This document shows positions 1-64,000 of a stretch of DNA of 64,000 nt, in pieces. The notes below the pieces were generated by a model. That model was not told the DNA's origin and did no database searches. It saw only the letters and a program-made list of their open reading frames with translations. Position numbers and translations under genes: made by a program. The stretch spans positions 62,001 to 126,000 of the forward strand of contig NZ_BCZQ01000003.1 of the NCBI RefSeq assembly GCF_001598815.1, given 5' to 3'. This stretch comes from Sphingopyxis terrae subsp. terrae NBRC 15098 (lineage in GTDB: Bacteria > Pseudomonadota > Alphaproteobacteria > Sphingomonadales > Sphingomonadaceae). Position 1 is the first letter of the stretch; every line of letters begins with the position of its first letter.

Positions 1-87
1 CGAGGCATCGCCCGCGAGCGGCAGAATGCGGGCATCGCCCCAGCCATGCGCGGCAAGAAAGGCGGGCGCATGGTCGGGCGGAATCAT
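1..87 (-). CDS. Phosphotransferase (APH-like, AmgK type), N-terminal fragment
   Basis: Only the first 29 codons are in the window; the rest lies past the left edge. The reading begins MIPPDHAPAFLAAHGWGD and continues into LPLAGDAS, which resembles the start of aminoglycoside/choline kinase-like phosphotransferases of the AmgK type. In the known AmgK enzymes these phosphorylate N-acetylmuramate for peptidoglycan recycling. The ATG at 87 overlaps the tsaE stop in an ATGA junction, so translation is probably coupled; an in-frame ATG at 99 is an alternative. A tsaE-amgK order is common in proteobacteria and supports the call. The kinase core is not visible, so the substrate is an inference from context. 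Confidence 0.6.
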   Translation of the reverse strand, partial: MIPPDHAPAFLAAHGWGDARILPLAGDAS

Positions 88-533
88 CGGAGCGGCCATC
101 GCGCTTCCCAAGCGGGCGGCACTTCCGCTGTCAAGACGCGCGTATCGCCCCCGCCCGAAATCGTCAGCGCCAGCGCGTCGCCCCATGCCTGCGCCCCCAA
201 TCGATCGGGCCATTCGATCAGCAGCGCGCCGTCATAGAGATAGTCGTCGAGGCCGAGTTCGATCAGTTCATCCTCTCCCTCGATGCGATAGAGATCGACA
301 TGCGCGATCGGCAGATCGACTTCGGGCGGGGCGTAGGGCTGGACGATCGCGAAGGTCGGGCTCGGCGCCTCGCCCGCCAGACCGCGCGCCTTGAGCATCG
401 CACGCGCCAGCGTCGTCTTGCCCGCGCCGAGGTCGCCCGACAACAGCACGACATCGCCGGGTCTCAGCGCGGCGCCGATGGCGGCACCGATGCGATCGGC
501 GTCTTCGAGACTATAGGGGCGACGGGATTGCAT
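84..533 (-). CDS. tsaE: tRNA threonylcarbamoyladenosine biosynthesis ATPase TsaE
   Basis: 149 residues, the normal length for the family. TsaE is the ATPase that works with TsaB and TsaD to make N6-threonylcarbamoyladenosine at position 37 of ANN-decoding tRNAs. Visible features are a Walker A loop (SGDLGAGKTTLARAML, about residues 33-48), an SPTF motif, the HVDLYRI stretch and IEWPDRLG near the C-terminus, all typical of TsaE. The gene overlaps the downstream kinase by four bases. It is separated from divL upstream by about 260 bp that hold an inverted-repeat element, so it may no longer be tightly co-transcribed with divL. Confidence 0.95.
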   Translation of the reverse strand: MQSRRPYSLEDADRIGAAIGAALRPGDVVLLSGDLGAGKTTLARAMLKARGLAGEAPSPTFAIVQPYAPPEVDLPIAHVDLYRIEGEDELIELGLDDYLYDGALLIEWPDRLGAQAWGDALALTISGGGDTRVLTAEVPPAWEARWPLR

Positions 534-575
534 GGCGATTTTGCAACGGATTCGCGCAGCGGCGCGGAGATTTTT

Positions 576-728
576 GGTTCACGCGAAGACGCGAAGACGC
601 GAAGATGTAGTGTTTGCCGCGTAGCGGTTTTCTGGCTGCTTCGTCGGGTCCGGGCGAGACATTCGAAATGATAAAGGGCCTGTCGGCCCCGCGCTCCTTC
701 TTCGCGTCTTCGCGTCTTCGCGTGAATC
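576..728. repeat. Long inverted repeat with 8-nt tandem units
   Basis: Two 32-nt arms, 576-607 and 697-728, are inverted copies of each other with two mismatches. Each arm is built from a tandemly repeated GCGAAGAC octamer, and about 89 bp lies between the arms. The element sits in the 261-bp gap between divL and tsaE and has no credible ORF. It looks like an interspersed non-coding repeat, and a transcript could fold into a strong hairpin between the two genes. Confidence 0.8.
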
Positions 729-794
729 CCATCTTCTTCTCTGCGATCTCTGCGCATTCGCGCGAATCTTTCATCTGCGCAGGCAAGGACATCC

Positions 795-3158
795 CTACAT
801 CCCCCGCGGCAGGGTGACGCGGACCAGCGTTCCCTGGCCCTTTTCGCTGAGCACCTCCATCGTGCCGCCGTGCGCGGCAACGAGCTGGCGCGCGAGCGCG
901 AGGCCGATGCCACCGGTCTGCGTACCCGCCTGCTGCCCCTTCGTCACCGCGGCGACCGCATCGGGCATGCCCGGGCCGTTGTCCGACACGACGATCTCCA
1001 CTCCGCGCGCGTCGCCGTCGGCGTGGAGCAGTACGCGCCCGCCGCTGCGCTTGGCCGGGGCGGTGAAGCGGATCGCATTGTCGAGCAATCCGCCAACGAC
1101 CCGCGACAGGCGCTGCGCATCGCCTTCGATACTGCCAAGATTGTCGGACAGATTGTCGACGAGTTCGATCTTTTCGGTCTCGGCGAACGGGGCCGCGTCG
1201 GCGAGCGCCTTGCCGAGCAGCGCGCGGACATCGACCGGCGCGCGTTCGACCGCCAGCGTCCCCGCCTCGCCCTGCGCAAGATCGAGCACATTGTCGATCT
1301 GACGGCCGAGCACCGCGACCGAATCCATGATCGCATCGACATAGGAGCGCGCGGCAGGCGGAAGCTCGCCCGCATAGCCCGCCTGCAGCATCTCGCCGAA
1401 GCCGCCGATCGAGGTCAGCGGCGTGCGCAGTTCGTAACTCATCCGCGACAGAAAGGCGGTCTTGACCTTGTCCGCCGCCTCGAGCGCCTCGTTGCGTTCG
1501 CGCAGCGCGCCCTCCATCTTCCGGCTGGCGGTGATGTCGAGCATGATGAGCAGCGCATTGCCGTCGGGCAGCGGGATCGAGGCGAAATCGAAATGGCGTC
1601 CGTCCTTGAACCGGATTTCGCCCGCGCGCTGCGTCCGCTCGAGCGTCGCGGCGCGGATCACTTCCTGAACGATGCTGATCTGGTTGGGCTTGGCGAGCCG
1701 GTCGGCGAGGCCGTTCATCAGCACATCGACGCGCGGATGCGCCGCAAGGGTCGATTCATCGACGCCCCACAAGCGGCGGAAACGCTGGTTCCACAGGTGC
1801 AGGCGGCCATCGGGAGCGAAGACCGCGATCGCCTCGAACAGATTGTCGAAGGTCGCGGTGCGCACGCGCAGCAACGTGTCGCGCGTCGAGGCCAGTTGCA
1901 CCTGCTCGGTGCGATCCTCGGCTATCAGCAGCAGGCCGCCGTCGGGGGTCGGCTGGGCGACGACGTGCAGATGGGTGCCGTCGCGCAGGCGCCATTCCTC
2001 CTCGCTCGCGTGCGGCAGCGCGAACCAGTCGACATGCGCCTGCCGCCATTCGGGATAGTCGCGCACCTCGGGCGTCCGGCCGCCCTCGCGCCATGCATCG
2101 AGCAACCGCGCGAGCGCCCGGCCTTCGGACACATCCTCGGCCGTCACGTCGAACAGCCGGCGAAAGGGCTGGTTCGCAAAGACAAGGCCATGATCGGGGC
2201 CGAACTGCGCCACCGCCGCCGACAGCCGATCGAGCAATTCGCGCTGGGTATCGACAAAGCGGCGGTGCGCGCCGCGCTCGCTCTCCAGCTCCTGAATATC
2301 GATCGCATAGCCCGCTATACCGATGACGCGGCCGCCCTCGGGCGCCAGCGGCACGTCGACGACCCGCATGATCCGGCGCTCGCCCTCGATCGTTACCGGG
2401 ACGGTGCGCATATGCGCCGCGCCCGCGGCACGCGCCGCTTCGGCCGCGTCGGTCGCGCTGACCCCGGCGATTGGCTCGCACAATTCGGTGCCATCCTCGA
2501 TCACCCGCGCCGCGCTCTTCGCCTCGACCGCCCGGACATAGGCGGTGTTGACGAGCGCGAGGCGAAGATCGGGTTCGCGGAACCACATCGGAAACGGCGC
2601 CGCCTCGATCAAGCCCGACAGCGCCTCGAACGCCGCCATCGCCTCGTCGCGTTCGATCCGCGCCTTGGCGAGCGATTGCTGGCCATCGGTCGCATCGCTG
2701 AGCCACAGCAGGACGCTGCCCGGTCCGCCGACCGACTGCGGCGCCGCCACGCCCTGACAGACGATCGTACGGTGGCTGCCCTGCGGACGCAGGCTGAGCG
2801 TGAAGGGTTTGGCACCCCGCTGGGCGCCGAGGATCGCCTGGCGCAGCGCTTCGTGCGCCTGCGCGTCGAGCCCGGTGCCGAGTCCGCGAAGCTCGTCGAA
2901 ACTGCGCGGCCCGGCATCGAGCCCGAGCCAGCGGCCGAGCCGCTCGCTCGCCTCGATGCGCCAGTCGCCGCGCACCACGACGAGCAGATAGGGAGACGCT
3001 TCGAGCAGGCTGGCGAGGCGTTCGGTCTGCCCGGCGACGAACGCCGAGCGCCGCTGCATCGCAACCCCGCGCCCGACCGCCCACAGCCCGGCGACCAGCC
3101 AGAGCGCGGCGAACAGGCCGAGCGCGAAGAGCAAGCCCGCGCTCATCGGCACGGGCAT
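795..3158 (-). CDS. divL: DivL-type PAS sensor pseudokinase with tyrosine in the H-box
   Basis: 787 residues. It has one N-terminal membrane helix (about 6-28), several PAS-like regions (about 40-540), a HisKA domain near 565-630 and an HATPase domain to the end. The ATPase boxes are present: an N-box LLDNAIRF, a G1 box SDNGPGMP and a G2 box GGIGLALARQL. The H-box reads MSYELRTPL, so the usual phospho-accepting histidine is Tyr575 (codon 1434-1436). This substitution, the length and the position next to tsaE match DivL, the Caulobacter regulator that binds phosphorylated or free DivK and tunes the CckA-ChpT-CtrA cell-cycle pathway. The function here is inferred by orthology. It may act as a reader rather than a true kinase. 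Confidence 0.85.
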   Translation of the reverse strand: MPVPMSAGLLFALGLFAALWLVAGLWAVGRGVAMQRRSAFVAGQTERLASLLEASPYLLVVVRGDWRIEASERLGRWLGLDAGPRSFDELRGLGTGLDAQAHEALRQAILGAQRGAKPFTLSLRPQGSHRTIVCQGVAAPQSVGGPGSVLLWLSDATDGQQSLAKARIERDEAMAAFEALSGLIEAAPFPMWFREPDLRLALVNTAYVRAVEAKSAARVIEDGTELCEPIAGVSATDAAEAARAAGAAHMRTVPVTIEGERRIMRVVDVPLAPEGGRVIGIAGYAIDIQELESERGAHRRFVDTQRELLDRLSAAVAQFGPDHGLVFANQPFRRLFDVTAEDVSEGRALARLLDAWREGGRTPEVRDYPEWRQAHVDWFALPHASEEEWRLRDGTHLHVVAQPTPDGGLLLIAEDRTEQVQLASTRDTLLRVRTATFDNLFEAIAVFAPDGRLHLWNQRFRRLWGVDESTLAAHPRVDVLMNGLADRLAKPNQISIVQEVIRAATLERTQRAGEIRFKDGRHFDFASIPLPDGNALLIMLDITASRKMEGALRERNEALEAADKVKTAFLSRMSYELRTPLTSIGGFGEMLQAGYAGELPPAARSYVDAIMDSVAVLGRQIDNVLDLAQGEAGTLAVERAPVDVRALLGKALADAAPFAETEKIELVDNLSDNLGSIEGDAQRLSRVVGGLLDNAIRFTAPAKRSGGRVLLHADGDARGVEIVVSDNGPGMPDAVAAVTKGQQAGTQTGGIGLALARQLVAAHGGTMEVLSEKGQGTLVRVTLPRGM

Positions 3159-3242
3159 CGCGCCGATCGAAGCAAGAGGACGACAGGGACGCCGGATATC
3201 ATCCGTCTGCCCCTATCGACTGCGCAGCCTCTATTCAATCGT

Positions 3243-3262
3243 CCGCCGCACGGGCGCGGCGG
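3243..3262 (-). terminator. GC-rich hairpin after the TonB receptor
   Basis: Seven-base arms CCGCCGC and GCGGCGG (3243-3249, 3256-3262) enclose a 6-nt loop between the stop of the receptor gene and divL. No T-run follows on the minus strand, so intrinsic termination is only possible, not clear. Confidence 0.35.
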
Positions 3263-3334
3263 GACAGGACGCCGGAAGGCCTCGTCCGGTCGAATATCCC
3301 CGGCACTCCGCACCGATTGCGCGCGCCCACGCGG

Positions 3335-6300
3335 TCAGAATTTTGCCGTCGCCGATGCGCGGAAATAGCGTCCCAAAATGCCCGAATAATAAGTGATCGT
3401 GCCATTGGCCGCAGGCGCCGGGAACGGCGGCTTCGCGTCGAAAACATTGTCGACGATCAGGCGCAACGAAAACTGCTTCGACACGTCGACGCCGATCGAG
3501 GCGTTGAACAGCCACCAGGAACCGACACCGCTATATTCCAGCGCGTTGGGCGCCGCGTCGGCATTCCACACGCTTTTGCCATAATATTGCGTTTGCCAGA
3601 GCAGGTTTACCGGGCCGCGATCGACCGTGACATTCGCGGTGAACGAATGTTTGGGATTGCCGATTTCGCCGCGCGCGGTGTCGATATCGCCCGTTCCAAC
3701 GCGCGTTTCGAGCTTGTCGAGATAGAAATAATTGAGCGACAGGCCGAGCGCCGTGTCCGCCGCGACCTCGCGCCGATAGGCGATTTCGGCGGTCAGGCCG
3801 CGGAAGTCCATCGACGCCGCATTGGCATAGCCGGTGCGCACGAAAGTCACTTGCCCGCCCGGATCGCGGTCGATCTGGCCGCAAACCGCCGCCGGATAGG
3901 CGACCGCATCATAGCAGGCGTCGAGCGTCTGGCCGGCACCGAGCAATATGACCGCATCGCGCAGCCGGATATCGACCCAGTCAGCGGTGATCGACAGACC
4001 AGGCACGAAGCGCGGGCGCAGGATCGCGCCGACGGTCCAGCTGTCGGCGCGCTCGTTCTTGAGTGCGGCATTGCCCGAAACCGAGATCGGCGCCGTGAAT
4101 CCGACGATGTTCGACGTGAAGGCATCGGGGTTCGCTATCCCCGCTGCGATGCAGTTTGCGCGCCGCTGCGCCGGGTTCGGTCCCGAATTGACGAAGCGGC
4201 GATCGCACGGATCATTGGCCGTCGCAAAGGCCAGCGAGGTCGGGCTGAAGCTTTCGGTGATCGCGGGCGCGCGCACCGAGCGGGTGAAATTGCCGCGGAT
4301 CGTCACATCGGCGACCGGCGACAATCGTCCGCCCGCGGTCCACGTCCAGTCGCCCCCCGCCGCCGAATGATCGATATAGCGCGCCGCGCCGTCGAGTTCG
4401 AACGCATGGACGAAACTGTCCATGGCGGGCGAAATCACTGGAATTTTCAGTTCGCCGGAAAATTCATTCGTGGTGAAGCTGCCCCGCACCGGATCGATCG
4501 GGATGCTGCGGCCGAACGGCATCCGGAATCCGCCCCCGACATCCTCGCCATAATAATAGGCGCCGGGATCGAAGGCGGTCTTCTCGTGCCGATGCTCATA
4601 GCCGAGCGAGGCGATGACATCGCCGCCGGGCAGCTGGAACAGCGGCCCGTTGACCGACGCGCTCAGCACGAACTGCGAATTGGTCGCGGTCGGATCGGCG
4701 ATCGTCGTCACATAATCGAGCGCGGCCTGGCTGAAGCGGCCGACGCCGAACAGGTCGAGCGGCGCGCAGGTCGCGCTGCGCGTCGCGATGTTCGCGTTGC
4801 TGTATCCGGGACGGCAGATGATATTGCCGTTGGCGGCACCGCCGCCGAACACACCCTCGTCGACGGCATCGACCGCGTTGAGGAAATTCTGCTGCACCAG
4901 CACGCGTTCGCGCCCGCGCGTTTCGGAATGGCCGTAATTGGCCGAGACCTCCCATTTGTAGATCCGGTCGCCGACGTCGAATTCGCCGTCAAACCCGGTG
5001 ACGAAGCGATAGAGTTCGACCGTCGTGTCGGAACGGCCGGTCGTCAGGTCGGTATTGGCGCGTGCCATCAGAAAGCTGTCGGGAGCCGTCGTGAAATCGG
5101 GATTGCCGTCGCCGTCGGCATCGATCGGAATCCCGCCGAGCAGACCATAGGCGGCCAGATTGTCGCGGATCGTCGCGCGGTCGGCGTCGTTCAGATAGGG
5201 ATTGTCGAGGCTGAGCACCAGATTGCCGTTCGGCGACGTGCCCGGCCCCGCCAGCGCCGTATTATACAGCGGCTGCGCTGCGACATTGGTCCCCTTGCTG
5301 TGCGCATACCAACCCTCGCCGAACCAGCGAACCGTGTCGCTCAGCTCGAAACTGCCGAGCGCGGTCGCGAGATAGCGGTCATTATTCGTCGCGAGGTTGC
5401 CGTAATCCTTTGTCGCAAAGCCATTTCCGCCCGAGCTTTCGAACAGGCTGCCCGTGCGCGTCCCGAAGTCGAGCGGGACGAGTCGGCCGGCGTCGTTGAA
5501 CGTCAGGACATTGCCCGACGCGTCGAAAATCCCGCCGAATTCGGGAATGCTGTCGAAGGCGAGCGGCACGCCGCTGTTGGTGAAGGCGTTGAGCCGCTGG
5601 TCGTAATAGAGTTGCTGCTGAAAGGGAGATGCCGGATCGGCGGCGGTCGTAAAAAAGGGGCCGGCGGCGCTCGTCAGAAAGCGGTCGCCCGTGGTGAGGC
5701 CGCGCGCGCGATTCCATTCGCCGCTGAGCGTGATGTGGCCGCGCCCGCCCGCAAAACCGGCGCCCCAGATGCCGCTGATGCGATAATTCGGTGCGTCGCC
5801 GCGCTGCGACACGCCCGCCTGGCCTTTGAGTTCAAGCCCGTCGAAATCCCGTTTGAGGATGATGTTGACCGTGCCCGCGATCGCATCGGAGCCATAGATG
5901 GGCGCGCCGCCGACCGCGACCGTTTCGATGCGCTCGACCAGCGTTTCGGGGATGACGTTGAGGTCGACCTGACTGCCCGGCCCGACCGGCCCGAATACCG
6001 AGGCGGTATTGGACGACACGAAGCGCCGACCGTTCACCAGAGTCAGCGTGCGCTGGCTACCCAGCGAAAAGAAATCGACGAAGGTCTGGCCCGAACCGAA
6101 GGGGCCTTCCTGCGCACCGACATTGCTGTTGCCGGGAACGCCGAAGGCGGCAATTTCCGACAGCGCCTGCGCGACATTGGTATAGCCGCGCCGGTCAATC
6201 TGGTCGGCGGTGGTGACCAGCGTCGGCTGGATCGTGTCCGCATCGGTGCGCGCGATGCGCGACCCGGTGACGATGATCTGTGTACCGCTGTCGGCGTCCG

Positions 6301-6412
6301 CCGACGCATCGGGCGCAACATCCTGCGCCGCAGCCGGTGTAGCCGCCGCCAGAATAGCCAGCGCGGACAGGCCGCCATAAAGCCCTGCTCGCATCGCGCG
6401 CACGGTAATCAT
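3335..6412 (-). CDS. TonB-dependent outer-membrane receptor
   Basis: 1025 residues. A signal peptide ends near ATPAAAQ, followed by a TonB-box-like IIVTGSRI and a plug domain (roughly 40-170, TTADQIDRRGYTNVAQAL). A long beta-barrel ends in phenylalanine (ATAKF), the usual outer-membrane terminal residue. The start at 6412 is chosen because GAGGGAG lies about nine bases upstream and the signal peptide begins there; the frame is open further upstream without a better start. These receptors import large substrates using energy from TonB-ExbBD. The ligand cannot be read from the sequence. No transporter or regulator partner is adjacent, and ahcY upstream seems unrelated. Confidence 0.9.
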   Translation of the reverse strand: MITVRAMRAGLYGGLSALAILAAATPAAAQDVAPDASADADSGTQIIVTGSRIARTDADTIQPTLVTTADQIDRRGYTNVAQALSEIAAFGVPGNSNVGAQEGPFGSGQTFVDFFSLGSQRTLTLVNGRRFVSSNTASVFGPVGPGSQVDLNVIPETLVERIETVAVGGAPIYGSDAIAGTVNIILKRDFDGLELKGQAGVSQRGDAPNYRISGIWGAGFAGGRGHITLSGEWNRARGLTTGDRFLTSAAGPFFTTAADPASPFQQQLYYDQRLNAFTNSGVPLAFDSIPEFGGIFDASGNVLTFNDAGRLVPLDFGTRTGSLFESSGGNGFATKDYGNLATNNDRYLATALGSFELSDTVRWFGEGWYAHSKGTNVAAQPLYNTALAGPGTSPNGNLVLSLDNPYLNDADRATIRDNLAAYGLLGGIPIDADGDGNPDFTTAPDSFLMARANTDLTTGRSDTTVELYRFVTGFDGEFDVGDRIYKWEVSANYGHSETRGRERVLVQQNFLNAVDAVDEGVFGGGAANGNIICRPGYSNANIATRSATCAPLDLFGVGRFSQAALDYVTTIADPTATNSQFVLSASVNGPLFQLPGGDVIASLGYEHRHEKTAFDPGAYYYGEDVGGGFRMPFGRSIPIDPVRGSFTTNEFSGELKIPVISPAMDSFVHAFELDGAARYIDHSAAGGDWTWTAGGRLSPVADVTIRGNFTRSVRAPAITESFSPTSLAFATANDPCDRRFVNSGPNPAQRRANCIAAGIANPDAFTSNIVGFTAPISVSGNAALKNERADSWTVGAILRPRFVPGLSITADWVDIRLRDAVILLGAGQTLDACYDAVAYPAAVCGQIDRDPGGQVTFVRTGYANAASMDFRGLTAEIAYRREVAADTALGLSLNYFYLDKLETRVGTGDIDTARGEIGNPKHSFTANVTVDRGPVNLLWQTQYYGKSVWNADAAPNALEYSGVGSWWLFNASIGVDVSKQFSLRLIVDNVFDAKPPFPAPAANGTITYYSGILGRYFRASATAKF

Positions 6413-6499
6413 TCCGGGAACTCCCTCGTTTAAGCGATGCCCCCCGGCCGCACCAAAATCTGAATCGAGCGAGCGCTGCCCCGAACCCCCAAAAGCAAA

Positions 6500-6537
6500 G
6501 GGCCACGCTCCCATCCGGTTTCCGGACGGCAGCGCGA
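6500..6537 (-). terminator. Probable ahcY terminator
   Basis: On the minus strand an interrupted stem (GCGCT, CC and TCCGG pairing with CCGGA, GG and AGCGT) around an AAA loop is followed by CCCTTTGCTTTT. It lies about 35 bp beyond the ahcY stop and before the receptor gene. Confidence 0.5.
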
Positions 6538-6570
6538 CCCTACAGTCTGCTTATGAAAAATTAGTAACGA

Positions 6571-8034
6571 TCAGTAACGATAATGATCGGGCTTGAACGG
6601 TCCTTCGACCGGCACGCCGATGTAATCGGCCTGCTTCTGCGTCAGCGTCGACAGCTTCACCCCCAGCTTTTCGAGGTGCAGCGCCGCGACCTTTTCGTCG
6701 AGATGCTTGGGCAGAACATAGACGTCGTTCTTGTAATCGTCGGCCTTGGTAAACAGCTCGATCTGCGCGAGCGTCTGGTTGGTGAAGCTCGACGACATCA
6801 CGAACGACGGGTGGCCCGTCGCACAGCCGAGGTTCACGAGGCGGCCCTTCGCCAGCACGATGATCTGCTTGCCATCGGGGAATTCGACGAGGTCGGTGCC
6901 CGGCTTCACTTCGGTCCACTTGTAATTGGCGAGCCCCGCGATCTGGATTTCGCTGTCGAAGTGGCCGATGTTGCAGACGATCGCCATCGGCTTCATCGCC
7001 GCCATATGGTCGGCGGTGATGACGTCGGCGTTGCCGGTCGCGGTGCAGAAGATGTCGGCGCGGGCGACCGCTTCGTCCATCGTGACAACTTCATAGCCTT
7101 CCATCGCCGCCTGCAGCGCGCAGATCGGGTCGATTTCGGTAACCAGCACGCGCGCGCCGCCGTTGCGGAGCGAGGCGGCCGAGCCCTTGCCGACGTCGCC
7201 GAAGCCCGCGACGCACGCAACCTTGCCGGCCAGCATGACGTCGGTCGCGCGGCGGATCGCATCGACCAGGCTTTCCTTGCAGCCATAAAGATTGTCGAAC
7301 TTCGACTTGGTGACGCTGTCGTTCACGTTGATCGCCGGGAAGGGCAGCTTGCCTTCCTTGGCCAGCTGGTAAAGGCGGTGGACGCCGGTCGTCGTTTCTT
7401 CCGACACGCCCTTGATCGCGCGCACGCTCTTGGTGAGATAGCCCGGCTTGGCGGCAAGGAATTCCTTGAGCGCACGGACAAATTCGACTTCTTCGGCGTT
7501 GGTCGGCTCGAACAGCGGTTCGCCCGCTTCGACGCGCGCCCCCCACAGCGCGAACATCGTGGCGTCGCCGCCGTCGTCGAGGATCATGTTCGCGGTCTGA
7601 TCGTCGCCCCAGTCGAAGATCCGGCCGACATAGTCCCAATATTCGGCGAGGCTCTCGCCCTTCACCGCAAAGACGGGCGTGCCGCCAGCGGCGATCGCGG
7701 CGGCGGCATGATCTTGGGTCGAAAAGATGTTGCAGGTCGCCCAGCGCACCTCGGCGCCCAGCGCGATCAGCGTTTCGATCAGCACCGCGGTCTGGATCGT
7801 CATGTGCAGCGATCCGGTGATGCGCGCGCCCTTCAGCGGCTGCGCCGCGCCATATTCGGCGCGCAGCGCCATCAGGCCGGGCATTTCGGTTTCGGCGATC
7901 GCGATTTCCTTGCGGCCGAAGTCGGCGAGGCCGATGTCGGCAATCACATAGTCGGCGGCGCCGTCCTTGGTCTTCGCCGCCGCGATTGCGGCATTGGCGG
8001 CGGTAATGGTGGCATTGGCTGCGGTGGTGGCCAC
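6571..8034 (-). CDS. ahcY: Adenosylhomocysteinase
   Basis: 487 residues. AhcY reversibly splits S-adenosylhomocysteine into homocysteine and adenosine, and so keeps methylation running. Clear family features are [16 protein letters not shown] near the N-terminus, [13 protein letters not shown] around the catalytic lysine and aspartate, the NAD-binding GFGDVGKG, and the C-terminal PFKPDHYRY. The start is a GTG at 8034 (VATTAANAT) with GGAG eight bases upstream. An ATG-less upstream extension in the same frame has no ribosome site. An inverted repeat 100 bp upstream is the likely control site. No other methionine-cycle gene is next to it. Confidence 0.96.
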
Positions 8035-8134
8035 GGGGGAGTCTCCATATTGGCGAGTACGGCCGCAGGCGAGCGGCCCCGAATTGTCGAGCAATTATGT
8101 TGCGCGCCCTAACCGAAAGCGCGTCGCCATTCAA

Positions 8135-8154
8135 ATATAAACTTTTCTTTATAT
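8135..8154. promoter_or_regulatory. Inverted repeat upstream of ahcY (possible SahR-like operator)
   Basis: Perfect arms ATATAAA and TTTATAT are separated by six bases, about 100 bp before the ahcY start. ArsR-family SahR proteins control ahcY in several proteobacteria, so this position suggests such a site. The assignment of the regulator is inference; no SahR-type gene is in the window. Confidence 0.55.
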
Positions 8155-8347
8155 CTGCAAGGCGCGGGTCGCAGTCGAACGCGGCGCAGGCACGATTCGT
8201 CCTCCGCCAATCGCGAGGCAGCGCAAAATAAATTTCGGGCGCGCGCCAATGTTACAACGCGCGGGGCGCAATTGTGACACAGCCTTGCAATGGCCAACTT
8301 CCTAAGAAATTTACCTTATAATACGCCTTGCGATGAGCATAATCCGT

Positions 8348-8371
8348 CTATGTGACAGCAATGTTACATAG
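8348..8371. promoter_or_regulatory. Imperfect 24-bp palindrome upstream of the TPR gene
   Basis: Arms CTATGTGACA and TGTTACATAG match at nine of ten positions around a GCAA centre. The palindrome lies 12 bp upstream of a promoter-like -35 hexamer. The heptamers TGTTACA (8250-8256) and TGTGACA (8273-8279) recur nearby. Confidence 0.5.
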
Positions 8372-8382
8372 CCCGCGATTCA

Positions 8383-8411
8383 TTGACTTTTATCCCCACA
8401 AACGAGAAAAT
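8383..8411 (+). promoter_or_regulatory. Candidate promoter of the 8440 gene
   Basis: TTGACT at 8383-8388 and GAAAAT at 8406-8411 are spaced by 17 bases. They would place a transcript start about 20 bp before the GGGGAG ribosome site. The -10 is only a partial match. Confidence 0.4.
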
Positions 8412-8439
8412 AGGTCAAAGTTTTCGGGGAGATACCTAG

Positions 8440-8835
8440 ATGAAAAAAATTCTGCTCAGCCTGGCTGCCCTGGCCGTCGCGTCGCCGGCGATGGCTCAGT
8501 CGATCGTCGTCACGGGCACCGAGGACAGCGCCTCGACGCCGCTGTCGGTTGCCTTTGAAGAATTACAGGCGGGCGAAAACAAGGCGGCAGTGGCCAAGCT
8601 GACCGACGGCCGGGTCGATGCCCGCGATCCGTCGCGCCTGATCAATCTGGGCACCGCCTATGCCCGGCTTGGCCGCACCGCCGACGCCGCGACCGCCTAT
8701 CGGTCGGCGATCGACAGCCCGATCCGCTACGACCTCGAGCTTGCGAACGGCGATTTCATGGATTCGCGCTGGGCCGCACGCACCGCGCTCGCGCGGCTTG
8801 ACCAAGGGCGCCCGCTCCTCGCCCTCGCGCACTGA
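8440..8835 (+). CDS. Small exported TPR-like protein
   Basis: 131 residues. A short signal peptide (MKKILLSLAALAVASPAMAQ, cleavage after AMA or AQ) indicates export to the periplasm. The mature part has one or two tetratricopeptide-like helical pairs, e.g. LINLGTAYARLGRTADAATAYRSAI at about 67-91, so it may bind another protein. It also carries IVVTGTE just after the signal, a stretch that looks like a TonB box, though the protein is far too short to be a receptor. GGGGAG precedes the ATG by about nine bases. It is transcribed away from ahcY and appears monocistronic. No specific function is recognised. Confidence 0.8.
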   Translation: MKKILLSLAALAVASPAMAQSIVVTGTEDSASTPLSVAFEELQAGENKAAVAKLTDGRVDARDPSRLINLGTAYARLGRTADAATAYRSAIDSPIRYDLELANGDFMDSRWAARTALARLDQGRPLLALAH

Positions 8836-8860
8836 CGCAGCCGATCGACGGGCGGCGATC

Positions 8861-9424
8861 CTACGCTTCGCCGCCCTCGACCGTCAGCAGGCGCGCATCG
8901 ATGCCGGCTTCGGCAAAGGCTGCCTGCCACCGCTGCGCCGGCGGCGTGTCGAACAGCAGCGCGTCGCTGCCGGGCGTCAGATGCCAGGCATGGCGCACCA
9001 TTTCCTCTTCGAGTTGCCCCGGTGACCATCCGGCATAGCCGAGCGCGACGAGCCATTGCGACGGCCCGCGCCCCTCGCCGATGGCGCGCAATATGTCGTG
9101 CGAGCTCGATATCATCCAGCGCCCCGACACCTGCACCGCGCCTTCGCCCGACCAGTCGCGGCTGTGGAGCACGAAACCGCGCGACGGTTCGACCGGTCCG
9201 CCCAGAAAGACCGGCTGATCGAGCGGTGCGTCGTGCGCGATGTCGAGCTGATCGAGCACCGCACCGACGGTCATGCCGTCGATCGGGTCGTCGATGCTGA
9301 TCCCCATCGCACCCTCTTCGTCGTGGCTGATCATCGCGATGACAGAGTGATCGAAACGCGGATCGCCGATGCCGGGCAGCGCGAGCAGCAATTGGCCGGT
9401 GAACCAGGTCGGCGCCTTTTCCAT
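8861..9424 (-). CDS. YqgE/AlgH family protein
   Basis: 187 residues, matching the usual 185-190 of this family. Recognisable stretches are TGQLLLALPGIGDPRF at the N-terminus, the GGPVEPSRGFVLHS segment and GYAGWSPGQLEEEM near 129-142. The biochemical role of YqgE/AlgH is unsettled; the Pseudomonas protein AlgH was first described as an alginate regulator. The start at 9424 gives the standard N-terminus; an in-frame ATG at 9475 would add 17 residues without a ribosome site. It converges on the TPR gene and diverges from the peroxiredoxin gene. Confidence 0.9.
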   Translation of the reverse strand: MEKAPTWFTGQLLLALPGIGDPRFDHSVIAMISHDEEGAMGISIDDPIDGMTVGAVLDQLDIAHDAPLDQPVFLGGPVEPSRGFVLHSRDWSGEGAVQVSGRWMISSSHDILRAIGEGRGPSQWLVALGYAGWSPGQLEEEMVRHAWHLTPGSDALLFDTPPAQRWQAAFAEAGIDARLLTVEGGEA

Positions 9425-9589
9425 CGCCCCATCATGGACTGCCGGGCGCGCAGGGTCCAGCGTCTTTGCGGCCATATCGACGAACGGCGGGGTCCATTGT
9501 GCAATGTGAACGCTCCGCCGCTTGACTCGCGGCGGCGCACACCCAATGTCTCGCCCGCACAAGACCCCCCTCAACGAAAGGATGCCAGC

Positions 9590-10072
9590 ATGACCATCAC
9601 TACCGGAGACTCGCTGCCCGACACCAAGCTGGTGAAGGTCACCGAAGGCGGCCCCGAACAGGTTTCGGCCGCGGATTATTTCAAGGGCCGCAAGGTTGCG
9701 CTCTTTTCGGTTCCAGGCGCTTTTACGCCGACCTGTTCGGCCAAGCACCTGCCCGGCTTCGTCGAGAAGGCAGCCGAACTCAAGGCCAAGGGCATCGACG
9801 AAATCGTCTGCACCGCGGTCAATGACGCCTTCGTCATGGGCGCCTGGGCGAAGAATGCCGGCGCGACCGACAGCGTGACGATGCTCGCCGACGGCAATGG
9901 CGATTTCGCCGAAGCGGTCGGGCTGACCATGGATGGCAAGGCATTCGGCATGGGCAAGCGCGGCCAGCGTTTCTCGATGGTCGTCAACGATGGCGTCGTC
10001 GAGCAGCTCAATGTCGAAGCGCCGGGCGAATTCAAGGTGTCGAGCGCCGACCATATGCTCGAACAGCTCTGA
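9590..10072 (+). CDS. Prx5-like peroxiredoxin
   Basis: 160 residues. A thiol peroxidase of the Prx5/AhpE-like group that reduces hydrogen peroxide and organic peroxides. The peroxidatic cysteine is Cys49 in PGAFTPTCSAKHLPGF, the subfamily signature. A second cysteine, Cys74 in EIVCTAVND, is conserved in many members. The MGKRGQRFSMVV segment near 121-132 is also typical. AAAGG lies about nine bases before the ATG. A strong terminator hairpin follows, so the gene is likely transcribed alone. Electron donors (glutaredoxin or thioredoxin) are not encoded nearby. Confidence 0.93.
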   Translation: MTITTGDSLPDTKLVKVTEGGPEQVSAADYFKGRKVALFSVPGAFTPTCSAKHLPGFVEKAAELKAKGIDEIVCTAVNDAFVMGAWAKNAGATDSVTMLADGNGDFAEAVGLTMDGKAFGMGKRGQRFSMVVNDGVVEQLNVEAPGEFKVSSADHMLEQL

Positions 10073-10093
10073 GCGGTTTGCGGATTGGAATGA

Positions 10094-10133
10094 GGGGCGG
10101 CGCGGCGCTGCGCCGCCCCCCTTTCCTTTTGTC
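10094..10133 (+). terminator. Rho-independent terminator of the Prx5-like gene
   Basis: Ten-base perfect arms GGGGCGGCGC and GCGCCGCCCC around GGCGCT are followed by CCCTTTCCTTTTG. This is the clearest intrinsic terminator in the first 20 kb. Confidence 0.8.
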
Positions 10134-10157
10134 ATATTTTCGTGCAACAGCGTCGCG

Positions 10158-11642
10158 ATGACATCAGAATCATCGAACGAAAATATCGCCGACCCCACCA
10201 CCCTTGTCGAAGGGGTCATCGCCGAACTTCAGTCGCGTTTCCGCACGTCGGTCGGCAATCTCAAATCCGCCATCGCCGCCTTCGTCCGTGACGGCACCTT
10301 GCCGCCCGCCGATGCCGCCGCGACCGGCCTGTTCGACTATCCGGCGCTGCGTCTCGTCACCAATGGCGAGTTTCGCGAAGGCCAGGGCGGCCACAACCTC
10401 GCCTTCGGTCATTTCGAGCGGGCGGGCGAGTTCGTCACGACGGTAACGCGCCCCGATCTGTTCGAGGCCTATCTGCGCGAACAGCTGACCCTGCTCGTCC
10501 GCCACTATGAGGTGACGCTGGAGGTGACGCGCACCGGGCAGCAGATCCCCTTCCCCTATGTGCTCGACGCCAGCGACGGGTCGGACATGGGCCGCGTCAC
10601 TCCGCTCGAACTCGCGCGCCATTTTCCGACCACCGAGCTCGCCGATATCGGCGACGAGCTGGCCGACGGCCTGTTCGGCTTCGACCCCGCGGCGGCGCAG
10701 CCGCTCGCGCTGTTCGACGCGCTGCGCACCGATTTCAGCCTCGCGCGCCTGCGTCACTATACCGGCACCGCGCCCGAGCATTTCCAGCGCTATATCCTGT
10801 TCACCAACTATCACCGCTATGTCGACGAATTCGTCGCCTGGGCGGGGGCGCAGGTCGGCAAGGGGCGCTACACCGCGCTCGCCGGCGCGGGCGGCCTCTA
10901 TGTCGACGAGCCGGATATCAACGCCAGCGCGCTCGCGAGCGACAGCGCGTGGCGGCGGCACCAGATGCCCGCCTATCACCTGATTGCCGAGGGCGGCAGC
11001 GGCATCACGCTCGTCAACATCGGCGTCGGCCCCTCGAACGCCAAGACGATCTGCGATCACCTCGCGGTGCTGCGGCCCGAGGCATGGATGATGATCGGCC
11101 ACTGCGGCGGGCTGCGCCCCAGCCAGCGGATCGGCGATTATGTGCTCGCCCACGCCTATCTGCGCGACGACCATATTCTCGACAGCGTGCTGCCGCCCGA
11201 AATTCCGATCCCGCCGATCGCCGAAGTCCAGCAGGCGCTGGCGAGCGCCGCCGAGGCGGTGTCGGGAACCAGCGGCGCCGACCTCAAGAAACGGATGCGT
11301 ACCGGCACCGTCGTCACCACCGACGACCGCAACTGGGAATTGCGCTTCACCGATTCAGCGCTGCGCTTCTCGCAGTCGCGGGCGATCGGCATCGACATGG
11401 AGTCGGCGACCATCGCGGCGCAGGGCTACCGCTTCCGTGTGCCTTACGGCACCTTGCTGTGCGTGTCCGACAAGCCGCTTCACGGCGAACTCAAGCTGCC
11501 GGGACAGGCCAACCGTTTCTATGAAGAAGCGATCGCCGCGCATCTCCAGATCGGCATCCGCACGTGCGAATTGATGCACGACGAGGGCGCCAAGCTGCAC
11601 AGCCGCAAACTGCGCGCGTTCAACGAGCCGCCGTTCCGGTGA
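10158..11642 (+). CDS. amn: AMP nucleosidase
   Basis: 494 residues, like E. coli Amn. The enzyme hydrolyses AMP to adenine and ribose 5-phosphate, and so adjusts the adenylate pool. The N-terminal half is the AMP-binding regulatory domain (about 10-180). The C-terminal half is a nucleoside phosphorylase fold with NIGVGPSNAKTICDHLA, GHCGGLRPSQRIGDYV, GIDMESATIAAQGYR and CVSDKPLHGE. The ATG at 10158 lacks a clear ribosome site but agrees with the family start. The stop overlaps a GTG of the following SDR gene, which suggests coupling. It is downstream of a terminator and has its own promoter by implication. Confidence 0.94.
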   Translation: MTSESSNENIADPTTLVEGVIAELQSRFRTSVGNLKSAIAAFVRDGTLPPADAAATGLFDYPALRLVTNGEFREGQGGHNLAFGHFERAGEFVTTVTRPDLFEAYLREQLTLLVRHYEVTLEVTRTGQQIPFPYVLDASDGSDMGRVTPLELARHFPTTELADIGDELADGLFGFDPAAAQPLALFDALRTDFSLARLRHYTGTAPEHFQRYILFTNYHRYVDEFVAWAGAQVGKGRYTALAGAGGLYVDEPDINASALASDSAWRRHQMPAYHLIAEGGSGITLVNIGVGPSNAKTICDHLAVLRPEAWMMIGHCGGLRPSQRIGDYVLAHAYLRDDHILDSVLPPEIPIPPIAEVQQALASAAEAVSGTSGADLKKRMRTGTVVTTDDRNWELRFTDSALRFSQSRAIGIDMESATIAAQGYRFRVPYGTLLCVSDKPLHGELKLPGQANRFYEEAIAAHLQIGIRTCELMHDEGAKLHSRKLRAFNEPPFR

Positions 11643-12412
11643 CGCCGGCAGCCGCCCTTTCGCGCTCCGTCGCGGGCCGCGTCGCAATCGTCACCGGCGC
11701 CGCGAGCGGCATGGGGCGGGCGACCGCGCTGTTGCTGGCGCGCGAGGGCGCGAAGGTCGCGGTCACCGACCTTGACCCTGCCGCATGCGAGGCGGTTGCC
11801 GCGGAAGCCGGCGACGGCGCGCGCGCTTTTGCGCTCGACGTATCGGACGGCGAGGCGATCAAGCGGGTCGTCGCCGACGTCGCGGCGCATTTCGGCGGCA
11901 TCGACATCCTTATCAACAACGCCGGCGTGTCGAGCTTCTGCCCGCTCGATGCGGGCGACGATTACGATGAGATCTGGCACCGCGCGATCGCGGTGATGCT
12001 GACCGCGCACCAGCGCATGGTGCGCGCGGCGCTGCCGTGGTTGCGGCAGAGCGACGCGCCGCGTATCGTCAACATTGCCTCGACCGAGGGACTGGGCGCG
12101 ACGCCCGGCGACACGCCCTATGTCGCGGCCAAGACGGGCGTGACCGGGCTGACGCGTGGGCTGGCGGTCGATCTGGGCAAGGATGGCATCACCGTCAACT
12201 GTATCTGCCCCGGCCCGATCCGTACCGCGATGACCGACAAGGTGCCCGACGCGGACAAGGCGATCTTCGCACGGCGCCGCACCGCGCTACGCCGCTATGG
12301 CGAGCCCGAGGAGGTCGCGCACGTGACGCTGAGTCTCGTCCTGCCCGCGGCGAGCTATATCACCGGCGCGGTGATCCCCGTCGACGGCGGCCTGATGGCG
12401 CGCAACGCGTAA
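11639..12412 (+). CDS. Short-chain dehydrogenase/reductase
   Basis: 257 residues from a GTG that overlaps the amn stop (GTGA). This is a classical SDR: cofactor loop TGAASGMG (about residues 18-25), acidic VTDLD after beta-2 (NAD preference likely), NNAG, the catalytic serine in NIAST, then the YVAAK tyrosine-lysine pair, and a C-terminal GAVIPVDGG. Oxidoreductases of this type act on many alcohols, sugars and sterols; the substrate is not predictable here. The junction with amn suggests translational coupling, although no metabolic link is obvious. Confidence 0.88.
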   Translation: MTPAAALSRSVAGRVAIVTGAASGMGRATALLLAREGAKVAVTDLDPAACEAVAAEAGDGARAFALDVSDGEAIKRVVADVAAHFGGIDILINNAGVSSFCPLDAGDDYDEIWHRAIAVMLTAHQRMVRAALPWLRQSDAPRIVNIASTEGLGATPGDTPYVAAKTGVTGLTRGLAVDLGKDGITVNCICPGPIRTAMTDKVPDADKAIFARRRTALRRYGEPEEVAHVTLSLVLPAASYITGAVIPVDGGLMARNA

Positions 12413-12418
12413 AGTACA

Positions 12419-12901
12419 TTAGATATAGAAATCGGCGCGCAGGTTAAGGCCGCGTTCGACCCAGAGCTTGAGCGCGCAGAGCATCTGCGTCCAGCCGTGA
12501 CAATTGCCGTAGCTGCCGTCGAGCGCCGCCTGCGTTTCGCGCCAGCCGCCCTCGGCGATCTCGACCAGCGTGCGACCGTCATCGAGCGGCTTGAAGGTCA
12601 TCGTCACGCGGGTACGGTAAGCGGCGTCCGCCATCGTGCCGCCCTCTACCCCCGGCGCCTGGCCTTCATAGGCCGCCCATTCCAGAACGATCTTCTCATC
12701 CTGCACCACCTCGATCACATGGACCGGAAAGGCGCCGGGATAATCGTGGAAATCCCACGTTACCACCGCGCCGGTCTCGAGCCGGCCCTGTGCGCCGCCG
12801 GTGGTGAAATAGTGCGACAGTTGCGCGGGATCGGCAACCGCCTCGAACACCTCATGCACCGGCTTGGCGATGCGCGCCGCGACCCTGAATTTCAGTTCCA
12901 T
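12419..12901 (-). CDS. SRPBCC/AHSA1-type domain protein
   Basis: 160 residues, one START-like lipid or ligand-binding fold of the activator of Hsp90 ATPase homologue type. Typical stretches are ARIAKPVHEVFEAVADP at the N-terminus, AYRTRVTMTFKPLDDGRTLVEIAEGGW, and the C-terminal GWTQMLCALKLWVE. The ATG at 12901 is preferred because GGAG lies seven bases upstream; ATGs at 12907 and 12925 are alternatives. It is divergent from an ArsR-type regulator across a palindromic operator. Such SRPBCC/ArsR pairs are common in bacteria, but their ligand is generally unknown. Confidence 0.88.
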   Translation of the reverse strand: MELKFRVAARIAKPVHEVFEAVADPAQLSHYFTTGGAQGRLETGAVVTWDFHDYPGAFPVHVIEVVQDEKIVLEWAAYEGQAPGVEGGTMADAAYRTRVTMTFKPLDDGRTLVEIAEGGWRETQAALDGSYGNCHGWTQMLCALKLWVERGLNLRADFYI

Positions 12902-12931
12902 TTTCATTCTCCGCTTGAGTCGCATTTAATT

Positions 12932-12951
12932 ATGTTATAAATTTATAACAT
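12932..12951. promoter_or_regulatory. Perfect 20-bp palindrome covering the arsR start codon
   Basis: ATGTTATAAATTTATAACAT is a perfect palindrome. Its last two bases are the first two of the ATG of the ArsR-type gene, and it lies 31 bp upstream of the SRPBCC start. This is a likely autoregulatory operator controlling both divergent genes. Confidence 0.8.
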
Positions 12952-13276
12952 GTCAATCCACGACGATTTCGACCGCATCTTCAAGGCGCTCGCGCACGGC
13001 GTGCGGCGGCAGATTCTGGACGATCTGAAGGATCAGCCGCTCACGACGGGGGCGCTGTGCGACCATTTCGCCGATCTCGACCGATGCACGGTGATGCAGC
13101 ATCTGAAGGTTCTGGAGGAGGCGGGGCTGGTCATCGCCGAACGTCGCGGCCGCGAACGCTGGAATCATCTGAACGCGATGCCGATTCAGGATATTCACGA
13201 CCGCTGGATCGGCCCGCATGCCGCAGCCGCCGCCGCGCAGCTTGCGCGGTTCAAGCAGGCTGTCGAAACGCAGTAG
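12950..13276 (+). CDS. ArsR-family winged-helix regulator
   Basis: 108 residues. A compact winged helix-turn-helix with FKALAHGVRRQILDDLKD, the recognition region RCTVMQHLKVLEEAGLVIAER and the wing GRERWNHLN. There are only two cysteines (in GALCDHF and DRCTV), so a classical metal-sensing ArsR site is not evident; this subgroup is usually paired with SRPBCC proteins. The ATG at 12950 has no upstream ribosome site because the palindromic operator occupies that position, so a leaderless transcript is plausible. It is expected to repress itself and the divergent SRPBCC gene. Confidence 0.9.
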   Translation: MSIHDDFDRIFKALAHGVRRQILDDLKDQPLTTGALCDHFADLDRCTVMQHLKVLEEAGLVIAERRGRERWNHLNAMPIQDIHDRWIGPHAAAAAAQLARFKQAVETQ

Positions 13277-13321
13277 AAGTAGTCGCCGCGGGCCCATTTC
13301 GAGCGACCGCGCGGCCGATGG

Positions 13322-14428
13322 TCAGCCAGCCACGCCCTTCGCCGAACCCGCGACCAGGTTCATCACCAGCTTCGGCAGGCTGCGGTAGTTGGCGGCATGA
13401 TATTGCGAATCGCCGGGCAGCGCTGCTTGCAGGCGGCGGTGCGCCTCTGGCAACGCGTGATAGGGAACGCCGGGCAGCAGATGATGCAGCGCGTGATAGC
13501 GCAGCCCTACCGGCGCCCACAGCTCGGGGAGCAGGCCCGGCGGCGGGACGTTGACGCTGTCGAGGAACTGCGCGGTTACGGTCAGCACCTCTCCGTCATT
13601 TTCCCACAGATGCGCAACGAGCGTGCGGATCTGGTTGAGCACGAGGCTGGCCGCCGCAATCGCGCCGAAGATCAGCAGCGCGCGCAGCGGCACCCAGCCG
13701 AACACGCCCGCCGCAATCAGCAGCGTCGACCAGGCCCAGGCCCCGCCCTCCTGCCACGCCCACTGGCGGCGGAAATCGCCTTCGGGCGGGCGGCGGCGGA
13801 ACATCGGGTTGATGATCATCCCCGAATAGCGCTCCATCACCACGCGGCGGAGCGGCGGGATGACGAACGACAGCGGGGTCAGCACCGCAAAGCGAAAGAG
13901 CAGCGCCAGCGGCGCAAAGGCGGCCGCGCCGACGAACAGCGGCACCGTCCACGGCTTCATCAGCGCCAGCGGCAGATATTCGGGATCTTCTACCGTGCCA
14001 TATTTGGTGCGGTTGTGGTGGAGGCTGTGGATGCCTTCGTAAAGGAAGGAAGGGATAAGCAGCGGGATACCGACGAGCAGATTCCACACGAGCCGAAAAC
14101 CGGGGAGCGCGTTTTTGCGGATATGCGTCAGTTCATGGATGAAGCTGCCCGCGCGGTAGAGCGCGACGACGGCGATGAGCGCCGCGGCGAGCATCCATGC
14201 GGTCGATGGTGCCAGGATCGCAGCCGCGACACCGGCATAGCCGATGAATGCCGAACCGAGGAAATCCACCCAATAGATGCGCGCGTTCGGATTGACGAGA
14301 TCGCGCGTCAGCTCCGAAGCCGCGCGGATCATCGCCATATCGTCGGCAATCGCCGATTTGGGCGTCTTGGTAGCCGGGGCCGCGGGGGGAGTCGCGATCC
14401 GTTCGGCAGCGGGATTGGTCGTCATCAT
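13322..14428 (-). CDS. Membrane fatty acid desaturase
   Basis: 368 residues. Three histidine clusters of membrane-bound diiron desaturases/hydroxylases are visible: HELTHIRK, HSLHHNR and HALHHLLP. They are separated by hydrophobic helices (about 60-105, 130-150, 190-235, 255-295). Such enzymes insert double bonds into acyl chains, or hydroxylate, using an oxygen-activating diiron site on the cytoplasmic face. The ATG at 14428 (with a second ATG at 14425) is preferred over upstream in-frame codons that lack hydrophobic or family-like sequence. The divergent neighbour encodes an acetyltransferase-like protein; a shared lipid role is possible but unproven. Confidence 0.88.
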   Translation of the reverse strand: MMTTNPAAERIATPPAAPATKTPKSAIADDMAMIRAASELTRDLVNPNARIYWVDFLGSAFIGYAGVAAAILAPSTAWMLAAALIAVVALYRAGSFIHELTHIRKNALPGFRLVWNLLVGIPLLIPSFLYEGIHSLHHNRTKYGTVEDPEYLPLALMKPWTVPLFVGAAAFAPLALLFRFAVLTPLSFVIPPLRRVVMERYSGMIINPMFRRRPPEGDFRRQWAWQEGGAWAWSTLLIAAGVFGWVPLRALLIFGAIAAASLVLNQIRTLVAHLWENDGEVLTVTAQFLDSVNVPPPGLLPELWAPVGLRYHALHHLLPGVPYHALPEAHRRLQAALPGDSQYHAANYRSLPKLVMNLVAGSAKGVAG

Positions 14429-14546
14429 GCCGGCGTCTTCACCATGATTTCGTGGCAGCATGATGGCCGAATACGGGTCGCCAGCGCCACAGCTATGCCC
14501 TAATGCGTCGCCACAAATATAGGCATCGTCATTCAGGAAACCAGCC

Positions 14547-15716
14547 ATGGCCGCACATTCGCAAGGTCCCGTCTCCATCCATCCCGTCAAGGACAAGGCG
14601 GACAAGCGCGAATTCGTCGAACTGGCCTTTCGGCTCAACCGCGGCGATCCCGCCTGGGTGCCGCCGCTGAAAAACGAAGCGTTCGACCTGTTGACGCCAG
14701 GCAAGAACCCCTGGTTCGAACATGGCAAGGCGCAGCTGTTCCTCGCACGCCGCGACGGCCGCACGGTGGGACGCATTTCGGCGCATGTCGACTTCCTCGC
14801 GCTCGAACAGCCGGCGAGCCAGGGCATGGGTCCGGGGACGGGCAATTGGGGGCTGCTGGAGGCCGAGGATGCCGAGGTCGCGCACGCATTGATCGTCAGC
14901 GCCGAAGACTGGCTGCGCGGCCAGGGAATGAACCGCGCGCTCGGCCCGCTGTCGATTTCGATCTGGGACGAACCCGGGCTACTGGTCGAAGGCTTCGATA
15001 CGCCGCCGACGATCATGCTCGGCCACAACAGCCCGCTCTATCAAGCGTGGATCGAGGGCGAGGGCTATCGCCCGGTCAAGAAGCTGTTCAACTATGCGGT
15101 CGATATCGTCGACGGCTTTCCGCCGCTGGTAAACCGCATCGTCGCGGCGGGCGAGAAGAACGAGCGCATCCGCATCCGCCGCGTCGACAAGCGCAAGTTC
15201 GATGCCGAGGCGCAGCTGATCATGGGCATCTTGAACGACGCCTGGTCGGACAATTGGGGGTTCGTCCCGCTGACCGACAGCGAGATCGCCTATGTCGGCA
15301 AGAAGCTGAAGGACATTGTTTTCGAGGATCTGATCCGCGTAGCCGAAGTCGACGGCGAGGCGGTCGCGTTCATGATCGTGCTGCCCGATCTCAACGAACT
15401 CTTGATCGGGATGGACGGATCGTTGTTCCCCTTCAACTGGGCGCGCCTGCTTTGGTGGCTGCGCAAGCCCAAGAGCAAGCGGCTGCGCGTGCCGTTGATG
15501 GGCGTGGTCAAGAAATTGCAGAACAGCCGCATGGCGAGCACCCTCGCCTTCATGATGATCGAATATATCCGCCGCGACGGCGTCGCCAAATATGGCGCCG
15601 AGCAGGGCGATATCGGTTGGGTCCTCGACGACAATCAGGGGATGAACGCGGTCGCCGACGCCATCAACGCGACGGTCAACCGCGTGTATCAGCTTTACGA
15701 CAAGCCGCTGTCCTGA
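14547..15716 (+). CDS. GNAT-like protein of unknown substrate
   Basis: 389 residues. The N-terminal part (ISIHPVKDKADKREFVELAFRLNRGDPAWVPPL is the type of opening seen) and the segment FLARRDGRTVGRISA resemble the first strands of an N-acetyltransferase fold. The C-terminal half contains a second GNAT-like region (IRVAEVDGEAVAFMIVLPDLNE). Proteins of this type are common in alphaproteobacteria and are annotated only as N-acetyltransferases or hypotheticals. Here the gene diverges from the desaturase and ends 80 bp before the DUF1800 gene. The acceptor cannot be predicted. Confidence 0.75.
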   Translation: MAAHSQGPVSIHPVKDKADKREFVELAFRLNRGDPAWVPPLKNEAFDLLTPGKNPWFEHGKAQLFLARRDGRTVGRISAHVDFLALEQPASQGMGPGTGNWGLLEAEDAEVAHALIVSAEDWLRGQGMNRALGPLSISIWDEPGLLVEGFDTPPTIMLGHNSPLYQAWIEGEGYRPVKKLFNYAVDIVDGFPPLVNRIVAAGEKNERIRIRRVDKRKFDAEAQLIMGILNDAWSDNWGFVPLTDSEIAYVGKKLKDIVFEDLIRVAEVDGEAVAFMIVLPDLNELLIGMDGSLFPFNWARLLWWLRKPKSKRLRVPLMGVVKKLQNSRMASTLAFMMIEYIRRDGVAKYGAEQGDIGWVLDDNQGMNAVADAINATVNRVYQLYDKPLS

Positions 15717-15796
15717 CGCGGCGGGCCGCCATTCTGCTGGCATGATTTTGCGACAAAGGGCGGGCAGCTTCATGGTCTGAACCCGAAGGATGCGCG

Positions 15797-17233
15797 ATGC
15801 CCAGCCTTTATCTTGCCGCCAACCGCTTCGGCCTCGGCCGCCGCTTCGACGATCCCGCGACCGACGATCCGCAGGCCTGGCTGCTGCGACAACTTGACGA
15901 CTATGACCCGGTTCCCGTACCGATCGCCGCCTTGCCCGGCCGCGCCGCCATCGCCGCCGCCTATGTCGAATATCAGGACGACCGGCGAGCGATGCGCCGC
16001 AATGCGCTGGATGATGTCGCCCAGAAGGACGGCACAGGCACGGCGATGGCCCCCGAACTGCAACGCCTGTCGCGCTCCGCAATCCGCACCCATTATGTCG
16101 ATGCGGCCGCCGCGCGGCTTGCCAGTGCGGTCGCGACGCCAATGCCCTTCCCCGAACGGCTCGTCCACTTCTGGTCCAACCATTTCGCCGTGTCGGCCGA
16201 CAAGCTGCCGGTGATCGGTTTTGCCGGCAATTACGAGTTCGAGGCGATCCGCCCGCACATTATGGGCAAATTTTCGGATCTCCTGATCGCGGCGGTGCGG
16301 CATCCCGCCATGCTGCTCTATCTCGATCAGGCGCAAAGTTTCGGGCCCGACAGTCCGGTGTCCGACCGCATCCGCGCGCGCGGGCGGCGGCAGGCGCCGG
16401 GGCTCAACGAAAATCTGGCGCGCGAGATCATGGAATTGCACACGCTGGGGGTGCGTACCGGCTATACGCAGGCCGACGTCACGGCCTTTGCCAAGGTACT
16501 GACCGGGCTGACCGTCGCCGGGCTCGGCCGCGGTGCCGGGCAGCGGCTGATGCCTGCGGGCGCGGCCGACGGCGACACCGTCTTTATCGCACCGCTGCAC
16601 GAACCCGGCGCGCAGTCGATCATGGGCAAACGCTATGCGCAAGGCGGCGCGGACCAGGCGGAGGCGGTGCTGCTCGACCTCGCGCGACATCCGGCGACCG
16701 CGCGACACATCGCCACCAAGCTGGCCCGGCATTTTTCCGGCGACACGCCTGCCCCCGCGCTCGTTGCGCGGCTTGAGGCCGATTTCCTTCGAACGGGCGG
16801 CGACCTGACCTCGCTCTACCGCACGCTCGTCGCCGCGCCCGAGGCATGGGCGGCCGACCCCGCGATGTTCAAATCGCCGTGGGACTGGACCGTATCGGTG
16901 ATGCGAAGTCTGAAACTGCCGGCGCTTGGCGACCGGCAGAATGTCCCGTCGCTGTTCACCCAGCTCGGCCAGCCGATCTGGCGCCCCGGATCGCCCGCCG
17001 GCTATGACGATCTGGTCGCGACCTGGGCCGGATCGGCGGCGCTGATGCAGCGCGTCGAGCTCGCCAGCCGGATCGCCGGTCGCATCGGCGACCGCGTCGA
17101 CGCCCGCCAGCTCGCGCCGCTGATCCTTGCCGACGCCTTGACGACGCAAACCGCGCAGGCGCTCGCCCGCGCCGACAGCCCCGGCCAGGCGCTCGCCCTG
17201 CTCTATGCCAGCCCGGCCTTTCTGCGGAGATAG
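15797..17233 (+). CDS. DUF1800 family protein
   Basis: 478 residues. The diagnostic segment NLAREIMELHTLGVRTGYTQADV occurs near residues 210-235 and the C-terminal part follows the family. Members are usually found next to a DUF1501 gene, as here, three bases downstream. The pair is widespread and its role is not established; the partner carries an export signal. No classical signal peptide is visible in this protein. An ATG at 15797 with GAAGGA upstream is a good start. Confidence 0.9.
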   Translation: MPSLYLAANRFGLGRRFDDPATDDPQAWLLRQLDDYDPVPVPIAALPGRAAIAAAYVEYQDDRRAMRRNALDDVAQKDGTGTAMAPELQRLSRSAIRTHYVDAAAARLASAVATPMPFPERLVHFWSNHFAVSADKLPVIGFAGNYEFEAIRPHIMGKFSDLLIAAVRHPAMLLYLDQAQSFGPDSPVSDRIRARGRRQAPGLNENLAREIMELHTLGVRTGYTQADVTAFAKVLTGLTVAGLGRGAGQRLMPAGAADGDTVFIAPLHEPGAQSIMGKRYAQGGADQAEAVLLDLARHPATARHIATKLARHFSGDTPAPALVARLEADFLRTGGDLTSLYRTLVAAPEAWAADPAMFKSPWDWTVSVMRSLKLPALGDRQNVPSLFTQLGQPIWRPGSPAGYDDLVATWAGSAALMQRVELASRIAGRIGDRVDARQLAPLILADALTTQTAQALARADSPGQALALLYASPAFLRR

Positions 17234-17236
17234 ACG

Positions 17237-18370
17237 ATGACCCTCTCCCGCCGCCATATGCTCATCAGCGGACTGACCGTTGTCGCCGCCGGAGCGGTCC
17301 CGCGTTTCGCCTATGCCGCCGCGGCCACGCCGCGCCGGCTGGTGTTCGTGATCCAGCGCGGCGCCGCCGACGGCCTTGCGATCGTCGCACCGACGGGTGA
17401 TCCCGCCTATGCCGCGGCGCGCGGCGCGCTCGCCGAAGAGGCCGGCGGCGCCAGCCTCAATGGCCTGTTCACGCTGCACCCGGCACTCGCCGCCGGTGCC
17501 GGTCTCTATCGCGCCAAGCAGGCGCATTTCGCGCACTCGGTCGCCACCGCCTATCGCGACCGGTCGCATTTCGATGGTCAGAATGTGCTCGAAGGCGGCG
17601 GCTCGCGCCCGTATGAAAAGAGCGACGGCTGGGTCGGGCGGCTGCTGACGCTGCTGCCCGCCGCCGAGCGCGAGGCGCTCGCGATCGCGCCGGCGGTGCC
17701 GCTGGCGCTGCGCGGCAGCGCCCCCGTCGCAACCTACGCCCCCAGTCGCCTGCCGCAGGCCGACGCCGATCTGATCGCGCGACTGTCGGCACTCTATGCC
17801 GACGACGCGCTGCTGCACCCGCTGTGGGACAGCGCGGTCAAGACGCAGGAGCTGGCGGGCGACATCGGCGGCAACAATGGCCGCAATGGTGCCGACCTCG
17901 GCAAGCTCGCGGCATCATTGATGCTTCCTGCCGACGGGGCGCGGGTGATGATGATCGAAACCGGCGGCTGGGACACGCACAGCGGCCAGCGCGGGCGGCT
18001 GACGGCGCAGCTTCGCGGGCTCGACCAGCTTGTCGGCGCGCTGCAAGTCGGGCTTGACGCGGCGTGGAACGACACGCTGGTCGTGGTCGCGACGGAATTC
18101 GGGCGCACGGTTGCGGTCAACGGCACCGGCGGCACCGACCATGGCACCGGATCGGCGGCGATGTTCTTCGGCGGTGCGCTGGCGGGCGGGGGGCCGGTCG
18201 CGGGCGGGATGGTCTCGGCCGACTGGCCGGGGCTGAGCGCCGCAAACCGCCTCGACGGCCGCGACCTCAAACCGACACGCAGCCTCGAAAGCGTGATCGG
18301 CGCCGCGATCGCGCATCACTATGCGCTTGATCCGGCGCGGGTGATGCGGACGCTCTATCCCGACGCCTGA
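17237..18370 (+). CDS. DUF1501 family exported protein
   Basis: 377 residues. The N-terminus has twin arginines followed by a hydrophobic stretch and AYAA, consistent with Tat export (SRRHMLISGLTVVAAGAV). Family marks are a sulfatase-like metal region: GGWDTHSGQ near 238-246 and FGRTVAVNGTGGTDHG near 288-303. It sits three bases after DUF1800 and is surely co-transcribed. Export through Tat suggests a folded metalloprotein. No substrate is known. Confidence 0.9.
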   Translation: MTLSRRHMLISGLTVVAAGAVPRFAYAAAATPRRLVFVIQRGAADGLAIVAPTGDPAYAAARGALAEEAGGASLNGLFTLHPALAAGAGLYRAKQAHFAHSVATAYRDRSHFDGQNVLEGGGSRPYEKSDGWVGRLLTLLPAAEREALAIAPAVPLALRGSAPVATYAPSRLPQADADLIARLSALYADDALLHPLWDSAVKTQELAGDIGGNNGRNGADLGKLAASLMLPADGARVMMIETGGWDTHSGQRGRLTAQLRGLDQLVGALQVGLDAAWNDTLVVVATEFGRTVAVNGTGGTDHGTGSAAMFFGGALAGGGPVAGGMVSADWPGLSAANRLDGRDLKPTRSLESVIGAAIAHHYALDPARVMRTLYPDA

Positions 18371-18383
18371 GGCCATGGTCCAG

Positions 18384-18413
18384 CGTCATTGCGAGTGCCG
18401 CGAAGCAATGACG
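18384..18413. repeat. Short palindromic repeat (same family as 38987)
   Basis: Nine-base arms CGTCATTGC and GCAATGACG enclose a 12-nt loop GAGTGCCGCGAA. The outer bases match the element at 38987-39063, so this looks like a compact member of the same interspersed repeat family. It lies between the convergent DUF1501 and xthA genes, where it could also aid termination. Confidence 0.65.
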
Positions 18414-18433
18414 ATTCAACTAATGGGGTTGCG

Positions 18434-19204
18434 TCATGCAAAGCTGGCCCAGGTTGGCGCATGGTCGCTCGCCTTTTCCCGGCCGCGATACGCCTTGTCG
18501 ACCTGCGCATCGATCAGGCGGTCGGCCATCGCCGGGCTGAGCAGCAGATGGTCGATACGGAAACCATGGTCGCGCTGCCACCCGCCCGCCTGATAGTCCC
18601 AGAAGGTCCAGACATGCCCGGCCGGATGGCGGCTGCGGACCGCATCGGTCCAGCCATCGCCGAGCATTCGGAACCACGCGTCGCGCGATTCGGGCTGCAT
18701 CAGCGCATCGTCCGCCATGCCGCGCACGTCCCACACATCGTCATCGTGCGGGATGACATTATAGTCGCCTGCCAGGATCGCGGGGATTTCGCTGGCGAGC
18801 AGCGCCTTCGCGCGTTCGCGCAGCCGGGCCATCCAGCGCAGCTTGTAATCGAATTTGGGGCCGGGATGCGGATTGCCGTTGGGAAGATAGATCGCCCCGA
18901 TACGGACGCCGAAAACATCGGCCTCGAGATAACGTGACTGTTCGTCCTCGGCCTCGCCAGCGAGCCCCCGCTGCACTTCGACCGGATCGGTCCCCTTGGC
19001 GAGGATCGCGACGCCGTTGAAGCCCTTTTGCCCGTGATAGAGGAAGCCGTAACCCGCCGCCTCGATCTCCTTGGTCGGCATCGTTTCGTCGCTCGATTTC
19101 AATTCCTGCAGGCAGACGACATCGGGCTGCGTTTCATCGAGCCATTCGACAAGGCGCGGCATCCGCGCCTTGATCCCGTTGATGTTGAAGGTGGCGACTT
19201 TCAT
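18434..19204 (-). CDS. xthA: Exodeoxyribonuclease III
   Basis: 256 residues. An AP endonuclease and 3'-5' exonuclease of base-excision repair. Visible motifs are TFNINGIKAR, the catalytic glutamate in CLQELKS, the GDYNVIPHDDDVWD segment, and the C-terminal RIDHLLLSP and SDHAP with the catalytic histidine. Size is standard. The ErpA-type gene lies 40 bp upstream in the same direction, an arrangement repeated in related genomes. No damage-response operator was noticed. Confidence 0.95.
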   Translation of the reverse strand: MKVATFNINGIKARMPRLVEWLDETQPDVVCLQELKSSDETMPTKEIEAAGYGFLYHGQKGFNGVAILAKGTDPVEVQRGLAGEAEDEQSRYLEADVFGVRIGAIYLPNGNPHPGPKFDYKLRWMARLRERAKALLASEIPAILAGDYNVIPHDDDVWDVRGMADDALMQPESRDAWFRMLGDGWTDAVRSRHPAGHVWTFWDYQAGGWQRDHGFRIDHLLLSPAMADRLIDAQVDKAYRGREKASDHAPTWASFA

Positions 19205-19243
19205 CGCCCCGCTATGGCAGGAAGCGCGCCGCTTAGAAAGGCG

Positions 19244-19588
19244 TCAGATCGAGAAGCTGGAGCCGCAACCGCAGCCCGAGGCGGCGTTGGGATTTTCGAC
19301 CTTGAACGAAGATCCGCCAAGCGAATCGACAAAATCGACGGTGCAGCCGCGCAACAGATCGAGGCTGATCGAATCGACCACCAGCTTGACCCCGTCGGTT
19401 TCGGTGACGCGGTCATCGGCGTCGATGCTTTCAGCCAGACCGAAGCGATAGGTGAAGCCCGAACAGCCGCCGCCATCGACCGCAAGGCGCAGTGCAGGTT
19501 CCACCCCGCCCTTGCGTTCGGCGATCCAGCGGACGCGCGCCGCAGCGGCGGGAGACAGGGTGATATCGTCGATCTGCGTGGCCATCAT
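19244..19588 (-). CDS. erpA: HesB/ErpA-type iron-sulfur cluster insertion protein
   Basis: 114 residues. An A-type carrier that hands Fe-S clusters to apoproteins. The three cluster-binding cysteines are present: GGGCSGF and the C-terminal CGCGSSFS. An ATG pair at 19588/19585 allows two starts that differ by one residue. It lies between the M23 peptidase terminator and xthA. ErpA is favoured over IscA because no isc/suf genes surround it, but this distinction is not firm from sequence alone. Confidence 0.85.
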   Translation of the reverse strand: MMATQIDDITLSPAAAARVRWIAERKGGVEPALRLAVDGGGCSGFTYRFGLAESIDADDRVTETDGVKLVVDSISLDLLRGCTVDFVDSLGGSSFKVENPNAASGCGCGSSFSI

Positions 19589-19610
19589 ATGAAGATAGGA
19601 TCGCGAGCCC

Positions 19611-19652
19611 CAAAAGAAAAGGGCGCCCCGGCCGCTGGCCTGGGGACGCCCC
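19611..19652 (-). terminator. Terminator of the M23 peptidase gene
   Basis: On the minus strand GGGCGTCCCC pairs with GGGGCGCCC and is followed by TTTTCTTTTGG. It lies just after the peptidase stop and before erpA. Confidence 0.75.
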
Positions 19653-19675
19653 TCCTCTCCGACCCAGAGAAACTG

Positions 19676-20374
19676 TTACTCGGGACCGCCCATGGCCAGC
19701 TTGTCGCCGGTGAGCGCCGCGATCGTCATCGAATCCGACCGGACGAACGGCATCGGGTTGACCGGTTCGCCGTCGATGCGGACTTCGTAATGGAGATGGT
19801 TGCCGGTCGAGCGGCCGGTCGAACCGACATAGCCGATCACATCGCCCTTCTTCACCTGCTGTCCGGGCTGCACGACGAAGGACGACATGTGGCCGTAGCG
19901 CGTCTCGATCGCGTTGCCATGTTCGATTTCGACATAATTGCCGTAGCCGCCAAGGCGCTGGGCGCGGCCGACGATGCCGTCGGCGGTGGCGTAGATGGGG
20001 GTGCCATAAGGCGCCGGAATGTCGACGCCATTGTGACGCGCGAGCTTGCCGGTGATCGGGTGGACGCGCATGCCATAGGACGACGAGAGCGACATCTGCT
20101 CAATCGGACGGCGCGACGGGATCGCGATGCCGATATTGGCGGTCAGCCCGGTGTCGAGACGCTTCCACGCCTGAAAAATCGCATAGGCTTCGCTGTCATC
20201 GCGCTGCGTCGGTGCCCCCGGGACGCTGTCCTCATCGGGTTCGTCGGGGACGACGATGCCCGCGTCGCTGCTGCCTTCGACCGCATGTGCAGCCGGAACG
20301 GTCATGCCTGTCAGTGCCAAGGCACCGAAAACAAGACCAAATCGGAACTTTTGCCCCAGAGAAGCGTTTCGCAC
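19676..20374 (-). CDS. M23 family (LytM) metallopeptidase
   Basis: 232 residues. An N-terminal hydrophobic signal (about 9-31) targets it to the periplasm, followed by an acidic linker and a C-terminal LytM domain. Zinc-site motifs HNGVDI and HLHYEVR are both intact, so it should be an active endopeptidase cutting peptidoglycan cross-bridges, unlike degenerate activator LytM proteins. Typical domain stretches YGTPIYATADG and GYGNYVEIEHG are present. It is followed by a terminator. It could take part in cell division or wall remodelling; the specific role is not visible. Confidence 0.92.
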   Translation of the reverse strand: MRNASLGQKFRFGLVFGALALTGMTVPAAHAVEGSSDAGIVVPDEPDEDSVPGAPTQRDDSEAYAIFQAWKRLDTGLTANIGIAIPSRRPIEQMSLSSSYGMRVHPITGKLARHNGVDIPAPYGTPIYATADGIVGRAQRLGGYGNYVEIEHGNAIETRYGHMSSFVVQPGQQVKKGDVIGYVGSTGRSTGNHLHYEVRIDGEPVNPMPFVRSDSMTIAALTGDKLAMGGPE

Positions 20375-20489
20375 GTATCGACCCCGCTATCGCCTTGTCG
20401 CCGACCCGTTTTACGGCGGTGTCGGCGCCGGTTGTTTCTCGTGGATGGGATTATTCCCTTGCCCGCGATGGTTACTGCGTGGCCGATCC

Positions 20490-21281
20490 TTACGAAGCAA
20501 TAACGGCGTAGTATTCTTGCGTTAAACCGGCATCCCGGCGCGCCGAGTCGTTGAACGGCGGCTTCAGAGCTCCGCGAAATCGCGATTTCACGAGGGTTTG
20601 CCATGTCGGCGCCGGGACGAATCCCAATTCATCGCACATCCAGTTGAACCAGACAGTGCCGGCGCTCACATGCCGGATCTCGTCGGTGTAGATGCGCTCC
20701 AATATCTTCGCCGAAGCCGCGTCGCCTTGGGCGCGAAAGCGCGCCACGGTGGCGGGCGTCACGTCGAGGCCGCGCGCCTCCAGCACCATCGGCACGATCG
20801 CCAGCCGCGCGAGCGGATCGTCGGCGGTCGCCGCCGCCGCTTCCCACAGGCCTGCATGGGCGGGCAGCGCGCCATAGTGACTGCCAAGCGTGCGCAGGCG
20901 CCGGTCGAGGAGCGCGAAATGCATCGCCTCGTCGGCCGCAACGGCGATCCAGTCATCGACGAAGCCGCGCGGGAAGCGGTCGCCGAAGCGCCCCAACAGA
21001 TCGACCGCCAGATCGATCGCGACGAATTCGATATGCGCCAGCGCATGCAGCATCGCGATGCGCCCCCGCTCGGACCCGCCCTTGCGGCGGCGCGGCATCT
21101 GGTTCGGCGGCAACAGCGCGGGCTCGGCCGGCCATGCGGGCTGATCCGGCATCGTCCCATCGCAGCGCTGGGCAAGCGCACCGCGGCGCCACGCCCGCGC
21201 CAACGCCCGCGCCGCGCGGCGCTTGTGGTGCGGGTCCGGCGTCAGCAGGACCGCGCGTGCCGCTTCGCCCAGGCTTTGCAT
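20490..21281 (-). CDS. DUF455 ferritin-like protein
   Basis: 263 residues. A ferritin-like four-helix protein: metal-type pairs appear in HIEFVAID, DEAMHF, VLEARGLD and DEIRHVSAG, the spacing expected for a carboxylate-bridged diiron or manganese site. The reaction of DUF455 proteins is unknown. The ATG at 21281 overlaps the stop of the peroxiredoxin gene, so the start is well supported and this is the last gene of the glnE-bcp-DUF455 operon. The link with a peroxiredoxin hints at an oxidative-stress or oxygen-dependent role. Confidence 0.88.
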   Translation of the reverse strand: MQSLGEAARAVLLTPDPHHKRRAARALARAWRRGALAQRCDGTMPDQPAWPAEPALLPPNQMPRRRKGGSERGRIAMLHALAHIEFVAIDLAVDLLGRFGDRFPRGFVDDWIAVAADEAMHFALLDRRLRTLGSHYGALPAHAGLWEAAAATADDPLARLAIVPMVLEARGLDVTPATVARFRAQGDAASAKILERIYTDEIRHVSAGTVWFNWMCDELGFVPAPTWQTLVKSRFRGALKPPFNDSARRDAGLTQEYYAVIAS

Positions 21282-21748
21282 CAGAGTGTCTTTGCCGCCT
21301 CCAGCACCGCATCGGCATGGCCTTTCACGCGCACCTTGCGCCATTCGCGGGCGAGCTTGCCATCAGCCCCGAACAGGAAGGTCGAGCGTTCGATTCCCAT
21401 ATAGGTGCGGCCATAATTCTGCTTTTCGACCCAGGTGCCGAAGGCTTCGCACACGCTGCCGTCCTCGTCGGAGGCGAGCCGCACGGTCAGACCATATTTG
21501 TCGCGAAACTTGCACAGCTTCGCCGGCGCGTCGCGCGACACCGCGATCACCTGCGCATTCAGATGCGCGAAATCGGGTGCGAGCCGGGTGAAATCCTGCG
21601 CCTCGGTGGTGCAGCCCGGCGTATCCGCCTTGGGGTAGAAATAGACGACCAGCGGCGCGCCCTTCAGCGCCTTGAGGTCGATCGCCGCGCCGTCGGCATC
21701 GGCAAGCGTGCCGGCCGGAATATCGTCTCCGATCGCGAGTGCGCTCAT
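21281..21748 (-). CDS. bcp: Peroxiredoxin of the BCP/PrxQ type
   Basis: 155 residues. A thioredoxin-fold peroxidase. Cys61-equivalent lies in YPKADTPGCTTEAQDF, the BCP/PrxQ signature. The usual PrxQ resolving cysteine five residues later is absent, so this is the one-cysteine-type subgroup; further cysteines occur in KLCKF and SVCEAF. The ATG at 21748 overlaps the glnE stop (ATGA) and the stop overlaps the DUF455 start, giving a tightly coupled three-gene unit. Confidence 0.92.
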   Translation of the reverse strand: MSALAIGDDIPAGTLADADGAAIDLKALKGAPLVVYFYPKADTPGCTTEAQDFTRLAPDFAHLNAQVIAVSRDAPAKLCKFRDKYGLTVRLASDEDGSVCEAFGTWVEKQNYGRTYMGIERSTFLFGADGKLAREWRKVRVKGHADAVLEAAKTL

Positions 21749-24447
21749 TCTTCCTTCTCCTTCTGGGGCGCGGCGGACCGAATCGCGGCCCACCAGTCGC
21801 CGACCTCCTGCCGCGCCGCATCGTGCGCGGCAAGCAGTTGCGGCCAGCCCGGTTCGCCGCAGGCGCTGGCGACGAGTTGGCGCGCCGCCGCAGTGGCGGG
21901 GGCGCCTTCGGGGGCGGTCAGTCGCAGCATGACGAGCATCCGCGCGAGCAGCGCATGCGCCGTGCCCATTCCGGTCGGCGCCAATGCCGCGGCTTCCAGG
22001 CAGGCCATCGCGGTCGGAATATGCGGATCGCGACAGCGCCCGCTCGCCAGTTGCTCGGTCTGCATCGCAAATTCCAGATCGACGAGCCCGCCGGGGCCGC
22101 CCTTGATGTCGAGCGCGCCCTGCGGCGGCTTATGCGCGGCGATCTTGTCGCGCATCGTCGCGGCGTCGGCGACGACCGCGGCCCGGTCGCGCGGCGCCGT
22201 CAGGACCTTTTCGATCACGCGGCCCACCTCGGCGCGCGCCGCGTCCCCACCATAGACGGCGCGCGCGCGCAGCAGCGCCATATGCTCCCACGTCCACGCC
22301 TCCTCGCGCTGATAGCGGTCGAAGCTGTCGACCGTGACCACCAGCGGCCCTTGCGCGCCCGACGGGCGGAGCCGGACATCGACGTCGTAGAGCTTGCCCG
22401 CCGCGGTGGGTACCGACATCGCCGCCGTCACCCGCTGCGCAAGCCGGTTGTAATAGGTCGTGGCGCCGAGCGGCCGCGGCCCGTCCGATTCGGCGAGATG
22501 GTCGCCAGTGAACAGATAGATGAGATCGAGGTCGGAGGCGTGGGTCAGCGCGCGGCCGCCAAGCCGCCCGAGCGCCAGCACGACCAGTTCGCTGTCCGGA
22601 ACGCGGCCGTGCGCGGCGACGAATTCGGCAACCGTGGCGTCGGCGAGGACCTGCAACGCCGCTTCGGCCAGATCGGCATAGCCGCGCGCGACGATCAGCG
22701 GGTCGGTCGAGCCGGCGATCAGTTGCACGCCATAGGCAAAACGCCGCTCGCCCACCCGGTCGCGCACGCGGTCGAGCAACCGTTCATAATCAAGACCGGC
22801 AAGCGTCGGCGCCCATTCGGCGAGCAGTTCGGCCTTGCTCGCCGGTGCCTCGAACGCGCGGGCGTCGATCAACCCTTCGATCAGTTCGACGCGCGCCGCG
22901 AGCGCATCGGAGAGCGCGGGCGCGAGCGCGAGGATGCGCGTCGCGATTTTCGCCAGCGCGGGCTGCGCCGCGAGCAGATGAAAGAAGCCCACCGCACTGG
23001 GCAGCCCCCCCACCAGCTTGTCGAAGCGGACGAGCGCCGCGTCGGGATCGGGCGCCGCGCCCAGCGCGCGGACGAGTTCGGGGAGCACCGTCTCCAGTGC
23101 CTCGAGCGCCGCCGGACTGCGCAGCGCGCGCGCCTTGCCGCCGCGCCATTCGGCGATAGTGCGCAGCGCGGCGTCGGGCGGATCGAACCCCGCCGCGGCG
23201 AGCGCCCCCGCCAGTTCCCCCTCGCCCGTCGGCAGCCCGCGCGCCACCGCGCGTTCGGCCACCAGCCGGTCGTAGACGGCGCCGACATCGGTAACGACGG
23301 GTTCGAGCGTGGCGAGCAGCGCGGCGCCGTCGGCCTCTCCGTCGAGCCGCGCCACCGCGTCGAGCGCGGCGGGCTGGACCGGCAGGCTGTGCGTTTGCTG
23401 ATCCTCGATCATCTGCAACCGGTGTTCGATCCGCCGCAGCACCGCATAATGATCGGCAAGCCGCGTCGCGATATCGGCATCGATCCGTCCTGCCCCGGCG
23501 AGCGCGGCCAGCGCGTCGACCGTCGCCGGCACGCGCAGCGAGGGATCGCGCCCGCCGTAGATGAGCTGATGAACCTGCGCGAAAAATTCGATCTCGCGAA
23601 TGCCGCCGCGGCCGCGCTTGAGGTCAAAACCCGGGCCAAATGCCTGCCCTTGCGCGAAATGGTCGCGGATGCGGTCGCTCATCGCGCCGATTTCCTTGAG
23701 CTGGCGAAAATCGAGGCTGCGTCGCCAGATGAAGGGCTGGATCGCGTCGAGGAAATGCTGCCCGAGCGCGCGGTCGCCCGCCGACGCGCGCGAACGGATG
23801 AAGGCCGCCTGCTCCCATGCCAGCGCCTCCGACTCATAATAGGATATGGCGGCACTTTCGGGCAGGACGATCGGCGTCACCTCGGGGTGCGGGCGCAGGC
23901 GCAAATCGACGCGCAACACATGGCCATCGGCAGTGCGCGCCGACAGGATTTCGACCATCCGCCGCGCGATCCGCACCGCCGCCTCATCGGGGTCGTCGCG
24001 CGAGCGGCGCGGCATGGTGTCGGGATCGAAGATCAGGATCGGGTCGATGTCCGACGAATAGTTGAGTTCGTGGCTGCCAAGCTTGCCGAGCGCAATGACG
24101 GCAATCCCGCGCGGCGCCTCTCCGGGGACGCGCTCGGCAAAGGCTGCGGCCAGCGCCGCGTCGCAGGCGGCATCGGCAAAGGCGGAGAGGTGGCGCGTCG
24201 TTGCCGCCACATCATGCTCACCCGACAGATCGCCGAGTGCCAGCAGCAGCGCCGTGCGCCCGCGCCACCGGCGCAGCGCGGGCATGATGTCATCAACTGC
24301 CGCTGGCAGCGCCACACGCGCGAGCGCCGCATCGGCCCCATCGGCCAGAAAGCGCGCCACGTCGTCGGGATAAAGCTCCGCGAGCCGCGCGAGAAACGGG
24401 GCGTTGGCGGTCAGGCGGTCGAGCGCGGACTGGCGGGCGGCTGTCAT
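21745..24447 (-). CDS. glnE: Glutamine synthetase adenylyltransferase/deadenylase
   Basis: 900 residues. A two-domain enzyme that adenylylates and de-adenylylates glutamine synthetase in answer to PII proteins. The N-terminal catalytic nucleotidyltransferase site is NYSSDIDPI, with the metal-binding aspartates. The C-terminal one is THASDLDLIYLF. A linker with four-helix modules joins them. Length is close to E. coli GlnE (946). It is the first gene of the operon with bcp and DUF455. Only its start lacks a strong ribosome site; the ATG at 24447 agrees with family length. Confidence 0.95.
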   Translation of the reverse strand: MTAARQSALDRLTANAPFLARLAELYPDDVARFLADGADAALARVALPAAVDDIMPALRRWRGRTALLLALGDLSGEHDVAATTRHLSAFADAACDAALAAAFAERVPGEAPRGIAVIALGKLGSHELNYSSDIDPILIFDPDTMPRRSRDDPDEAAVRIARRMVEILSARTADGHVLRVDLRLRPHPEVTPIVLPESAAISYYESEALAWEQAAFIRSRASAGDRALGQHFLDAIQPFIWRRSLDFRQLKEIGAMSDRIRDHFAQGQAFGPGFDLKRGRGGIREIEFFAQVHQLIYGGRDPSLRVPATVDALAALAGAGRIDADIATRLADHYAVLRRIEHRLQMIEDQQTHSLPVQPAALDAVARLDGEADGAALLATLEPVVTDVGAVYDRLVAERAVARGLPTGEGELAGALAAAGFDPPDAALRTIAEWRGGKARALRSPAALEALETVLPELVRALGAAPDPDAALVRFDKLVGGLPSAVGFFHLLAAQPALAKIATRILALAPALSDALAARVELIEGLIDARAFEAPASKAELLAEWAPTLAGLDYERLLDRVRDRVGERRFAYGVQLIAGSTDPLIVARGYADLAEAALQVLADATVAEFVAAHGRVPDSELVVLALGRLGGRALTHASDLDLIYLFTGDHLAESDGPRPLGATTYYNRLAQRVTAAMSVPTAAGKLYDVDVRLRPSGAQGPLVVTVDSFDRYQREEAWTWEHMALLRARAVYGGDAARAEVGRVIEKVLTAPRDRAAVVADAATMRDKIAAHKPPQGALDIKGGPGGLVDLEFAMQTEQLASGRCRDPHIPTAMACLEAAALAPTGMGTAHALLARMLVMLRLTAPEGAPATAAARQLVASACGEPGWPQLLAAHDAARQEVGDWWAAIRSAAPQKEKEE

Positions 24448-24502
24448 CGCCCGCCGCTATCGCCTGCTCCACCGGCGCTCGCAACCCTCACTGACGAAAA
24501 GC

Positions 24503-25297
24503 TCAGGCCGGAACGGTGCTTTCGTCGAAGAACAGCACCTGCGAAATCGCGGCGCGGAGCGTGGCCGGCTGATAGGGTTTGGTCAGCAGGAAGGCCGGTT
24601 CGGGACGGTCGCCGGTGAGCAGGCGTTCGGGGAAGGCGGTGATGAAGATCACCGGCACGTTCATGCCGGTCAGGATTTCCTGCACCGCCTCGATGCCCGA
24701 ACTATTGTCGGCGAGCTGAATGTCGGCGAGGACGAGGCCCGGCTTGTGCGTCTGCGCTTCGGCCACCGCCTCGGCGTGGGTGGTCGCCACCGCGACGACG
24801 TCGTGGCCCAGATCGCGGACGATCATTTCGATGTCCATCGCGATGATCGGTTCATCCTCGATGATCAGGATGCGCGCGCGCGTCTGGCGTTCGATCTCCT
24901 CGGTCGCCTCTGCAATCAGGGCGTTCACGGCATCGGTGTCGCGGCCGATGATCCGCCCCGTATCCTCGGCATCGAAGCCTTCGACCGCGGTGAGCAGCAG
25001 CGCCTGGCGCGCGAGCGAGGGGACACGGCGGAGCCGCGCGTCGGCGATCGCGATTTCGGGCGAGGCGCCATCGTCGTTCGCGGCCGCTTGCTCGGCGACG
25101 AGGCCGAAATTGTCGTGGACCATGCGATAGAGCTGGACGCGCAAATCATGATCGACATCGACCGCGGCCGGGTTGGCCACCAGCGTTTCGAGCAAGCGTG
25201 CCACCAGCGCATCGCCCGCCGGCTGGCTTCCGGAAATCGCGCGGCCATAGCGCCGCAGATAGGGAAGATGCGGCGCGATCGCCTGACCCAAGGACAT
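24503..25297 (-). CDS. phyR: PhyR general stress response anti-anti-sigma regulator
   Basis: 264 residues. The N-terminal sigma-factor-like domain (about 1-135) has lost DNA-binding function in this family and instead sequesters NepR once the receiver is phosphorylated. The C-terminal receiver has the acidic pocket EDEP (147-150), the phosphoacceptor Asp192 in LADIQLADNSSG, a threonine/alanine pair in FITAFPE and the lysine in LLTKPY. GGAGG lies upstream of the ATG. nepR diverges on the other strand 211 bp away. This is the master switch of the alphaproteobacterial general stress response. Confidence 0.96.
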   Translation of the reverse strand: MSLGQAIAPHLPYLRRYGRAISGSQPAGDALVARLLETLVANPAAVDVDHDLRVQLYRMVHDNFGLVAEQAAANDDGASPEIAIADARLRRVPSLARQALLLTAVEGFDAEDTGRIIGRDTDAVNALIAEATEEIERQTRARILIIEDEPIIAMDIEMIVRDLGHDVVAVATTHAEAVAEAQTHKPGLVLADIQLADNSSGIEAVQEILTGMNVPVIFITAFPERLLTGDRPEPAFLLTKPYQPATLRAAISQVLFFDESTVPA

Positions 25298-25399
25298 ATA
25301 TTACCTCCACATGCGGACGATGAACCCGCTTGAAAACCCGCAGAATATCGAGGGTCCGGCAAGGAAATGCGCGCGCCCCCGACATAATTTCACCTGATG

Positions 25400-25424
25400 G
25401 GAACGATTTAGCCGCAATTTGGTT
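25400..25424 (+). promoter_or_regulatory. EcfG-type promoter of nepR
   Basis: GGAAC (25400-25404) and GTT (25422-25424) are separated by 17 bases, matching the known general-stress consensus GGAAC-N16/17-GTT. A second, weaker pair (GGAAC at 25435-25439, GTT at 25455-25457) has a 15-base spacer. Both face nepR, so its own sigma factor probably controls it. Confidence 0.8.
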
Positions 25425-25508
25425 TCATAGGGAAGGAACAAACGCGCCATTGCAGTTTGGTGAAGGCGCGGTTAGCAACGGGGCCCATGTCGCAAGGAAG
25501 CAACGATA

Positions 25509-25679
25509 ATGACGTCTAAGGCCGGCTCGTCGCCCGAAAAGGCCGCCGGGAAAGACGCCGAGAAAAAGCTCCCCAGAAAGGCGCAGGATGTCAATCTTGC
25601 GCTTCGGCGCGCCTATGAGTCGGCGATCGACGAAACGATCCCGCAATCCATGCTCGACCTTCTGAACAAGCTCGACTGA
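25509..25679 (+). CDS. nepR: NepR anti-sigma factor (56 residues)
   Basis: A short gene between phyR and tgt. The C-terminal half LRRAYESAIDETIPQSMLD followed by LLNKLD is the NepR helical motif that binds EcfG-type sigma factors. The N-terminal 25 residues are lysine-rich and low complexity. AAGGAAG lies about eight bases before the ATG. In the unstressed cell NepR holds EcfG inactive; phosphorylated PhyR takes NepR away. The gene ends four bases from the convergent tgt stop. No sigma factor gene follows, unlike the usual nepR-ecfG order. Confidence 0.93.
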   Translation: MTSKAGSSPEKAAGKDAEKKLPRKAQDVNLALRRAYESAIDETIPQSMLDLLNKLD

Positions 25680-25683
25680 TTTT

Positions 25684-26817
<1,134 letters not shown>

Positions 26818-26897
26818 CTATGACGGGGACAGCGCCGAAAGTCGAGGTCAGAGCGCCAAGGACGCCGCAACGCTGTCCGGCAAACAGAGACCGCCGC

Positions 26898-27386
26898 CTA
26901 GGCGCGCTCGTGCTCGCTCGACGGTTCTTCCTCGGCCGCCTTGGCCTTTTCCTTCGGCTTTTCCTTTTCGAAGATGGCGAGCAATTCCTTCTTCTTCGCC
27001 TCCGAAAGATCCTTCTCGGCCTCGGGGAACATCTCTTCCTCTTCCTCGTCGATATGATGAAGATAGCGGTCCTTCATCGTGCGAAAGCGGGTGAGCCAGC
27101 CGGTCGAGGCAAAATCCATTTCGTAAAGCTCGGTCAGGAAATCCTCGATCTCCTTATGCTCCGACACGCTGTGCTGTGCATCGTCACGCAGTTCGGGCTT
27201 GGCGAGCATCGTCGCATAGAGCGACATTTCCTCGGACGCGGCGTGCGCGGTCACTTCGACGCGGAACGCCTCGAACAAGGTGCGGCGCTCGTCGCTGTCG
27301 CCGTGGGTCTCGTCGATGCGCGCCAGCAGGTCGCGGTGGCGGTCGTGGTCGGCCTTCAGCCGCGCGAAAATCTTCGTCTCAGCCAT
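26898..27386 (-). CDS. Hemerythrin-like HHE domain protein
   Basis: 162 residues. An HHE-type four-helix protein with putative diiron ligands: His in KADHDRHRD, HAASEE, HKEIEDFL and HHIDEEEEEMFPEAE. The tail (about 125-162) is rich in Lys and Glu. Such proteins bind oxygen or nitric oxide, or act in iron or redox sensing. GGAG precedes the ATG by eight bases. It stands alone between tgt and the GGDEF/EAL gene; the next gene upstream is 64 bp away on the same strand. Confidence 0.9.
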   Translation of the reverse strand: MAETKIFARLKADHDRHRDLLARIDETHGDSDERRTLFEAFRVEVTAHAASEEMSLYATMLAKPELRDDAQHSVSEHKEIEDFLTELYEMDFASTGWLTRFRTMKDRYLHHIDEEEEEMFPEAEKDLSEAKKKELLAIFEKEKPKEKAKAAEEEPSSEHERA

Positions 27387-27450
27387 GATGGTCTCCGTTC
27401 CGTGAATGGGATCGGAGGTAGAACGACCGACGCGCGGCGCGGTTCCCGGT

Positions 27451-29634
27451 TCAGGCGGCCTTCCAGTCGCTCGAGGTGCTGAACGCCGGCAGGACGAGCG
27501 TATTCGCCGCCTGCTGGCTCGCCGCCGCGATCAGATAGGGGGAGACGCGGTGGCGGGTACAAAGCCCGCCGTTGCCGTCGCTGACCATCGATTGTTCGAA
27601 TTCGATGCCCTGCTGATGATTGATCGAGCGCCGAACCGTCGCCGTCGCGAGCTGGCCTTCGCCGAAGTCGATCACGAATTGCGTCCCGACCGGTACGTCG
27701 AGAATCCCTTCGATGAAGGCGCCGGTGCGCGACAGGTTGCGGATCACCACCGCGTAGCGATGATTGTCGTGAATCGCATGCACCTTGCGGAACATCTGGA
27801 AGCGGTCGTTGCGCTGGCGCGCCGGGCCCGACGGCTTGATCGTCCACGCGCCGCGCTCGGTCTGCTCCACCAGTTCGGCGTTGGCGACCGGCTTGCTGTA
27901 GACATAACCCTGGACATGGCTGACGTTGAGTTTGCGGATCAGGTCGAGCTGATCGAGCGATTCGATGCCTTCCGCGGTCGTTTCCATGTCGAGCGCTTCG
28001 GCGAGCGCGACGATCGCCGCGATGATCGCCGCATTGCGCGACCCCTTCACGGTCGCACCGCGCACGAAGCTCTGGTCGATCTTGATCTTGTCGAACGGCG
28101 CCGATTGCAGATAGCCGAGCGACGAATAGCCAGTGCCGAAATCGTCGAGCGCCAGCCGCACGCCAAGCGCCTTCAGCGCCGTGAACATCCGCGCCGTCTC
28201 GCTGGAATCGGCCAGGAAGACGCTTTCGGTGATTTCAAGTTCGAGGCGGTCGGCGGGCAGCCCGGCGTTGGACAGCGCGCTGGTGATGATCTTGGGCAGG
28301 TCGCCGTTGGCGAACTGGATCGCCGACACATTGACCGCGACGCGCAGGTCGCCCGGCCAGCGCGCGGCATCCTCGCACGCCTTGCGCAGCACCCATTCGC
28401 CGAGCGGCCAGATCAGATTGGCCTCCTCGGCGATCGGGATGAACAGCGCGGGCGAGATCGGGCCGCGGTCGGGATGGTTCCAGCGCAGCAGCGCCTCGAC
28501 GCCCGTCACCATATTGCTCTTGGCGTTGACGACCGGTTGATAGGTCAATTCCATCTGCCCGCGCGCCAGCGCGTCGCGCAGGTCTTCCTCCAGCGCGCGG
28601 CGATCCTCGGCCGATTGATGCAGGTCGCTCGAATAGAAGCGGAACCGGCCGCGCCCGTTGCCCTTTGCGGCATAAAGCGCAAGGTCGGCGTTGCGCACCA
28701 GATCCTCGCTCGACTGTCCATCGAAGGGCGCGATCGCGACCCCGACCGACGCGCCGATGATGCAGCGGCTGCCTTCGACCGAATAGGGCTGCGACAGGCT
28801 GCCGATAATGTCGGCGGCCATATCGCCGAGGCGCCCGCGATCCTCGATATCGGGCAGGATGATCTGGAATTCGTCGCCGCCCAGACGGCTCACCATCTCC
28901 TTGTCGCCGACGATCTTGAGCAAACGCTCGGCAACCTGCTTGAGCAGCGCATCGCCTGCCGGGTGGCCGAGCGTGTCGTTGACCTGCTTGAAGCGGTCGA
29001 GGTCGAGCAGCATGATCGCGCAGCTCCGCTGCTGCTGCGAAAAGGCCGCGAGCGTCGTGTCGAGCTTTTTGGAAATGTGGAAACGGTTGGCGAGTCCGGT
29101 CAGCGAATCATAGAGCGCGAGCCGCGAGGCATCCTCGGCCGATCGGCGCTGCGCGGTGATGTCGGTGCCGCTGCCGCGATAGCCGCAGAAATTGCCGCGG
29201 TCGTCATGGTGCGGCCGCCCCGAAATCGCCCACCAGCGATCGTCGCCCTCAAAGGCACTGCGCAGGGGCAGATCGTCGAATTTGGACTGGCGCGTCAGCA
29301 GGAACGGCAGGGTGCGCTGCCGTTCGCCATGGCTTTCGGGCGGCAGGAACAGGTCGGTGAGCGGCGTGCCGAGCAGCTCGCCGCTCGACCGCCCCATCAG
29401 GCGCGCGACGGCATCGGTGATATAGGTCAGCCGGCCCTTGGTATCGGTCGACCAGAACCAGCCGCGGCCGCTTTCCTCGTAATTCTGGAGCAGCAGCAGC
29501 GCTTCGCGGGTGTGCAGATTGGGGATCGCTTCACCGCCCGAACGCGCGGCGCGCGCGCCGAACTTGCCGAGCAGGCCGCGACCACCCGTCGCAGCGCCCC
29601 CATCGACATGTTCCCCGTCCCCGCGAAATGGCAT
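27451..29634 (-). CDS. PAS-GGDEF-EAL-PilZ cyclic-di-GMP protein
   Basis: 727 residues. Domains in order: PAS (about 52-165), GGDEF with an intact GGDEF at 252-256, EAL with EALLRW at 380-385 and DDFGTGYSSLGYL in the loop region, then a C-terminal PilZ (about 615-705) with RNDRFQMFRK and NLSRTGAFIE. It could both make and degrade cyclic di-GMP and bind it through PilZ. The upstream inhibitory RxxD site of the GGDEF domain is absent (GDKE instead). No transmembrane segment is visible, so it is cytoplasmic. The start at 29634 has no clear ribosome site. Confidence 0.93.
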   Translation of the reverse strand: MPFRGDGEHVDGGAATGGRGLLGKFGARAARSGGEAIPNLHTREALLLLQNYEESGRGWFWSTDTKGRLTYITDAVARLMGRSSGELLGTPLTDLFLPPESHGERQRTLPFLLTRQSKFDDLPLRSAFEGDDRWWAISGRPHHDDRGNFCGYRGSGTDITAQRRSAEDASRLALYDSLTGLANRFHISKKLDTTLAAFSQQQRSCAIMLLDLDRFKQVNDTLGHPAGDALLKQVAERLLKIVGDKEMVSRLGGDEFQIILPDIEDRGRLGDMAADIIGSLSQPYSVEGSRCIIGASVGVAIAPFDGQSSEDLVRNADLALYAAKGNGRGRFRFYSSDLHQSAEDRRALEEDLRDALARGQMELTYQPVVNAKSNMVTGVEALLRWNHPDRGPISPALFIPIAEEANLIWPLGEWVLRKACEDAARWPGDLRVAVNVSAIQFANGDLPKIITSALSNAGLPADRLELEITESVFLADSSETARMFTALKALGVRLALDDFGTGYSSLGYLQSAPFDKIKIDQSFVRGATVKGSRNAAIIAAIVALAEALDMETTAEGIESLDQLDLIRKLNVSHVQGYVYSKPVANAELVEQTERGAWTIKPSGPARQRNDRFQMFRKVHAIHDNHRYAVVIRNLSRTGAFIEGILDVPVGTQFVIDFGEGQLATATVRRSINHQQGIEFEQSMVSDGNGGLCTRHRVSPYLIAAASQQAANTLVLPAFSTSSDWKAA

Positions 29635-29855
29635 GATTACAACGACACTCGTGCTGGTCCCAACCCGCGGAGATGTTTGGGCCCAATGCCTTGCGATAAT
29701 GTAAATATCCGCGTCCCCGCCGCCGAATATTGTCCCATTCAGGGAAGGGCCGGGTTCGTATCGTCGGCGCCGTAGCCAGGATTGCCGCCGAGAGGCTCCG
29801 GGTTCCATCCCATCGTCGCCCGCATGCTTCAGCTACTCGCTATTCCCCGCGCTCT

Positions 29856-30356
29856 TCAATCGCCGGTGGCCATCGCATCCGCGCCATTCGCCGCAAGCCG
29901 GGTTCGCTTGTCATAATCGCCCAGGATCGCGCTGGTCAGCCCGAAGTCGGTGAGAGCCAGGATCGTCAGATCTTCGGTTTCCGAAACATTCTTCGATTGA
30001 TGAAACACCCAGCGCGGAACGAAAGCCACTTCGCCGGGCTTCAGGCCGATCGTCGCATTGCCGATGCGAACGTCCGCCTCGCCGCGCATCACGATGAAGA
30101 GCGATTCATGCGCATGTTTGTGCAGTTCGTTGTTACACCCAGGCGCAATACGCACCACACGAGCATCGAATGCCTGAACAGCCGGGAAATCGAGCACGTC
30201 GACCGAAAAATCGATGCCCAGTTTTTCGTTGCGGTTTCGGTATATTTCGCGGTGATTATTTAGGATGTCGGCGTGACATTCGCCGACTTGATCGTCGGCA
30301 ATCAGCGGTCGGCGAGAGTCGATAGTCTCGATCAGTTTCGCAAGCTCTGGGGTCAT
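29856..30356 (-). CDS. Cupin-domain protein
   Basis: 166 residues. A single double-stranded beta-helix domain: first metal motif HKHAHE followed by SLFIVMRGEADVRIG, second motif GEVAFVPRWVFHQSKN, so a metal-binding cupin is likely. The ATG at 30356 has GGGA about nine bases upstream; a longer reading would need a TTG. It lies 64 bp downstream of the diiron-oxygenase-like gene on the same strand and probably shares its transcript. Cupins are often dioxygenases, isomerases or binding proteins; no specific activity can be assigned. Confidence 0.85.
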   Translation of the reverse strand: MTPELAKLIETIDSRRPLIADDQVGECHADILNNHREIYRNRNEKLGIDFSVDVLDFPAVQAFDARVVRIAPGCNNELHKHAHESLFIVMRGEADVRIGNATIGLKPGEVAFVPRWVFHQSKNVSETEDLTILALTDFGLTSAILGDYDKRTRLAANGADAMATGD

Positions 30357-30420
30357 ATTATAGTGTCCCGAATTCAATGGTCACATCTTGCCGAGGCGGC
30401 TTCGGCCGCGCGTCTTCACG

Positions 30421-31182
30421 TCAGGAAACCAGTTTCATTCGCGAGGCGCCGGCGCAGGTCAGGGCGCGTTCGTACATCCAGTCCCAGAAGCTCGACCGCA
30501 GCGACAGCGCCTTGATCATTCCACGGCGCAAGTCGCCTTTTCCGGTCGGCGTAGCCGCAAAATGAAGCGAGATTTCTTCGAGCGCTTCTTGATGATGGTC
30601 GTCGACCGCGGTGTGCAAGGGGAAGAATACGGTATCGCGCGGATTGAGATCGGTTCTGGACAGCGCCTTCACGAACGGGACGTAGATCGTGCTGACGATA
30701 TTCTCAGTGCCAAGGCCGAGAGCGCCCAGCGCTTCCGCCGCCGAACCGTAGGTCAACGTACCGAGAAAGGATTCGCGCCAGCAAACCAGTTCGATGGCTT
30801 CATCGTCGGGCGAATAGGGCGAGGTAATGCCGGTTGCCTCACGGAACCGCCGGAACAGCTGCGGATGCGGCACACCTTCGATCCATTCCCTCTCGACGCC
30901 AACGGCGGCGAGTTCGGCATATTCTTCCTCGCCATATACGCCCGATTCCTCGGTCAGATTCTCCAAAAGACTGCCCCGATGCGCCGGGATTTCCAGCTTC
31001 GATATCACGGTGGTCAGGTAGCGGGGAAAATGAAGCGAATAGCCATAATAATGGTCGGCAAAATCCGCCAAGGCCCATTGCGTATCGGGCAAATCCCCAT
31101 CCGACAAAGCGCGGAGATAGGGATGATGGACCGCCCGGTGATTCAGCGACTCTTCGACAAGATCATTAATAAAAACGGACAC
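30421..31182 (-). CDS. Heme-oxygenase-like diiron oxidase/oxygenase (HDO)
   Basis: 253 residues, all-helical. A TenA/PqqC-like fold of the iron-containing redox enzyme type. Candidate diiron ligands follow the SznF/CADD pattern: Glu74 or Glu79 in ENLTEES, His106 in HPQLF, Glu160, and H190-x3-D194-x2-H197 in FFPLHTAVDDHH; the 30-residue distance from Glu160 to His190 equals that reported for SznF. Known members cut or oxidise fatty acids, amino acids and nitrogenous metabolites. The start is a GTG at 31182 with AGGAGG six bases upstream. A cupin gene follows. Confidence 0.85.
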   Translation of the reverse strand: MSVFINDLVEESLNHRAVHHPYLRALSDGDLPDTQWALADFADHYYGYSLHFPRYLTTVISKLEIPAHRGSLLENLTEESGVYGEEEYAELAAVGVEREWIEGVPHPQLFRRFREATGITSPYSPDDEAIELVCWRESFLGTLTYGSAAEALGALGLGTENIVSTIYVPFVKALSRTDLNPRDTVFFPLHTAVDDHHQEALEEISLHFAATPTGKGDLRRGMIKALSLRSSFWDWMYERALTCAGASRMKLVS

Positions 31183-31333
31183 ACATCCTCCTGGCCGATG
31201 ATTTTATTTTATGATGGCTCCGATAACCCCATCCACAACGACGGGTCGGGTGTGTCGCTATAACTATGTCATTGAGTTGATTGTATGAGATCGAGGCACT
31301 GGTGCATTTTCCGGATCGTCCGGGCCACCGCCT

Positions 31334-31357
31334 CTCTCCGTCAGACGTGACGGAGAG
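31334..31357. repeat. Perfect hairpin in the HDO-queA gap
   Basis: Ten-base arms CTCTCCGTCA and TGACGGAGAG around GACG. No T-run follows on either strand. It may be a 5' leader structure of the HDO gene, part of an operator, or a remnant of a mobile repeat. Confidence 0.5.
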
Positions 31358-31402
31358 CATCCGTAGCTGCCCGCCCGCCGATGATCGGCTGCGTTATCGT
31401 GA

Positions 31403-31427
31403 GGGAAAAGCCCGGTGGGAACCGGGG
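31403..31427 (-). terminator. queA terminator
   Basis: On the minus strand CCCGGT pairs with ACCGGG around TCCC and is followed by CTTTTCCC, 17 bp beyond the queA stop. A modest rho-independent terminator that separates queA from the HDO gene. Confidence 0.6.
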
Positions 31428-31442
31428 AAAGAGGCCTTCGCC

Positions 31443-32474
31443 TTATCGTCCGGGCAGCAACAGGCTCGAATCGCCATAGCTGTAGAAACGATATTCCCCG
31501 GCGATCGCATGCGCATAGGCCGCCTGCATCGTCTCCAATCCCATCAGCGCGCTGACCAGCATAAACAAGGTCGATCGCGGCAGGTGGAAGTTGGTCATCA
31601 GCCCGTCGATGGCGCGGAAGCGGTAGCCGGGGGTGATGAAGATCGCCGTATCGCCTTCGAAGGGCCGGATCACGCCGTCCTCGCCCGCCGCGCTTTCGAG
31701 CAGGCGCAGGCTGGTGGTGCCGACCGCTATGACCCGGTTGCCGCGGGCGCGCACCGCGTTGAGCCGGTCGGCAGTCGCGGCATCGATCACGCCCCATTCG
31801 GCGTGCATGACATGATCTTCGGTATCGTCGGCCTTGACCGGCAAAAAGGTGCCCGCGCCGACGTGCAGCGTCAGCGTCTCGCTCTCGATCCCCGCCGCAC
31901 CGAGCGCCGCGAGCAGATCGGGCGTGAAGTGCAAGGCCGCGGTCGGCGCAGCGACGGCGCCGTCCTTTTGCGCGAACATCGTCTGATAATCGCTGCGGTC
32001 GGCATCGTCCGTGGCGCGCTTGCCCGCGATATAGGGCGGCAGCGGCATCGTGCCCGCGCGTTCGAGCAGCAGCTCGACCGGCTCTTCGCCCGGGAAGAAG
32101 AGGATAAAGCTGCCGTCGGCCAGCCGGTCCTCGGCGAGTGCGCTGACGCCTGCGCCGAAATCGACCGTCTCGCCGATGCGCAGCCGCTTGGCGTTGCGCA
32201 CGAACGCCTGCCAGCGGCGCAGGTCGATCCGCTTGTGGAGCGTGGCGCCGATGCGCGCATCGCCCCGTCGCCCTTCGAGCTGGGCGGGGATGACGCGCGT
32301 ATCGTTGAAGACCAGACAGTCGCCCGGCCGCAGCCATTGCGGCAGGTCGCGCACCCCGGCATCGGTCATCGCGCCGCCTGCCACGACAAGCATCCGCGCC
32401 GCATCGCGCGGGCGCGCCGGACGGAGCGCAATGCGCTCGGGCGGCAGATCGAAATCGAAGGCGTCGACGCGCAT
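31443..32474 (-). CDS. queA: S-adenosylmethionine:tRNA ribosyltransferase-isomerase
   Basis: 343 residues. Transfers and isomerises the ribosyl group of SAM onto preQ1 in tRNA to give epoxyqueuosine. Family features include [17 protein letters not shown] at the N-terminus, [16 protein letters not shown], the [11 protein letters not shown] motif near 225-235 and [16 protein letters not shown] near the end. It follows the secreted cyclophilin by 25 bp and is followed by a terminator. tgt, the previous enzyme of the pathway, is downstream beyond a block of other genes. Confidence 0.96.
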
Positions 32475-32499
32475 TATCGGGATCGCGCGTGCGGCAAGA

Positions 32500-33246
32500 T
32501 CAGCGCTGGATCGGCGCGTTGAGCTGATCGGCCGTGATGTCCGTGGCGGGCTTTGCCGGCTGATCCTCGGTCAGCATCGATGCCGGCGGCATCGGCTTGT
32601 TGTCGGCGGCCACCGACACTTGGACCATGCGGGACATCACCGCCGGCGGCTCGCCCTTGTGCACGGCATCGACAAATTGCATGCCTGACACGACGCGGCC
32701 GAAGGCGGTGTAATTATGGTCGAGGCTGAAGCGCGGCTGCAGCATGATGAAGAACTGGCTGTTCGCGCTGTCGGGGCTCTGCGCACGCGCCATCGACACG
32801 GTACCGCGCAGATGCGGCGTATCGTTGAATTCGGCCTTGAGGTCGGGAAGCTCCGATCCACCCTGCCCGGTTGCGGTCGGATCGCCCGTCTGCGCCATGA
32901 AGCCGTCGATCACGCGGTGAAACTTCACCCCGTCGTAAAAGCCGGCCCGTGCAAGCTGCTTGACGCGTTCGACATGATGGGGCGCGACATCGGGATAAAG
33001 CTGCACCACGACGCGGCCGCCCGTCGAAAGGTCGAGGTTGAGCATATATTCGGGATTGCCCAGATACTGCTCGGGCTTGATCGTCGGCGCGGCTTCGGTC
33101 GCGGTATCGGTTGCCGGCGCCGCTTCGGTTGCGGGTGCGGCGGCCGCCACGGGGTCCGTCGTCGCAGGGGCCTCCTGCGCCATGGCGGGAAGCGCGAGCC
33201 CGAACGCAAGCGCCGTCAGGACCATGGGTCGGATAATCATCTTCAT
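32500..33246 (-). CDS. Secreted cyclophilin-type peptidylprolyl isomerase
   Basis: 248 residues. A signal peptide ends near LALPAMAQ, then an Ala/Thr/Pro-rich linker (about 25-58), then a cyclophilin domain ([45 protein letters not shown]). Active-site residues of cyclophilins (FHRV, MAQTGD, FFI) are all present. It should assist folding of periplasmic and outer-membrane proteins. It is 25 bp before queA, an order kept in several sphingomonads. The C-terminal 30 residues beyond the domain are unremarkable. Confidence 0.93.
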
Positions 33247-33264
33247 GCTGGGTCAGGCCTCTAT

Positions 33265-33294
33265 CAAAAACTGCTTCGCGCCCCGTTGGCGCGA
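33265..33294 (-). terminator. Weak terminator after coaD
   Basis: TCGCGCC and GGCGCGA form a seven-base stem with a five-base loop (33276-33294), followed on the minus strand by AGCAGTTTTTG. It lies in the 98-bp gap between coaD and the cyclophilin gene. Confidence 0.45.
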
Positions 33295-33344
33295 CCTAGC
33301 GGGAAAAAGCTGAACGCTCAATGATCGGATTGCCGGCGACGGGA

Positions 33345-33851
33345 TCAGCCCTCGCCCTGGCGAAGTCCGCGCTCGGATATCCGCGCGACGACGGCATCGC
33401 GAACGGCGGGGGTGACGAATTTGTGGATGTCGCCGCCGAAGATCGCGATTTCCTTGACCAGCCGCGACGCGATCGGCTGCAGGCTGACGTCGGCCATCAA
33501 AAACACGGTTTCCACGCGGTTGTTGAGCTGCTGGTTCATCCCCGCCATCTGATATTCATATTCGAAATCGGCGACGGCGCGCAGCCCGCGGACGATCACC
33601 GTCGCCCCCTCGCGCTCGGCAAAGTCCATCAGCAGCGAATTGAAGCCGACGACGCGAATGTCGCCGTCGATCCCCTCTACCTCGCGGCGGACCATCGCCA
33701 GCCGTTCCTCGTCGTCGAACATCGGCGATTTGGTGATATTGGTCGTCACCCCGATCACCAGCCGATCGACCAGCTTCGCGCCGCGGCGGATGATGTCCAT
33801 ATGGCCGAGCGTGATCGGATCGAAGGTTCCGGGATAAACCCCAATGCGCAT
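33345..33851 (-). CDS. coaD: Phosphopantetheine adenylyltransferase
   Basis: 168 residues. Couples ATP to 4'-phosphopantetheine to give dephospho-CoA, a late step of coenzyme A synthesis. The nucleotidyltransferase signature YPGTFDPITLGHMDII is at residues 6-21. RGLRAVADFEYEYQM follows at 88-102, and the ISSR-like site near 125-132 (PIASRLVKEI) is present. Its ATG overlaps the ispA stop (ATGA), so the two are translationally coupled. Confidence 0.96.
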   Translation of the reverse strand: MRIGVYPGTFDPITLGHMDIIRRGAKLVDRLVIGVTTNITKSPMFDDEERLAMVRREVEGIDGDIRVVGFNSLLMDFAEREGATVIVRGLRAVADFEYEYQMAGMNQQLNNRVETVFLMADVSLQPIASRLVKEIAIFGGDIHKFVTPAVRDAVVARISERGLRQGEG

Positions 33852-34750
33852 CAACGGTCCCTTTCCACCACAAAGCGCGCGATCGCGCGCAGCAGCGCCG
33901 CCTCTTCGCCGAAACCGGCCAGATGCGCAATCGCCTGATCGACGAGCAGCCCGGCCTGTTCGCGCGCGCGGTCGATCCCCATCAGCGTGACGAAGGTCGC
34001 CTTGCCCGCATCCGCGTCCTTGTGCAGCGCCTTGCCGGCCAGCGCCTCGTCGCCCTCGACGTCCATGATGTCGTCGGCGATCTGGAACGCGAGGCCGATG
34101 TCGCGTGCATAGCCGCGCAGCGGTCGCCGCCCTTCGGCCGGAATACGCGCGAGGATAGCCCCCGCCTCGACCGAAAAGCCGATGAGGGCGCCGGTTTTGA
34201 GCTGTTGCAGCCGTGTCACCGTCGGCAGGTCGAAATTCGACGTTTCGGCCATCAGGTCCATCATCTGCCCGCCCGCCATGCCTGCCGGTCCGGCGGCGAG
34301 TGCGAGTTCGCGAACCAGCTCGCTGCGCACGAAAGGGTCGGCATGCGTTGCCGGATCGATCAGCCATTCGAAGGCGAGCGCATGCAGCGAATCGCCCGCC
34401 AGCACCGCGGTCGCATCGTCGAACGCCTTGTGCACGGTCGGCTTGCCGCGCCGCAGATCGTCATCGTCCATGCACGGCAGGTCATCGTGGATCAGCGAAT
34501 AGACATGCATTGCCTCGACCGCGGCGCCGACGCGCAGGCTGAGCTGACGGTCGACATGGAACAGGTCCGCCGCCGCGCAGACCAGCAGCGGGCGCAGCCG
34601 CTTGCCGCCGCCGATCGCAGCATGGCGCATCGCTTCATAAAGGCGCGCGCGCGGGTCTTGCGGGACCGCCAGCAGGCGATCGAACAGCGCGTCGATGCCC
34701 GCCGCCACATCGACGAGCGCATTGCGGAGAAGATCGGAAGAATTCTGCAT
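33851..34750 (-). CDS. ispA: Polyprenyl (farnesyl) diphosphate synthase
   Basis: 299 residues. Short-chain trans-prenyl transferase that makes farnesyl or geranyl diphosphate for quinones, carotenoids and hopanoids. The two aspartate-rich motifs are DDLPCMDDDD and DDIMD. GGGKRLRPLL and the GKATFVTLMG region are also typical. The ATG at 34750 has GAGGGG upstream; a GTG at 34771 would lengthen the protein. It follows xseB by 27 bp and overlaps coaD. xseB-ispA order is standard in proteobacteria. Confidence 0.95.
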   Translation of the reverse strand: MQNSSDLLRNALVDVAAGIDALFDRLLAVPQDPRARLYEAMRHAAIGGGKRLRPLLVCAAADLFHVDRQLSLRVGAAVEAMHVYSLIHDDLPCMDDDDLRRGKPTVHKAFDDATAVLAGDSLHALAFEWLIDPATHADPFVRSELVRELALAAGPAGMAGGQMMDLMAETSNFDLPTVTRLQQLKTGALIGFSVEAGAILARIPAEGRRPLRGYARDIGLAFQIADDIMDVEGDEALAGKALHKDADAGKATFVTLMGIDRAREQAGLLVDQAIAHLAGFGEEAALLRAIARFVVERDR

Positions 34751-34777
34751 CGCCCCCTCGGCCAGTGCCACCGCGCC

Positions 34778-35041
34778 TCAGCCTTCGCCGAAGGGCTTGG
34801 TTCCGGCGGGCTGTCCATCGGCGCCGAGCCCGACCTGCTCGATGCGCGCCTGCGCCGCGGCAAGCCGCGCTTCGCAGTGCGCACGCAGGGCATGGCCGCG
34901 TTCGTACAGCACTACCGATTCCTCCAGGCTGACATCGCCGCTTTCGAGGCGGCGGACGATGGTTTCGAGTTCGCCCATCGCGGCTTCGAAGGACAGCGCC
35001 GCAATATCGGCGGCGGCGGCGGTATCGGGGGTATCCGTCAT
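34778..35041 (-). CDS. xseB: Exodeoxyribonuclease VII small subunit
   Basis: 87 residues. The small subunit of the exonuclease that degrades single-stranded DNA. Family stretch FEAAMGELETIVRRLESGDV and SLEESVVLYERGHALRAHCEARL match closely, within a helical hairpin. It is the first gene of the xseB-ispA-coaD cluster. xseA is not in the window. Confidence 0.92.
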   Translation of the reverse strand: MTDTPDTAAAADIAALSFEAAMGELETIVRRLESGDVSLEESVVLYERGHALRAHCEARLAAAQARIEQVGLGADGQPAGTKPFGEG

Positions 35042-35114
35042 CCCCCAGCTTTGGCCCGCGAAGGGCGCTGCGGTCAAGCTTGACGTCGCCCTTTTCGTCG
35101 ATAGCATCGCCACC

Positions 35115-35786
35115 ATGTTCGTCGGCCATTTCGCCCCGGCGCTCGTCGCCGCCACCCGGCCCAGGGCCCCGGGGCTCGGAACGCTGTTCGTCGCGGCGCA
35201 ACTCGTCGATATCGGCTTCGCCGCGCTGCTGATCCCGGGGGTCGAGGCGATGCGCGTCGTTCCCGGCATCACCGCGATGAACCCGATGGACCTCTATCAC
35301 ATGCCCTACACGCACAGCCTGCTCGGCGCGCTGCTGTGGGGTGCGGCGTTCGGCGCGCTGGTCGGGGCGATTACCCGGCGGCGGGAGGCGGCGTTGCTGA
35401 CGGCACTGGTCGTCGTTTCCCATTGGTTCGTCGACCTGATCGTCCATATCCCCGACCTCACCTTCTATGGCGCGCCGCCGAAATTCGGGTTCGGGCTGTG
35501 GAATTACCCGCTCGCCGAAATGCCGCTCGAGATCGGACTGACCGCCGCAGCGATGATCTATTATGCACGCCGGACCAGCGCGCCGACCGGCAACCGGCGA
35601 TTGTGGATCCTCGGCGGCTTGCTCGCGGCGGTCCAGGCGGTCGACTGGTTCGGCGCCAAGGCGCCCGACTATTCGATCGAAATCCCGCTGACGATGCTCG
35701 CCGCCTATATCGTCCTTGCGCTCGTTGCGGCGTGGGCGGGCGCGAACCGCGCTGTCGTGATGGCACAGGAGGAGGCCTCGACATGA
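35115..35786 (+). CDS. Integral membrane protein, possible metal-dependent hydrolase
   Basis: 223 residues with about six hydrophobic segments (starting near 20, 65, 95, 125, 155, 195). Histidines cluster in the membrane border regions (MFVGHFAP, LYHMPYTHSLL, SHWFVDLIVHIPD), resembling the DUF457/YdjM type of membrane-bound metal-dependent hydrolases. The start at 35115 is the first ATG that gives this topology; upstream codons in frame overlap the opposite-strand xseB. A four-base overlap joins it to the DUF2177 gene. Function is not established. Confidence 0.75.
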   Translation: MFVGHFAPALVAATRPRAPGLGTLFVAAQLVDIGFAALLIPGVEAMRVVPGITAMNPMDLYHMPYTHSLLGALLWGAAFGALVGAITRRREAALLTALVVVSHWFVDLIVHIPDLTFYGAPPKFGFGLWNYPLAEMPLEIGLTAAAMIYYARRTSAPTGNRRLWILGGLLAAVQAVDWFGAKAPDYSIEIPLTMLAAYIVLALVAAWAGANRAVVMAQEEAST

Positions 35787-36196
35787 TCCATTACGCGATC
35801 GGCTATGTCGCCACCGCGATCCTTTTCGGCCTGCTCGACGCCTTGTGGCTCCGCACGATGGTGCCCGCGGTCTACCGCCCCGAAATCGGTACGTTGCTTA
35901 TGGACGGATGGCGGCCCGCGCCCGCGCTGATCTTCTACGCTCTCTATATGCTCGGCATCCAGATTTTCGCGGTCGCCCCCGCGATCGAGGCCGGGCGTTG
36001 GCAGGTCGCGGCGCAATGGGGGGCGCTGTTCGGCTTCTTCTGCTACATGACCTACGACCTCACCAACCATGCCACGATGAAAATCTGGTCAACCAAGGTG
36101 ACGCTGCTCGACATCGCCTGGGGCAGCGTCGCAACCGGCGTCGCCGCCGGCGCAGCGGCGTGGATCGTGCTGACCGTCGCGCCGCGCACCGCCTGA
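35783..36196 (+). CDS. DUF2177 membrane protein
   Basis: 137 residues with four predicted transmembrane segments. The YDLTNHATMKIW segment and the D-W-G residues of LLDIAWGSVATG are diagnostic of DUF2177. Members are small proteins of unknown function. The start codon overlaps the preceding stop (ATGA). The pair looks like a two-gene operon with the upstream membrane protein. Confidence 0.88.
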   Translation: MIHYAIGYVATAILFGLLDALWLRTMVPAVYRPEIGTLLMDGWRPAPALIFYALYMLGIQIFAVAPAIEAGRWQVAAQWGALFGFFCYMTYDLTNHATMKIWSTKVTLLDIAWGSVATGVAAGAAAWIVLTVAPRTA

Positions 36197-36328
36197 CACG
36201 CCGCCCCATTTTGCAATCGCGATAAAGTTTTTTGCAATTGCTGCGCCGTGCGCGCGCCGTCATGCTGCAACGCACAATAAAGAGGGGCTTAAAGGCAAGT
36301 TTTGTTCATCAAGACAAGGACTTGCGCG

Positions 36329-36625
36329 ATGAAAAATATCCTATTTCCTGCTTTCGCCGCCGCCGTTCTGGCACCCGTTTTTGCCGCAGCTGCCGAACCG
36401 GCGCAGCAGCGTTTCGAGCATGACGGTCACGTCTATGCCTATTCGGTGACCGAAACCAACGGCTATCGCGTCATCAGCGGGGTCGAGGAAAAGAGCGGCA
36501 AGCCGTTCAAGCTGCGCGTCGGCGCGCACCGAGTGCGCGGCACCGTCGGCACCCAGCAGGTCAATTTCTCGCTGCGCGACGTCGAACCGCTCGGCGAAGC
36601 CGCCGTGACGCTCGCCGCGCGCTGA
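36329..36625 (+). CDS. Small exported protein of unknown function
   Basis: 98 residues. A signal peptide (about 1-22, ending VFAAAAE) precedes a 75-residue mature part that is beta-rich, with HDGHVYAYSVTE, NGYRVISGVEEKSGKPFKL and a final LAAR. No cysteines and no recognised domain. AAGGA lies about eight bases before the ATG. It stands alone upstream of purL with a hairpin after it. Confidence 0.75.
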   Translation: MKNILFPAFAAAVLAPVFAAAAEPAQQRFEHDGHVYAYSVTETNGYRVISGVEEKSGKPFKLRVGAHRVRGTVGTQQVNFSLRDVEPLGEAAVTLAAR

Positions 36626-36642
36626 GACGCCTCTCCGACCCG

Positions 36643-36673
36643 GACCCCATGGTGCGAAAAGCATCATGGGGTC
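36643..36673 (+). terminator. Hairpin after the small exported gene
   Basis: Nine-base perfect arms GACCCCATG and CATGGGGTC with a 13-nt loop. A short T-poor tail (TGTTCGTTTCG) follows, so termination is plausible but not textbook. Confidence 0.5.
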
Positions 36674-36708
36674 TGTTCGTTTCGCGCCTACATCGCTAAA
36701 GGCGCGCC

Positions 36709-38964
36709 ATGACTCAGACAGCAAGCGCGCCCGCCTCCGTCATCACCCCCGAGATCGTCGCCGACCATGGCCTGTCTCCGGAAGAATATGAGCGCGTCCT
36801 CGCCGCGCTGGGGCGCGAGCCGAACCTTGTCGAACTCGGCATCTTTTCGGTCATGTGGTCCGAGCATTGCAGCTACAAAAGCTCGCGCATCCACCTCAAG
36901 AAACTGCCGACCGAGGCGCCGTGGGTGATCTGCGGCCCCGGCGAAAATGCCGGCGTCATTGACATCGGCGAAGGGCCGGACGGCAAGAAGCTTGCCGCCA
37001 TCTTCAAGATGGAGAGCCATAACCACCCGTCGTACATCGAGCCCTATCAGGGCGCGGCGACCGGCGTCGGCGGAATCCTGCGCGACGTGTTCACCATGGG
37101 CGCGCGCCCGGTCGCCAACCTCAATGCGCTGCGCTTCGGCCGCCCCGACCATCCGAAGATGAAGCACCTCATCTCGGGCGTCGTTCACGGCATCGGCGGC
37201 TATGGCAATTGCGTCGGCGTGCCGACGGTGGGCGGCGAGGTCAATTTCCACAAGGCCTATGACGGCAATATCCTCGTCAACGCGATGACCGTCGGCGTCG
37301 CCGAACAGGACAAGATCTTCTATTCGGCCGCCAGCGGCGTCGGCAATCCGATCGTCTATGTCGGGTCGAAGACCGGCCGCGACGGCATCCACGGCGCGAC
37401 GATGGCGAGCGCGGACTTCGGCGAGGATGCCGAGGAGAAGCGCCCGACGGTGCAGGTCGGCGATCCCTTTACCGAAAAGCTGCTGATCGAGGCGTGCCTC
37501 GAGCTGATGGCGTCGGACGCGATCGTCGCGATCCAGGACATGGGCGCCGCGGGACTTACCAGCTCGTCGGTCGAAATGGCGTCGAAGGGCGGCGTCGGCC
37601 TCCACCTCAGGATGGACGATGTGCCGCAGCGCGAAACGGGCATGACGGCTTATGAAATGATGCTGTCCGAGAGCCAGGAACGCATGCTCATGGTGCTGCG
37701 CCCCGGCAAGGAAGATTTTGCGAAAGCGATCTTCGAGAAATGGGAACTCGACTTCGCGGTGATCGGCACCGTTACCGATACGGGGCGCATGGTGCTGGAG
37801 CATCATGGCGAGGTCGTCTGCGATATTCCGCTCGCCCCGCTTGCCGACGATGCGCCGCTCTACGACCGCCCGCACGTTCCGACGCCGAAGCAGCCCGAAC
37901 TGACCGACGTCCCCGAAACGACCGACGTCGCGGCCGACCTCAAGACGCTCATGGGATCGCCCGACATCGCCAGCCGCCGCTGGATCTACGAACAATATGA
38001 CAGCCAGGTCGGCGGCGACACGGTGCAGATCGGCGGCGATGCCGCGCTCGTCCGCATCCACGGCACGAACCGCGCGCTCGCGATGAGCACCGACTGCACC
38101 CCGCGCTATTGCTATGCCGACCCGGTCGAGGGCGGCAAGCAGGCGGTCGCCGAAACCTGGCGCAACATCAGCGCGGTCGGCGCGACCCCGCTCGCGATCA
38201 CCAACTGCCTCAACTTCGCAAACCCGCAGCGCCCCGAAATCATGGGGCAGATCACCGGGTGCCTCGACGGCATGGGCCAAGCTTGCCGCGCGCTCGACTA
38301 TCCGATCGTCTCGGGCAACGTCAGCCTTTACAACGAGAGCAAGGCTACCGGCGGCGGCAGCGCGATCCTGCCCACCCCCGCGATCGGCGGCGTCGGGGTG
38401 ATCGACGATCTGTCGAAGGCCGTCGGCATCGGCTTCAAGCGCACGGGCGATATCGTGCTCGCGGTCGGCGAACGCGCCGGCCACCTCGGCCAGTCGGTCT
38501 GGCTGCGCGAAATCCTCGGCCGCGAGGAAGGTCCGCCGCCGCCGGTCGACCTGCGCGCCGAAAAGCGCACCGGCGATTTCATCCGCCACGCAATCAACGC
38601 CGGCTGGATCACCGCCTGCCACGATGTGTCGGACGGCGGCGTCGCGGTTGCACTCGCCGAAATGGCCCTGAAATCAGGCATCGGCGTGCTCGTCAGCGAG
38701 GAACAGCCCTTCGGTATTGCCGAAAGCTTTTTCGGCGAGGATCAGGGCCTCTATCTCGTCACCGTCTGCGACACCTGCCTCGCCGACTTCCTCGACGCTG
38801 CGAACGGCGCCGACGTGCCGGTCGATCCGCTCGGCCGGACGATCAAGGACCGCATCGTATTCGAACTGCCCGACAGCGATTTTTCGGTGACGCTGGCCGA
38901 GTTGCGCGAGGCGCATGAAGGTTTCTTCCCCAACCTGATGGGGGCCGACGCAGCGCTGGCTTGA
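36709..38964 (+). CDS. purL: Phosphoribosylformylglycinamidine synthase subunit PurL
   Basis: 751 residues, the small PurL type that works with PurQ and PurS. Converts FGAR to FGAM using glutamine-derived ammonia and ATP. Family features include [21 protein letters not shown] near the N-terminus, [28 protein letters not shown] and the C-terminal [17 protein letters not shown]. The ATG at 36709 agrees with the family start. A palindromic repeat and then the DUF72 gene follow. purQ and purS are not in the window. Confidence 0.96.
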
Positions 38965-38986
38965 GCGGCGCAGCATTTACCCCATC

Positions 38987-39063
38987 CGTCATTGCGAGCG
39001 TAGCGAAGCAATCCAGAGTGGCGTACGCATGCTCTGGATTGCTTCGCTACGCTCGCAATGACG
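38987..39063. repeat. Perfect 32-bp palindromic interspersed element
   Basis: Two 32-nt arms (38987-39018 and 39032-39063) are perfect inverted copies around a 13-nt centre that itself contains GCGTACGC. The arm ends CGTCATTGCGAG and GCGAAGCAAT recur at 18384-18413. This has the form of a REP or MITE-like element between purL and the DUF72 gene. Confidence 0.85.
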
Positions 39064-39093
39064 CGATGCTCATTGGCACGGAGGTAGAAGTCT

Positions 39094-39834
39094 ATGACCA
39101 TCCACATCGGCGTCGGCGGCTGGACCTACGAACCATGGCGCGGTACCTTCTATCCGCCGAAACATCCGCAAAAGCGCGAGCTCGACTATGCCGGGCAGCA
39201 TCTGACCGCGATCGAGATCAACGGCACCTATTATGGCAGCCAGAAGCCCGAAAGCTTCGCCAATTGGGCGGCCGCGGTCCCCGACGGGTTCAAATTCAGC
39301 GTCAAGGCGTCACGCTTCTGCACCAATCGCAAGCAGCTCGCCGATGGCGCGGCGTCGGTTGAGAAATTTCTGACGCAGGGACTGACCCGCCTTGGCGACC
39401 GGCTCGGGCCGATATTGTGGCAGTTCATGGCGACCAAGACCTTCGATCGCGATGATTTCGCGCGCTTCCTCGACCTGCTGCCCGAAAGCCAAGACGGGCT
39501 ACCGCTGCGCCACGCGCTCGAGGTGCGGAACGAGAGCTTTCGCGACCCCGCCTTCGTCGACCTGGCGCGCGAGCGCAACATGGCGATTGTCTTCGCCGAC
39601 AGCGATGAATTTCCGTGCATCGACGAGGCGACCGCGGATTTCAGCTATGCACGGTTGCAGCGCAGCCGCGACGATGTTGCGACGGGCTATGACGAGGCGG
39701 CGCTCGACCATTGGGCGGCGCGTGCGAAGGCGTGGGCGGCCGGCGGGCGCGACGCCTATATCTTCTTCATCGCGGGCGCCAAGGTGCGCAATCCTGCCGC
39801 GGCGCAGGCGCTGATCGCCCGGTTGGGCGCCTAA
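39094..39834 (+). CDS. DUF72 family protein
   Basis: 246 residues. A TIM-barrel-like family that is widespread but unassigned. Typical features are GVGGWTYEPWRGTFYP at the N-terminus and the segments EINGTYYGSQKPESFANWA and FKFSVKASRF. GGAGG precedes the ATG by about nine bases. It stands between a palindromic element and the convergent Coq4-like gene. No neighbouring function suggests its substrate. Confidence 0.88.
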   Translation: MTIHIGVGGWTYEPWRGTFYPPKHPQKRELDYAGQHLTAIEINGTYYGSQKPESFANWAAAVPDGFKFSVKASRFCTNRKQLADGAASVEKFLTQGLTRLGDRLGPILWQFMATKTFDRDDFARFLDLLPESQDGLPLRHALEVRNESFRDPAFVDLARERNMAIVFADSDEFPCIDEATADFSYARLQRSRDDVATGYDEAALDHWAARAKAWAAGGRDAYIFFIAGAKVRNPAAAQALIARLGA

Positions 39835-39847
39835 GCGCGCGCGGCGT

Positions 39848-40666
39848 TCAGGCCGCTTGCGCGAGTTCGGGCTGCTTCGCCGCTTCGGCGGCCTGCTTGG
39901 TGCCGAGCAGGTCATAGGGATCGACGCCGTCGGCGCGCATCATCGCGTGGACCTGCTTGTAGATTTTCGGCTCGGCGATCCCCAAGCGCTGGCGCGCCGC
40001 GTGGATCGGTTCGGCCAGCAGCGCCTCGATATCCTGAAAGGCGATCTGCTGCGCGACGCGGCCGATGCGCTGGCCTTCGCGGACCGCACCGTAGATCGGG
40101 TAGCGGCTGCCGAAACCCTTGCGGATCTCGCGCGCGCCGGCCCAGGCGATGAACAGTGTCCCCCAGCTCGGCGTCTGGCTGTACGAGAAGGCAAGCACGC
40201 ATTGTTCGCCCAGCGCGTCGCGACCATAGCCGGTAAGGATATGAAACAGGTCGTGCGTATCGCGCAGCCGGTCGCCATAAAGCTCGACCATATCGTCGAA
40301 GCGCGGCTTGGTGCGGCGGAACTTCATCGATTCATCGACCAGCCCCTGCGCCGTCAGCCCTTCGCGTTCCATGAAATCGACATAGACGCGACCGACGCTG
40401 CCTTCGGGCAATTTGCGCAGCGCGTCATGATCGTCGAGCATCGCCGGCAGATAGGGGCGATCGGCCAGGACCTTCTGACCTTCCGCGGTCGCGAAGAAAC
40501 GCGCGACCGACCGTTTGAACCGATTGTCGCGCAGCGCGTCGAGAATGTGAAACACCTGTTCGGTGTCCTCCTTGTCGGCAATCAGCTTGCGGAAATGGTG
40601 CAGCGCCTTCAGCGGGCGGAAGCCGGTGTCTGTGCGGTCGGGGTGGATCAGCGGGATAGCGGTCAT
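39848..40666 (-). CDS. Coq4-like protein (ubiquinone biosynthesis)
   Basis: 272 residues. The conserved metal motif HDLFH...E is present in DTHDLFHILTGYGRDALGE, the signature of Coq4. In yeast and human, Coq4 takes part in ubiquinone ring modification and complex assembly. In bacteria its paralogues are less well studied. The start at 40666 is chosen because it gives a normal N-terminus; the frame is open further. An operator-like palindrome lies 46-65 bp upstream (40712-40731), and a copy lies at the start of the TetR gene at 59286. It converges on the DUF72 gene. Confidence 0.85.
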   Translation of the reverse strand: MTAIPLIHPDRTDTGFRPLKALHHFRKLIADKEDTEQVFHILDALRDNRFKRSVARFFATAEGQKVLADRPYLPAMLDDHDALRKLPEGSVGRVYVDFMEREGLTAQGLVDESMKFRRTKPRFDDMVELYGDRLRDTHDLFHILTGYGRDALGEQCVLAFSYSQTPSWGTLFIAWAGAREIRKGFGSRYPIYGAVREGQRIGRVAQQIAFQDIEALLAEPIHAARQRLGIAEPKIYKQVHAMMRADGVDPYDLLGTKQAAEAAKQPELAQAA

Positions 40667-40711
40667 GGCGTATCTCTTGCGGTTGGGGCCGTGAAGTCTC
40701 GATCTAGTCAC

Positions 40712-40731
40712 TACTGACACAAATGTCAATA
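40712..40731. promoter_or_regulatory. TetR-type operator, TACTGACA-N4-TGTCAATA
   Basis: A 20-bp near-palindrome TACTGACACAAATGTCAATA upstream of the Coq4-like gene. It differs from the site at 59278-59297 at one of the 16 non-spacer positions. The distance to coq4 (46-65 bp) fits a promoter-overlapping repressor site. The DUF418 start is about 87 bp in the other direction. Confidence 0.7.
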
Positions 40732-40817
40732 TATCGTGAATGGCCGGAATATGCGGGCCGGACAAGCCGCTGGACGCGGCCGCTGGGCTCGGCGATAGTC
40801 ATGTTGGGGGACAAAGC

Positions 40818-42071
40818 ATGACCGACCGGTACGAAAGCCTCGACGCGATTCGCGGCGTTGCGGTGATGGGCATATTGGCGATGAACATCGTCGCCTTTGC
40901 GATGCCGATGAGCGCCTATTTCAACCCCGCCGCGGGCGGCGCGCCGGGCGGCGCGGACCTTGCCGCATGGGCGTTCAATTTCGTCTTCGTCGATTCGAAG
41001 ATGCGCGGCCTGTTCTCGATGCTCTTCGGGGCGAGCACGCTGCTGGTGATCGAGCGCGCCGAGGCGGCGGGCCGCAGCGCGGCGGCGACGCATTATGCGC
41101 GGATGCTGTGGCTCGGCCTCTTTGGCCTCGCCCATTTCTATTTCATCTGGTTCGGCGACATATTGTCGCTTTATGCCGTCTGTGGCCTGCTGCTCTTCCT
41201 GTTCCGCGGTCTGTCAGTGCGCGCGCTGCTCTGGTGGGCGGCGGGCTTCCTGCTGGTCGCGATGGCGCTGATGGGATCAATATGGCTGTCGATGGCGCTG
41301 CTCGAAGCGGGGCAATTGCCCGGCACTGCGGCGGCCGAGGCGCGGGAACAGATGGCACAATTCAACGCGATGATGGGTCCGGACTCGCCCGACTATGCCA
41401 GGGATGTCGCCCATTATCTGGGAAGCTACGGCGCGATCGCGGGGATGCGGCTCGGCGCGGGTGCGCTCGAACCGCTGACGCAGGTGATGCTGTTCCTTTG
41501 GGAAAGCATGGCGCTGATGCTGATCGGCATGGCGCTGTTCAAGGCGCGGATGCTGACAGGGGAATGGGACGCCGCGCGCTATCGCAAATGGGCGATCGCG
41601 GCCTTCCTGTTATCCGCGCCGCCGCTCGCGCTGCTGGCCTGGCATAGCGCAGCCGCGGGTTTCGGTACCGTCGCGGTGTTCGGGGCGGCACTCGTCTGGT
41701 CGACCCCGTTCGATTTCGTGATGACGGTCGGCTGGGCCGCAATCATCATGCTGCTCATCAAGACCGCGGCGTCGCCGGCGCTGCGCGCCCGGCTTGCGGC
41801 CACCGGGCGCATGGCCTTCACCAACTATCTCGCGACGTCGGTGGTGATGACGACGATCTTCTACGGCTATGGGCTGGCGCTGTTCGGCAGCGTGCCGCGC
41901 GCGGCGCTCTACCTCTTCTGCTTCGCCATGTGGGCGGCGATGCTGCTGTGGTCGAAGCCCTGGCTCGCGCGTTTCGAATATGGCCCGCTCGAATGGCTGT
42001 GGCGCAGCCTGTCGCGCTGGCAGCGACAACCGATGCGGCGCACGCTGGCCGAAGGTCCAGGGCTTAGCTGA
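40818..42071 (+). CDS. DUF418 membrane protein
   Basis: 417 residues with about nine or ten hydrophobic segments. YESLDAIRGVAVMGILAMNI near the start and the C-terminal FGPLEWLWRSL-like stretch are typical of DUF418, proteins related to heparan-type acyltransferases. GGGGGA lies nine bases before the ATG. It diverges from the Coq4-like gene, and the shared region holds the TetR-type site. Its stop overlaps the convergent HPt gene by eight bases. Confidence 0.85.
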   Translation: MTDRYESLDAIRGVAVMGILAMNIVAFAMPMSAYFNPAAGGAPGGADLAAWAFNFVFVDSKMRGLFSMLFGASTLLVIERAEAAGRSAAATHYARMLWLGLFGLAHFYFIWFGDILSLYAVCGLLLFLFRGLSVRALLWWAAGFLLVAMALMGSIWLSMALLEAGQLPGTAAAEAREQMAQFNAMMGPDSPDYARDVAHYLGSYGAIAGMRLGAGALEPLTQVMLFLWESMALMLIGMALFKARMLTGEWDAARYRKWAIAAFLLSAPPLALLAWHSAAAGFGTVAVFGAALVWSTPFDFVMTVGWAAIIMLLIKTAASPALRARLAATGRMAFTNYLATSVVMTTIFYGYGLALFGSVPRAALYLFCFAMWAAMLLWSKPWLARFEYGPLEWLWRSLSRWQRQPMRRTLAEGPGLS

Positions 42072-42462
42072 CGGCGCGGCCGAAAGTCGGGCGGCGCTGG
42101 ACGAGCGGGTTCGCTTCGCGTTCGAGCGCGGTCAGCGTTTCCTCGAACAGCGGGCGCAGTTCGACGACGCGCGGCAGATATTCTTCCGGGCTGACTTGCG
42201 CCTCGACGCAGTGGCGCGCGAACATTTCGATATCTTCGGCCAGCGCGCCGAGCCGTTCGGCGCCGAACTGGCGCGCCTCGCTCTTGAGCGTATGCGCAGG
42301 CATGACGAGGCCGCCGGCGCTGCGGGCGCGCATCGCCTCTTCGATCGCGGCGACCGACTTGATGCCGTCCTCGCGAAAATAGCCCAGAATCCGCACGAAT
42401 GCCGCCCCCAACTGGGTGCGAGTCGCGCGAAATTCATTCCAATCGACCAGGATCTCGTCCAA
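42064..42462 (-). CDS. Histidine phosphotransfer (HPt) protein
   Basis: 132 residues. A single HPt helical bundle with the phospho-accepting His57 in PAHTLKSEARQFGA, and the typical ERLGALAEDIE following helix. It would relay phosphate between a hybrid kinase and a response regulator; the partners are not in the window. The best start is a TTG at 42462 with AGGGACGG upstream. The stop overlaps the DUF418 stop region by eight bases on the opposite strand. Confidence 0.85.
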   Translation of the reverse strand: MDEILVDWNEFRATRTQLGAAFVRILGYFREDGIKSVAAIEEAMRARSAGGLVMPAHTLKSEARQFGAERLGALAEDIEMFARHCVEAQVSPEEYLPRVVELRPLFEETLTALEREANPLVQRRPTFGRAVS

Positions 42463-42578
42463 TTTTCCGTCCCTCGGTGTTCAGTCTGGTCCGTGGTCCC
42501 GTCCTGCACATGCACCGAAGTCGGTAAAAAAGAGGTTACGCGCGCAAAGCGGACACCGCCGAATCGCCCCGAAACGGG

Positions 42579-42806
42579 TCAGTCGCGCCGGACGCGCCAA
42601 CGCGCGGCTTGGCCCATCGGCCCGGCGTCATCGATCCGCCAGCCCTGTTCGGCGGCAAGCGCTGCAACTTCGCGCGCGGCGTTGGGGTCGTCGGCGATCA
42701 GCACGACATCCTGCGCGACGCGCATCGCGCGGGCGAGCCGCAGCGCCGGCCAGGGGCAGCGCATGCCGCGCGCATCGACGGTCAGCGCCGCCGCGTCATT
42801 CGTCAT
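42579..42806 (-). CDS. TusA-family sulfurtransferase
   Basis: 75 residues. The CPxP motif RCPWPALRLARAMR with the active cysteine is at about residues 15-29. TusA-like proteins pass persulfide sulfur to tRNA thiolation, molybdenum cofactor or other pathways. It overlaps the der stop by 11 bases, and so is translated with der. The nearest upstream function (Der, ribosome assembly) gives no hint of its partner. Confidence 0.88.
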   Translation of the reverse strand: MTNDAAALTVDARGMRCPWPALRLARAMRVAQDVVLIADDPNAAREVAALAAEQGWRIDDAGPMGQAARWRVRRD

Positions 42807-44172
42807 AGGGGTTGCGCGTGTTGCGGAAATTGATGCGGATCGGCACGCCCTGGAACCCCAGTTCCTTGCGCATCCCGTTGACCAGATAGCGCTGGTAGCT
42901 CGCGGGCAGGGAATCGGTCCGGCTTCCGAAGATGATGAAGGTCGGCGGACGCGTGCGCGCCTGCGTCATGTAGCGCAGCTTGATCCGCTTGCCGCCCGGC
43001 GCCGGCGGCGGATTGGCGTCTACCGCGCGTTCGAACCAGCGGTTGAGCTTCGCGGTCGAGACACGGTTGGTCCAGATCGCGCGCTGTTCAAAGGCGACGC
43101 GGACGAGCGTGTCGATCCCTTTCCCCGTTGCGCCCGAAATGCTGAGCAGCGGCACGCCCTTGATCTGGCTGAGCCCGTCGTCGAGCGCCGCACGGACGCC
43201 GTTGAACAGCGACGACGGGTCTTCGGCGACGTCCCATTTGTTGAGCGCGATGATCAGCGCACGCCCTTCCTCCAGCACGCGGTCGGCGATGCGCAGATCC
43301 TGCGCCTCCAGCCCCTTTGTGGCGTCAAGAAGCAGCACGACGACCTCGGCGAAATCGACCGCGTGCAGCGCGTCGGCCACCGACAGCTTTTCCAGCTTGT
43401 CCTGAACCTTCGCCCGCTTGCGCATCCCCGCGGTGTCAAAAAGCTGGATCGGATGGACCTCGCCATCCTTTTCCCATTGCCAGTCGACGCGGATCGAATC
43501 GCGCGTGATCCCGGCCTCGGGTCCGGTAATCAGCCGGTCTTCGCCGATCATCCGGTTGATGAGCGTGGATTTGCCCGCATTGGGCCGCCCGACGATCGCC
43601 AGCTTGAGCGGGCCGAGCGGCACATCCTCGTCCGCATCTTCGCCGACCGCCTCTTCGTCGGCGTCCATGAAGGGTTCGACGATCGGGCGCAGCGCGTCGA
43701 ACAGATCGACCAGTCCCTCGCCATGTTCGGCACTGAGCGCAATCGGCGATTCGAAGCCGAGCGAATAGGCCTCCATCAGCCCCGCCTCGCCCTGCTTGCC
43801 TTCAGCCTTGTTGGCGCACAGGATGATCGGCGTGTCTTCGCTGCGCAGCCAGCGCGCAATTTCTTCGTCGAGCGGGGTCACGCCCGCGCGCGCGTCGATC
43901 ATGAACAGCGCCGCATCGGCTTCGCGCACCGCCTTTTCGGTTTGCACGCGCATCCGGCCGGGCAGCGTCGCCGCGTCCTGATCCTCGAACCCCGCGGTAT
44001 CGACGATCAGAAATTCCAGGCCGAGCAGCTTGCCATCGCCCTCGCGCCGGTCGCGCGTCACGCCCGGCTGGTCGTCGACCAGCGCCAGGCGCTTGCCGAC
44101 CAGCCGGTTGAACAGCGTCGATTTGCCGACATTGGGTCGGCCGACAATGGCGATCGTCGCGGATCGCGCCAT
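42796..44172 (-). CDS. der: Ribosome-associated GTPase Der
   Basis: 458 residues. Two GTPase domains: GRPNVGKSTLFNRLVG near residue 10 and GRPNAGKSTLINRMIG near 190, each followed by DTAG and NKxD-type motifs (DTAGFEDQD, DTAGMRKR, NKWD). The C-terminal KH-like domain is basic and ends in RNTRNPYDE. Der acts in 50S ribosome assembly. bamB is 44 bp upstream and the tusA-like gene overlaps its end. Confidence 0.96.
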   Translation of the reverse strand: MARSATIAIVGRPNVGKSTLFNRLVGKRLALVDDQPGVTRDRREGDGKLLGLEFLIVDTAGFEDQDAATLPGRMRVQTEKAVREADAALFMIDARAGVTPLDEEIARWLRSEDTPIILCANKAEGKQGEAGLMEAYSLGFESPIALSAEHGEGLVDLFDALRPIVEPFMDADEEAVGEDADEDVPLGPLKLAIVGRPNAGKSTLINRMIGEDRLITGPEAGITRDSIRVDWQWEKDGEVHPIQLFDTAGMRKRAKVQDKLEKLSVADALHAVDFAEVVVLLLDATKGLEAQDLRIADRVLEEGRALIIALNKWDVAEDPSSLFNGVRAALDDGLSQIKGVPLLSISGATGKGIDTLVRVAFEQRAIWTNRVSTAKLNRWFERAVDANPPPAPGGKRIKLRYMTQARTRPPTFIIFGSRTDSLPASYQRYLVNGMRKELGFQGVPIRINFRNTRNPYDE

Positions 44173-44216
44173 GCGTCTATCCTATCTTCGCGGCGGGCCA
44201 ACCCGGCCGCGCCCTG

Positions 44217-45551
44217 TTATTGCCAGGCGGTGATCGTGCCGTCGTCCGCCAGGATATAGAGCCGGTTGTTCGCAACCACGGGTGGCTGCGACAAGGGCGA
44301 CTTGAACTCGGTGGTCGCGAGCGTCGAACCATCGGTCGGCGAAAATTCGACGAGCTGCCCCTCGCTGTTCACCGCGATCAGGCGTCCGCCGGCCAGAATC
44401 GGGCCGGTCCAGCGGATCGGATCCTTTTTCTTCTTTTCGGTTTCGACGCGATAGCGCGCGAGCTGCTGGATCCAGCGGACCTTGCCCGAACCGCGCGCGA
44501 CGCACAGCAGCTTGCCGTCGTCGGTCATCGCATAGACCCACTCGCCGACGACATAGGGCGTCGAGATACCGGCGATCGAGATCTCCCAGATGCGCTGGCC
44601 GGTGAGCAGGTCATAGCTAGCCATGCGGCCGCCCTGGCCGAGCGCAAAAACGCGGCCGCGGTCGATCACCGGGTCGGCGTCAACGTCGGTCAGCGTCGAA
44701 ACCGACAGCGCCATCGAGGTGCGCGCGAGCGCGTCTTCCCACAGATCGCGGCCGTTTTCGTAACGATAGGCCTGAACCTCACCCGACGAAAAGCCGGCTA
44801 CGATCGTCCCCTGCCCCGCCGCGGGCGATGCCGCACCGAACACGCTGCCGGGCTCGAGCGACGCGGTCGCCTGCCACTGCACCGCGCCGTCGCCGGCATT
44901 GAGCGCGAAAATCTGGTTGTCCTGCGTGATCACATAGACGCCGCCGAAGGCAACCGTCGGCGCGCCGCGCAGCGGCCCCGCGGGTTTGACCTTCCACAAC
45001 AGCTTGCCATCCTCGGCGTTCAGCGCGGCGACGTCGCCGACGCCGCTCGTCGCATAGACGACATTACCGTCGACCGACGCGCCGCCGCCGAACAGCGAAT
45101 TTTCGAAATCCTTGCCCGTGCTGCCGATCGACACGCTCCACAGCTTCGCGCCGGTATCGGCGGCGAAGGCCGACACGACGGCATCGGTGTCGACGGCGAA
45201 CAGCCGGTTGTTCGAAATCACCGGGGCCGCGGCGAGCCGCTGCTTCTTGGTGCTGCCCGCGATCGACGCTTCCCACGCCTTGGTGCGCGCAGCGCCCAGC
45301 GCGGGATGCCCCATCGACTTGGAAGCATTGCCGCCCGACTGCGCCCAATCCGCATTGAGCACCGGATCGGGCAACACCACCGCGACCGCGGCGGTGGTCG
45401 GGTCGACCTTGATGCTGTTGTCGTTCGACAGGATCGAAACGCGCTCGCCGACCGTCGGCGTGCGCGGGCCGCCCTTGCCCTTGAACGCGCCGCAGCCCGC
45501 AAGCGGCAGCGCGAGCATCATGGCGCAAATCACATAGTGGCGTTTCCGCAT
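44217..45551 (-). CDS. bamB: Outer-membrane assembly lipoprotein BamB
   Basis: 444 residues. A lipoprotein signal with lipobox LAGC (about 17-20), followed by an eight-bladed PQQ-type beta-propeller (repeated W-segments such as GKLLWKVKPAG and GAVQWQATA). BamB helps BamA insert outer-membrane proteins. The ATG at 45551 follows the TPR stop by one base. The gene order TPR(YfgM-like)-bamB-der matches the E. coli yfgM-bamB-der block. Confidence 0.93.
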   Translation of the reverse strand: MRKRHYVICAMMLALPLAGCGAFKGKGGPRTPTVGERVSILSNDNSIKVDPTTAAVAVVLPDPVLNADWAQSGGNASKSMGHPALGAARTKAWEASIAGSTKKQRLAAAPVISNNRLFAVDTDAVVSAFAADTGAKLWSVSIGSTGKDFENSLFGGGASVDGNVVYATSGVGDVAALNAEDGKLLWKVKPAGPLRGAPTVAFGGVYVITQDNQIFALNAGDGAVQWQATASLEPGSVFGAASPAAGQGTIVAGFSSGEVQAYRYENGRDLWEDALARTSMALSVSTLTDVDADPVIDRGRVFALGQGGRMASYDLLTGQRIWEISIAGISTPYVVGEWVYAMTDDGKLLCVARGSGKVRWIQQLARYRVETEKKKKDPIRWTGPILAGGRLIAVNSEGQLVEFSPTDGSTLATTEFKSPLSQPPVVANNRLYILADDGTITAWQ

Positions 45552-45552
45552 C

Positions 45553-46335
45553 TTATTTGGCTTCCTCACTCTTGGCGGCGGCCGCTGCGCCCGGGGCGGC
45601 ACCGCCTTGCTGGTCCTTTGTCGTGTCCTTGGCGGCGCTTTCCGCCGCGCGATCCTCGACCGCATCGACGCCGAGCATCCCCGCCATCTGCACCGTCCGC
45701 GACTGCAGCGATTTGAAGGTGGCGGGCGCCTTGGCGATACGCGCATAGAGCGCGCCGGCCTTGTCATATTGGCCGAGGTGATAATAAGCTGCGGCCGTCA
45801 GTTCGGCCGCGCTGCCGAACCAGCTCGACACCGGGTCGGTCGCATCGACGAGCGGCTTCATCCGCGCGATCACCGCCTCGGGCTTCATCGTATCGAATTC
45901 GAGGGCGGTCTGGCGAACCAGCGCCATATCGCGCATCGACTGGTCGAGCTTGGCGTCGCCCGCGACCTGCGCGAGCAGCGCGGCGGCGGCTTTCAGGTCG
46001 CCGGCCTTCGCCTTCATGTTCGATTGCTCGATCAGCGCGGCGGCGCGATAGGCGGCATTGCCCTCGCCTGCCAGCGTCTTGAGATCGGCGGTCGCCGCCG
46101 TGGGCTGCGCCGCGGCCTTGTCGAAAGCGGCCAGCAGCTGTTCGGCCTTTTCGCCGCGCGCCACCGTCTGACGGTGCTCCCAATAGAGATAGCCGCCGAA
46201 CGCCAGCAGCGCCGCGATCGCCGCGCCGACGATCCAGCGGCAGTAACGCTGCATGATGGAGCTGAGCTGATCCTTGCGGACGGCCTCGTCGACTTCCTGC
46301 AGGAAGGCCGCATTGTTCGTCGGGCTCAGGGCCAA
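45553..46335 (-). CDS. YfgM-like tetratricopeptide inner-membrane protein
   Basis: 260 residues. One transmembrane helix (about 34-52, WIVGAAIAALLAFGGYLYW) and a periplasmic TPR-like region (about 60-210) with helical repeats. A low-complexity Ala/Lys/Glu tail ends the protein. YfgM in E. coli interacts with the SecYEG translocon and periplasmic chaperones. The start is a TTG at 46335 with a strong GGAGG five bases upstream; it reads LALSPTNNAAFL, and no nearer ATG is in frame. First gene of the der cluster. Confidence 0.85.
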   Translation of the reverse strand: MALSPTNNAAFLQEVDEAVRKDQLSSIMQRYCRWIVGAAIAALLAFGGYLYWEHRQTVARGEKAEQLLAAFDKAAAQPTAATADLKTLAGEGNAAYRAAALIEQSNMKAKAGDLKAAAALLAQVAGDAKLDQSMRDMALVRQTALEFDTMKPEAVIARMKPLVDATDPVSSWFGSAAELTAAAYYHLGQYDKAGALYARIAKAPATFKSLQSRTVQMAGMLGVDAVEDRAAESAAKDTTKDQQGGAAPGAAAAAKSEEAK

Positions 46336-46459
46336 TCAATCCTCCATAACTCGTTCGCGAGCGATGCCCGCTTCGGGTCCGCCGGCCGTTCCTTAGCGGT
46401 CATGCCGAAAAAGGCCAAGCGATTCACTTGACCCCTGCAGGCACCCGTCCGGGACGCCG

Positions 46460-47326
46460 TCAACCCTTGTAGATTTGATCGTCGGTCGGGAATGAACGGG
46501 ACCTGACCTGCTGGGCATATTCCTTCACTGCGCCGTCGATCACACCCGCCATATCCTGGTACCGCTTCACGAATTTGGGGACGCGTTCGAACATGCCGAG
46601 CATGTCGTCGGTGACGAGCACCTGCCCGTCGCATTGCGCCGAGGCACCGATACCGATCGTCGGACAGGCAACCTTGCCGGTAATCTCGATCGCGATCGAT
46701 TCGAGCACGCCTTCGATAACGATCGAAAAGGCACCGGCCTGCGCGACAGCGACCGCATCCTCGACGATCGTGCGCGCTTCCTCGTCGCTTTTGCCGCGCA
46801 CGCCATAGCCGCCGAGGATGTTTACCGCCTGCGGCGTCAGCCCGACATGCCCCATCACCGGAATCCCGCGCTGGGTCAGAAATTCGATCGTCGGGGCGAG
46901 CACCTTGCCGCCCTCGACCTTCACCGCCGCCGCGCCGGTTTCCTTGAGCAGGCGTGAGGCATTGGCGAAGGCCTGTTCGGGGCTCGCCTCATAGCTGCCG
47001 AAGGGCATGTCGACGATCACCGCGGCATGATAGCTGCCGCGCACCACCGCGGCGCCGTGCAACGCCATCATCTCCATCGTCACCGCGACAGTATGCGGCA
47101 GGCCATAGATCACCTGCGCCAGCGAATCGCCGACGAGCAGCATGTCGCAATGCGGGTCGAGCAGCTGCGCCTGCCGCACCGTATAGGCGGTCAGCATCAC
47201 CAAAGGCTCGCCGCCGCCCTTGCGCTGGCGAATGCGCGGCACCGTCAGGCGCTTCATCGGCTGCGGCGTCGGATTGGCGCGGCTGGTGGAGGTGTCGAGG
47301 GTGAGCGTTTTTGGGAGCGTGGACAT
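46460..47326 (-). CDS. panB: 3-Methyl-2-oxobutanoate hydroxymethyltransferase
   Basis: 288 residues. Uses 5,10-methylene-tetrahydrofolate to make ketopantoate for pantothenate and coenzyme A. Typical stretches are MLTAYTVRQAQLLDPHCDMLLVGDSL, HTVAVTMEMM, DMPFGSYE, KVEGG and PVMGHVGLTPQ. The ATG at 47326 gives a normal start; upstream in-frame sequence is longer. 124 bp separate it from the YfgM-like gene. coaD in the same pathway is elsewhere in the window. Confidence 0.95.
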   Translation of the reverse strand: MSTLPKTLTLDTSTSRANPTPQPMKRLTVPRIRQRKGGGEPLVMLTAYTVRQAQLLDPHCDMLLVGDSLAQVIYGLPHTVAVTMEMMALHGAAVVRGSYHAAVIVDMPFGSYEASPEQAFANASRLLKETGAAAVKVEGGKVLAPTIEFLTQRGIPVMGHVGLTPQAVNILGGYGVRGKSDEEARTIVEDAVAVAQAGAFSIVIEGVLESIAIEITGKVACPTIGIGASAQCDGQVLVTDDMLGMFERVPKFVKRYQDMAGVIDGAVKEYAQQVRSRSFPTDDQIYKG

Positions 47327-47395
47327 GGGGCGCGGGTTTAGCGGCTTATGCTGCGCTGCGAAAGGCCGCAAAGCGGAGCGATGTTCGCATAGATT

Positions 47396-47427
47396 GACTC
47401 TATGTCAGAAATTATTTACATTGAGTC
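47396..47427. promoter_or_regulatory. Inverted repeat upstream of the membrane/XRE pair
   Basis: Arms GACTCTATGT and ACATTGAGTC match at nine of ten positions with a 12-bp centre. They lie 26 bp before the ATG at 47454. A likely operator for the XRE-type regulator encoded as the second gene of this pair. Confidence 0.6.
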
Positions 47428-47453
47428 GCATATTATGAACATGGAGACGCCAA

Positions 47454-47882
47454 ATGTCGTTCCGCGAAAAAATTCACTGGGTGACGCTGGTCACGATGAT
47501 CGCCGCCTTCGGCTGGTATTTTCTTGCCTATCCGTGGGGGATCGCAGCCAGCCCGGCGGGCCTTTGGGCGAGTGCGGGGATGCTGCTGCCGGTCACCGTC
47601 GCGATCATCATCGCGATGACGATCGCATCGGCCTGGATGGCGATCCGCACCCCGGCCGAGGCCAACCTCAAGGAAGACGAGCGCGACCGTTCGATCCATT
47701 ATCGCGGCACCCATTATGCCTATTATCCGCTCGTCGTCGGCGTGTGGGTCAGCATCTTCGCCCTGTTCTGGAACGCGGGGCCGGCGGTGCAGCTCAACCT
47801 GCTGCTTGCGGCGGTCGTCCTCGCCGAACTGATGCGGATCGGCGTCCAGCTTTACCTCTATCGCCGGGGTTGGCATGGCTAG
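47454..47882 (+). CDS. Small integral membrane protein
   Basis: 142 residues with four hydrophobic segments (about 8-30, 38-60, 88-107, 111-128). The cytoplasmic loop near 65-85 has charged residues (LKEDERDRSIHYRG). It resembles DUF2178-like membrane proteins that are paired with an XRE-type regulator. GGAGA lies eight bases before the ATG. It overlaps the HTH gene by eight bases. No transport or enzyme function is apparent. Confidence 0.8.
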   Translation: MSFREKIHWVTLVTMIAAFGWYFLAYPWGIAASPAGLWASAGMLLPVTVAIIIAMTIASAWMAIRTPAEANLKEDERDRSIHYRGTHYAYYPLVVGVWVSIFALFWNAGPAVQLNLLLAAVVLAELMRIGVQLYLYRRGWHG

Positions 47883-48096
47883 GCTGCCTTTCTCGAACGA
47901 CATCCGCACCTTGCGCTTTCTCGCGGGCGAAATGACGCAGGCCGAACTCGGCGAGCGCGTCGGCGTGACCCGCCAGACGATCGCCGCGATCGAACAAGGA
48001 AAATATTCGCCCTCGCTCGAAGTCGCCTTCCGTATCGCGCGCACCTTCGGCAAGCCGCTCGAACAGGTGTTCGGGTGGGACGAGGAAGGCCGCTGA
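47875..48096 (+). CDS. XRE-family helix-turn-helix regulator
   Basis: 73 residues, one Cro/CI-type HTH: RTLRFLAGEMTQAELGERVGVTRQT, followed by IAAIEQGKYSPSLE and FRIARTFGKPLEQVF. This compact YozG/PlcR-like type is typically paired with a membrane protein gene, as here with an eight-base overlap. Autoregulation through the inverted repeat at 47396 is likely. Confidence 0.9.
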   Translation: MARLPFSNDIRTLRFLAGEMTQAELGERVGVTRQTIAAIEQGKYSPSLEVAFRIARTFGKPLEQVFGWDEEGR

Positions 48097-48176
48097 TCCG
48101 ATGCGCGGCCGCGCTGGCCCGGCCCACCTCTCCCCGGGGGCCGGCCGAGCCGAAACGGCCGCGTGCGCGGCGGACC

Positions 48177-49121
48177 TTATGCGGTGCCGCGTCCCGCTTC
48201 GTTTAGCGCCGCCAATTGCAGGTTGGTCAGCGTGACCGTCTCGCTGTCCATGATCTCGTCGAGTTGCGCGACCGAGGTGGCGCTAGCGATCGGGGCGGTG
48301 ACGCCCGGCTGCGCGGCGACCCAGGCGAGCGCGATCTGCGACAGGGTGGCGCCGGTTTCGGCAGCGATCGCGTCCATTGCGGCGAGCACCGCCGGCCCCT
48401 TACCCTCCAGATAGGCTTTGGCCCGCGCGCCGCGCGAGCTCTTGCCGAGATCGTCGGCGCTGCGATATTTGCCTGACAAATAGCCCGACGCGAGGCTGAA
48501 ATAGGTGACGACGCCGAGCCCTTCGGCGATGCAAAGCTGTTGCAGCGCGCCTTCATATTGATCGCGGTCGAGCAGGTTGAGTTCGGGTTGCATCGCGGTG
48601 AAACGCGGCAGTCCCCCGGCGTCAGCGACGCGCAGCGCCTCGGCCAGCCGCTCGGCACTATAATTGGATGCCCCGATCGCGCGCACCGTCCCCGCATCGA
48701 CCAGTTCGCCGAACGCGCCGAGCACTTCGTCCAACGGCACATCGGGATCGTCCTTGTGCGCGAAGTAGAGGTCGATCGTATCGACGCCGAGCCGATCGAG
48801 CGAGCCTTTCACCGCTTCGCGGATGCGATCGGGCTTCAGCCCGCCGGGCATCATGCCGACCTTGGTTGCGATCAGTACTTGGTCGCGCGCACCGCTATCC
48901 TTCAGCCACGCACCCATCATGCTTTCGGATTCGCCGCCCTTGTGCCCCGGCACCCACGCCGAATAGACATCGGCGGTATCGATCATCCCGCCGCCGCGCT
49001 CGACGAAACGGTCGAGGATCGCGAAACTTGCGGCCCGATCGGCGGTCATCCCGAAGACATTGCCGCCCAGCACGAAGGGACGGACCGACAGGCCGCTCTG
49101 GCCAAGGGGACGCTGCGTCAT
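48177..49121 (-). CDS. Aldo/keto reductase
   Basis: 314 residues, a TIM-barrel NADPH reductase. Catalytic tetrad residues are visible: Asp in MIDTADVYS, the Tyr of that motif, Lys in IATKVG and His in YFAHKDD. The group resembles the voltage-gated potassium channel beta-subunit/YajO-like AKRs. It overlaps the GDPD gene by four bases and is the last gene of the four-gene unit. The substrate is unknown. Confidence 0.92.
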   Translation of the reverse strand: MTQRPLGQSGLSVRPFVLGGNVFGMTADRAASFAILDRFVERGGGMIDTADVYSAWVPGHKGGESESMMGAWLKDSGARDQVLIATKVGMMPGGLKPDRIREAVKGSLDRLGVDTIDLYFAHKDDPDVPLDEVLGAFGELVDAGTVRAIGASNYSAERLAEALRVADAGGLPRFTAMQPELNLLDRDQYEGALQQLCIAEGLGVVTYFSLASGYLSGKYRSADDLGKSSRGARAKAYLEGKGPAVLAAMDAIAAETGATLSQIALAWVAAQPGVTAPIASATSVAQLDEIMDSETVTLTNLQLAALNEAGRGTA

Positions 49122-50191
49122 TGCGATACTCCTGCATGGACCACCGGCACCGCCTCGCGCGAATTGTCGCTGAACAGGCCGTCGATCCCGGTCTTCAGAT
49201 AGGTGCGGATCTCGTCCGCCAGATCGCCGTGGCCGGCGGGGTTGATGCCGCTCTTGTCCCCAAGCGGCAGGAAATAATTCTCGCGGCGAAAGGTCCAGGG
49301 ATGGACCTTCAGCCCGGCGGCATGGGCATCGCGCACCAGATGGGTCGGATCACCGAGCGTGCCGAGCGCCGTACGCGGGATGATCATTGTCTTGTTGGGT
49401 CCGATCCCGTCGGCATAGGCGGCAATCGCCTTCAGCCCCGCAGGCGTCGCCATCGCGGCGTAGCTTTGCTGCGCATCGTCGGCCGGACCGCCCTCGCCGT
49501 CCATGAGCTGGATCAGCGGCAGGTCGCTTTTCGCCCGGATGGCTTTCAGATTGCCGACCTCGAAACTCTGGATGAACACCGGCGCGCTGCGGCCATGATA
49601 GCCATAGCGTTCCAGCATCGCGAGCAGCGGCGCCTCGTGCGGCAGGCCGATGCCGGCGAAATAGCTCGGATGCTTGGTTTCGGGATAGACGCCGACCGGG
49701 TGGGCGCGCCCCTTGTTGACCCGCACGAGCAGGTCGAGGATCTCGGCAAAGGTCGGGATCTGGTAGTGCCCGTCAAATTCGGTCGAGCGCAGTTGCGGCA
49801 GCCGCTCCTTCGCGCGCAGCGTCTTGAGTTCGGCCAGCGTGAAATCCTCGGTGAACCAGCCGGTCACATCCTGGCCGTCAATCCGTTTCGTCGTCTTGCG
49901 CGCGGCGAATTCGGGATGGTCGGCGACGTCGGTCGTCTCCGAAATCTCATTCTCGTGCCGCGCGACGAGCACGCCGTCCTTGGTCAGTACCAGATCGGGC
50001 TCGATGAAATCGGCGCCCTGTTCGATCGCAAGTTCATAGCTTGCGAGCGTATGTTCGGGCCGTTCGCCCGACGCCCCGCGATGCGCGATGACGATCGCGG
50101 GCTTTCCGTCGAGCGTGGGCTGCGCCGCCATCGGTTCAGCCCCGCAGCCGGCGAGCGCGAGCAGCGCCAGCGCGGCGCGCCAGGGCCTCAT
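49118..50191 (-). CDS. Glycerophosphodiester phosphodiesterase, lipoprotein
   Basis: 357 residues. A lipoprotein signal with lipobox LAGC (about 13-16), then a GDPD TIM-barrel with HRGASGERPEHT, which carries the catalytic histidine and metal ligands, and EPDLVLTKDGVLVARHE. It should release glycerol 3-phosphate from deacylated phospholipids in the periplasm. Its ATG at 50191 overlaps the ArsC-like stop. It also overlaps the aldo/keto reductase. Confidence 0.92.
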   Translation of the reverse strand: MRPWRAALALLALAGCGAEPMAAQPTLDGKPAIVIAHRGASGERPEHTLASYELAIEQGADFIEPDLVLTKDGVLVARHENEISETTDVADHPEFAARKTTKRIDGQDVTGWFTEDFTLAELKTLRAKERLPQLRSTEFDGHYQIPTFAEILDLLVRVNKGRAHPVGVYPETKHPSYFAGIGLPHEAPLLAMLERYGYHGRSAPVFIQSFEVGNLKAIRAKSDLPLIQLMDGEGGPADDAQQSYAAMATPAGLKAIAAYADGIGPNKTMIIPRTALGTLGDPTHLVRDAHAAGLKVHPWTFRRENYFLPLGDKSGINPAGHGDLADEIRTYLKTGIDGLFSDNSREAVPVVHAGVSQ

Positions 50192-50538
50192 GCCGCAAAG
50201 CGCTGTTGCCAATCATCGGCGGAGAAGCCCACGCTATACGCGCCGTCGGCATCGACGAGCGGGCGCCGGATCATCGCCGGCTGATCGAGCATCAGTGCCT
50301 TCGCCTTTGCCGCATCAAGCTCTGCCTTGTCGGCATCGGGCAGCTTGCGGAAGGTCGTCCCGCTCTTGTTGAGCAGCTTTTCCCAGCCGAGCGCATCGAC
50401 CCAGCGGTCGAGCATAGCGGGATCGAGCCCGTCCTTGCGATAGTCGTGAAACGCATAAGCCACGCCATGCTCGTCGAGCCAGCGCCGCGCCTTCTTCACC
50501 GTGTCGCAGTTCGGAATGCCATAGAGAGTCAGTGCCAT
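50188..50538 (-). CDS. ArsC/Spx-like thioredoxin-fold protein
   Basis: 116 residues. A thioredoxin-like fold with CxxT (PNCDTVKKARRWLDEHG) near the N-terminus and SGTTFRKL and MIRRPLVDADG later, the latter holding the arsenate-reductase family loop. It belongs to the YffB/Spx-like group rather than a proven arsenate reductase, because no ars genes are near. Starts overlap upstream and downstream genes closely: seven bases after the CNB gene and four-base overlap with GDPD. Confidence 0.88.
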   Translation of the reverse strand: MALTLYGIPNCDTVKKARRWLDEHGVAYAFHDYRKDGLDPAMLDRWVDALGWEKLLNKSGTTFRKLPDADKAELDAAKAKALMLDQPAMIRRPLVDADGAYSVGFSADDWQQRFAA

Positions 50539-50545
50539 GCCGCCG

Positions 50546-51220
50546 TCATAGCGACGGCGCTTCGGCAATGCGAGCGTTTGCGCTTGCCAATTTTCCGCGC
50601 AGCGCCCGGGCGAAGCCTTCGTGCAGCGCCGCGGCGATGTCGGGATTGGCGGCAAGATAGTCGCGCAGCACCGCGGCGGGGATGAACCACAGCCGCGCGT
50701 TGGTCGACAGCGTCACGGTTCCCGTCGCCTGCGCGCCGTCGAGCACGGTCGCCTCGCCGATCAGCGCGCCGTCGCTCACCGCGCCGACCTCGACCCCGTC
50801 GCGCAGCACCGACGCCGCGCCCTGGCTCAGATAGAAAAGGCTGGGTGCCGCCTGATTTTCGCGGATCAACACCTCGCCCTGCCGCGCCGAAATCCAGTGC
50901 CCCTGGTCGATCAGCCCGCGCGCCGCCGTCGCGCTCAGCCGGTCGAAATGACGGGCGCGAAGCTGCTCCTCCTCGGACGAGAAGCGGATGCTCAGATTGC
51001 GGAGCCAGTCGCGCCAGCCGAACGCGATATTGGCGAGGATGATCGCGAGCAGCAGCAGACCCGCGATCAGCGCCTGCCCCGCGACGAGCGCCAGCGGCAG
51101 GGCGACGAGCGCGGCGATCGCCAGCCCGGCGCGCACATATTCGATGCGCACCGCAAAGCTCGCCGCAAGCAGGATGAACAGGGCCAGATAGCCAAGAAGG
51201 GCCGGATCGAAATTCGCCAT
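50546..51220 (-). CDS. Popeye-like membrane cyclic-nucleotide-binding protein
   Basis: 224 residues. Three N-terminal hydrophobic segments (about 8-26, 33-50, 54-72) are followed by a cNMP-binding domain (about 105-215) with GEVLIRENQAAPSLFYLSQG, VGAVSDGALIGEATVLDG and RLWFIPAAVL. The phosphate-binding arginine position carries LIGEATVL, where classical CRP domains have an arginine nearby, so ligand binding may be altered. Topology is like bacterial Popeye-type proteins. It is first in the unit with ArsC-like, GDPD and AKR genes. Confidence 0.78.
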   Translation of the reverse strand: MANFDPALLGYLALFILLAASFAVRIEYVRAGLAIAALVALPLALVAGQALIAGLLLLAIILANIAFGWRDWLRNLSIRFSSEEEQLRARHFDRLSATAARGLIDQGHWISARQGEVLIRENQAAPSLFYLSQGAASVLRDGVEVGAVSDGALIGEATVLDGAQATGTVTLSTNARLWFIPAAVLRDYLAANPDIAAALHEGFARALRGKLASANARIAEAPSL

Positions 51221-51238
51221 AGCCAATCGTTTTACAGC

Positions 51239-51266
51239 GGTCCCTGTGCTTAGATTGCTAGGGACC
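51239..51266. promoter_or_regulatory. Inverted repeat between the CNB and aroG genes
   Basis: Seven-base perfect arms GGTCCCT and AGGGACC around 14 bases, lying 19 bp upstream of the CNB start on its strand. Could be an operator or an attenuator-type hairpin for either divergent gene. Confidence 0.45.
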
Positions 51267-51477
51267 AAATCTTACCGATTACCGAAGACGGACGCGCGAC
51301 CCGTAAATGCGTCCCGATTTGCGAAAGAAACTAACAGTTTTTTGCAATGAAGAAAAGCATAGGTGCGCAAAAGCCGCCATCATGCTAATTTTATCGCCCG
51401 CGCTTGCTTTGGCGGGGCAATCGCGCCAAGGCACCCGGCGAATCGATTTTGACGCAGAAAATGTAAGAAGACCGCAT

Positions 51478-52851
51478 ATGACGCACCAATGGCAACCGCA
51501 AAGCTGGCGCTCGCACGAAGCCCGCCAGCTGCCGACCTACACCGACGAAGCCGCGCTCGCGGCCGCCGAGCGCGAGCTTGCCGGCTATCCGCCGCTCGTC
51601 TTTGCCGGCGAGGCGCGCGAGCTGACCAGCGAGCTGGGCCGCGTTGCGGAAGGCAAGGCGTTTCTGCTTCAGGGCGGCGACTGTGCCGAGAGCTTTGCCG
51701 AATTCCATCCGAACAATATCCGCGACACCTTCCGCGTCCTGCTGCAGATGGCGGTGGTGCTAACCTTCGCGTCGAAGATGCCCGTCGTGAAGGTCGGCCG
51801 CATGGCGGGCCAGTTCGCCAAGCCGCGCTCGGCCGACATGGAAGAAGTGGGCGGCGTCGAGCTGCCAAGCTACCGCGGCGACATCATCAACGACATCGCT
51901 TTCGAAGCCGCAGGCCGCGCCCCCGATCCGCAGCGCATGATCCGCGCGTACAACCAGTCGGCGGCGACGCTCAACCTGCTGCGCGCCTTTGCGAACGGCG
52001 GCTATGCCAATCTGCATCAGGTCAACGCCTGGACGCATGATTTCATGGACCGCAGCCCTTGGGCTAAGAAATATCAGGAAACCGCCGCGCGGATTTCCGA
52101 AGCGCTCGCCTTCATGGAAGCGTGCGGCGTGACGCCGGAAACGGTGCCGCAGATCAAGGGCACGAGCTTCTACACCAGTCACGAGGCGCTGCTGCTTCCC
52201 TATGAGCAGGCGCTGACCCGGCAAGACAGTCTGACCGGCGGCTGGTACGACACGTCGGGCCATATGCTGTGGGTCGGCGACCGCACCCGCTTCGAAGGGT
52301 CGGCGCATATCGAATATCTGCGCGGCATCGGCAATCCGGTCGGCATGAAATGCGGCCCCAGCCTCGACCCCGACGAGCTGCTGCGCCTGCTCGATACGCT
52401 GAACCCCCAGCATGTTCCCGGCCGCATGACGCTGATCACGCGCTATGGTCACGACAAGATCGAGGCGCATCTGCCGGCGCTGGTGCGCGCGGTGAAGGCG
52501 TCGGGGCACCCGGTCGTGTGGTCGTGCGATCCGATGCACGGCAATGTCATCAAGACGGGCAATGGCTACAAGACGCGCCCATTCGAGCGCATCCTCGCCG
52601 AAGTGCGCGGCTTCTTCGCGGTCCACCGCGCCGAAGGCACGCATGGCGGCGGCATCCATATCGAGATGACGGGCCAGAATGTCACCGAATGCACCGGCGG
52701 TGCGATGGACGTGACGCAGATGGACCTTGCCGATCGCTACCACACGCATTGCGACCCGCGCCTCAATGCCGGGCAGAGCCTCGAACTTGCCTTCCTGCTC
52801 GCAGAAATGCTCAATCAGGAAATGACCGACCGGGCGAAGCAGGCCGCATGA
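51478..52851 (+). CDS. aroG: Class II 3-deoxy-D-arabino-heptulosonate-7-phosphate synthase
   Basis: 457 residues. First step of the shikimate pathway: phosphoenolpyruvate and erythrose 4-phosphate to DAHP. The class II (plant/AroAII-type) features are visible: metal cysteine in [31 protein letters not shown] and [19 protein letters not shown]. The ATG at 51478 has AGAAG upstream; the frame is open for a further 57 codons with no family-like sequence. A 56-residue membrane protein overlaps its end. Confidence 0.95.
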
Positions 52852-53018
52852 GCGAACGCCGCGTCATCGTGCAGAAGGAAGTGATCCGCAACGGGGTCGG
52901 CTTCGGCAGCGCGCTGGCGATGGCGATCAGCTTCACCACCCACAAATCGGTGCTGTGGGCGATCATCCATGGCATCTTCAGCTGGTTCTACGTCGCCTAT
53001 TTCGTGCTGACTCGCTGA
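52848..53018 (+). CDS. Small membrane protein (56 residues)
   Basis: A gene whose ATG overlaps the aroG stop (ATGA). It encodes a small protein with a short basic head ([15 protein letters not shown]) and one hydrophobic region (about 18-55, with [20 protein letters not shown] and YVAYFVL). It should be a single-pass or re-entrant membrane protein. Coupling to aroG is clear; its role is unknown. Similar short genes behind aroG were not identified here. Confidence 0.75.
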
Positions 53019-53047
53019 GCGGCGCGCGGCGTCGCCGGAGCTAAGTC

Positions 53048-54547
53048 CTAGTCTGCCGTTCCCGGCCAGCGCTTCGTGTCGGCGAAGGCGCGGCCAAGCG
53101 CGACATGGAGATCGGCATCCTCGGCCGCGCCGCCAAGCGGTACCTTGTCCGAAAATTCGTCGGCGGGGCGATGATAGTCGCTACTGAGAAACGCCTCGAG
53201 CAGTTTCATGTCCGAAAAGCTGCCGCCGACCATCAGCGACGTGACGCCCTTGGCGCCGAGCGCCCAGCCATCCTGCCGCTGGACGAAGGCATCGGCCTCG
53301 CCGTCGCTGTCGATCGTCCGGCCGAGCGCCGTCGCAACGTCGCGCACCACCGCGTCATAGGCGGGCTTGCCGCGCCCGATCGTCGCGACCGGGGTGCCGC
53401 GCGGCGAAATGGCGATAGTGTCGATGTTGAGCGCGACAGTGATGTCGGACAGCGGCACCACCGGATGGTCGGCGAACCAGCGCGCGCCGAGCAGCCCCTT
53501 CTCTTCCGACGTGGTCGCGAGGAAATAGATGTCGCGGTCGGGACGCGGCCCCGCAGCAAGGCGCTTGGCCACTTCGATCAGCACCGCGATCCCGCTCGCA
53601 TTGTCGACCGCGCCGTTGCAGATGCGATCGGCGGTGCCTTCGGGCCGGCAGATGCCCAGATGGTCCCAATGGCCGAGGAACAGCACTGCCTTGCCGTCGG
53701 GCTTCGCGCCCGGCAGCTTGGCGACGATATTGTTGCTGGCAAAATTGCGCACCGCTGCGGTCGCAGTGAAATCGCCCGTCACCGGCAGCAGCGCGCCGCG
53801 ATAGTCGCCCGCCCCGGCCGCCGCACGCAGCGCCTCGCCGCTCTGTCCCGCCTTGGCGAGCATGGCATCGAGCGCCGCCGGCGCGATATAGCCGCTGATC
53901 TTCGGTCCTGCCGGCGCCGATCCCATGCGCACAGTCTTCGCGCCCAGGCCTTCGCGAATCTCGCTCCACGGCATCGAATCCGGCGCGACGATCAATACGC
54001 CCGCTGCGCCCGCGTCCGCGAGCATCTGGCGCCGCTCGCGGTAACGCGGCAGCTTGTCGCCGAAGGGCGGCGTATCGAACAGCATGACCGCGACCTTGCC
54101 CGCGACATCGGCGTTGACCCGGCCCGCCGCATCGACGCCATAGCCAACGAAGACGAGAGGCGTATCGGCCAGCGCCACCGACGCCTCGCTGCCGGTGACG
54201 ATGATCCCGTCATCGCCGATCGCGAAGGGCTGGCCGGCTACCTTGAACCGCGCGCTTCCGCCCGTCGTCTGCGTTTCGACGAAAGGAACCGGCTGCAGCC
54301 AGGGCGTGTCGCTGCCCGGCACCGCCTGCAACCCAGCCTTTGCCCATTCGCCGACGATATAGGCGATGGTGCGGTCCTCGCCCTCGGTACCCGGACCGCG
54401 GCCCTCGAAGGCATCGCTCGCAAGAACGCGGATATGCTGCGCCAGATCGGCTTCGGCGACGGGCGCATCGCCCTTCGCATAGGCGGCGGGCGTGACAACA
54501 ATCAGGGCGGCGGCCGCAACGGCGGCGCGAAATGGCGACAATGTCAT
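53048..54547 (-). CDS. Secreted M28 family zinc peptidase
   Basis: 499 residues. A signal peptide (about 1-22, ending VTPAAYAK), then a PA-like insert (about 90-230) and the metallopeptidase domain. The two-zinc motifs are seen: GHWDH, GAVDNASG and TSEEKGLLG, with the C-terminal SDYHRPADE. Predicted to be an aminopeptidase or glutaminyl-cyclase-like enzyme in the periplasm. The start at 54547 gives a standard signal; an ATG at 54565 would add six residues. It follows the CoA lyase on the same strand. Confidence 0.9.
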   Translation of the reverse strand: MTLSPFRAAVAAAALIVVTPAAYAKGDAPVAEADLAQHIRVLASDAFEGRGPGTEGEDRTIAYIVGEWAKAGLQAVPGSDTPWLQPVPFVETQTTGGSARFKVAGQPFAIGDDGIIVTGSEASVALADTPLVFVGYGVDAAGRVNADVAGKVAVMLFDTPPFGDKLPRYRERRQMLADAGAAGVLIVAPDSMPWSEIREGLGAKTVRMGSAPAGPKISGYIAPAALDAMLAKAGQSGEALRAAAGAGDYRGALLPVTGDFTATAAVRNFASNNIVAKLPGAKPDGKAVLFLGHWDHLGICRPEGTADRICNGAVDNASGIAVLIEVAKRLAAGPRPDRDIYFLATTSEEKGLLGARWFADHPVVPLSDITVALNIDTIAISPRGTPVATIGRGKPAYDAVVRDVATALGRTIDSDGEADAFVQRQDGWALGAKGVTSLMVGGSFSDMKLLEAFLSSDYHRPADEFSDKVPLGGAAEDADLHVALGRAFADTKRWPGTAD

Positions 54548-54630
54548 GGATGTGCCCGATGGCATGGCGATGCCGAAGCGGCAAGGCGCGTTCGTCGAAC
54601 GATGAACGGCGTTGACGGAAGGATGAACCG

Positions 54631-55443
54631 CTATTGCGGGCGCGCCCGTTCCAGCAGCGCCTTCGCCGCCGCGACGTGCATATCCTCGATCATATGGCCC
54701 GCGTGCCGCTGCGCACCGCCGGTTGCGGCGGCGACCAGCGCCTCGGCAGCGGCAATCTCGCGCGGCGACGGGGCGAAGGCGCGGTTGCACGGATCCACCT
54801 GCGACGGGTGGATCAGCGTCTTGCCGTCGAAGCCGAACCGCCGCCCCTCGCCCGCTTCGGCCGCAAAGCCTTCCGCATCGTCGATCGCATTATAGACGCC
54901 GTCGAAGCACCACACGCCGCCCGCCCGCGCCGCGAGCACGATCGCCTGGATCGCATGGCTCATCGCGCCGCGATCCATGCCGTCGGGCAGTTTGAGCTCA
55001 AAGGCCAGATCGTTGAGCCCGGCGATCAGCCCCTGCACCGCCGCGTCGGCGGCGATGCCCTGTGCCGCATAGATGGCCGTCGGCGTTTCGATCATCGCCA
55101 GCAGCGGTAGCCCCAGCGTGCGCAGCGGGTCGAGGTCCGAGGGCGCGTCGACCTTCGGCAGCACCACCGCGTCGAGCGCGAGCCCGTCCAGCGCCGCAAG
55201 ATCGTCTGCCTGCTCGGCGCTGCCGCTGGCGTTGACGCGCACGGCGACGCGCTTGCCCGCAAAGCCCGCCGTCACCGCGGCGCGCATCGCCGCGCGTGCC
55301 TCTGCCTTGCGCTCCGCGGGCACCGCATCTTCCAAGTCGATGATCAGCATATCGGCGGCGAGCCCGCCCGCCTTTTCGAGCGCGCGGGCGTTGGAGCCGG
55401 GAACATAGAGGAGCGAGCGCGGGGCGAAAGCGGCATGGGTCAT
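54631..55443 (-). CDS. CitE-like CoA ester lyase (HpcH/HpaI family)
   Basis: 270 residues. A TIM-barrel aldolase-type enzyme that cleaves or forms beta-hydroxyacyl-CoA esters. Family stretches: PRSLLYVPGSNARALEKA, DMLIIDLEDAVPAERK, the LAMIETPTAI segment and GKTLIHPSQVDPCN. The likely substrate is malyl-, citramalyl- or methylmalyl-CoA. No other CoA-pathway gene is next to it. The start at 55443 follows the first family-like residues. Confidence 0.9.
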   Translation of the reverse strand: MTHAAFAPRSLLYVPGSNARALEKAGGLAADMLIIDLEDAVPAERKAEARAAMRAAVTAGFAGKRVAVRVNASGSAEQADDLAALDGLALDAVVLPKVDAPSDLDPLRTLGLPLLAMIETPTAIYAAQGIAADAAVQGLIAGLNDLAFELKLPDGMDRGAMSHAIQAIVLAARAGGVWCFDGVYNAIDDAEGFAAEAGEGRRFGFDGKTLIHPSQVDPCNRAFAPSPREIAAAEALVAAATGGAQRHAGHMIEDMHVAAAKALLERARPQ

Positions 55444-55521
55444 GCGCTTTTCTGTGGCGCAGCCGGACCATTGCCGCAATAAGGAAGCGGGATTGCGATC
55501 GAATTTGCAAAGGGGATGATC

Positions 55522-56436
55522 ATGTATTTCGCACTTGCACTGGTGGTGCTGGCGCTGGTGTTTCTGATCTGGGCGCTGACGCCGGTGCGGCAGGGTTTCG
55601 CCTATACGATCGAACGCTTCGGCCGCTACACGCACACCGCGCAGCCGGGCCTCAACTTCATCATGCCGATCTTCGACCGCGTCGGTCGAAAGGTGAACAT
55701 GATGGAGCAGGTGCTCGACATCCCGGGGCAGGAAATCATCACCAAGGACAATGCGATGGTCGCGGTCGACGGCGTCGTCTTTTTCCAGGTGCTCGACGCC
55801 GCGAAGGCGGCCTATGAGGTCAGCGACCTGTACCTCTCGATCATGAACCTGACGACGACCAACCTGCGCACCGTGATGGGGTCGATGGACCTCGACGAGA
55901 CGCTGTCGAAGCGCGACGAGATCAACGCGCGCCTGCTGCATGTCGTCGACGATGCGACGACGCCATGGGGGGTGAAGATCACCCGCGTCGAGATCAAGGA
56001 CATCCGCCCGCCCGCCGACATTTCGAACGCCATGGCGCGCCAGATGAAGGCCGAGCGCGAAAAGCGCGCCGCGATCCTGGAGGCCGAAGGGCTGCGCGCC
56101 TCCGAAATCCTGCGCGCCGAGGGCGAGAAACAGGGCCAGATACTGCAGGCCGAAGGGCGGCGCGAAGCCGCCTTCCGCGACGCCGAAGCGCGCGAGCGCG
56201 AGGCCGAAGCCGAAGCCAAGGCGACACAGATGGTCAGCGACGCGATCGCGAGCGGCAATGCGCAGGCGATCAACTATTTCATCGCGCAAAAATATGTGGA
56301 GGCGGTAAGCCAGTTCGCGACCAGCCCCAATGCCAAGACGATCCTGTTCCCGGTCGAGGCGACGCAGCTCATCGGCACGCTGGGCGGCATCGGCGAACTC
56401 GCCAAGGACGCGATCGAACGCGGCAAGGCAAGCTGA
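55522..56436 (+). CDS. SPFH/band 7 protein (stomatin-like)
   Basis: 304 residues. One N-terminal membrane helix (about 2-20) and an SPFH domain (about 25-200) with [16 protein letters not shown] and the [21 protein letters not shown] segment, then a coiled-coil region rich in Glu/Ala. These proteins form oligomeric membrane rings and, with NfeD, affect membrane protein quality control. The ATG at 55522 has AGGGG seven bases upstream, so it is preferred over 55516. It precedes the NfeD-like gene by 16 bp. Confidence 0.92.
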
Positions 56437-56452
56437 GGCAGGGGAAGCGGAT

Positions 56453-56899
56453 ATGCCCGACTTTATCGCCAATATGGAACCGCACTGGGCGTGGCTGTCG
56501 CTCGGCGTCCTGCTTGCCGCCGCCGAAATCATCGCGCCCGGCTTTTTCCTGATCTGGCTCGGCGGCGCGGCGGTTATCACCGGCGTCGTCGCGTGGGTGT
56601 TGCCGATCGGCGTGCCGCTTCAGCTCGGCATCTTCGCCGTGCTGGCGGTGATCATCCTCTATGGCGCGCGCAAATGGCTGCGCGACAATCCGATCGTCTC
56701 GACCGACCCGCTGCTCAACCAGCGCGGCGGCCGCCTCGTCGGTGAGGTGCTGACGGTGACGACGGCGATCGAGGACGGCCGCGGCCGCGCTCGGGTTGGC
56801 GACGGCGAATGGCCGGTGCGCGGCCCCGACGCCGCCGAAGGCGCCAAGGTCCGTGTTGTCAGCGCCGACGGCGGCGTGCTGGTGGTCGAGGCGGTCTGA
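56453..56899 (+). CDS. NfeD-like membrane protein
   Basis: 148 residues. Two or three hydrophobic segments (about 14-36, 42-60, 63-80) followed by an OB-fold domain (about 92-145, with GGRLVGEVLTVTTAIEDGRGRARVGDGEWPVRG). This short NfeD1b-type protein is the usual partner of SPFH proteins. AGGGGAAG precedes the ATG. The two genes form a clear operon. Confidence 0.92.
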   Translation: MPDFIANMEPHWAWLSLGVLLAAAEIIAPGFFLIWLGGAAVITGVVAWVLPIGVPLQLGIFAVLAVIILYGARKWLRDNPIVSTDPLLNQRGGRLVGEVLTVTTAIEDGRGRARVGDGEWPVRGPDAAEGAKVRVVSADGGVLVVEAV

Positions 56900-56929
56900 T
56901 CGATAGCGCGCCTGCGTCCCCGTTTAATT

Positions 56930-57032
56930 CGTCATGCTGAACTTGTTTCAGCATCCATGGGCTATCGTTTCCTTCCGTGCCGCGCTTGTTGAAAGAGCTG
57001 GCCATGGACCCTGAAACAAGTTCAGGGTGACG
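56930..57032. repeat. Imperfect inverted repeat element
   Basis: Arms 56930-56960 and 57002-57032 are inverted copies with five mismatches in 31 positions and a 41-nt centre. The consensus CCTGAACTTGTTTCAGGGTCC is typical of interspersed repeats in sphingomonads. It lies just before the stop of the acetyltransferase gene and after the NfeD gene. Confidence 0.75.
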
Positions 57033-57044
57033 AAGAGGCAGAAA

Positions 57045-57575
57045 TTATCCGCCCCTGGGCCGCGAATAAATCCCCACCACATGCCCCAGCGCGTCGCTGT
57101 CGCCGATGCGGCTAAAGCCCAGCTTTTCGGCGACACGCTCCGATGCCGCATTGCCCGGATCGATGATGCAGCGCACCTCGGGCGCGTCGAGCGTCGCGTC
57201 GGCCCAGCCGAGCGCCGCGCTCATCGCCTCGGTCGCGAGCCCGCCGCCCCAATGGTCGGCATCGAACGCCCAGCCCGCCTCGGGTAGATCCTCAAGTTCG
57301 GGGATGCCGCGGCAGAAATAGGACAGCCCGCCCATGCCGATCAGCGCATTGCTGTCGCGGTCGGCGAACACCCAATAGCCAAAGCCCATTACCGGCCACA
57401 GCCCGGCAGAGCTCAAAAATTTGCCCCAGCTCACGTCCGGCGCACGCGGTTCGCCGCCGATGAAGCGCGTGACGCGCGGATCGGCCCACATCGCGATATG
57501 GACCGGCTTGTCCGAAAAATGCGGCGGGCGCAGGCGCAGCCGCGCGGTTTCGATCGTGGGGGGCGAGGTGATCAT
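57045..57575 (-). CDS. RimJ/RimL-type GNAT acetyltransferase
   Basis: 176 residues. An N-acetyltransferase fold opening with IETARLRLRPPHFSDKP, followed by AGWAFDADHWGGGLATEA, the pyrophosphate loop for acetyl-CoA, and the C-terminal CIIDPGNAASERVAEKLGFSRIG. The group resembles RimJ/RimL ribosomal-protein or amino-acid acetyltransferases. The ATG at 57575 is a normal start. The methyltransferase-like gene is upstream on the same strand. Confidence 0.9.
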   Translation of the reverse strand: MITSPPTIETARLRLRPPHFSDKPVHIAMWADPRVTRFIGGEPRAPDVSWGKFLSSAGLWPVMGFGYWVFADRDSNALIGMGGLSYFCRGIPELEDLPEAGWAFDADHWGGGLATEAMSAALGWADATLDAPEVRCIIDPGNAASERVAEKLGFSRIGDSDALGHVVGIYSRPRGG

Positions 57576-57606
57576 CGTGCCGACATGCCCAGCGCGGCGG
57601 GCATGG

Positions 57607-58167
57607 TCAATCGGGGTCGAAGAAATGGTCGAACAGGTCGTGCAACACGGCCTTGCCGTCGACCTGCGGCCGGACGCGCAGCACCGCCAGCGTATCGACG
57701 CGCGCCAGCACGTCGCAATGGTTCAGCACGACATGATAGGCGGCGCGGTCCCTGAAATCGTGAAACAACAGCATCGCGTCGGGCTTGCAGTGGACGATCG
57801 CCTGCAACAGGCAGGCGACACGAAAGCGCCCGTCGATCAGTACCGCGTCGGGGCTGCCCGTCAGGTGGCGCCAGATATGCGTGTGATAGCGCGGCCAATC
57901 GCGCAGGCGCGCCGGGTCGGTCGGCCGGCCCTCCGCATCGACCGGGCCGATTTCGGGCTGATAGGGCGTGTAGCGCTCCGCCTCTTCGCCCAGTCGGCGC
58001 GCGATGGCGGCGAGCCGCTCGCGATCGCCGTCGACCGCCACGATCCGCCGGGCCTGCCGCGCGGCGACGAGCGTCGCCTCGCCGCATCCGAATTCGAGCA
58101 GCGACTGGCGTCCGGCGAGTTGCAGTTCGAGCTGCACGAGCTCGGTCGCGGTCCAGATCGATGGCAT
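57607..58167 (-). CDS. Class I SAM-dependent methyltransferase-like protein
   Basis: 186 residues. The methyl-donor motif I is LLEFGCGEATLVAARQARR with an acidic residue after beta-2 (VAVDGDRERL). It is a small, single-domain type with unknown acceptor. AGGGGACC is just upstream of the ATG. It precedes the acetyltransferase by 31 bp and could be co-transcribed with it. Confidence 0.8.
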   Translation of the reverse strand: MPSIWTATELVQLELQLAGRQSLLEFGCGEATLVAARQARRIVAVDGDRERLAAIARRLGEEAERYTPYQPEIGPVDAEGRPTDPARLRDWPRYHTHIWRHLTGSPDAVLIDGRFRVACLLQAIVHCKPDAMLLFHDFRDRAAYHVVLNHCDVLARVDTLAVLRVRPQVDGKAVLHDLFDHFFDPD

Positions 58168-58317
58168 GGACGGTCCCCTGTTCCCCGAGCAAGGAGATAT
58201 GGGACTTCGCCGCAGCCGTCCAGCTATGGGACAGTTCCCCCACGAAGGCGGCGACGCGGAGAGGGAGAGAGAGGCCCCTCCGGCCGCCCGCCTTCGCGGG
58301 GGTGCCGGGCCGCGGCG

Positions 58318-59211
58318 TCAGGCCGCGGCGGTTGCCAGTTCGGGCGCTGCCGAGGAATGCGACGGCATCACCGCATCGGCATAATCGCTCTCGAATTTCT
58401 TGATGAGCTGGCGGTCGTCATGGTTCCACGGGTGAAAGCCCGGCATGAAATAGGCCAGCCAGGGCACAAAGCTTTTGCGCAGGATGCCGGGGTAGCCGAG
58501 CATGAACCACCAGATGCGCGCGCTGACGCGCCAGCCGGTCAGCCCATCCTGCCGCAAGAGCGCCTTCATGCCCCGGATGCGCTTGGGCCAGAAGCGCGCG
58601 GTGATCGCGACCATCATCAGCGACTTCGCCTTCCAGCGCCGCCAGCGGCTCCAGTCGCGCGTCGCGTGGAGCCAAGTGTCGTAAGCGACGCCCTTATGCT
58701 CGATTTCCTCGATCGCGTGCCATTTCCACAGCGCCGCCCATTCGGGCTCGGCGCCGTCGTACATCGCGGAATCCTTGAGCATGATCGCCGCCATCATCGC
58801 GGTATAATGTTCGAGCGCGATCGTCGCCATCAGGTTGACGATGGGCGGGCGCGTCTTGATGAGTTCCATCACATTGCCGACATCGGCCTCGAGCTCCGAC
58901 AGGTCGTAGCCCGCCTCCGCCGCCTTGCGATTGAAAACGACATGTTCGCGGCTGTGAATGACTTCCTGCTGGGTGAAGGCGCGGATTTCGCGCGCCAGCT
59001 TTTCGGGCACGCCGTCGCGGTGCGCCTTCACCGCCTCGATGAACATCGCCTCGCCCTTCGGAAAAGTTACCGACAGCGCGGTATGAAAGACCGACGCGAT
59101 CGGGTCGCCATTCATCCACCAGCGCCCCTGTCGGTCGTCGCGGCCGAAGCGGCGATCGCGCGGGGTGATCGACAAATCCTGCGGCGTCGGCGTGCGGGAA
59201 GGGCTGGACAT
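58318..59211 (-). CDS. PF10118-like metal-dependent hydrolase
   Basis: 297 residues. Helical protein of the predicted metal-dependent hydrolase family (PF10118). Metal-type residues in RAFTQQEVIHSREH, FIEAVKAHRDG and EEIEHKGVAYD, typical of a ferritin-like or HD-like helical bundle. A TetR-type regulator is divergent and its operator overlaps both. No substrate is known. Confidence 0.85.
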   Translation of the reverse strand: MSSPSRTPTPQDLSITPRDRRFGRDDRQGRWWMNGDPIASVFHTALSVTFPKGEAMFIEAVKAHRDGVPEKLAREIRAFTQQEVIHSREHVVFNRKAAEAGYDLSELEADVGNVMELIKTRPPIVNLMATIALEHYTAMMAAIMLKDSAMYDGAEPEWAALWKWHAIEEIEHKGVAYDTWLHATRDWSRWRRWKAKSLMMVAITARFWPKRIRGMKALLRQDGLTGWRVSARIWWFMLGYPGILRKSFVPWLAYFMPGFHPWNHDDRQLIKKFESDYADAVMPSHSSAAPELATAAA

Positions 59212-59277
59212 ATGGTTCTCACCGTCGAAAAGGGGGTTCAGGGCGTGGGGACGCCCGACGGGGCAAGAAATAGGAAT

Positions 59278-59297
59278 TACTTACAGTGGTGTCAATA
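59278..59297. promoter_or_regulatory. TetR-type operator, TACTTACA-N4-TGTCAATA
   Basis: A 20-bp near-palindrome that includes the GTG start codons (59286 and 59289) of the TetR gene. It differs from the site at 40712-40731 at one of 16 non-spacer positions. It lies in the 74-bp divergent region of the hydrolase and TetR genes. Confidence 0.75.
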
Positions 59298-59897
59298 GCA
59301 AAGAAACGGCTCAGCCCGGAGGAAAGCCGGTCGGTGGCGCTCGAAGCCGCGCGGCTGATCCTGATCGAGATGGGGCCGCAGGCCGTGACGCTGAAGGCAG
59401 TGGCATCGCGCATCGACCGCACCCACGCCAATCTGCTCCACCATTTCGGCAGCGCCGCCGGGCTGCAAAAGGCGCTCGCCGCCTATCTCGCCGAAACGGT
59501 GTGCGACACGATTGCGGCGAAGATGACGTCGTCGCCGCCAGGCGAACGCAATGTGCGCGAGATCGTCGACCTTGCCTTCGACGCCTTCGACAGCGGCGGC
59601 GCCGGCGCGCTCGCCACCTGGATGGCGGCGACGGGCAATGAGGACGCGCTCGACCCGATCCTCGATGCCATCCACCGCCTGATCGACGGAACGGCGCCCG
59701 ACGCGCACGAAAAGCGGCTGATGCACGAAGACACGTTGGCGCTCGTGCTGATGGCGATGGGCGATGCCCAGCTTGGCGGCCCGATGGCCGAAGCACTGGG
59801 CCTGCCGCGCGATACCGCGCGCACGCTCGCCACCGAACTCATCACCGGCCGCATCGCCGCCTTCTGGACCGAACAGGGCGGCAAACCCCCGCAATAG
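59286..59897 (+). CDS. TetR-family repressor
   Basis: 203 residues. N-terminal helix-turn-helix (about 20-60): SRSVALEAARLILIEMGPQAVT followed by LKAVASRIDRTHANLLHHF. The C-terminal ligand domain is helical and not close to any named group. The start is a GTG at 59286 (a second GTG at 59289), with AGGA about ten bases upstream. The operator at 59278-59297 covers the start codon. It probably represses itself and the divergent PF10118-like gene, and by operator match also the Coq4-like gene at 39848. Confidence 0.88.
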   Translation: MVSIAKKRLSPEESRSVALEAARLILIEMGPQAVTLKAVASRIDRTHANLLHHFGSAAGLQKALAAYLAETVCDTIAAKMTSSPPGERNVREIVDLAFDAFDSGGAGALATWMAATGNEDALDPILDAIHRLIDGTAPDAHEKRLMHEDTLALVLMAMGDAQLGGPMAEALGLPRDTARTLATELITGRIAAFWTEQGGKPPQ

Positions 59898-59972
59898 CGG
59901 GGCGCGCCGGCACGCGATATTTGCCCCCTTGAATCCCTTACGCCACGCGCCGATGTAAGGCGCCGAGGGGCA

Positions 59973-59993
59973 GCCCGCCGGTTCGCGGCGGGC
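59973..59993 (+). terminator. Hairpin upstream of clpP
   Basis: Eight-base arms GCCCGCCG and CGGCGGGC around GTTCG, 29 bp before the clpP ATG. No T-run follows. It may end TetR transcripts or be a clpP leader structure. Confidence 0.45.
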
Positions 59994-60021
59994 ATCCCGG
60001 ATACTGAAGGACGAAATTTCC

Positions 60022-60672
60022 ATGATCGACCCGCTCGCCGCCCTTGTTCCCGTCGTCGTCGAACAGACGAGCCGCGGCGAACGCAGCTTTGACATCTTCT
60101 CGCGCCTGCTGCGCGAACGGATCGTCTTCGTGACGGGCGAGGTTGAGGACAATATGGCGTCGCTGATCGTCGCGCAGCTTCTGTTCCTCGAATCGGAAAA
60201 TCCGAAGAAGGACATCTATATGTACATCAACTCGCCGGGCGGCGTCGTCACGGCGGGCATGGCGATCCACGACACGATGCAATATATCCGCCCGCGCGTC
60301 GGCACCGTGTGCATCGGCCAGGCGGCATCGATGGGCAGCTTCCTGCTCGCCGCCGGCGAACCCGGCATGCGCGTCGCGCTGTCGAACGCCCGCATCATGG
60401 TCCACCAGCCCTCGGGCGGTGCGCGCGGCATGGCGTCGGACATCGAAATCCAGGCCAAGGAAATCCTGCGTATCCGCAAGCGGATGAACGACCTCTATGC
60501 GCAATATACGGGCAAGCCGCTCAAAGACATCGAAAAGGCGATGGATCGCGACACTTTCCTCGAAGCCGAGGAAGCGCGCGCATTCGGGATCGTCGATCAT
60601 GTCTACGACCGCCGCCCCGCGCTCCCCGGCGACGAGGGCCCCAAGGAAATCAGCGAAGGTCCGACGCCCTGA
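60022..60672 (+). CDS. clpP: ATP-dependent Clp protease proteolytic subunit
   Basis: 216 residues. The catalytic triad is present: Ser103 in [14 protein letters not shown], His128 in IMVHQPSGG and Asp177 in DRDTF. The numbering is offset by six from mature E. coli ClpP. ClpP forms a barrel that degrades proteins fed by ClpX or ClpA; in Caulobacter it is essential for cell-cycle proteolysis of CtrA. clpX follows with a leader and an inverted repeat between. Confidence 0.97.
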
Positions 60673-60752
60673 CGCCGGCCGACCCGCTTTCGGTAACCGC
60701 GTTTGTTGACGCCCCGTTCGCGGGCCGTCGTCAGGTTGGACATGTCCCGATG

Positions 60753-60782
60753 TCACCCAATTGCCATATTGTAATTGGGTGA
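60753..60782. promoter_or_regulatory. Perfect inverted repeat between clpP and clpX
   Basis: Ten-base arms TCACCCAATT and AATTGGGTGA with a ten-base loop, 57 bp before the clpX ATG. No T-run follows, so it may be an operator or leader hairpin controlling clpX separately from clpP. Confidence 0.55.
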
Positions 60783-60838
60783 TCGCGGGCTAGGATGAAG
60801 GACGGCAGCGCCCTTTTGCGGCTGCCAGAGGAAGATTT

Positions 60839-62107
<1,269 letters not shown>

Positions 62108-62276
62108 GTCGAGTCGCGGCGCGCACCCACGCCGCGGTTTCGCCCCTGCCAATGTTGCATTGCAGCAACAGTTGCACGAAAAAACGCAGCGCTGCCCGTC
62201 GACAATTCTGCGGCAGCGACGGAAATTCGCGCTTTTTTGACCTTTTCGCGTACCAGCCCGCCCACGCGGCTTGCAC

Positions 62277-62295
62277 TGTCACATTTGCTGTCACA
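62277..62295. promoter_or_regulatory. Direct repeat of TGTCACA upstream of the receptor
   Basis: Two TGTCACA heptamers (62277-62283, 62289-62295) are spaced 12 bases start to start, about 93-111 bp before the receptor ATG. The reverse complement TGTGACA occurs in the 8250-8368 cluster. It could be a regulator half-site pair. Confidence 0.35.
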
Positions 62296-62387
62296 ATCGT
62301 GCCACATGCGGGCTTCAGGGGCGCTCGCAGGTCAAGCGCGCCCCAAGCCGCGCGCCTGCCGAATGCCACAATAGGGGACATCCTGAC

Positions 62388-64000
62388 ATGAAACTTCGTT
62401 ATTCGATTGCGGCTAGCCTTATGGCTATCAGCGCCGCCACCGTCGTCGCGGCGCCTGCACAGGCGCAGCAGATCACGACCGGCATCCAGGGCCAGGTCAA
62501 CGACGAAAGCGGCGCCGCGATCGGCGGCGCGACGGTGATCATCACCGATACGCGCACGGGTGCTGCCCGCACGATTACCACGGGCAGCGATGGTCGCTTC
62601 ACGGCCACCAGTCTCGTCACAGGAGGCCCCTACAGCGTTTCGGTTTCAGCGACGGACTATGAAGGCCAGACGCTCCGGGACATCTTCACCAGCCTTCAGG
62701 GCAACACCGACCTCGTCTTCTCGCTGACCTCAGGCGGCGGCGAGATCGTCGTCACCGGCAGCCGCGTCAAGGTGACGCAGCTTGCCGTCGGCCCCGGCAC
62801 CAGCTTTGCGGGCGAACTCCTTGAGGCCGCCCCTTCGTTCAACCGCGACGTTCGCGACATTATCCGTTTCGATCCGCGCGTCAGCCTCGACCGTGACGAC
62901 AGCGGTTCGGGTCAGGATCGCATTTCGTGCCTTGGCGGCAACGACCGCGGCAACGCCTTCACCGTCGATGGCATCAGCCAGGGCGATATCTACGGTCTCA
63001 ACGACACGGGCTTTTCGTCGCGCAGCTCGACGCCAATCCCCTACGCCGCAGTCCGCGAAACGCAGGTCCAGTTCGCGCCTTTCGACGTCGACTATGGCTC
63101 GTTCACCGGCTGCGCAATCAACGTCGTGACCAAGTCGGGTACGAACGATTATCACTTTGGCGGTTTCTTCGAATATACCAATTCGGATTTGCGCGGTACC
63201 AAAGTCGCCGACCGCCCGGTCGTTTCGATCAAGCCCGACAAGCGTTGGGGCGCCTATCTCGGCGGCCCCATCATCAAGGATCGCCTGTTCATCTATGGCG
63301 CCTATGAACATCAGGAAGCCGGCCAGTCGCAGGACGAAGGTCCGAACGGCGGTGGTTTCACCACTGAAACCCCGGGGGTTTCGGTCGATCAGTTCAACGA
63401 GATCACGCAGGTTCTGCGCGACGTTTACGGCATCGATTCGGGACCGCTCGTCCGGAATCGCCCATTTACGAACGATCGCTATTTTGTCCGCGCCGACCTT
63501 CAGATCAATGACAAGCATCGCCTCGAAGCCACCTACCAGCGGCTCGAGGAAAGCACGGTACGATCGGACGATCAGGCGACTACCGGTACATTCGCGAACA
63601 CGATCGTCGGATTGAACACCTTCTATAAGAGCGGGACCGAATCGAACTACTATTCGGGCCGTCTCTATTCGCAATGGTCGGACAAATTCTCGACCGAGCT
63701 GCGCTATTCGCGGTCGGAAGTGCAGGATCTGCAGGATCCCGTCGGCGGCGGCGAAGCGCAATCGGGCAATCCGATCCCGCGCATCATCGTCGGTATCACG
63801 AACGCTGGCGGCGTCCCCGGTGCCGTCGAAGTTGGCCCCGGCTTCTCGCGTTCGGCAAACGACCTTCAGACGACGGTCGATCAGTACCGTGCGGTGGCGA
63901 AGCTGGATGCCGGCAACCACCAATTCAAGGTCGGGTTCGAATGGAACCATGCGGACCTGTTCAACCTGTTTGTGCAGAATGCCACGGGAACGCTCAGCTT
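62388..64000 (+). CDS. Oar-like TonB-dependent receptor, N-terminal part
   Basis: At least 537 codons; it runs off the right edge. Signal peptide ends near AAPAQAQ; then a carboxypeptidase regulatory-like domain (about 28-115, IQGQVNDESGAAIGGATVII), a TonB-box region GEIVVTGSRV, and a plug with GNDRGNAFTVDGISQGDIYG, followed by the first barrel strands. No stop occurs in frame to the window end. GGGGA lies about nine bases before the ATG at 62388. The architecture is like Oar/OmpA-type receptors of Sphingomonadales. Ligand unknown. Confidence 0.88.
   Translation, partial: MKLRYSIAASLMAISAATVVAAPAQAQQITTGIQGQVNDESGAAIGGATVIITDTRTGAARTITTGSDGRFTATSLVTGGPYSVSVSATDYEGQTLRDIFTSLQGNTDLVFSLTSGGGEIVVTGSRVKVTQLAVGPGTSFAGELLEAAPSFNRDVRDIIRFDPRVSLDRDDSGSGQDRISCLGGNDRGNAFTVDGISQGDIYGLNDTGFSSRSSTPIPYAAVRETQVQFAPFDVDYGSFTGCAINVVTKSGTNDYHFGGFFEYTNSDLRGTKVADRPVVSIKPDKRWGAYLGGPIIKDRLFIYGAYEHQEAGQSQDEGPNGGGFTTETPGVSVDQFNEITQVLRDVYGIDSGPLVRNRPFTNDRYFVRADLQINDKHRLEATYQRLEESTVRSDDQATTGTFANTIVGLNTFYKSGTESNYYSGRLYSQWSDKFSTELRYSRSEVQDLQDPVGGGEAQSGNPIPRIIVGITNAGGVPGAVEVGPGFSRSANDLQTTVDQYRAVAKLDAGNHQFKVGFEWNHADLFNLFVQNATGTLS

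What the first reader, a model, noticed from the sequence alone, without database searches (positions are those of the whole stretch)
29856..31182. HDO plus cupin gene pair with lower GC: candidate new pathway
The HDO at 30421-31182 has a full H-x3-D-x2-H motif and a Glu160-His190 spacing equal to that reported in SznF, so a working diiron oxygenase is plausible. A metal-type cupin gene follows 64 bp later. GC in 30961-31080 is 53% by count, against about 70% in a queA line (32041-32100). The pair has no known match by name. It may catalyse an oxygen-dependent step followed by a second metal-dependent conversion.
Basis: partly seen in the sequence, partly recalled or inferred. Interest (0 to 1): 0.7.

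Follow-up and report, generated by a model that had tools for sequence, protein, structure and literature searches.

The report
Mobile diiron-oxygenase plus cupin gene pair
Two neighbouring genes, a diiron oxygenase and a small metal-binding cupin, are found side by side in very different bacteria and are sometimes fused into one protein, so they very probably work together on one molecule, but nobody yet knows which.

Summary
In detail: window 30421-31182 (-) encodes a complete heme-oxygenase-like diiron oxygenase (HDO), followed by a Cupin_2 gene. The predicted HDO fold is confident (pLDDT 94.7) and matches CtCADD, HrmI and BesC; the six expected metal ligands are invariant in 56 of 56 aligned relatives. 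The low GC is real: a 1,700-bp insert holding only this pair is absent from a relative with 97% identical flanks and from this site in all 20 same-genus genomes read (of 24). The pair is linked: 7 of 397 family genomes hold the HDO and the same 7 hold the cupin, always adjacent. Of 80 HDO loci with eight phylum labels, 53 have a cupin within 3 kb, and two cyanobacterial loci encode cupin and HDO as one protein. Elsewhere the HDO sits near a SAM methyltransferase plus an Fe/2-oxoglutarate dioxygenase (22 of 80) or carries a cyclic-nucleotide-binding domain (20 of 80). Against an obligatory pair, 27 of 80 lack a nearby cupin. It is not a pABA synthase and matches no BesC or SznF definition fully. 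Joint function is well supported; substrate, reaction and order are unknown. I read it as a new, uncharacterised variant of the HDO-cupin theme of SznF, GrbD and HamA/HamB.

The parts
29749..31448 (.). 1,700-bp insert between queA and the GGDEF-EAL gene, holding only the HDO-cupin pair and short flanks
   Evidence: absent from G013 (L118), whose flanks are 97.1% and 97.4% identical, and from the queA-side site in all 20 same-genus loci read; no terminal repeats or clear target duplication seen
30421..31182 (-). HDO gene (heme-oxygenase-like diiron oxygenase), 253 aa; ligands by alignment E79, H106, E160, H190, D194, H197
29856..30377 (-). Cupin_2 gene (ATG start at 30356 likelier than TTG 30377); 3-His type, H86, H88, H126 in the 173-aa numbering; usual cupin Glu position is Ser92
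   Evidence: PF07883 49.2 bits; H86/H88/H126 47 of 47, position 92 S/T in 46 of 47
31187..31192 (-). ribosome-binding site AGGAGG of the HDO gene
   Evidence: sequence
31411..31426 (-). terminator-like hairpin between queA and the pair, suggesting separate transcription
   Evidence: pattern scan only; 5 such sites found in 29700-31480 against 1.8 expected
31443..32474 (-). queA, flanking host gene upstream of the pair
   Evidence: PF02547 401.5 bits
27451..29808 (-). PAS-GGDEF-EAL gene, flanking host gene downstream of the pair; not found beside the pair in the 11 other sphingomonad loci compared
   Evidence: Pfam; flanks compared

Best explanation
The pair is a compact, horizontally moved two-enzyme oxidative module. 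The HDO (3 His/3 carboxylate type) most likely binds two irons, activates O2 and oxidises a small, probably amino-acid-like metabolite. The 3-His cupin, probably holding one metal ion, acts on the same metabolite line, most likely on the HDO's product, which may be reactive (hence tight adjacency and fusion). In other phyla the same HDO is accompanied by a methyltransferase plus an Fe/2-oxoglutarate dioxygenase, by a PaaE-like reductase, or is fused to a cyclic-nucleotide-binding domain. Shown here: presence, predicted fold, invariant ligand residues, adjacency, co-occurrence, fusion, insertion. Inferred: metal content, O2 chemistry, order of steps, substrate class. Unknown: the reaction.
For: The same 7 of 397 genomes hold HDO and cupin, each time with the cupin just downstream on the same strand. 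53 of 80 loci have a cupin within 3 kb, 52 on the same strand. Single ORFs with cupin (199.9 and 205.0 bits) and HDO (388.8 and 419.2 bits) in L055 and L040. HDO and cupin distances track each other: r = 0.89 over 47 pairs (46 loci and the window), largest of 1,000 permutations 0.20; r = 0.78 within 10 sphingomonads and 0.76 within 15 loci of the Bacteroidota clade, one of them from Curvibacter. Clean 1,700-bp insert and at least six different sites among 12 sphingomonad loci. Fold and ligands. A FAD/NAD/2Fe-2S reductase gene near the pair in 4 of 80 loci (two annotated), of the kind reported for the HDO partner MboB (passages of PMC13185094).
Against: 27 of 80 HDO loci have no cupin within 3 kb, 23 of them with at least 700 bp on both sides, and 22 of 23 such genomes searched lack a strong match anywhere, so the HDO can occur without it; 10 of the 23 loci have none of the three partners. 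Six of the 53 neighbouring cupins score only 38-42 bits and one 51. Genes moved together also co-occur without sharing a reaction, and a distance correlation is expected for any two genes inherited together. No activity, metal or product is known.
Confidence: 0.66

Rival explanations
1. N-oxygenation followed by cupin rearrangement (SznF/GrbD/HamA-HamB logic): the HDO hydroxylates an amine or guanidine and the cupin rearranges the product, perhaps to an N-N or N-O compound.
For: The published HDO-cupin pairings I met in passages (SznF, GrbD, ChmM fused; HamA/HamB separate) belong to N-N-bonded products (PMC11705231; PMC5878181). SznF needs three cupin His, and this cupin has an invariant H-x-H plus H. 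Nine of 80 loci carry methyltransferase, HDO and cupin together, as streptozocin biosynthesis does. The 3H/3C N-oxygenase HrmI ties for the best structural match.
Against: The sequence profile finds BesC and CADD; SznF is not among the 7 PDB sequences found at E up to 1. No acidic position between the first ligand and H106 is invariant (at most 89%), unlike the 3H/4C SznF type. No close methyltransferase in the window's genome (best 43 bits, against 309-427 for family members in one piece). No NRPS or ligase among the conserved neighbours that I annotated; not all neighbours were annotated.
Confidence: 0.3
2. Carbon oxidation or cleavage: the HDO desaturates, cleaves or hydroxylates a carbon skeleton (BesC/UndA/MboA style) and the 3-His cupin acts as a gentisate-dioxygenase-like or isomerase-type enzyme.
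For: HDO profile hits are BesC first, then CADD. Cupin hits include gentisate 1,2-dioxygenase and 5-nitrosalicylate dioxygenase; the gentisate enzyme 3bu7 also lacks the usual Glu in the aligned motif. A reductase of the MboB kind accompanies the pair in four Bacteroidota loci.
Against: BesC NCBIfam model scores 21.6 against a cut-off of 500. Cupin similarity is low (best PDB E 8e-6) and spread over many functions.
Confidence: 0.36
3. Not a biosynthetic pair but a stress or redox-protection module, as proposed for the HDO DtpC.
For: An HDO (DtpC) is reported to protect against desiccation-induced oxidative stress (PMC13232832, passages). Sporadic occurrence, 7 of 397 genomes, fits a niche trait.
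Against: Companions in other phyla are metabolic enzymes (SAM methyltransferase with Fe/2OG dioxygenase) in 22 of 80 loci.
Confidence: 0.1
4. The cupin is a regulator, metal sensor or binding protein for the HDO, not an enzyme.
For: Many small cupins are non-catalytic (recalled); the usual metal Glu position is Ser/Thr.
Against: H86, H88, H126, P121, R122, W123 and N130 are invariant and Q127 46 of 47 in 47 cupins, as expected for a metal site.
Confidence: 0.12

Closest known systems
SznF/StzF, GrbD, ChmM (HDO with C-terminal cupin)
   Same: HDO plus a cupin with three essential His (SznF); in nine loci here a methyltransferase too
   Different: here separate genes, or cupin N-terminal in the two fusions; 3H/3C rather than 3H/4C as far as sequence shows; SznF not found by the family profile
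HamA/HamB of fragin biosynthesis (separate HDO and cupin genes)
   Different: ham has an AurF-like N-oxygenase, an NRPS-like protein and a cyclase; none lies in the insert or among the conserved neighbours I annotated
CtCADD / NePabS (self-sacrificing pABA synthases)
   Same: among the best fold and sequence matches; same 3H/3C ligand set
   Different: Tyr27 and Lys152 positions are Leu (56 of 56) and Phe/Ile/Leu (56 of 56)
BesC (4-chloro-allylglycine synthase)
   Same: best PDB sequence hit of the profile, E 5.7e-10
   Different: far below the BesC model cut-off (21.6 against 500)
MboA/MboB (HDO with dedicated NAD(P)H/flavin/2Fe-2S reductase)
   Same: four Bacteroidota loci put a FAD/NAD/2Fe-2S reductase gene near the HDO-cupin pair
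   Different: the reductase is absent from the window's insert; no peptide ligase among the conserved neighbours annotated

Membership tests
HDO superfamily (PF14518) | curated profile match | tested here: met
   64.3 bits against 28.9
HDO superfamily (PF14518) | 3 His/3 carboxylate ligand set in order E, H, E, H-x3-D-x2-H | tested here: met
   E79, H106, E160, H190, D194, H197 all 56 of 56; E79, H106 and E160 placed by alignment to CADD, whose own ligand numbers are recalled
HDO superfamily (PF14518) | seven-helix heme-oxygenase fold | tested here: met
HDO superfamily (PF14518) | dimetal cofactor and O2 activation | not testable with these tools
   needs protein
CADD/PabS pABA synthase | sacrificed Tyr27 and Lys152 | tested here: not met
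   aligned residues L23 and F/I/L170 in 56 of 56 (alignment); TIGR04305 44.4 bits against cut-off 200
BesC | NCBIfam equivalog NF042919 | tested here: not met
   21.6 bits against 500
SznF type | fourth carboxylate from an auxiliary helix (3H/4C) | tested here: inconclusive
   no invariant acid between 79 and 106; best D/E share 0.88-0.89 at 86 and 87; a short helix 85-93 exists in the model
SznF type | cupin fused C-terminal to the HDO | tested here: not met
   separate gene in the window; in L055 and L040 the cupin is N-terminal
SznF type | three-His cupin iron site | tested here: met
   residues only: H86, H88, H126 47 of 47; Glu position S 28, T 18, A 1; metal not tested, and invariant E91 could also bind
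Ham/Pvf type | NRPS-like and AurF-like partners in the cluster | tested here: inconclusive
   none in the 1,700-bp insert or among the conserved neighbours annotated; the rest of the genome and the other neighbours were not searched for them
Cupin_2 (PF07883) | curated profile match | tested here: met
   49.2 bits against 27.2

The most novel reading that the evidence does not exclude
A short, previously undescribed pathway spread across eight phylum labels: an HDO core does O2 chemistry and hands a reactive intermediate to a 3-His cupin (directly when fused) or to a methyltransferase and Fe/2OG dioxygenase; in Planctomycetes, some Myxococcota and some cyanobacteria the O2-activating enzyme carries an intact-looking cyclic-nucleotide pocket, which would make it a second-messenger-gated HDO, a kind I have not seen described. 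The sphingomonad version is a stripped two-gene form.
Probability: 0.3. Interest if true: 0.76.

Novelty: new variant of a known kind. Interest (0 to 1): 0.52.

Why it matters

Tried and rejected
pABA synthase: rejected on the two sacrificed residues. Phage or plasmid carriage: no pattern match in viral contigs and one 34%-identical plasmid hit at E up to 1e-10, so the vector is unknown; no terminal inverted repeats or target duplication seen at the insert. Anti-phage defence: HDO, cupin and dioxygenase have no PADLOC match; the methyltransferase matches mad2 only over residues 12-151. Link to the neighbouring GGDEF-EAL gene: not seen at the other 11 sphingomonad loci compared. MT and 2OG partners in the window's genome: no dioxygenase match, no close methyltransferase. 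Guanitoxin-like dioxygenase: GntD model 19.4 bits against 345. SznF does not appear in the structural listings shown, which says nothing either way. Foldseek rows for the cupin part were general cupins. A looser cupin search (E up to 0.001) hits 13 of 41 relatives, but all except G000 and G021 at about 30 bits or less; the same kind of HDO search hits 3 of 41, one of them (G027) at 22.9 bits. Paper searches for this kind of locus listed no paper whose title, abstract start or passages that I saw describe it; listings were capped, the library is open-access only and supplements were not readable.

Full report
Observation. The HDO is 30421-31182 (-), 253 aa, with a GTG start behind AGGAGG. The cupin ends at 29856; ATG 30356 (166 aa, 64 bp from the HDO) agrees with most aligned relatives better than TTG 30377. 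Pfam: PF14518 64.3 bits and PF07883 49.2 bits, both over cut-off. No NCBIfam model reaches its cut-off for either.

A recent insert. The window's genus relatives allow a clean test. In G013 the two flanks are 97.1% identical over 5,749 bp and 97.4% over 2,783 bp, and meet where the window has 1,700 extra bases, 29749-31448. Twenty of the 24 same-genus relatives listed were read next to queA; none has any match to the insert there. In several of them only the queA side aligns, so the other flank differs. G021 has the pair on another contig. No inverted repeats or clear target duplication mark the ends. Insert GC is 57.6% against 65.5% for the window, and third-position GC of the two genes is 64-67% against 81-85% in five neighbours. 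Among 12 sphingomonad loci the pair lies at six or more sites with unrelated neighbours (some neighbours annotated). The genus is Sphingopyxis by inference: G108, 'same genus', has a contig as long as the S. microcysteis record.

Linkage. In 397 genomes drawn from the family, 7 hold the HDO and exactly the same 7 hold the cupin, each time with the cupin directly downstream. The chance of two independent sets of 7 coinciding is 3e-15, overstated because genomes are related. In the scan of one genome per species, 84 relatives were found and the best 80 kept. Of these 80, 53 have a cupin within 3 kb, 52 on the same strand, 43 downstream and 10 upstream or N-terminal. Of the 53, 46 score 100 bits or more, six proteobacterial ones score only 38-42 bits and L054 scores 51. 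L055 (Microcystis elabens FACHB-917) and L040 encode cupin and HDO in one ORF. Pairwise distances of HDO and cupin correlate at r = 0.89 over 47 pairs.

Results against an obligatory pair. Of the 80 loci, 27 have no cupin within 3 kb; 4 of these (L018, L060, L075, L077) have under 700 bp on one side. Of the other 23, 13 carry the methyltransferase and/or the Fe/2OG dioxygenase and 10 have none of the three partners. I searched 23 of the 27 genomes (not those of L049, L060, L075, L077) and three controls: one of the 23 (L053's) has a strong cupin elsewhere (182.9 bits), 22 have none above 34 bits. Most records are metagenome bins and may be incomplete.

Other partners. A class-I SAM methyltransferase and a TauD-family dioxygenase (H-x-D and H invariant in 13 aligned) lie together near the HDO in 22 of 80 loci, nine of them with the cupin too. 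By sequence the dioxygenase is nearest in the PDB to FrbJ, followed by others that include gamma-butyrobetaine dioxygenase and TmpA, the methyltransferase to phosphoethanolamine N-methyltransferases among others; no NCBIfam cut-off is reached. This hints at an amine-containing substrate, no more. Four loci (L062, L063, L067, L070) add a FAD/NAD/2Fe-2S reductase, two of them annotated. In 20 of 80 loci the HDO carries an N-terminal cyclic-nucleotide-binding domain, and 18 of the 20 show a G-E...R-x-x-T/S motif of the phosphate-binding cassette type (that this motif binds the nucleotide is recalled). The window's HDO lacks this domain, and its genome has no such dioxygenase and no close methyltransferase.

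Tree. A quick tree of 81 HDO domains puts the window in a 10-row sphingomonad group with 100% SH-aLRT; the five larger phylum labels need 2 to 5 changes each, and the tool left three small labels unlisted. Several end branches are long. This is compatible with transfer between phyla but no proof, since bins can hold stray contigs.

Comparison with what is known. The review PMC13108848 states that SznF, unlike other characterised HDOs, has a C-terminal cupin. PMC11705231 (passages) adds GrbD, ChmM and HamA/HamB. PMC11177257 (passages) surveyed 426 SznF homologues. PMC13185094 (passages) examined HDOs beside ATP-grasp ligases and reports MboA/MboB as perhaps the first dedicated HDO-reductase pair. 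PMC11363339 (passages) analysed the 150 largest HDO groups for ligands; whether the present group is among them I could not see. I found no paper on the present group, but listings were capped, and supplements and subscription journals were not searchable.

Verdict. The pair is real, intact by conservation, recently gained at this site and very probably functionally linked. It works like a split HDO-cupin system; it fails defining features of the CADD and BesC families and one of SznF (C-terminal fusion), with another (3H/4C) inconclusive. The chemistry is open; I lean slightly to carbon oxidation (0.36) over N-oxygenation (0.30).

Noticed in passing
L087:10670-12721 (-), contig C42 of the window's genome: A second PF14518 protein in the same genome: a 684-aa AMP-binding enzyme fused to an HDO domain, with a short-chain dehydrogenase gene and a PF12261 (thermostable hemolysin family) gene beside it.
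   Followed up: partly
L019, L023, L024, L027, L029, L030, L031, L035, L037, L038, L043: Planctomycete-type cNMP-HDO genes lie near a family of clustered genes (27 proteins in 11 loci); the one annotated is AIM24. Link to the HDO unknown.
   Followed up: no
L072 and L079 (same contig JAHJNJ010000009.1): One gammaproteobacterial contig carries two copies of a more distant HDO with a weakly matching cupin next to it.
   Followed up: no
L146:6535-7215: An NnrU gene lies next to the pair; relatives of it also flank the pair in L011 and L013.
   Followed up: no
window 26898-27386 (-): A hemerythrin-domain gene (PF01814, 57.7 bits) lies between tgt and the GGDEF-EAL gene; together with that gene and the pair it separates queA from tgt.
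   Followed up: no
L025, L042, L050, L054, L056 (cyanobacteria): The HDO genes lie downstream of one conserved gene (cluster C22; it looks like FtsH by eye, not annotated by a call); in L025, L054 and L056 a carbamoyltransferase-type gene (annotated in L056 only) lies downstream.
   Followed up: no
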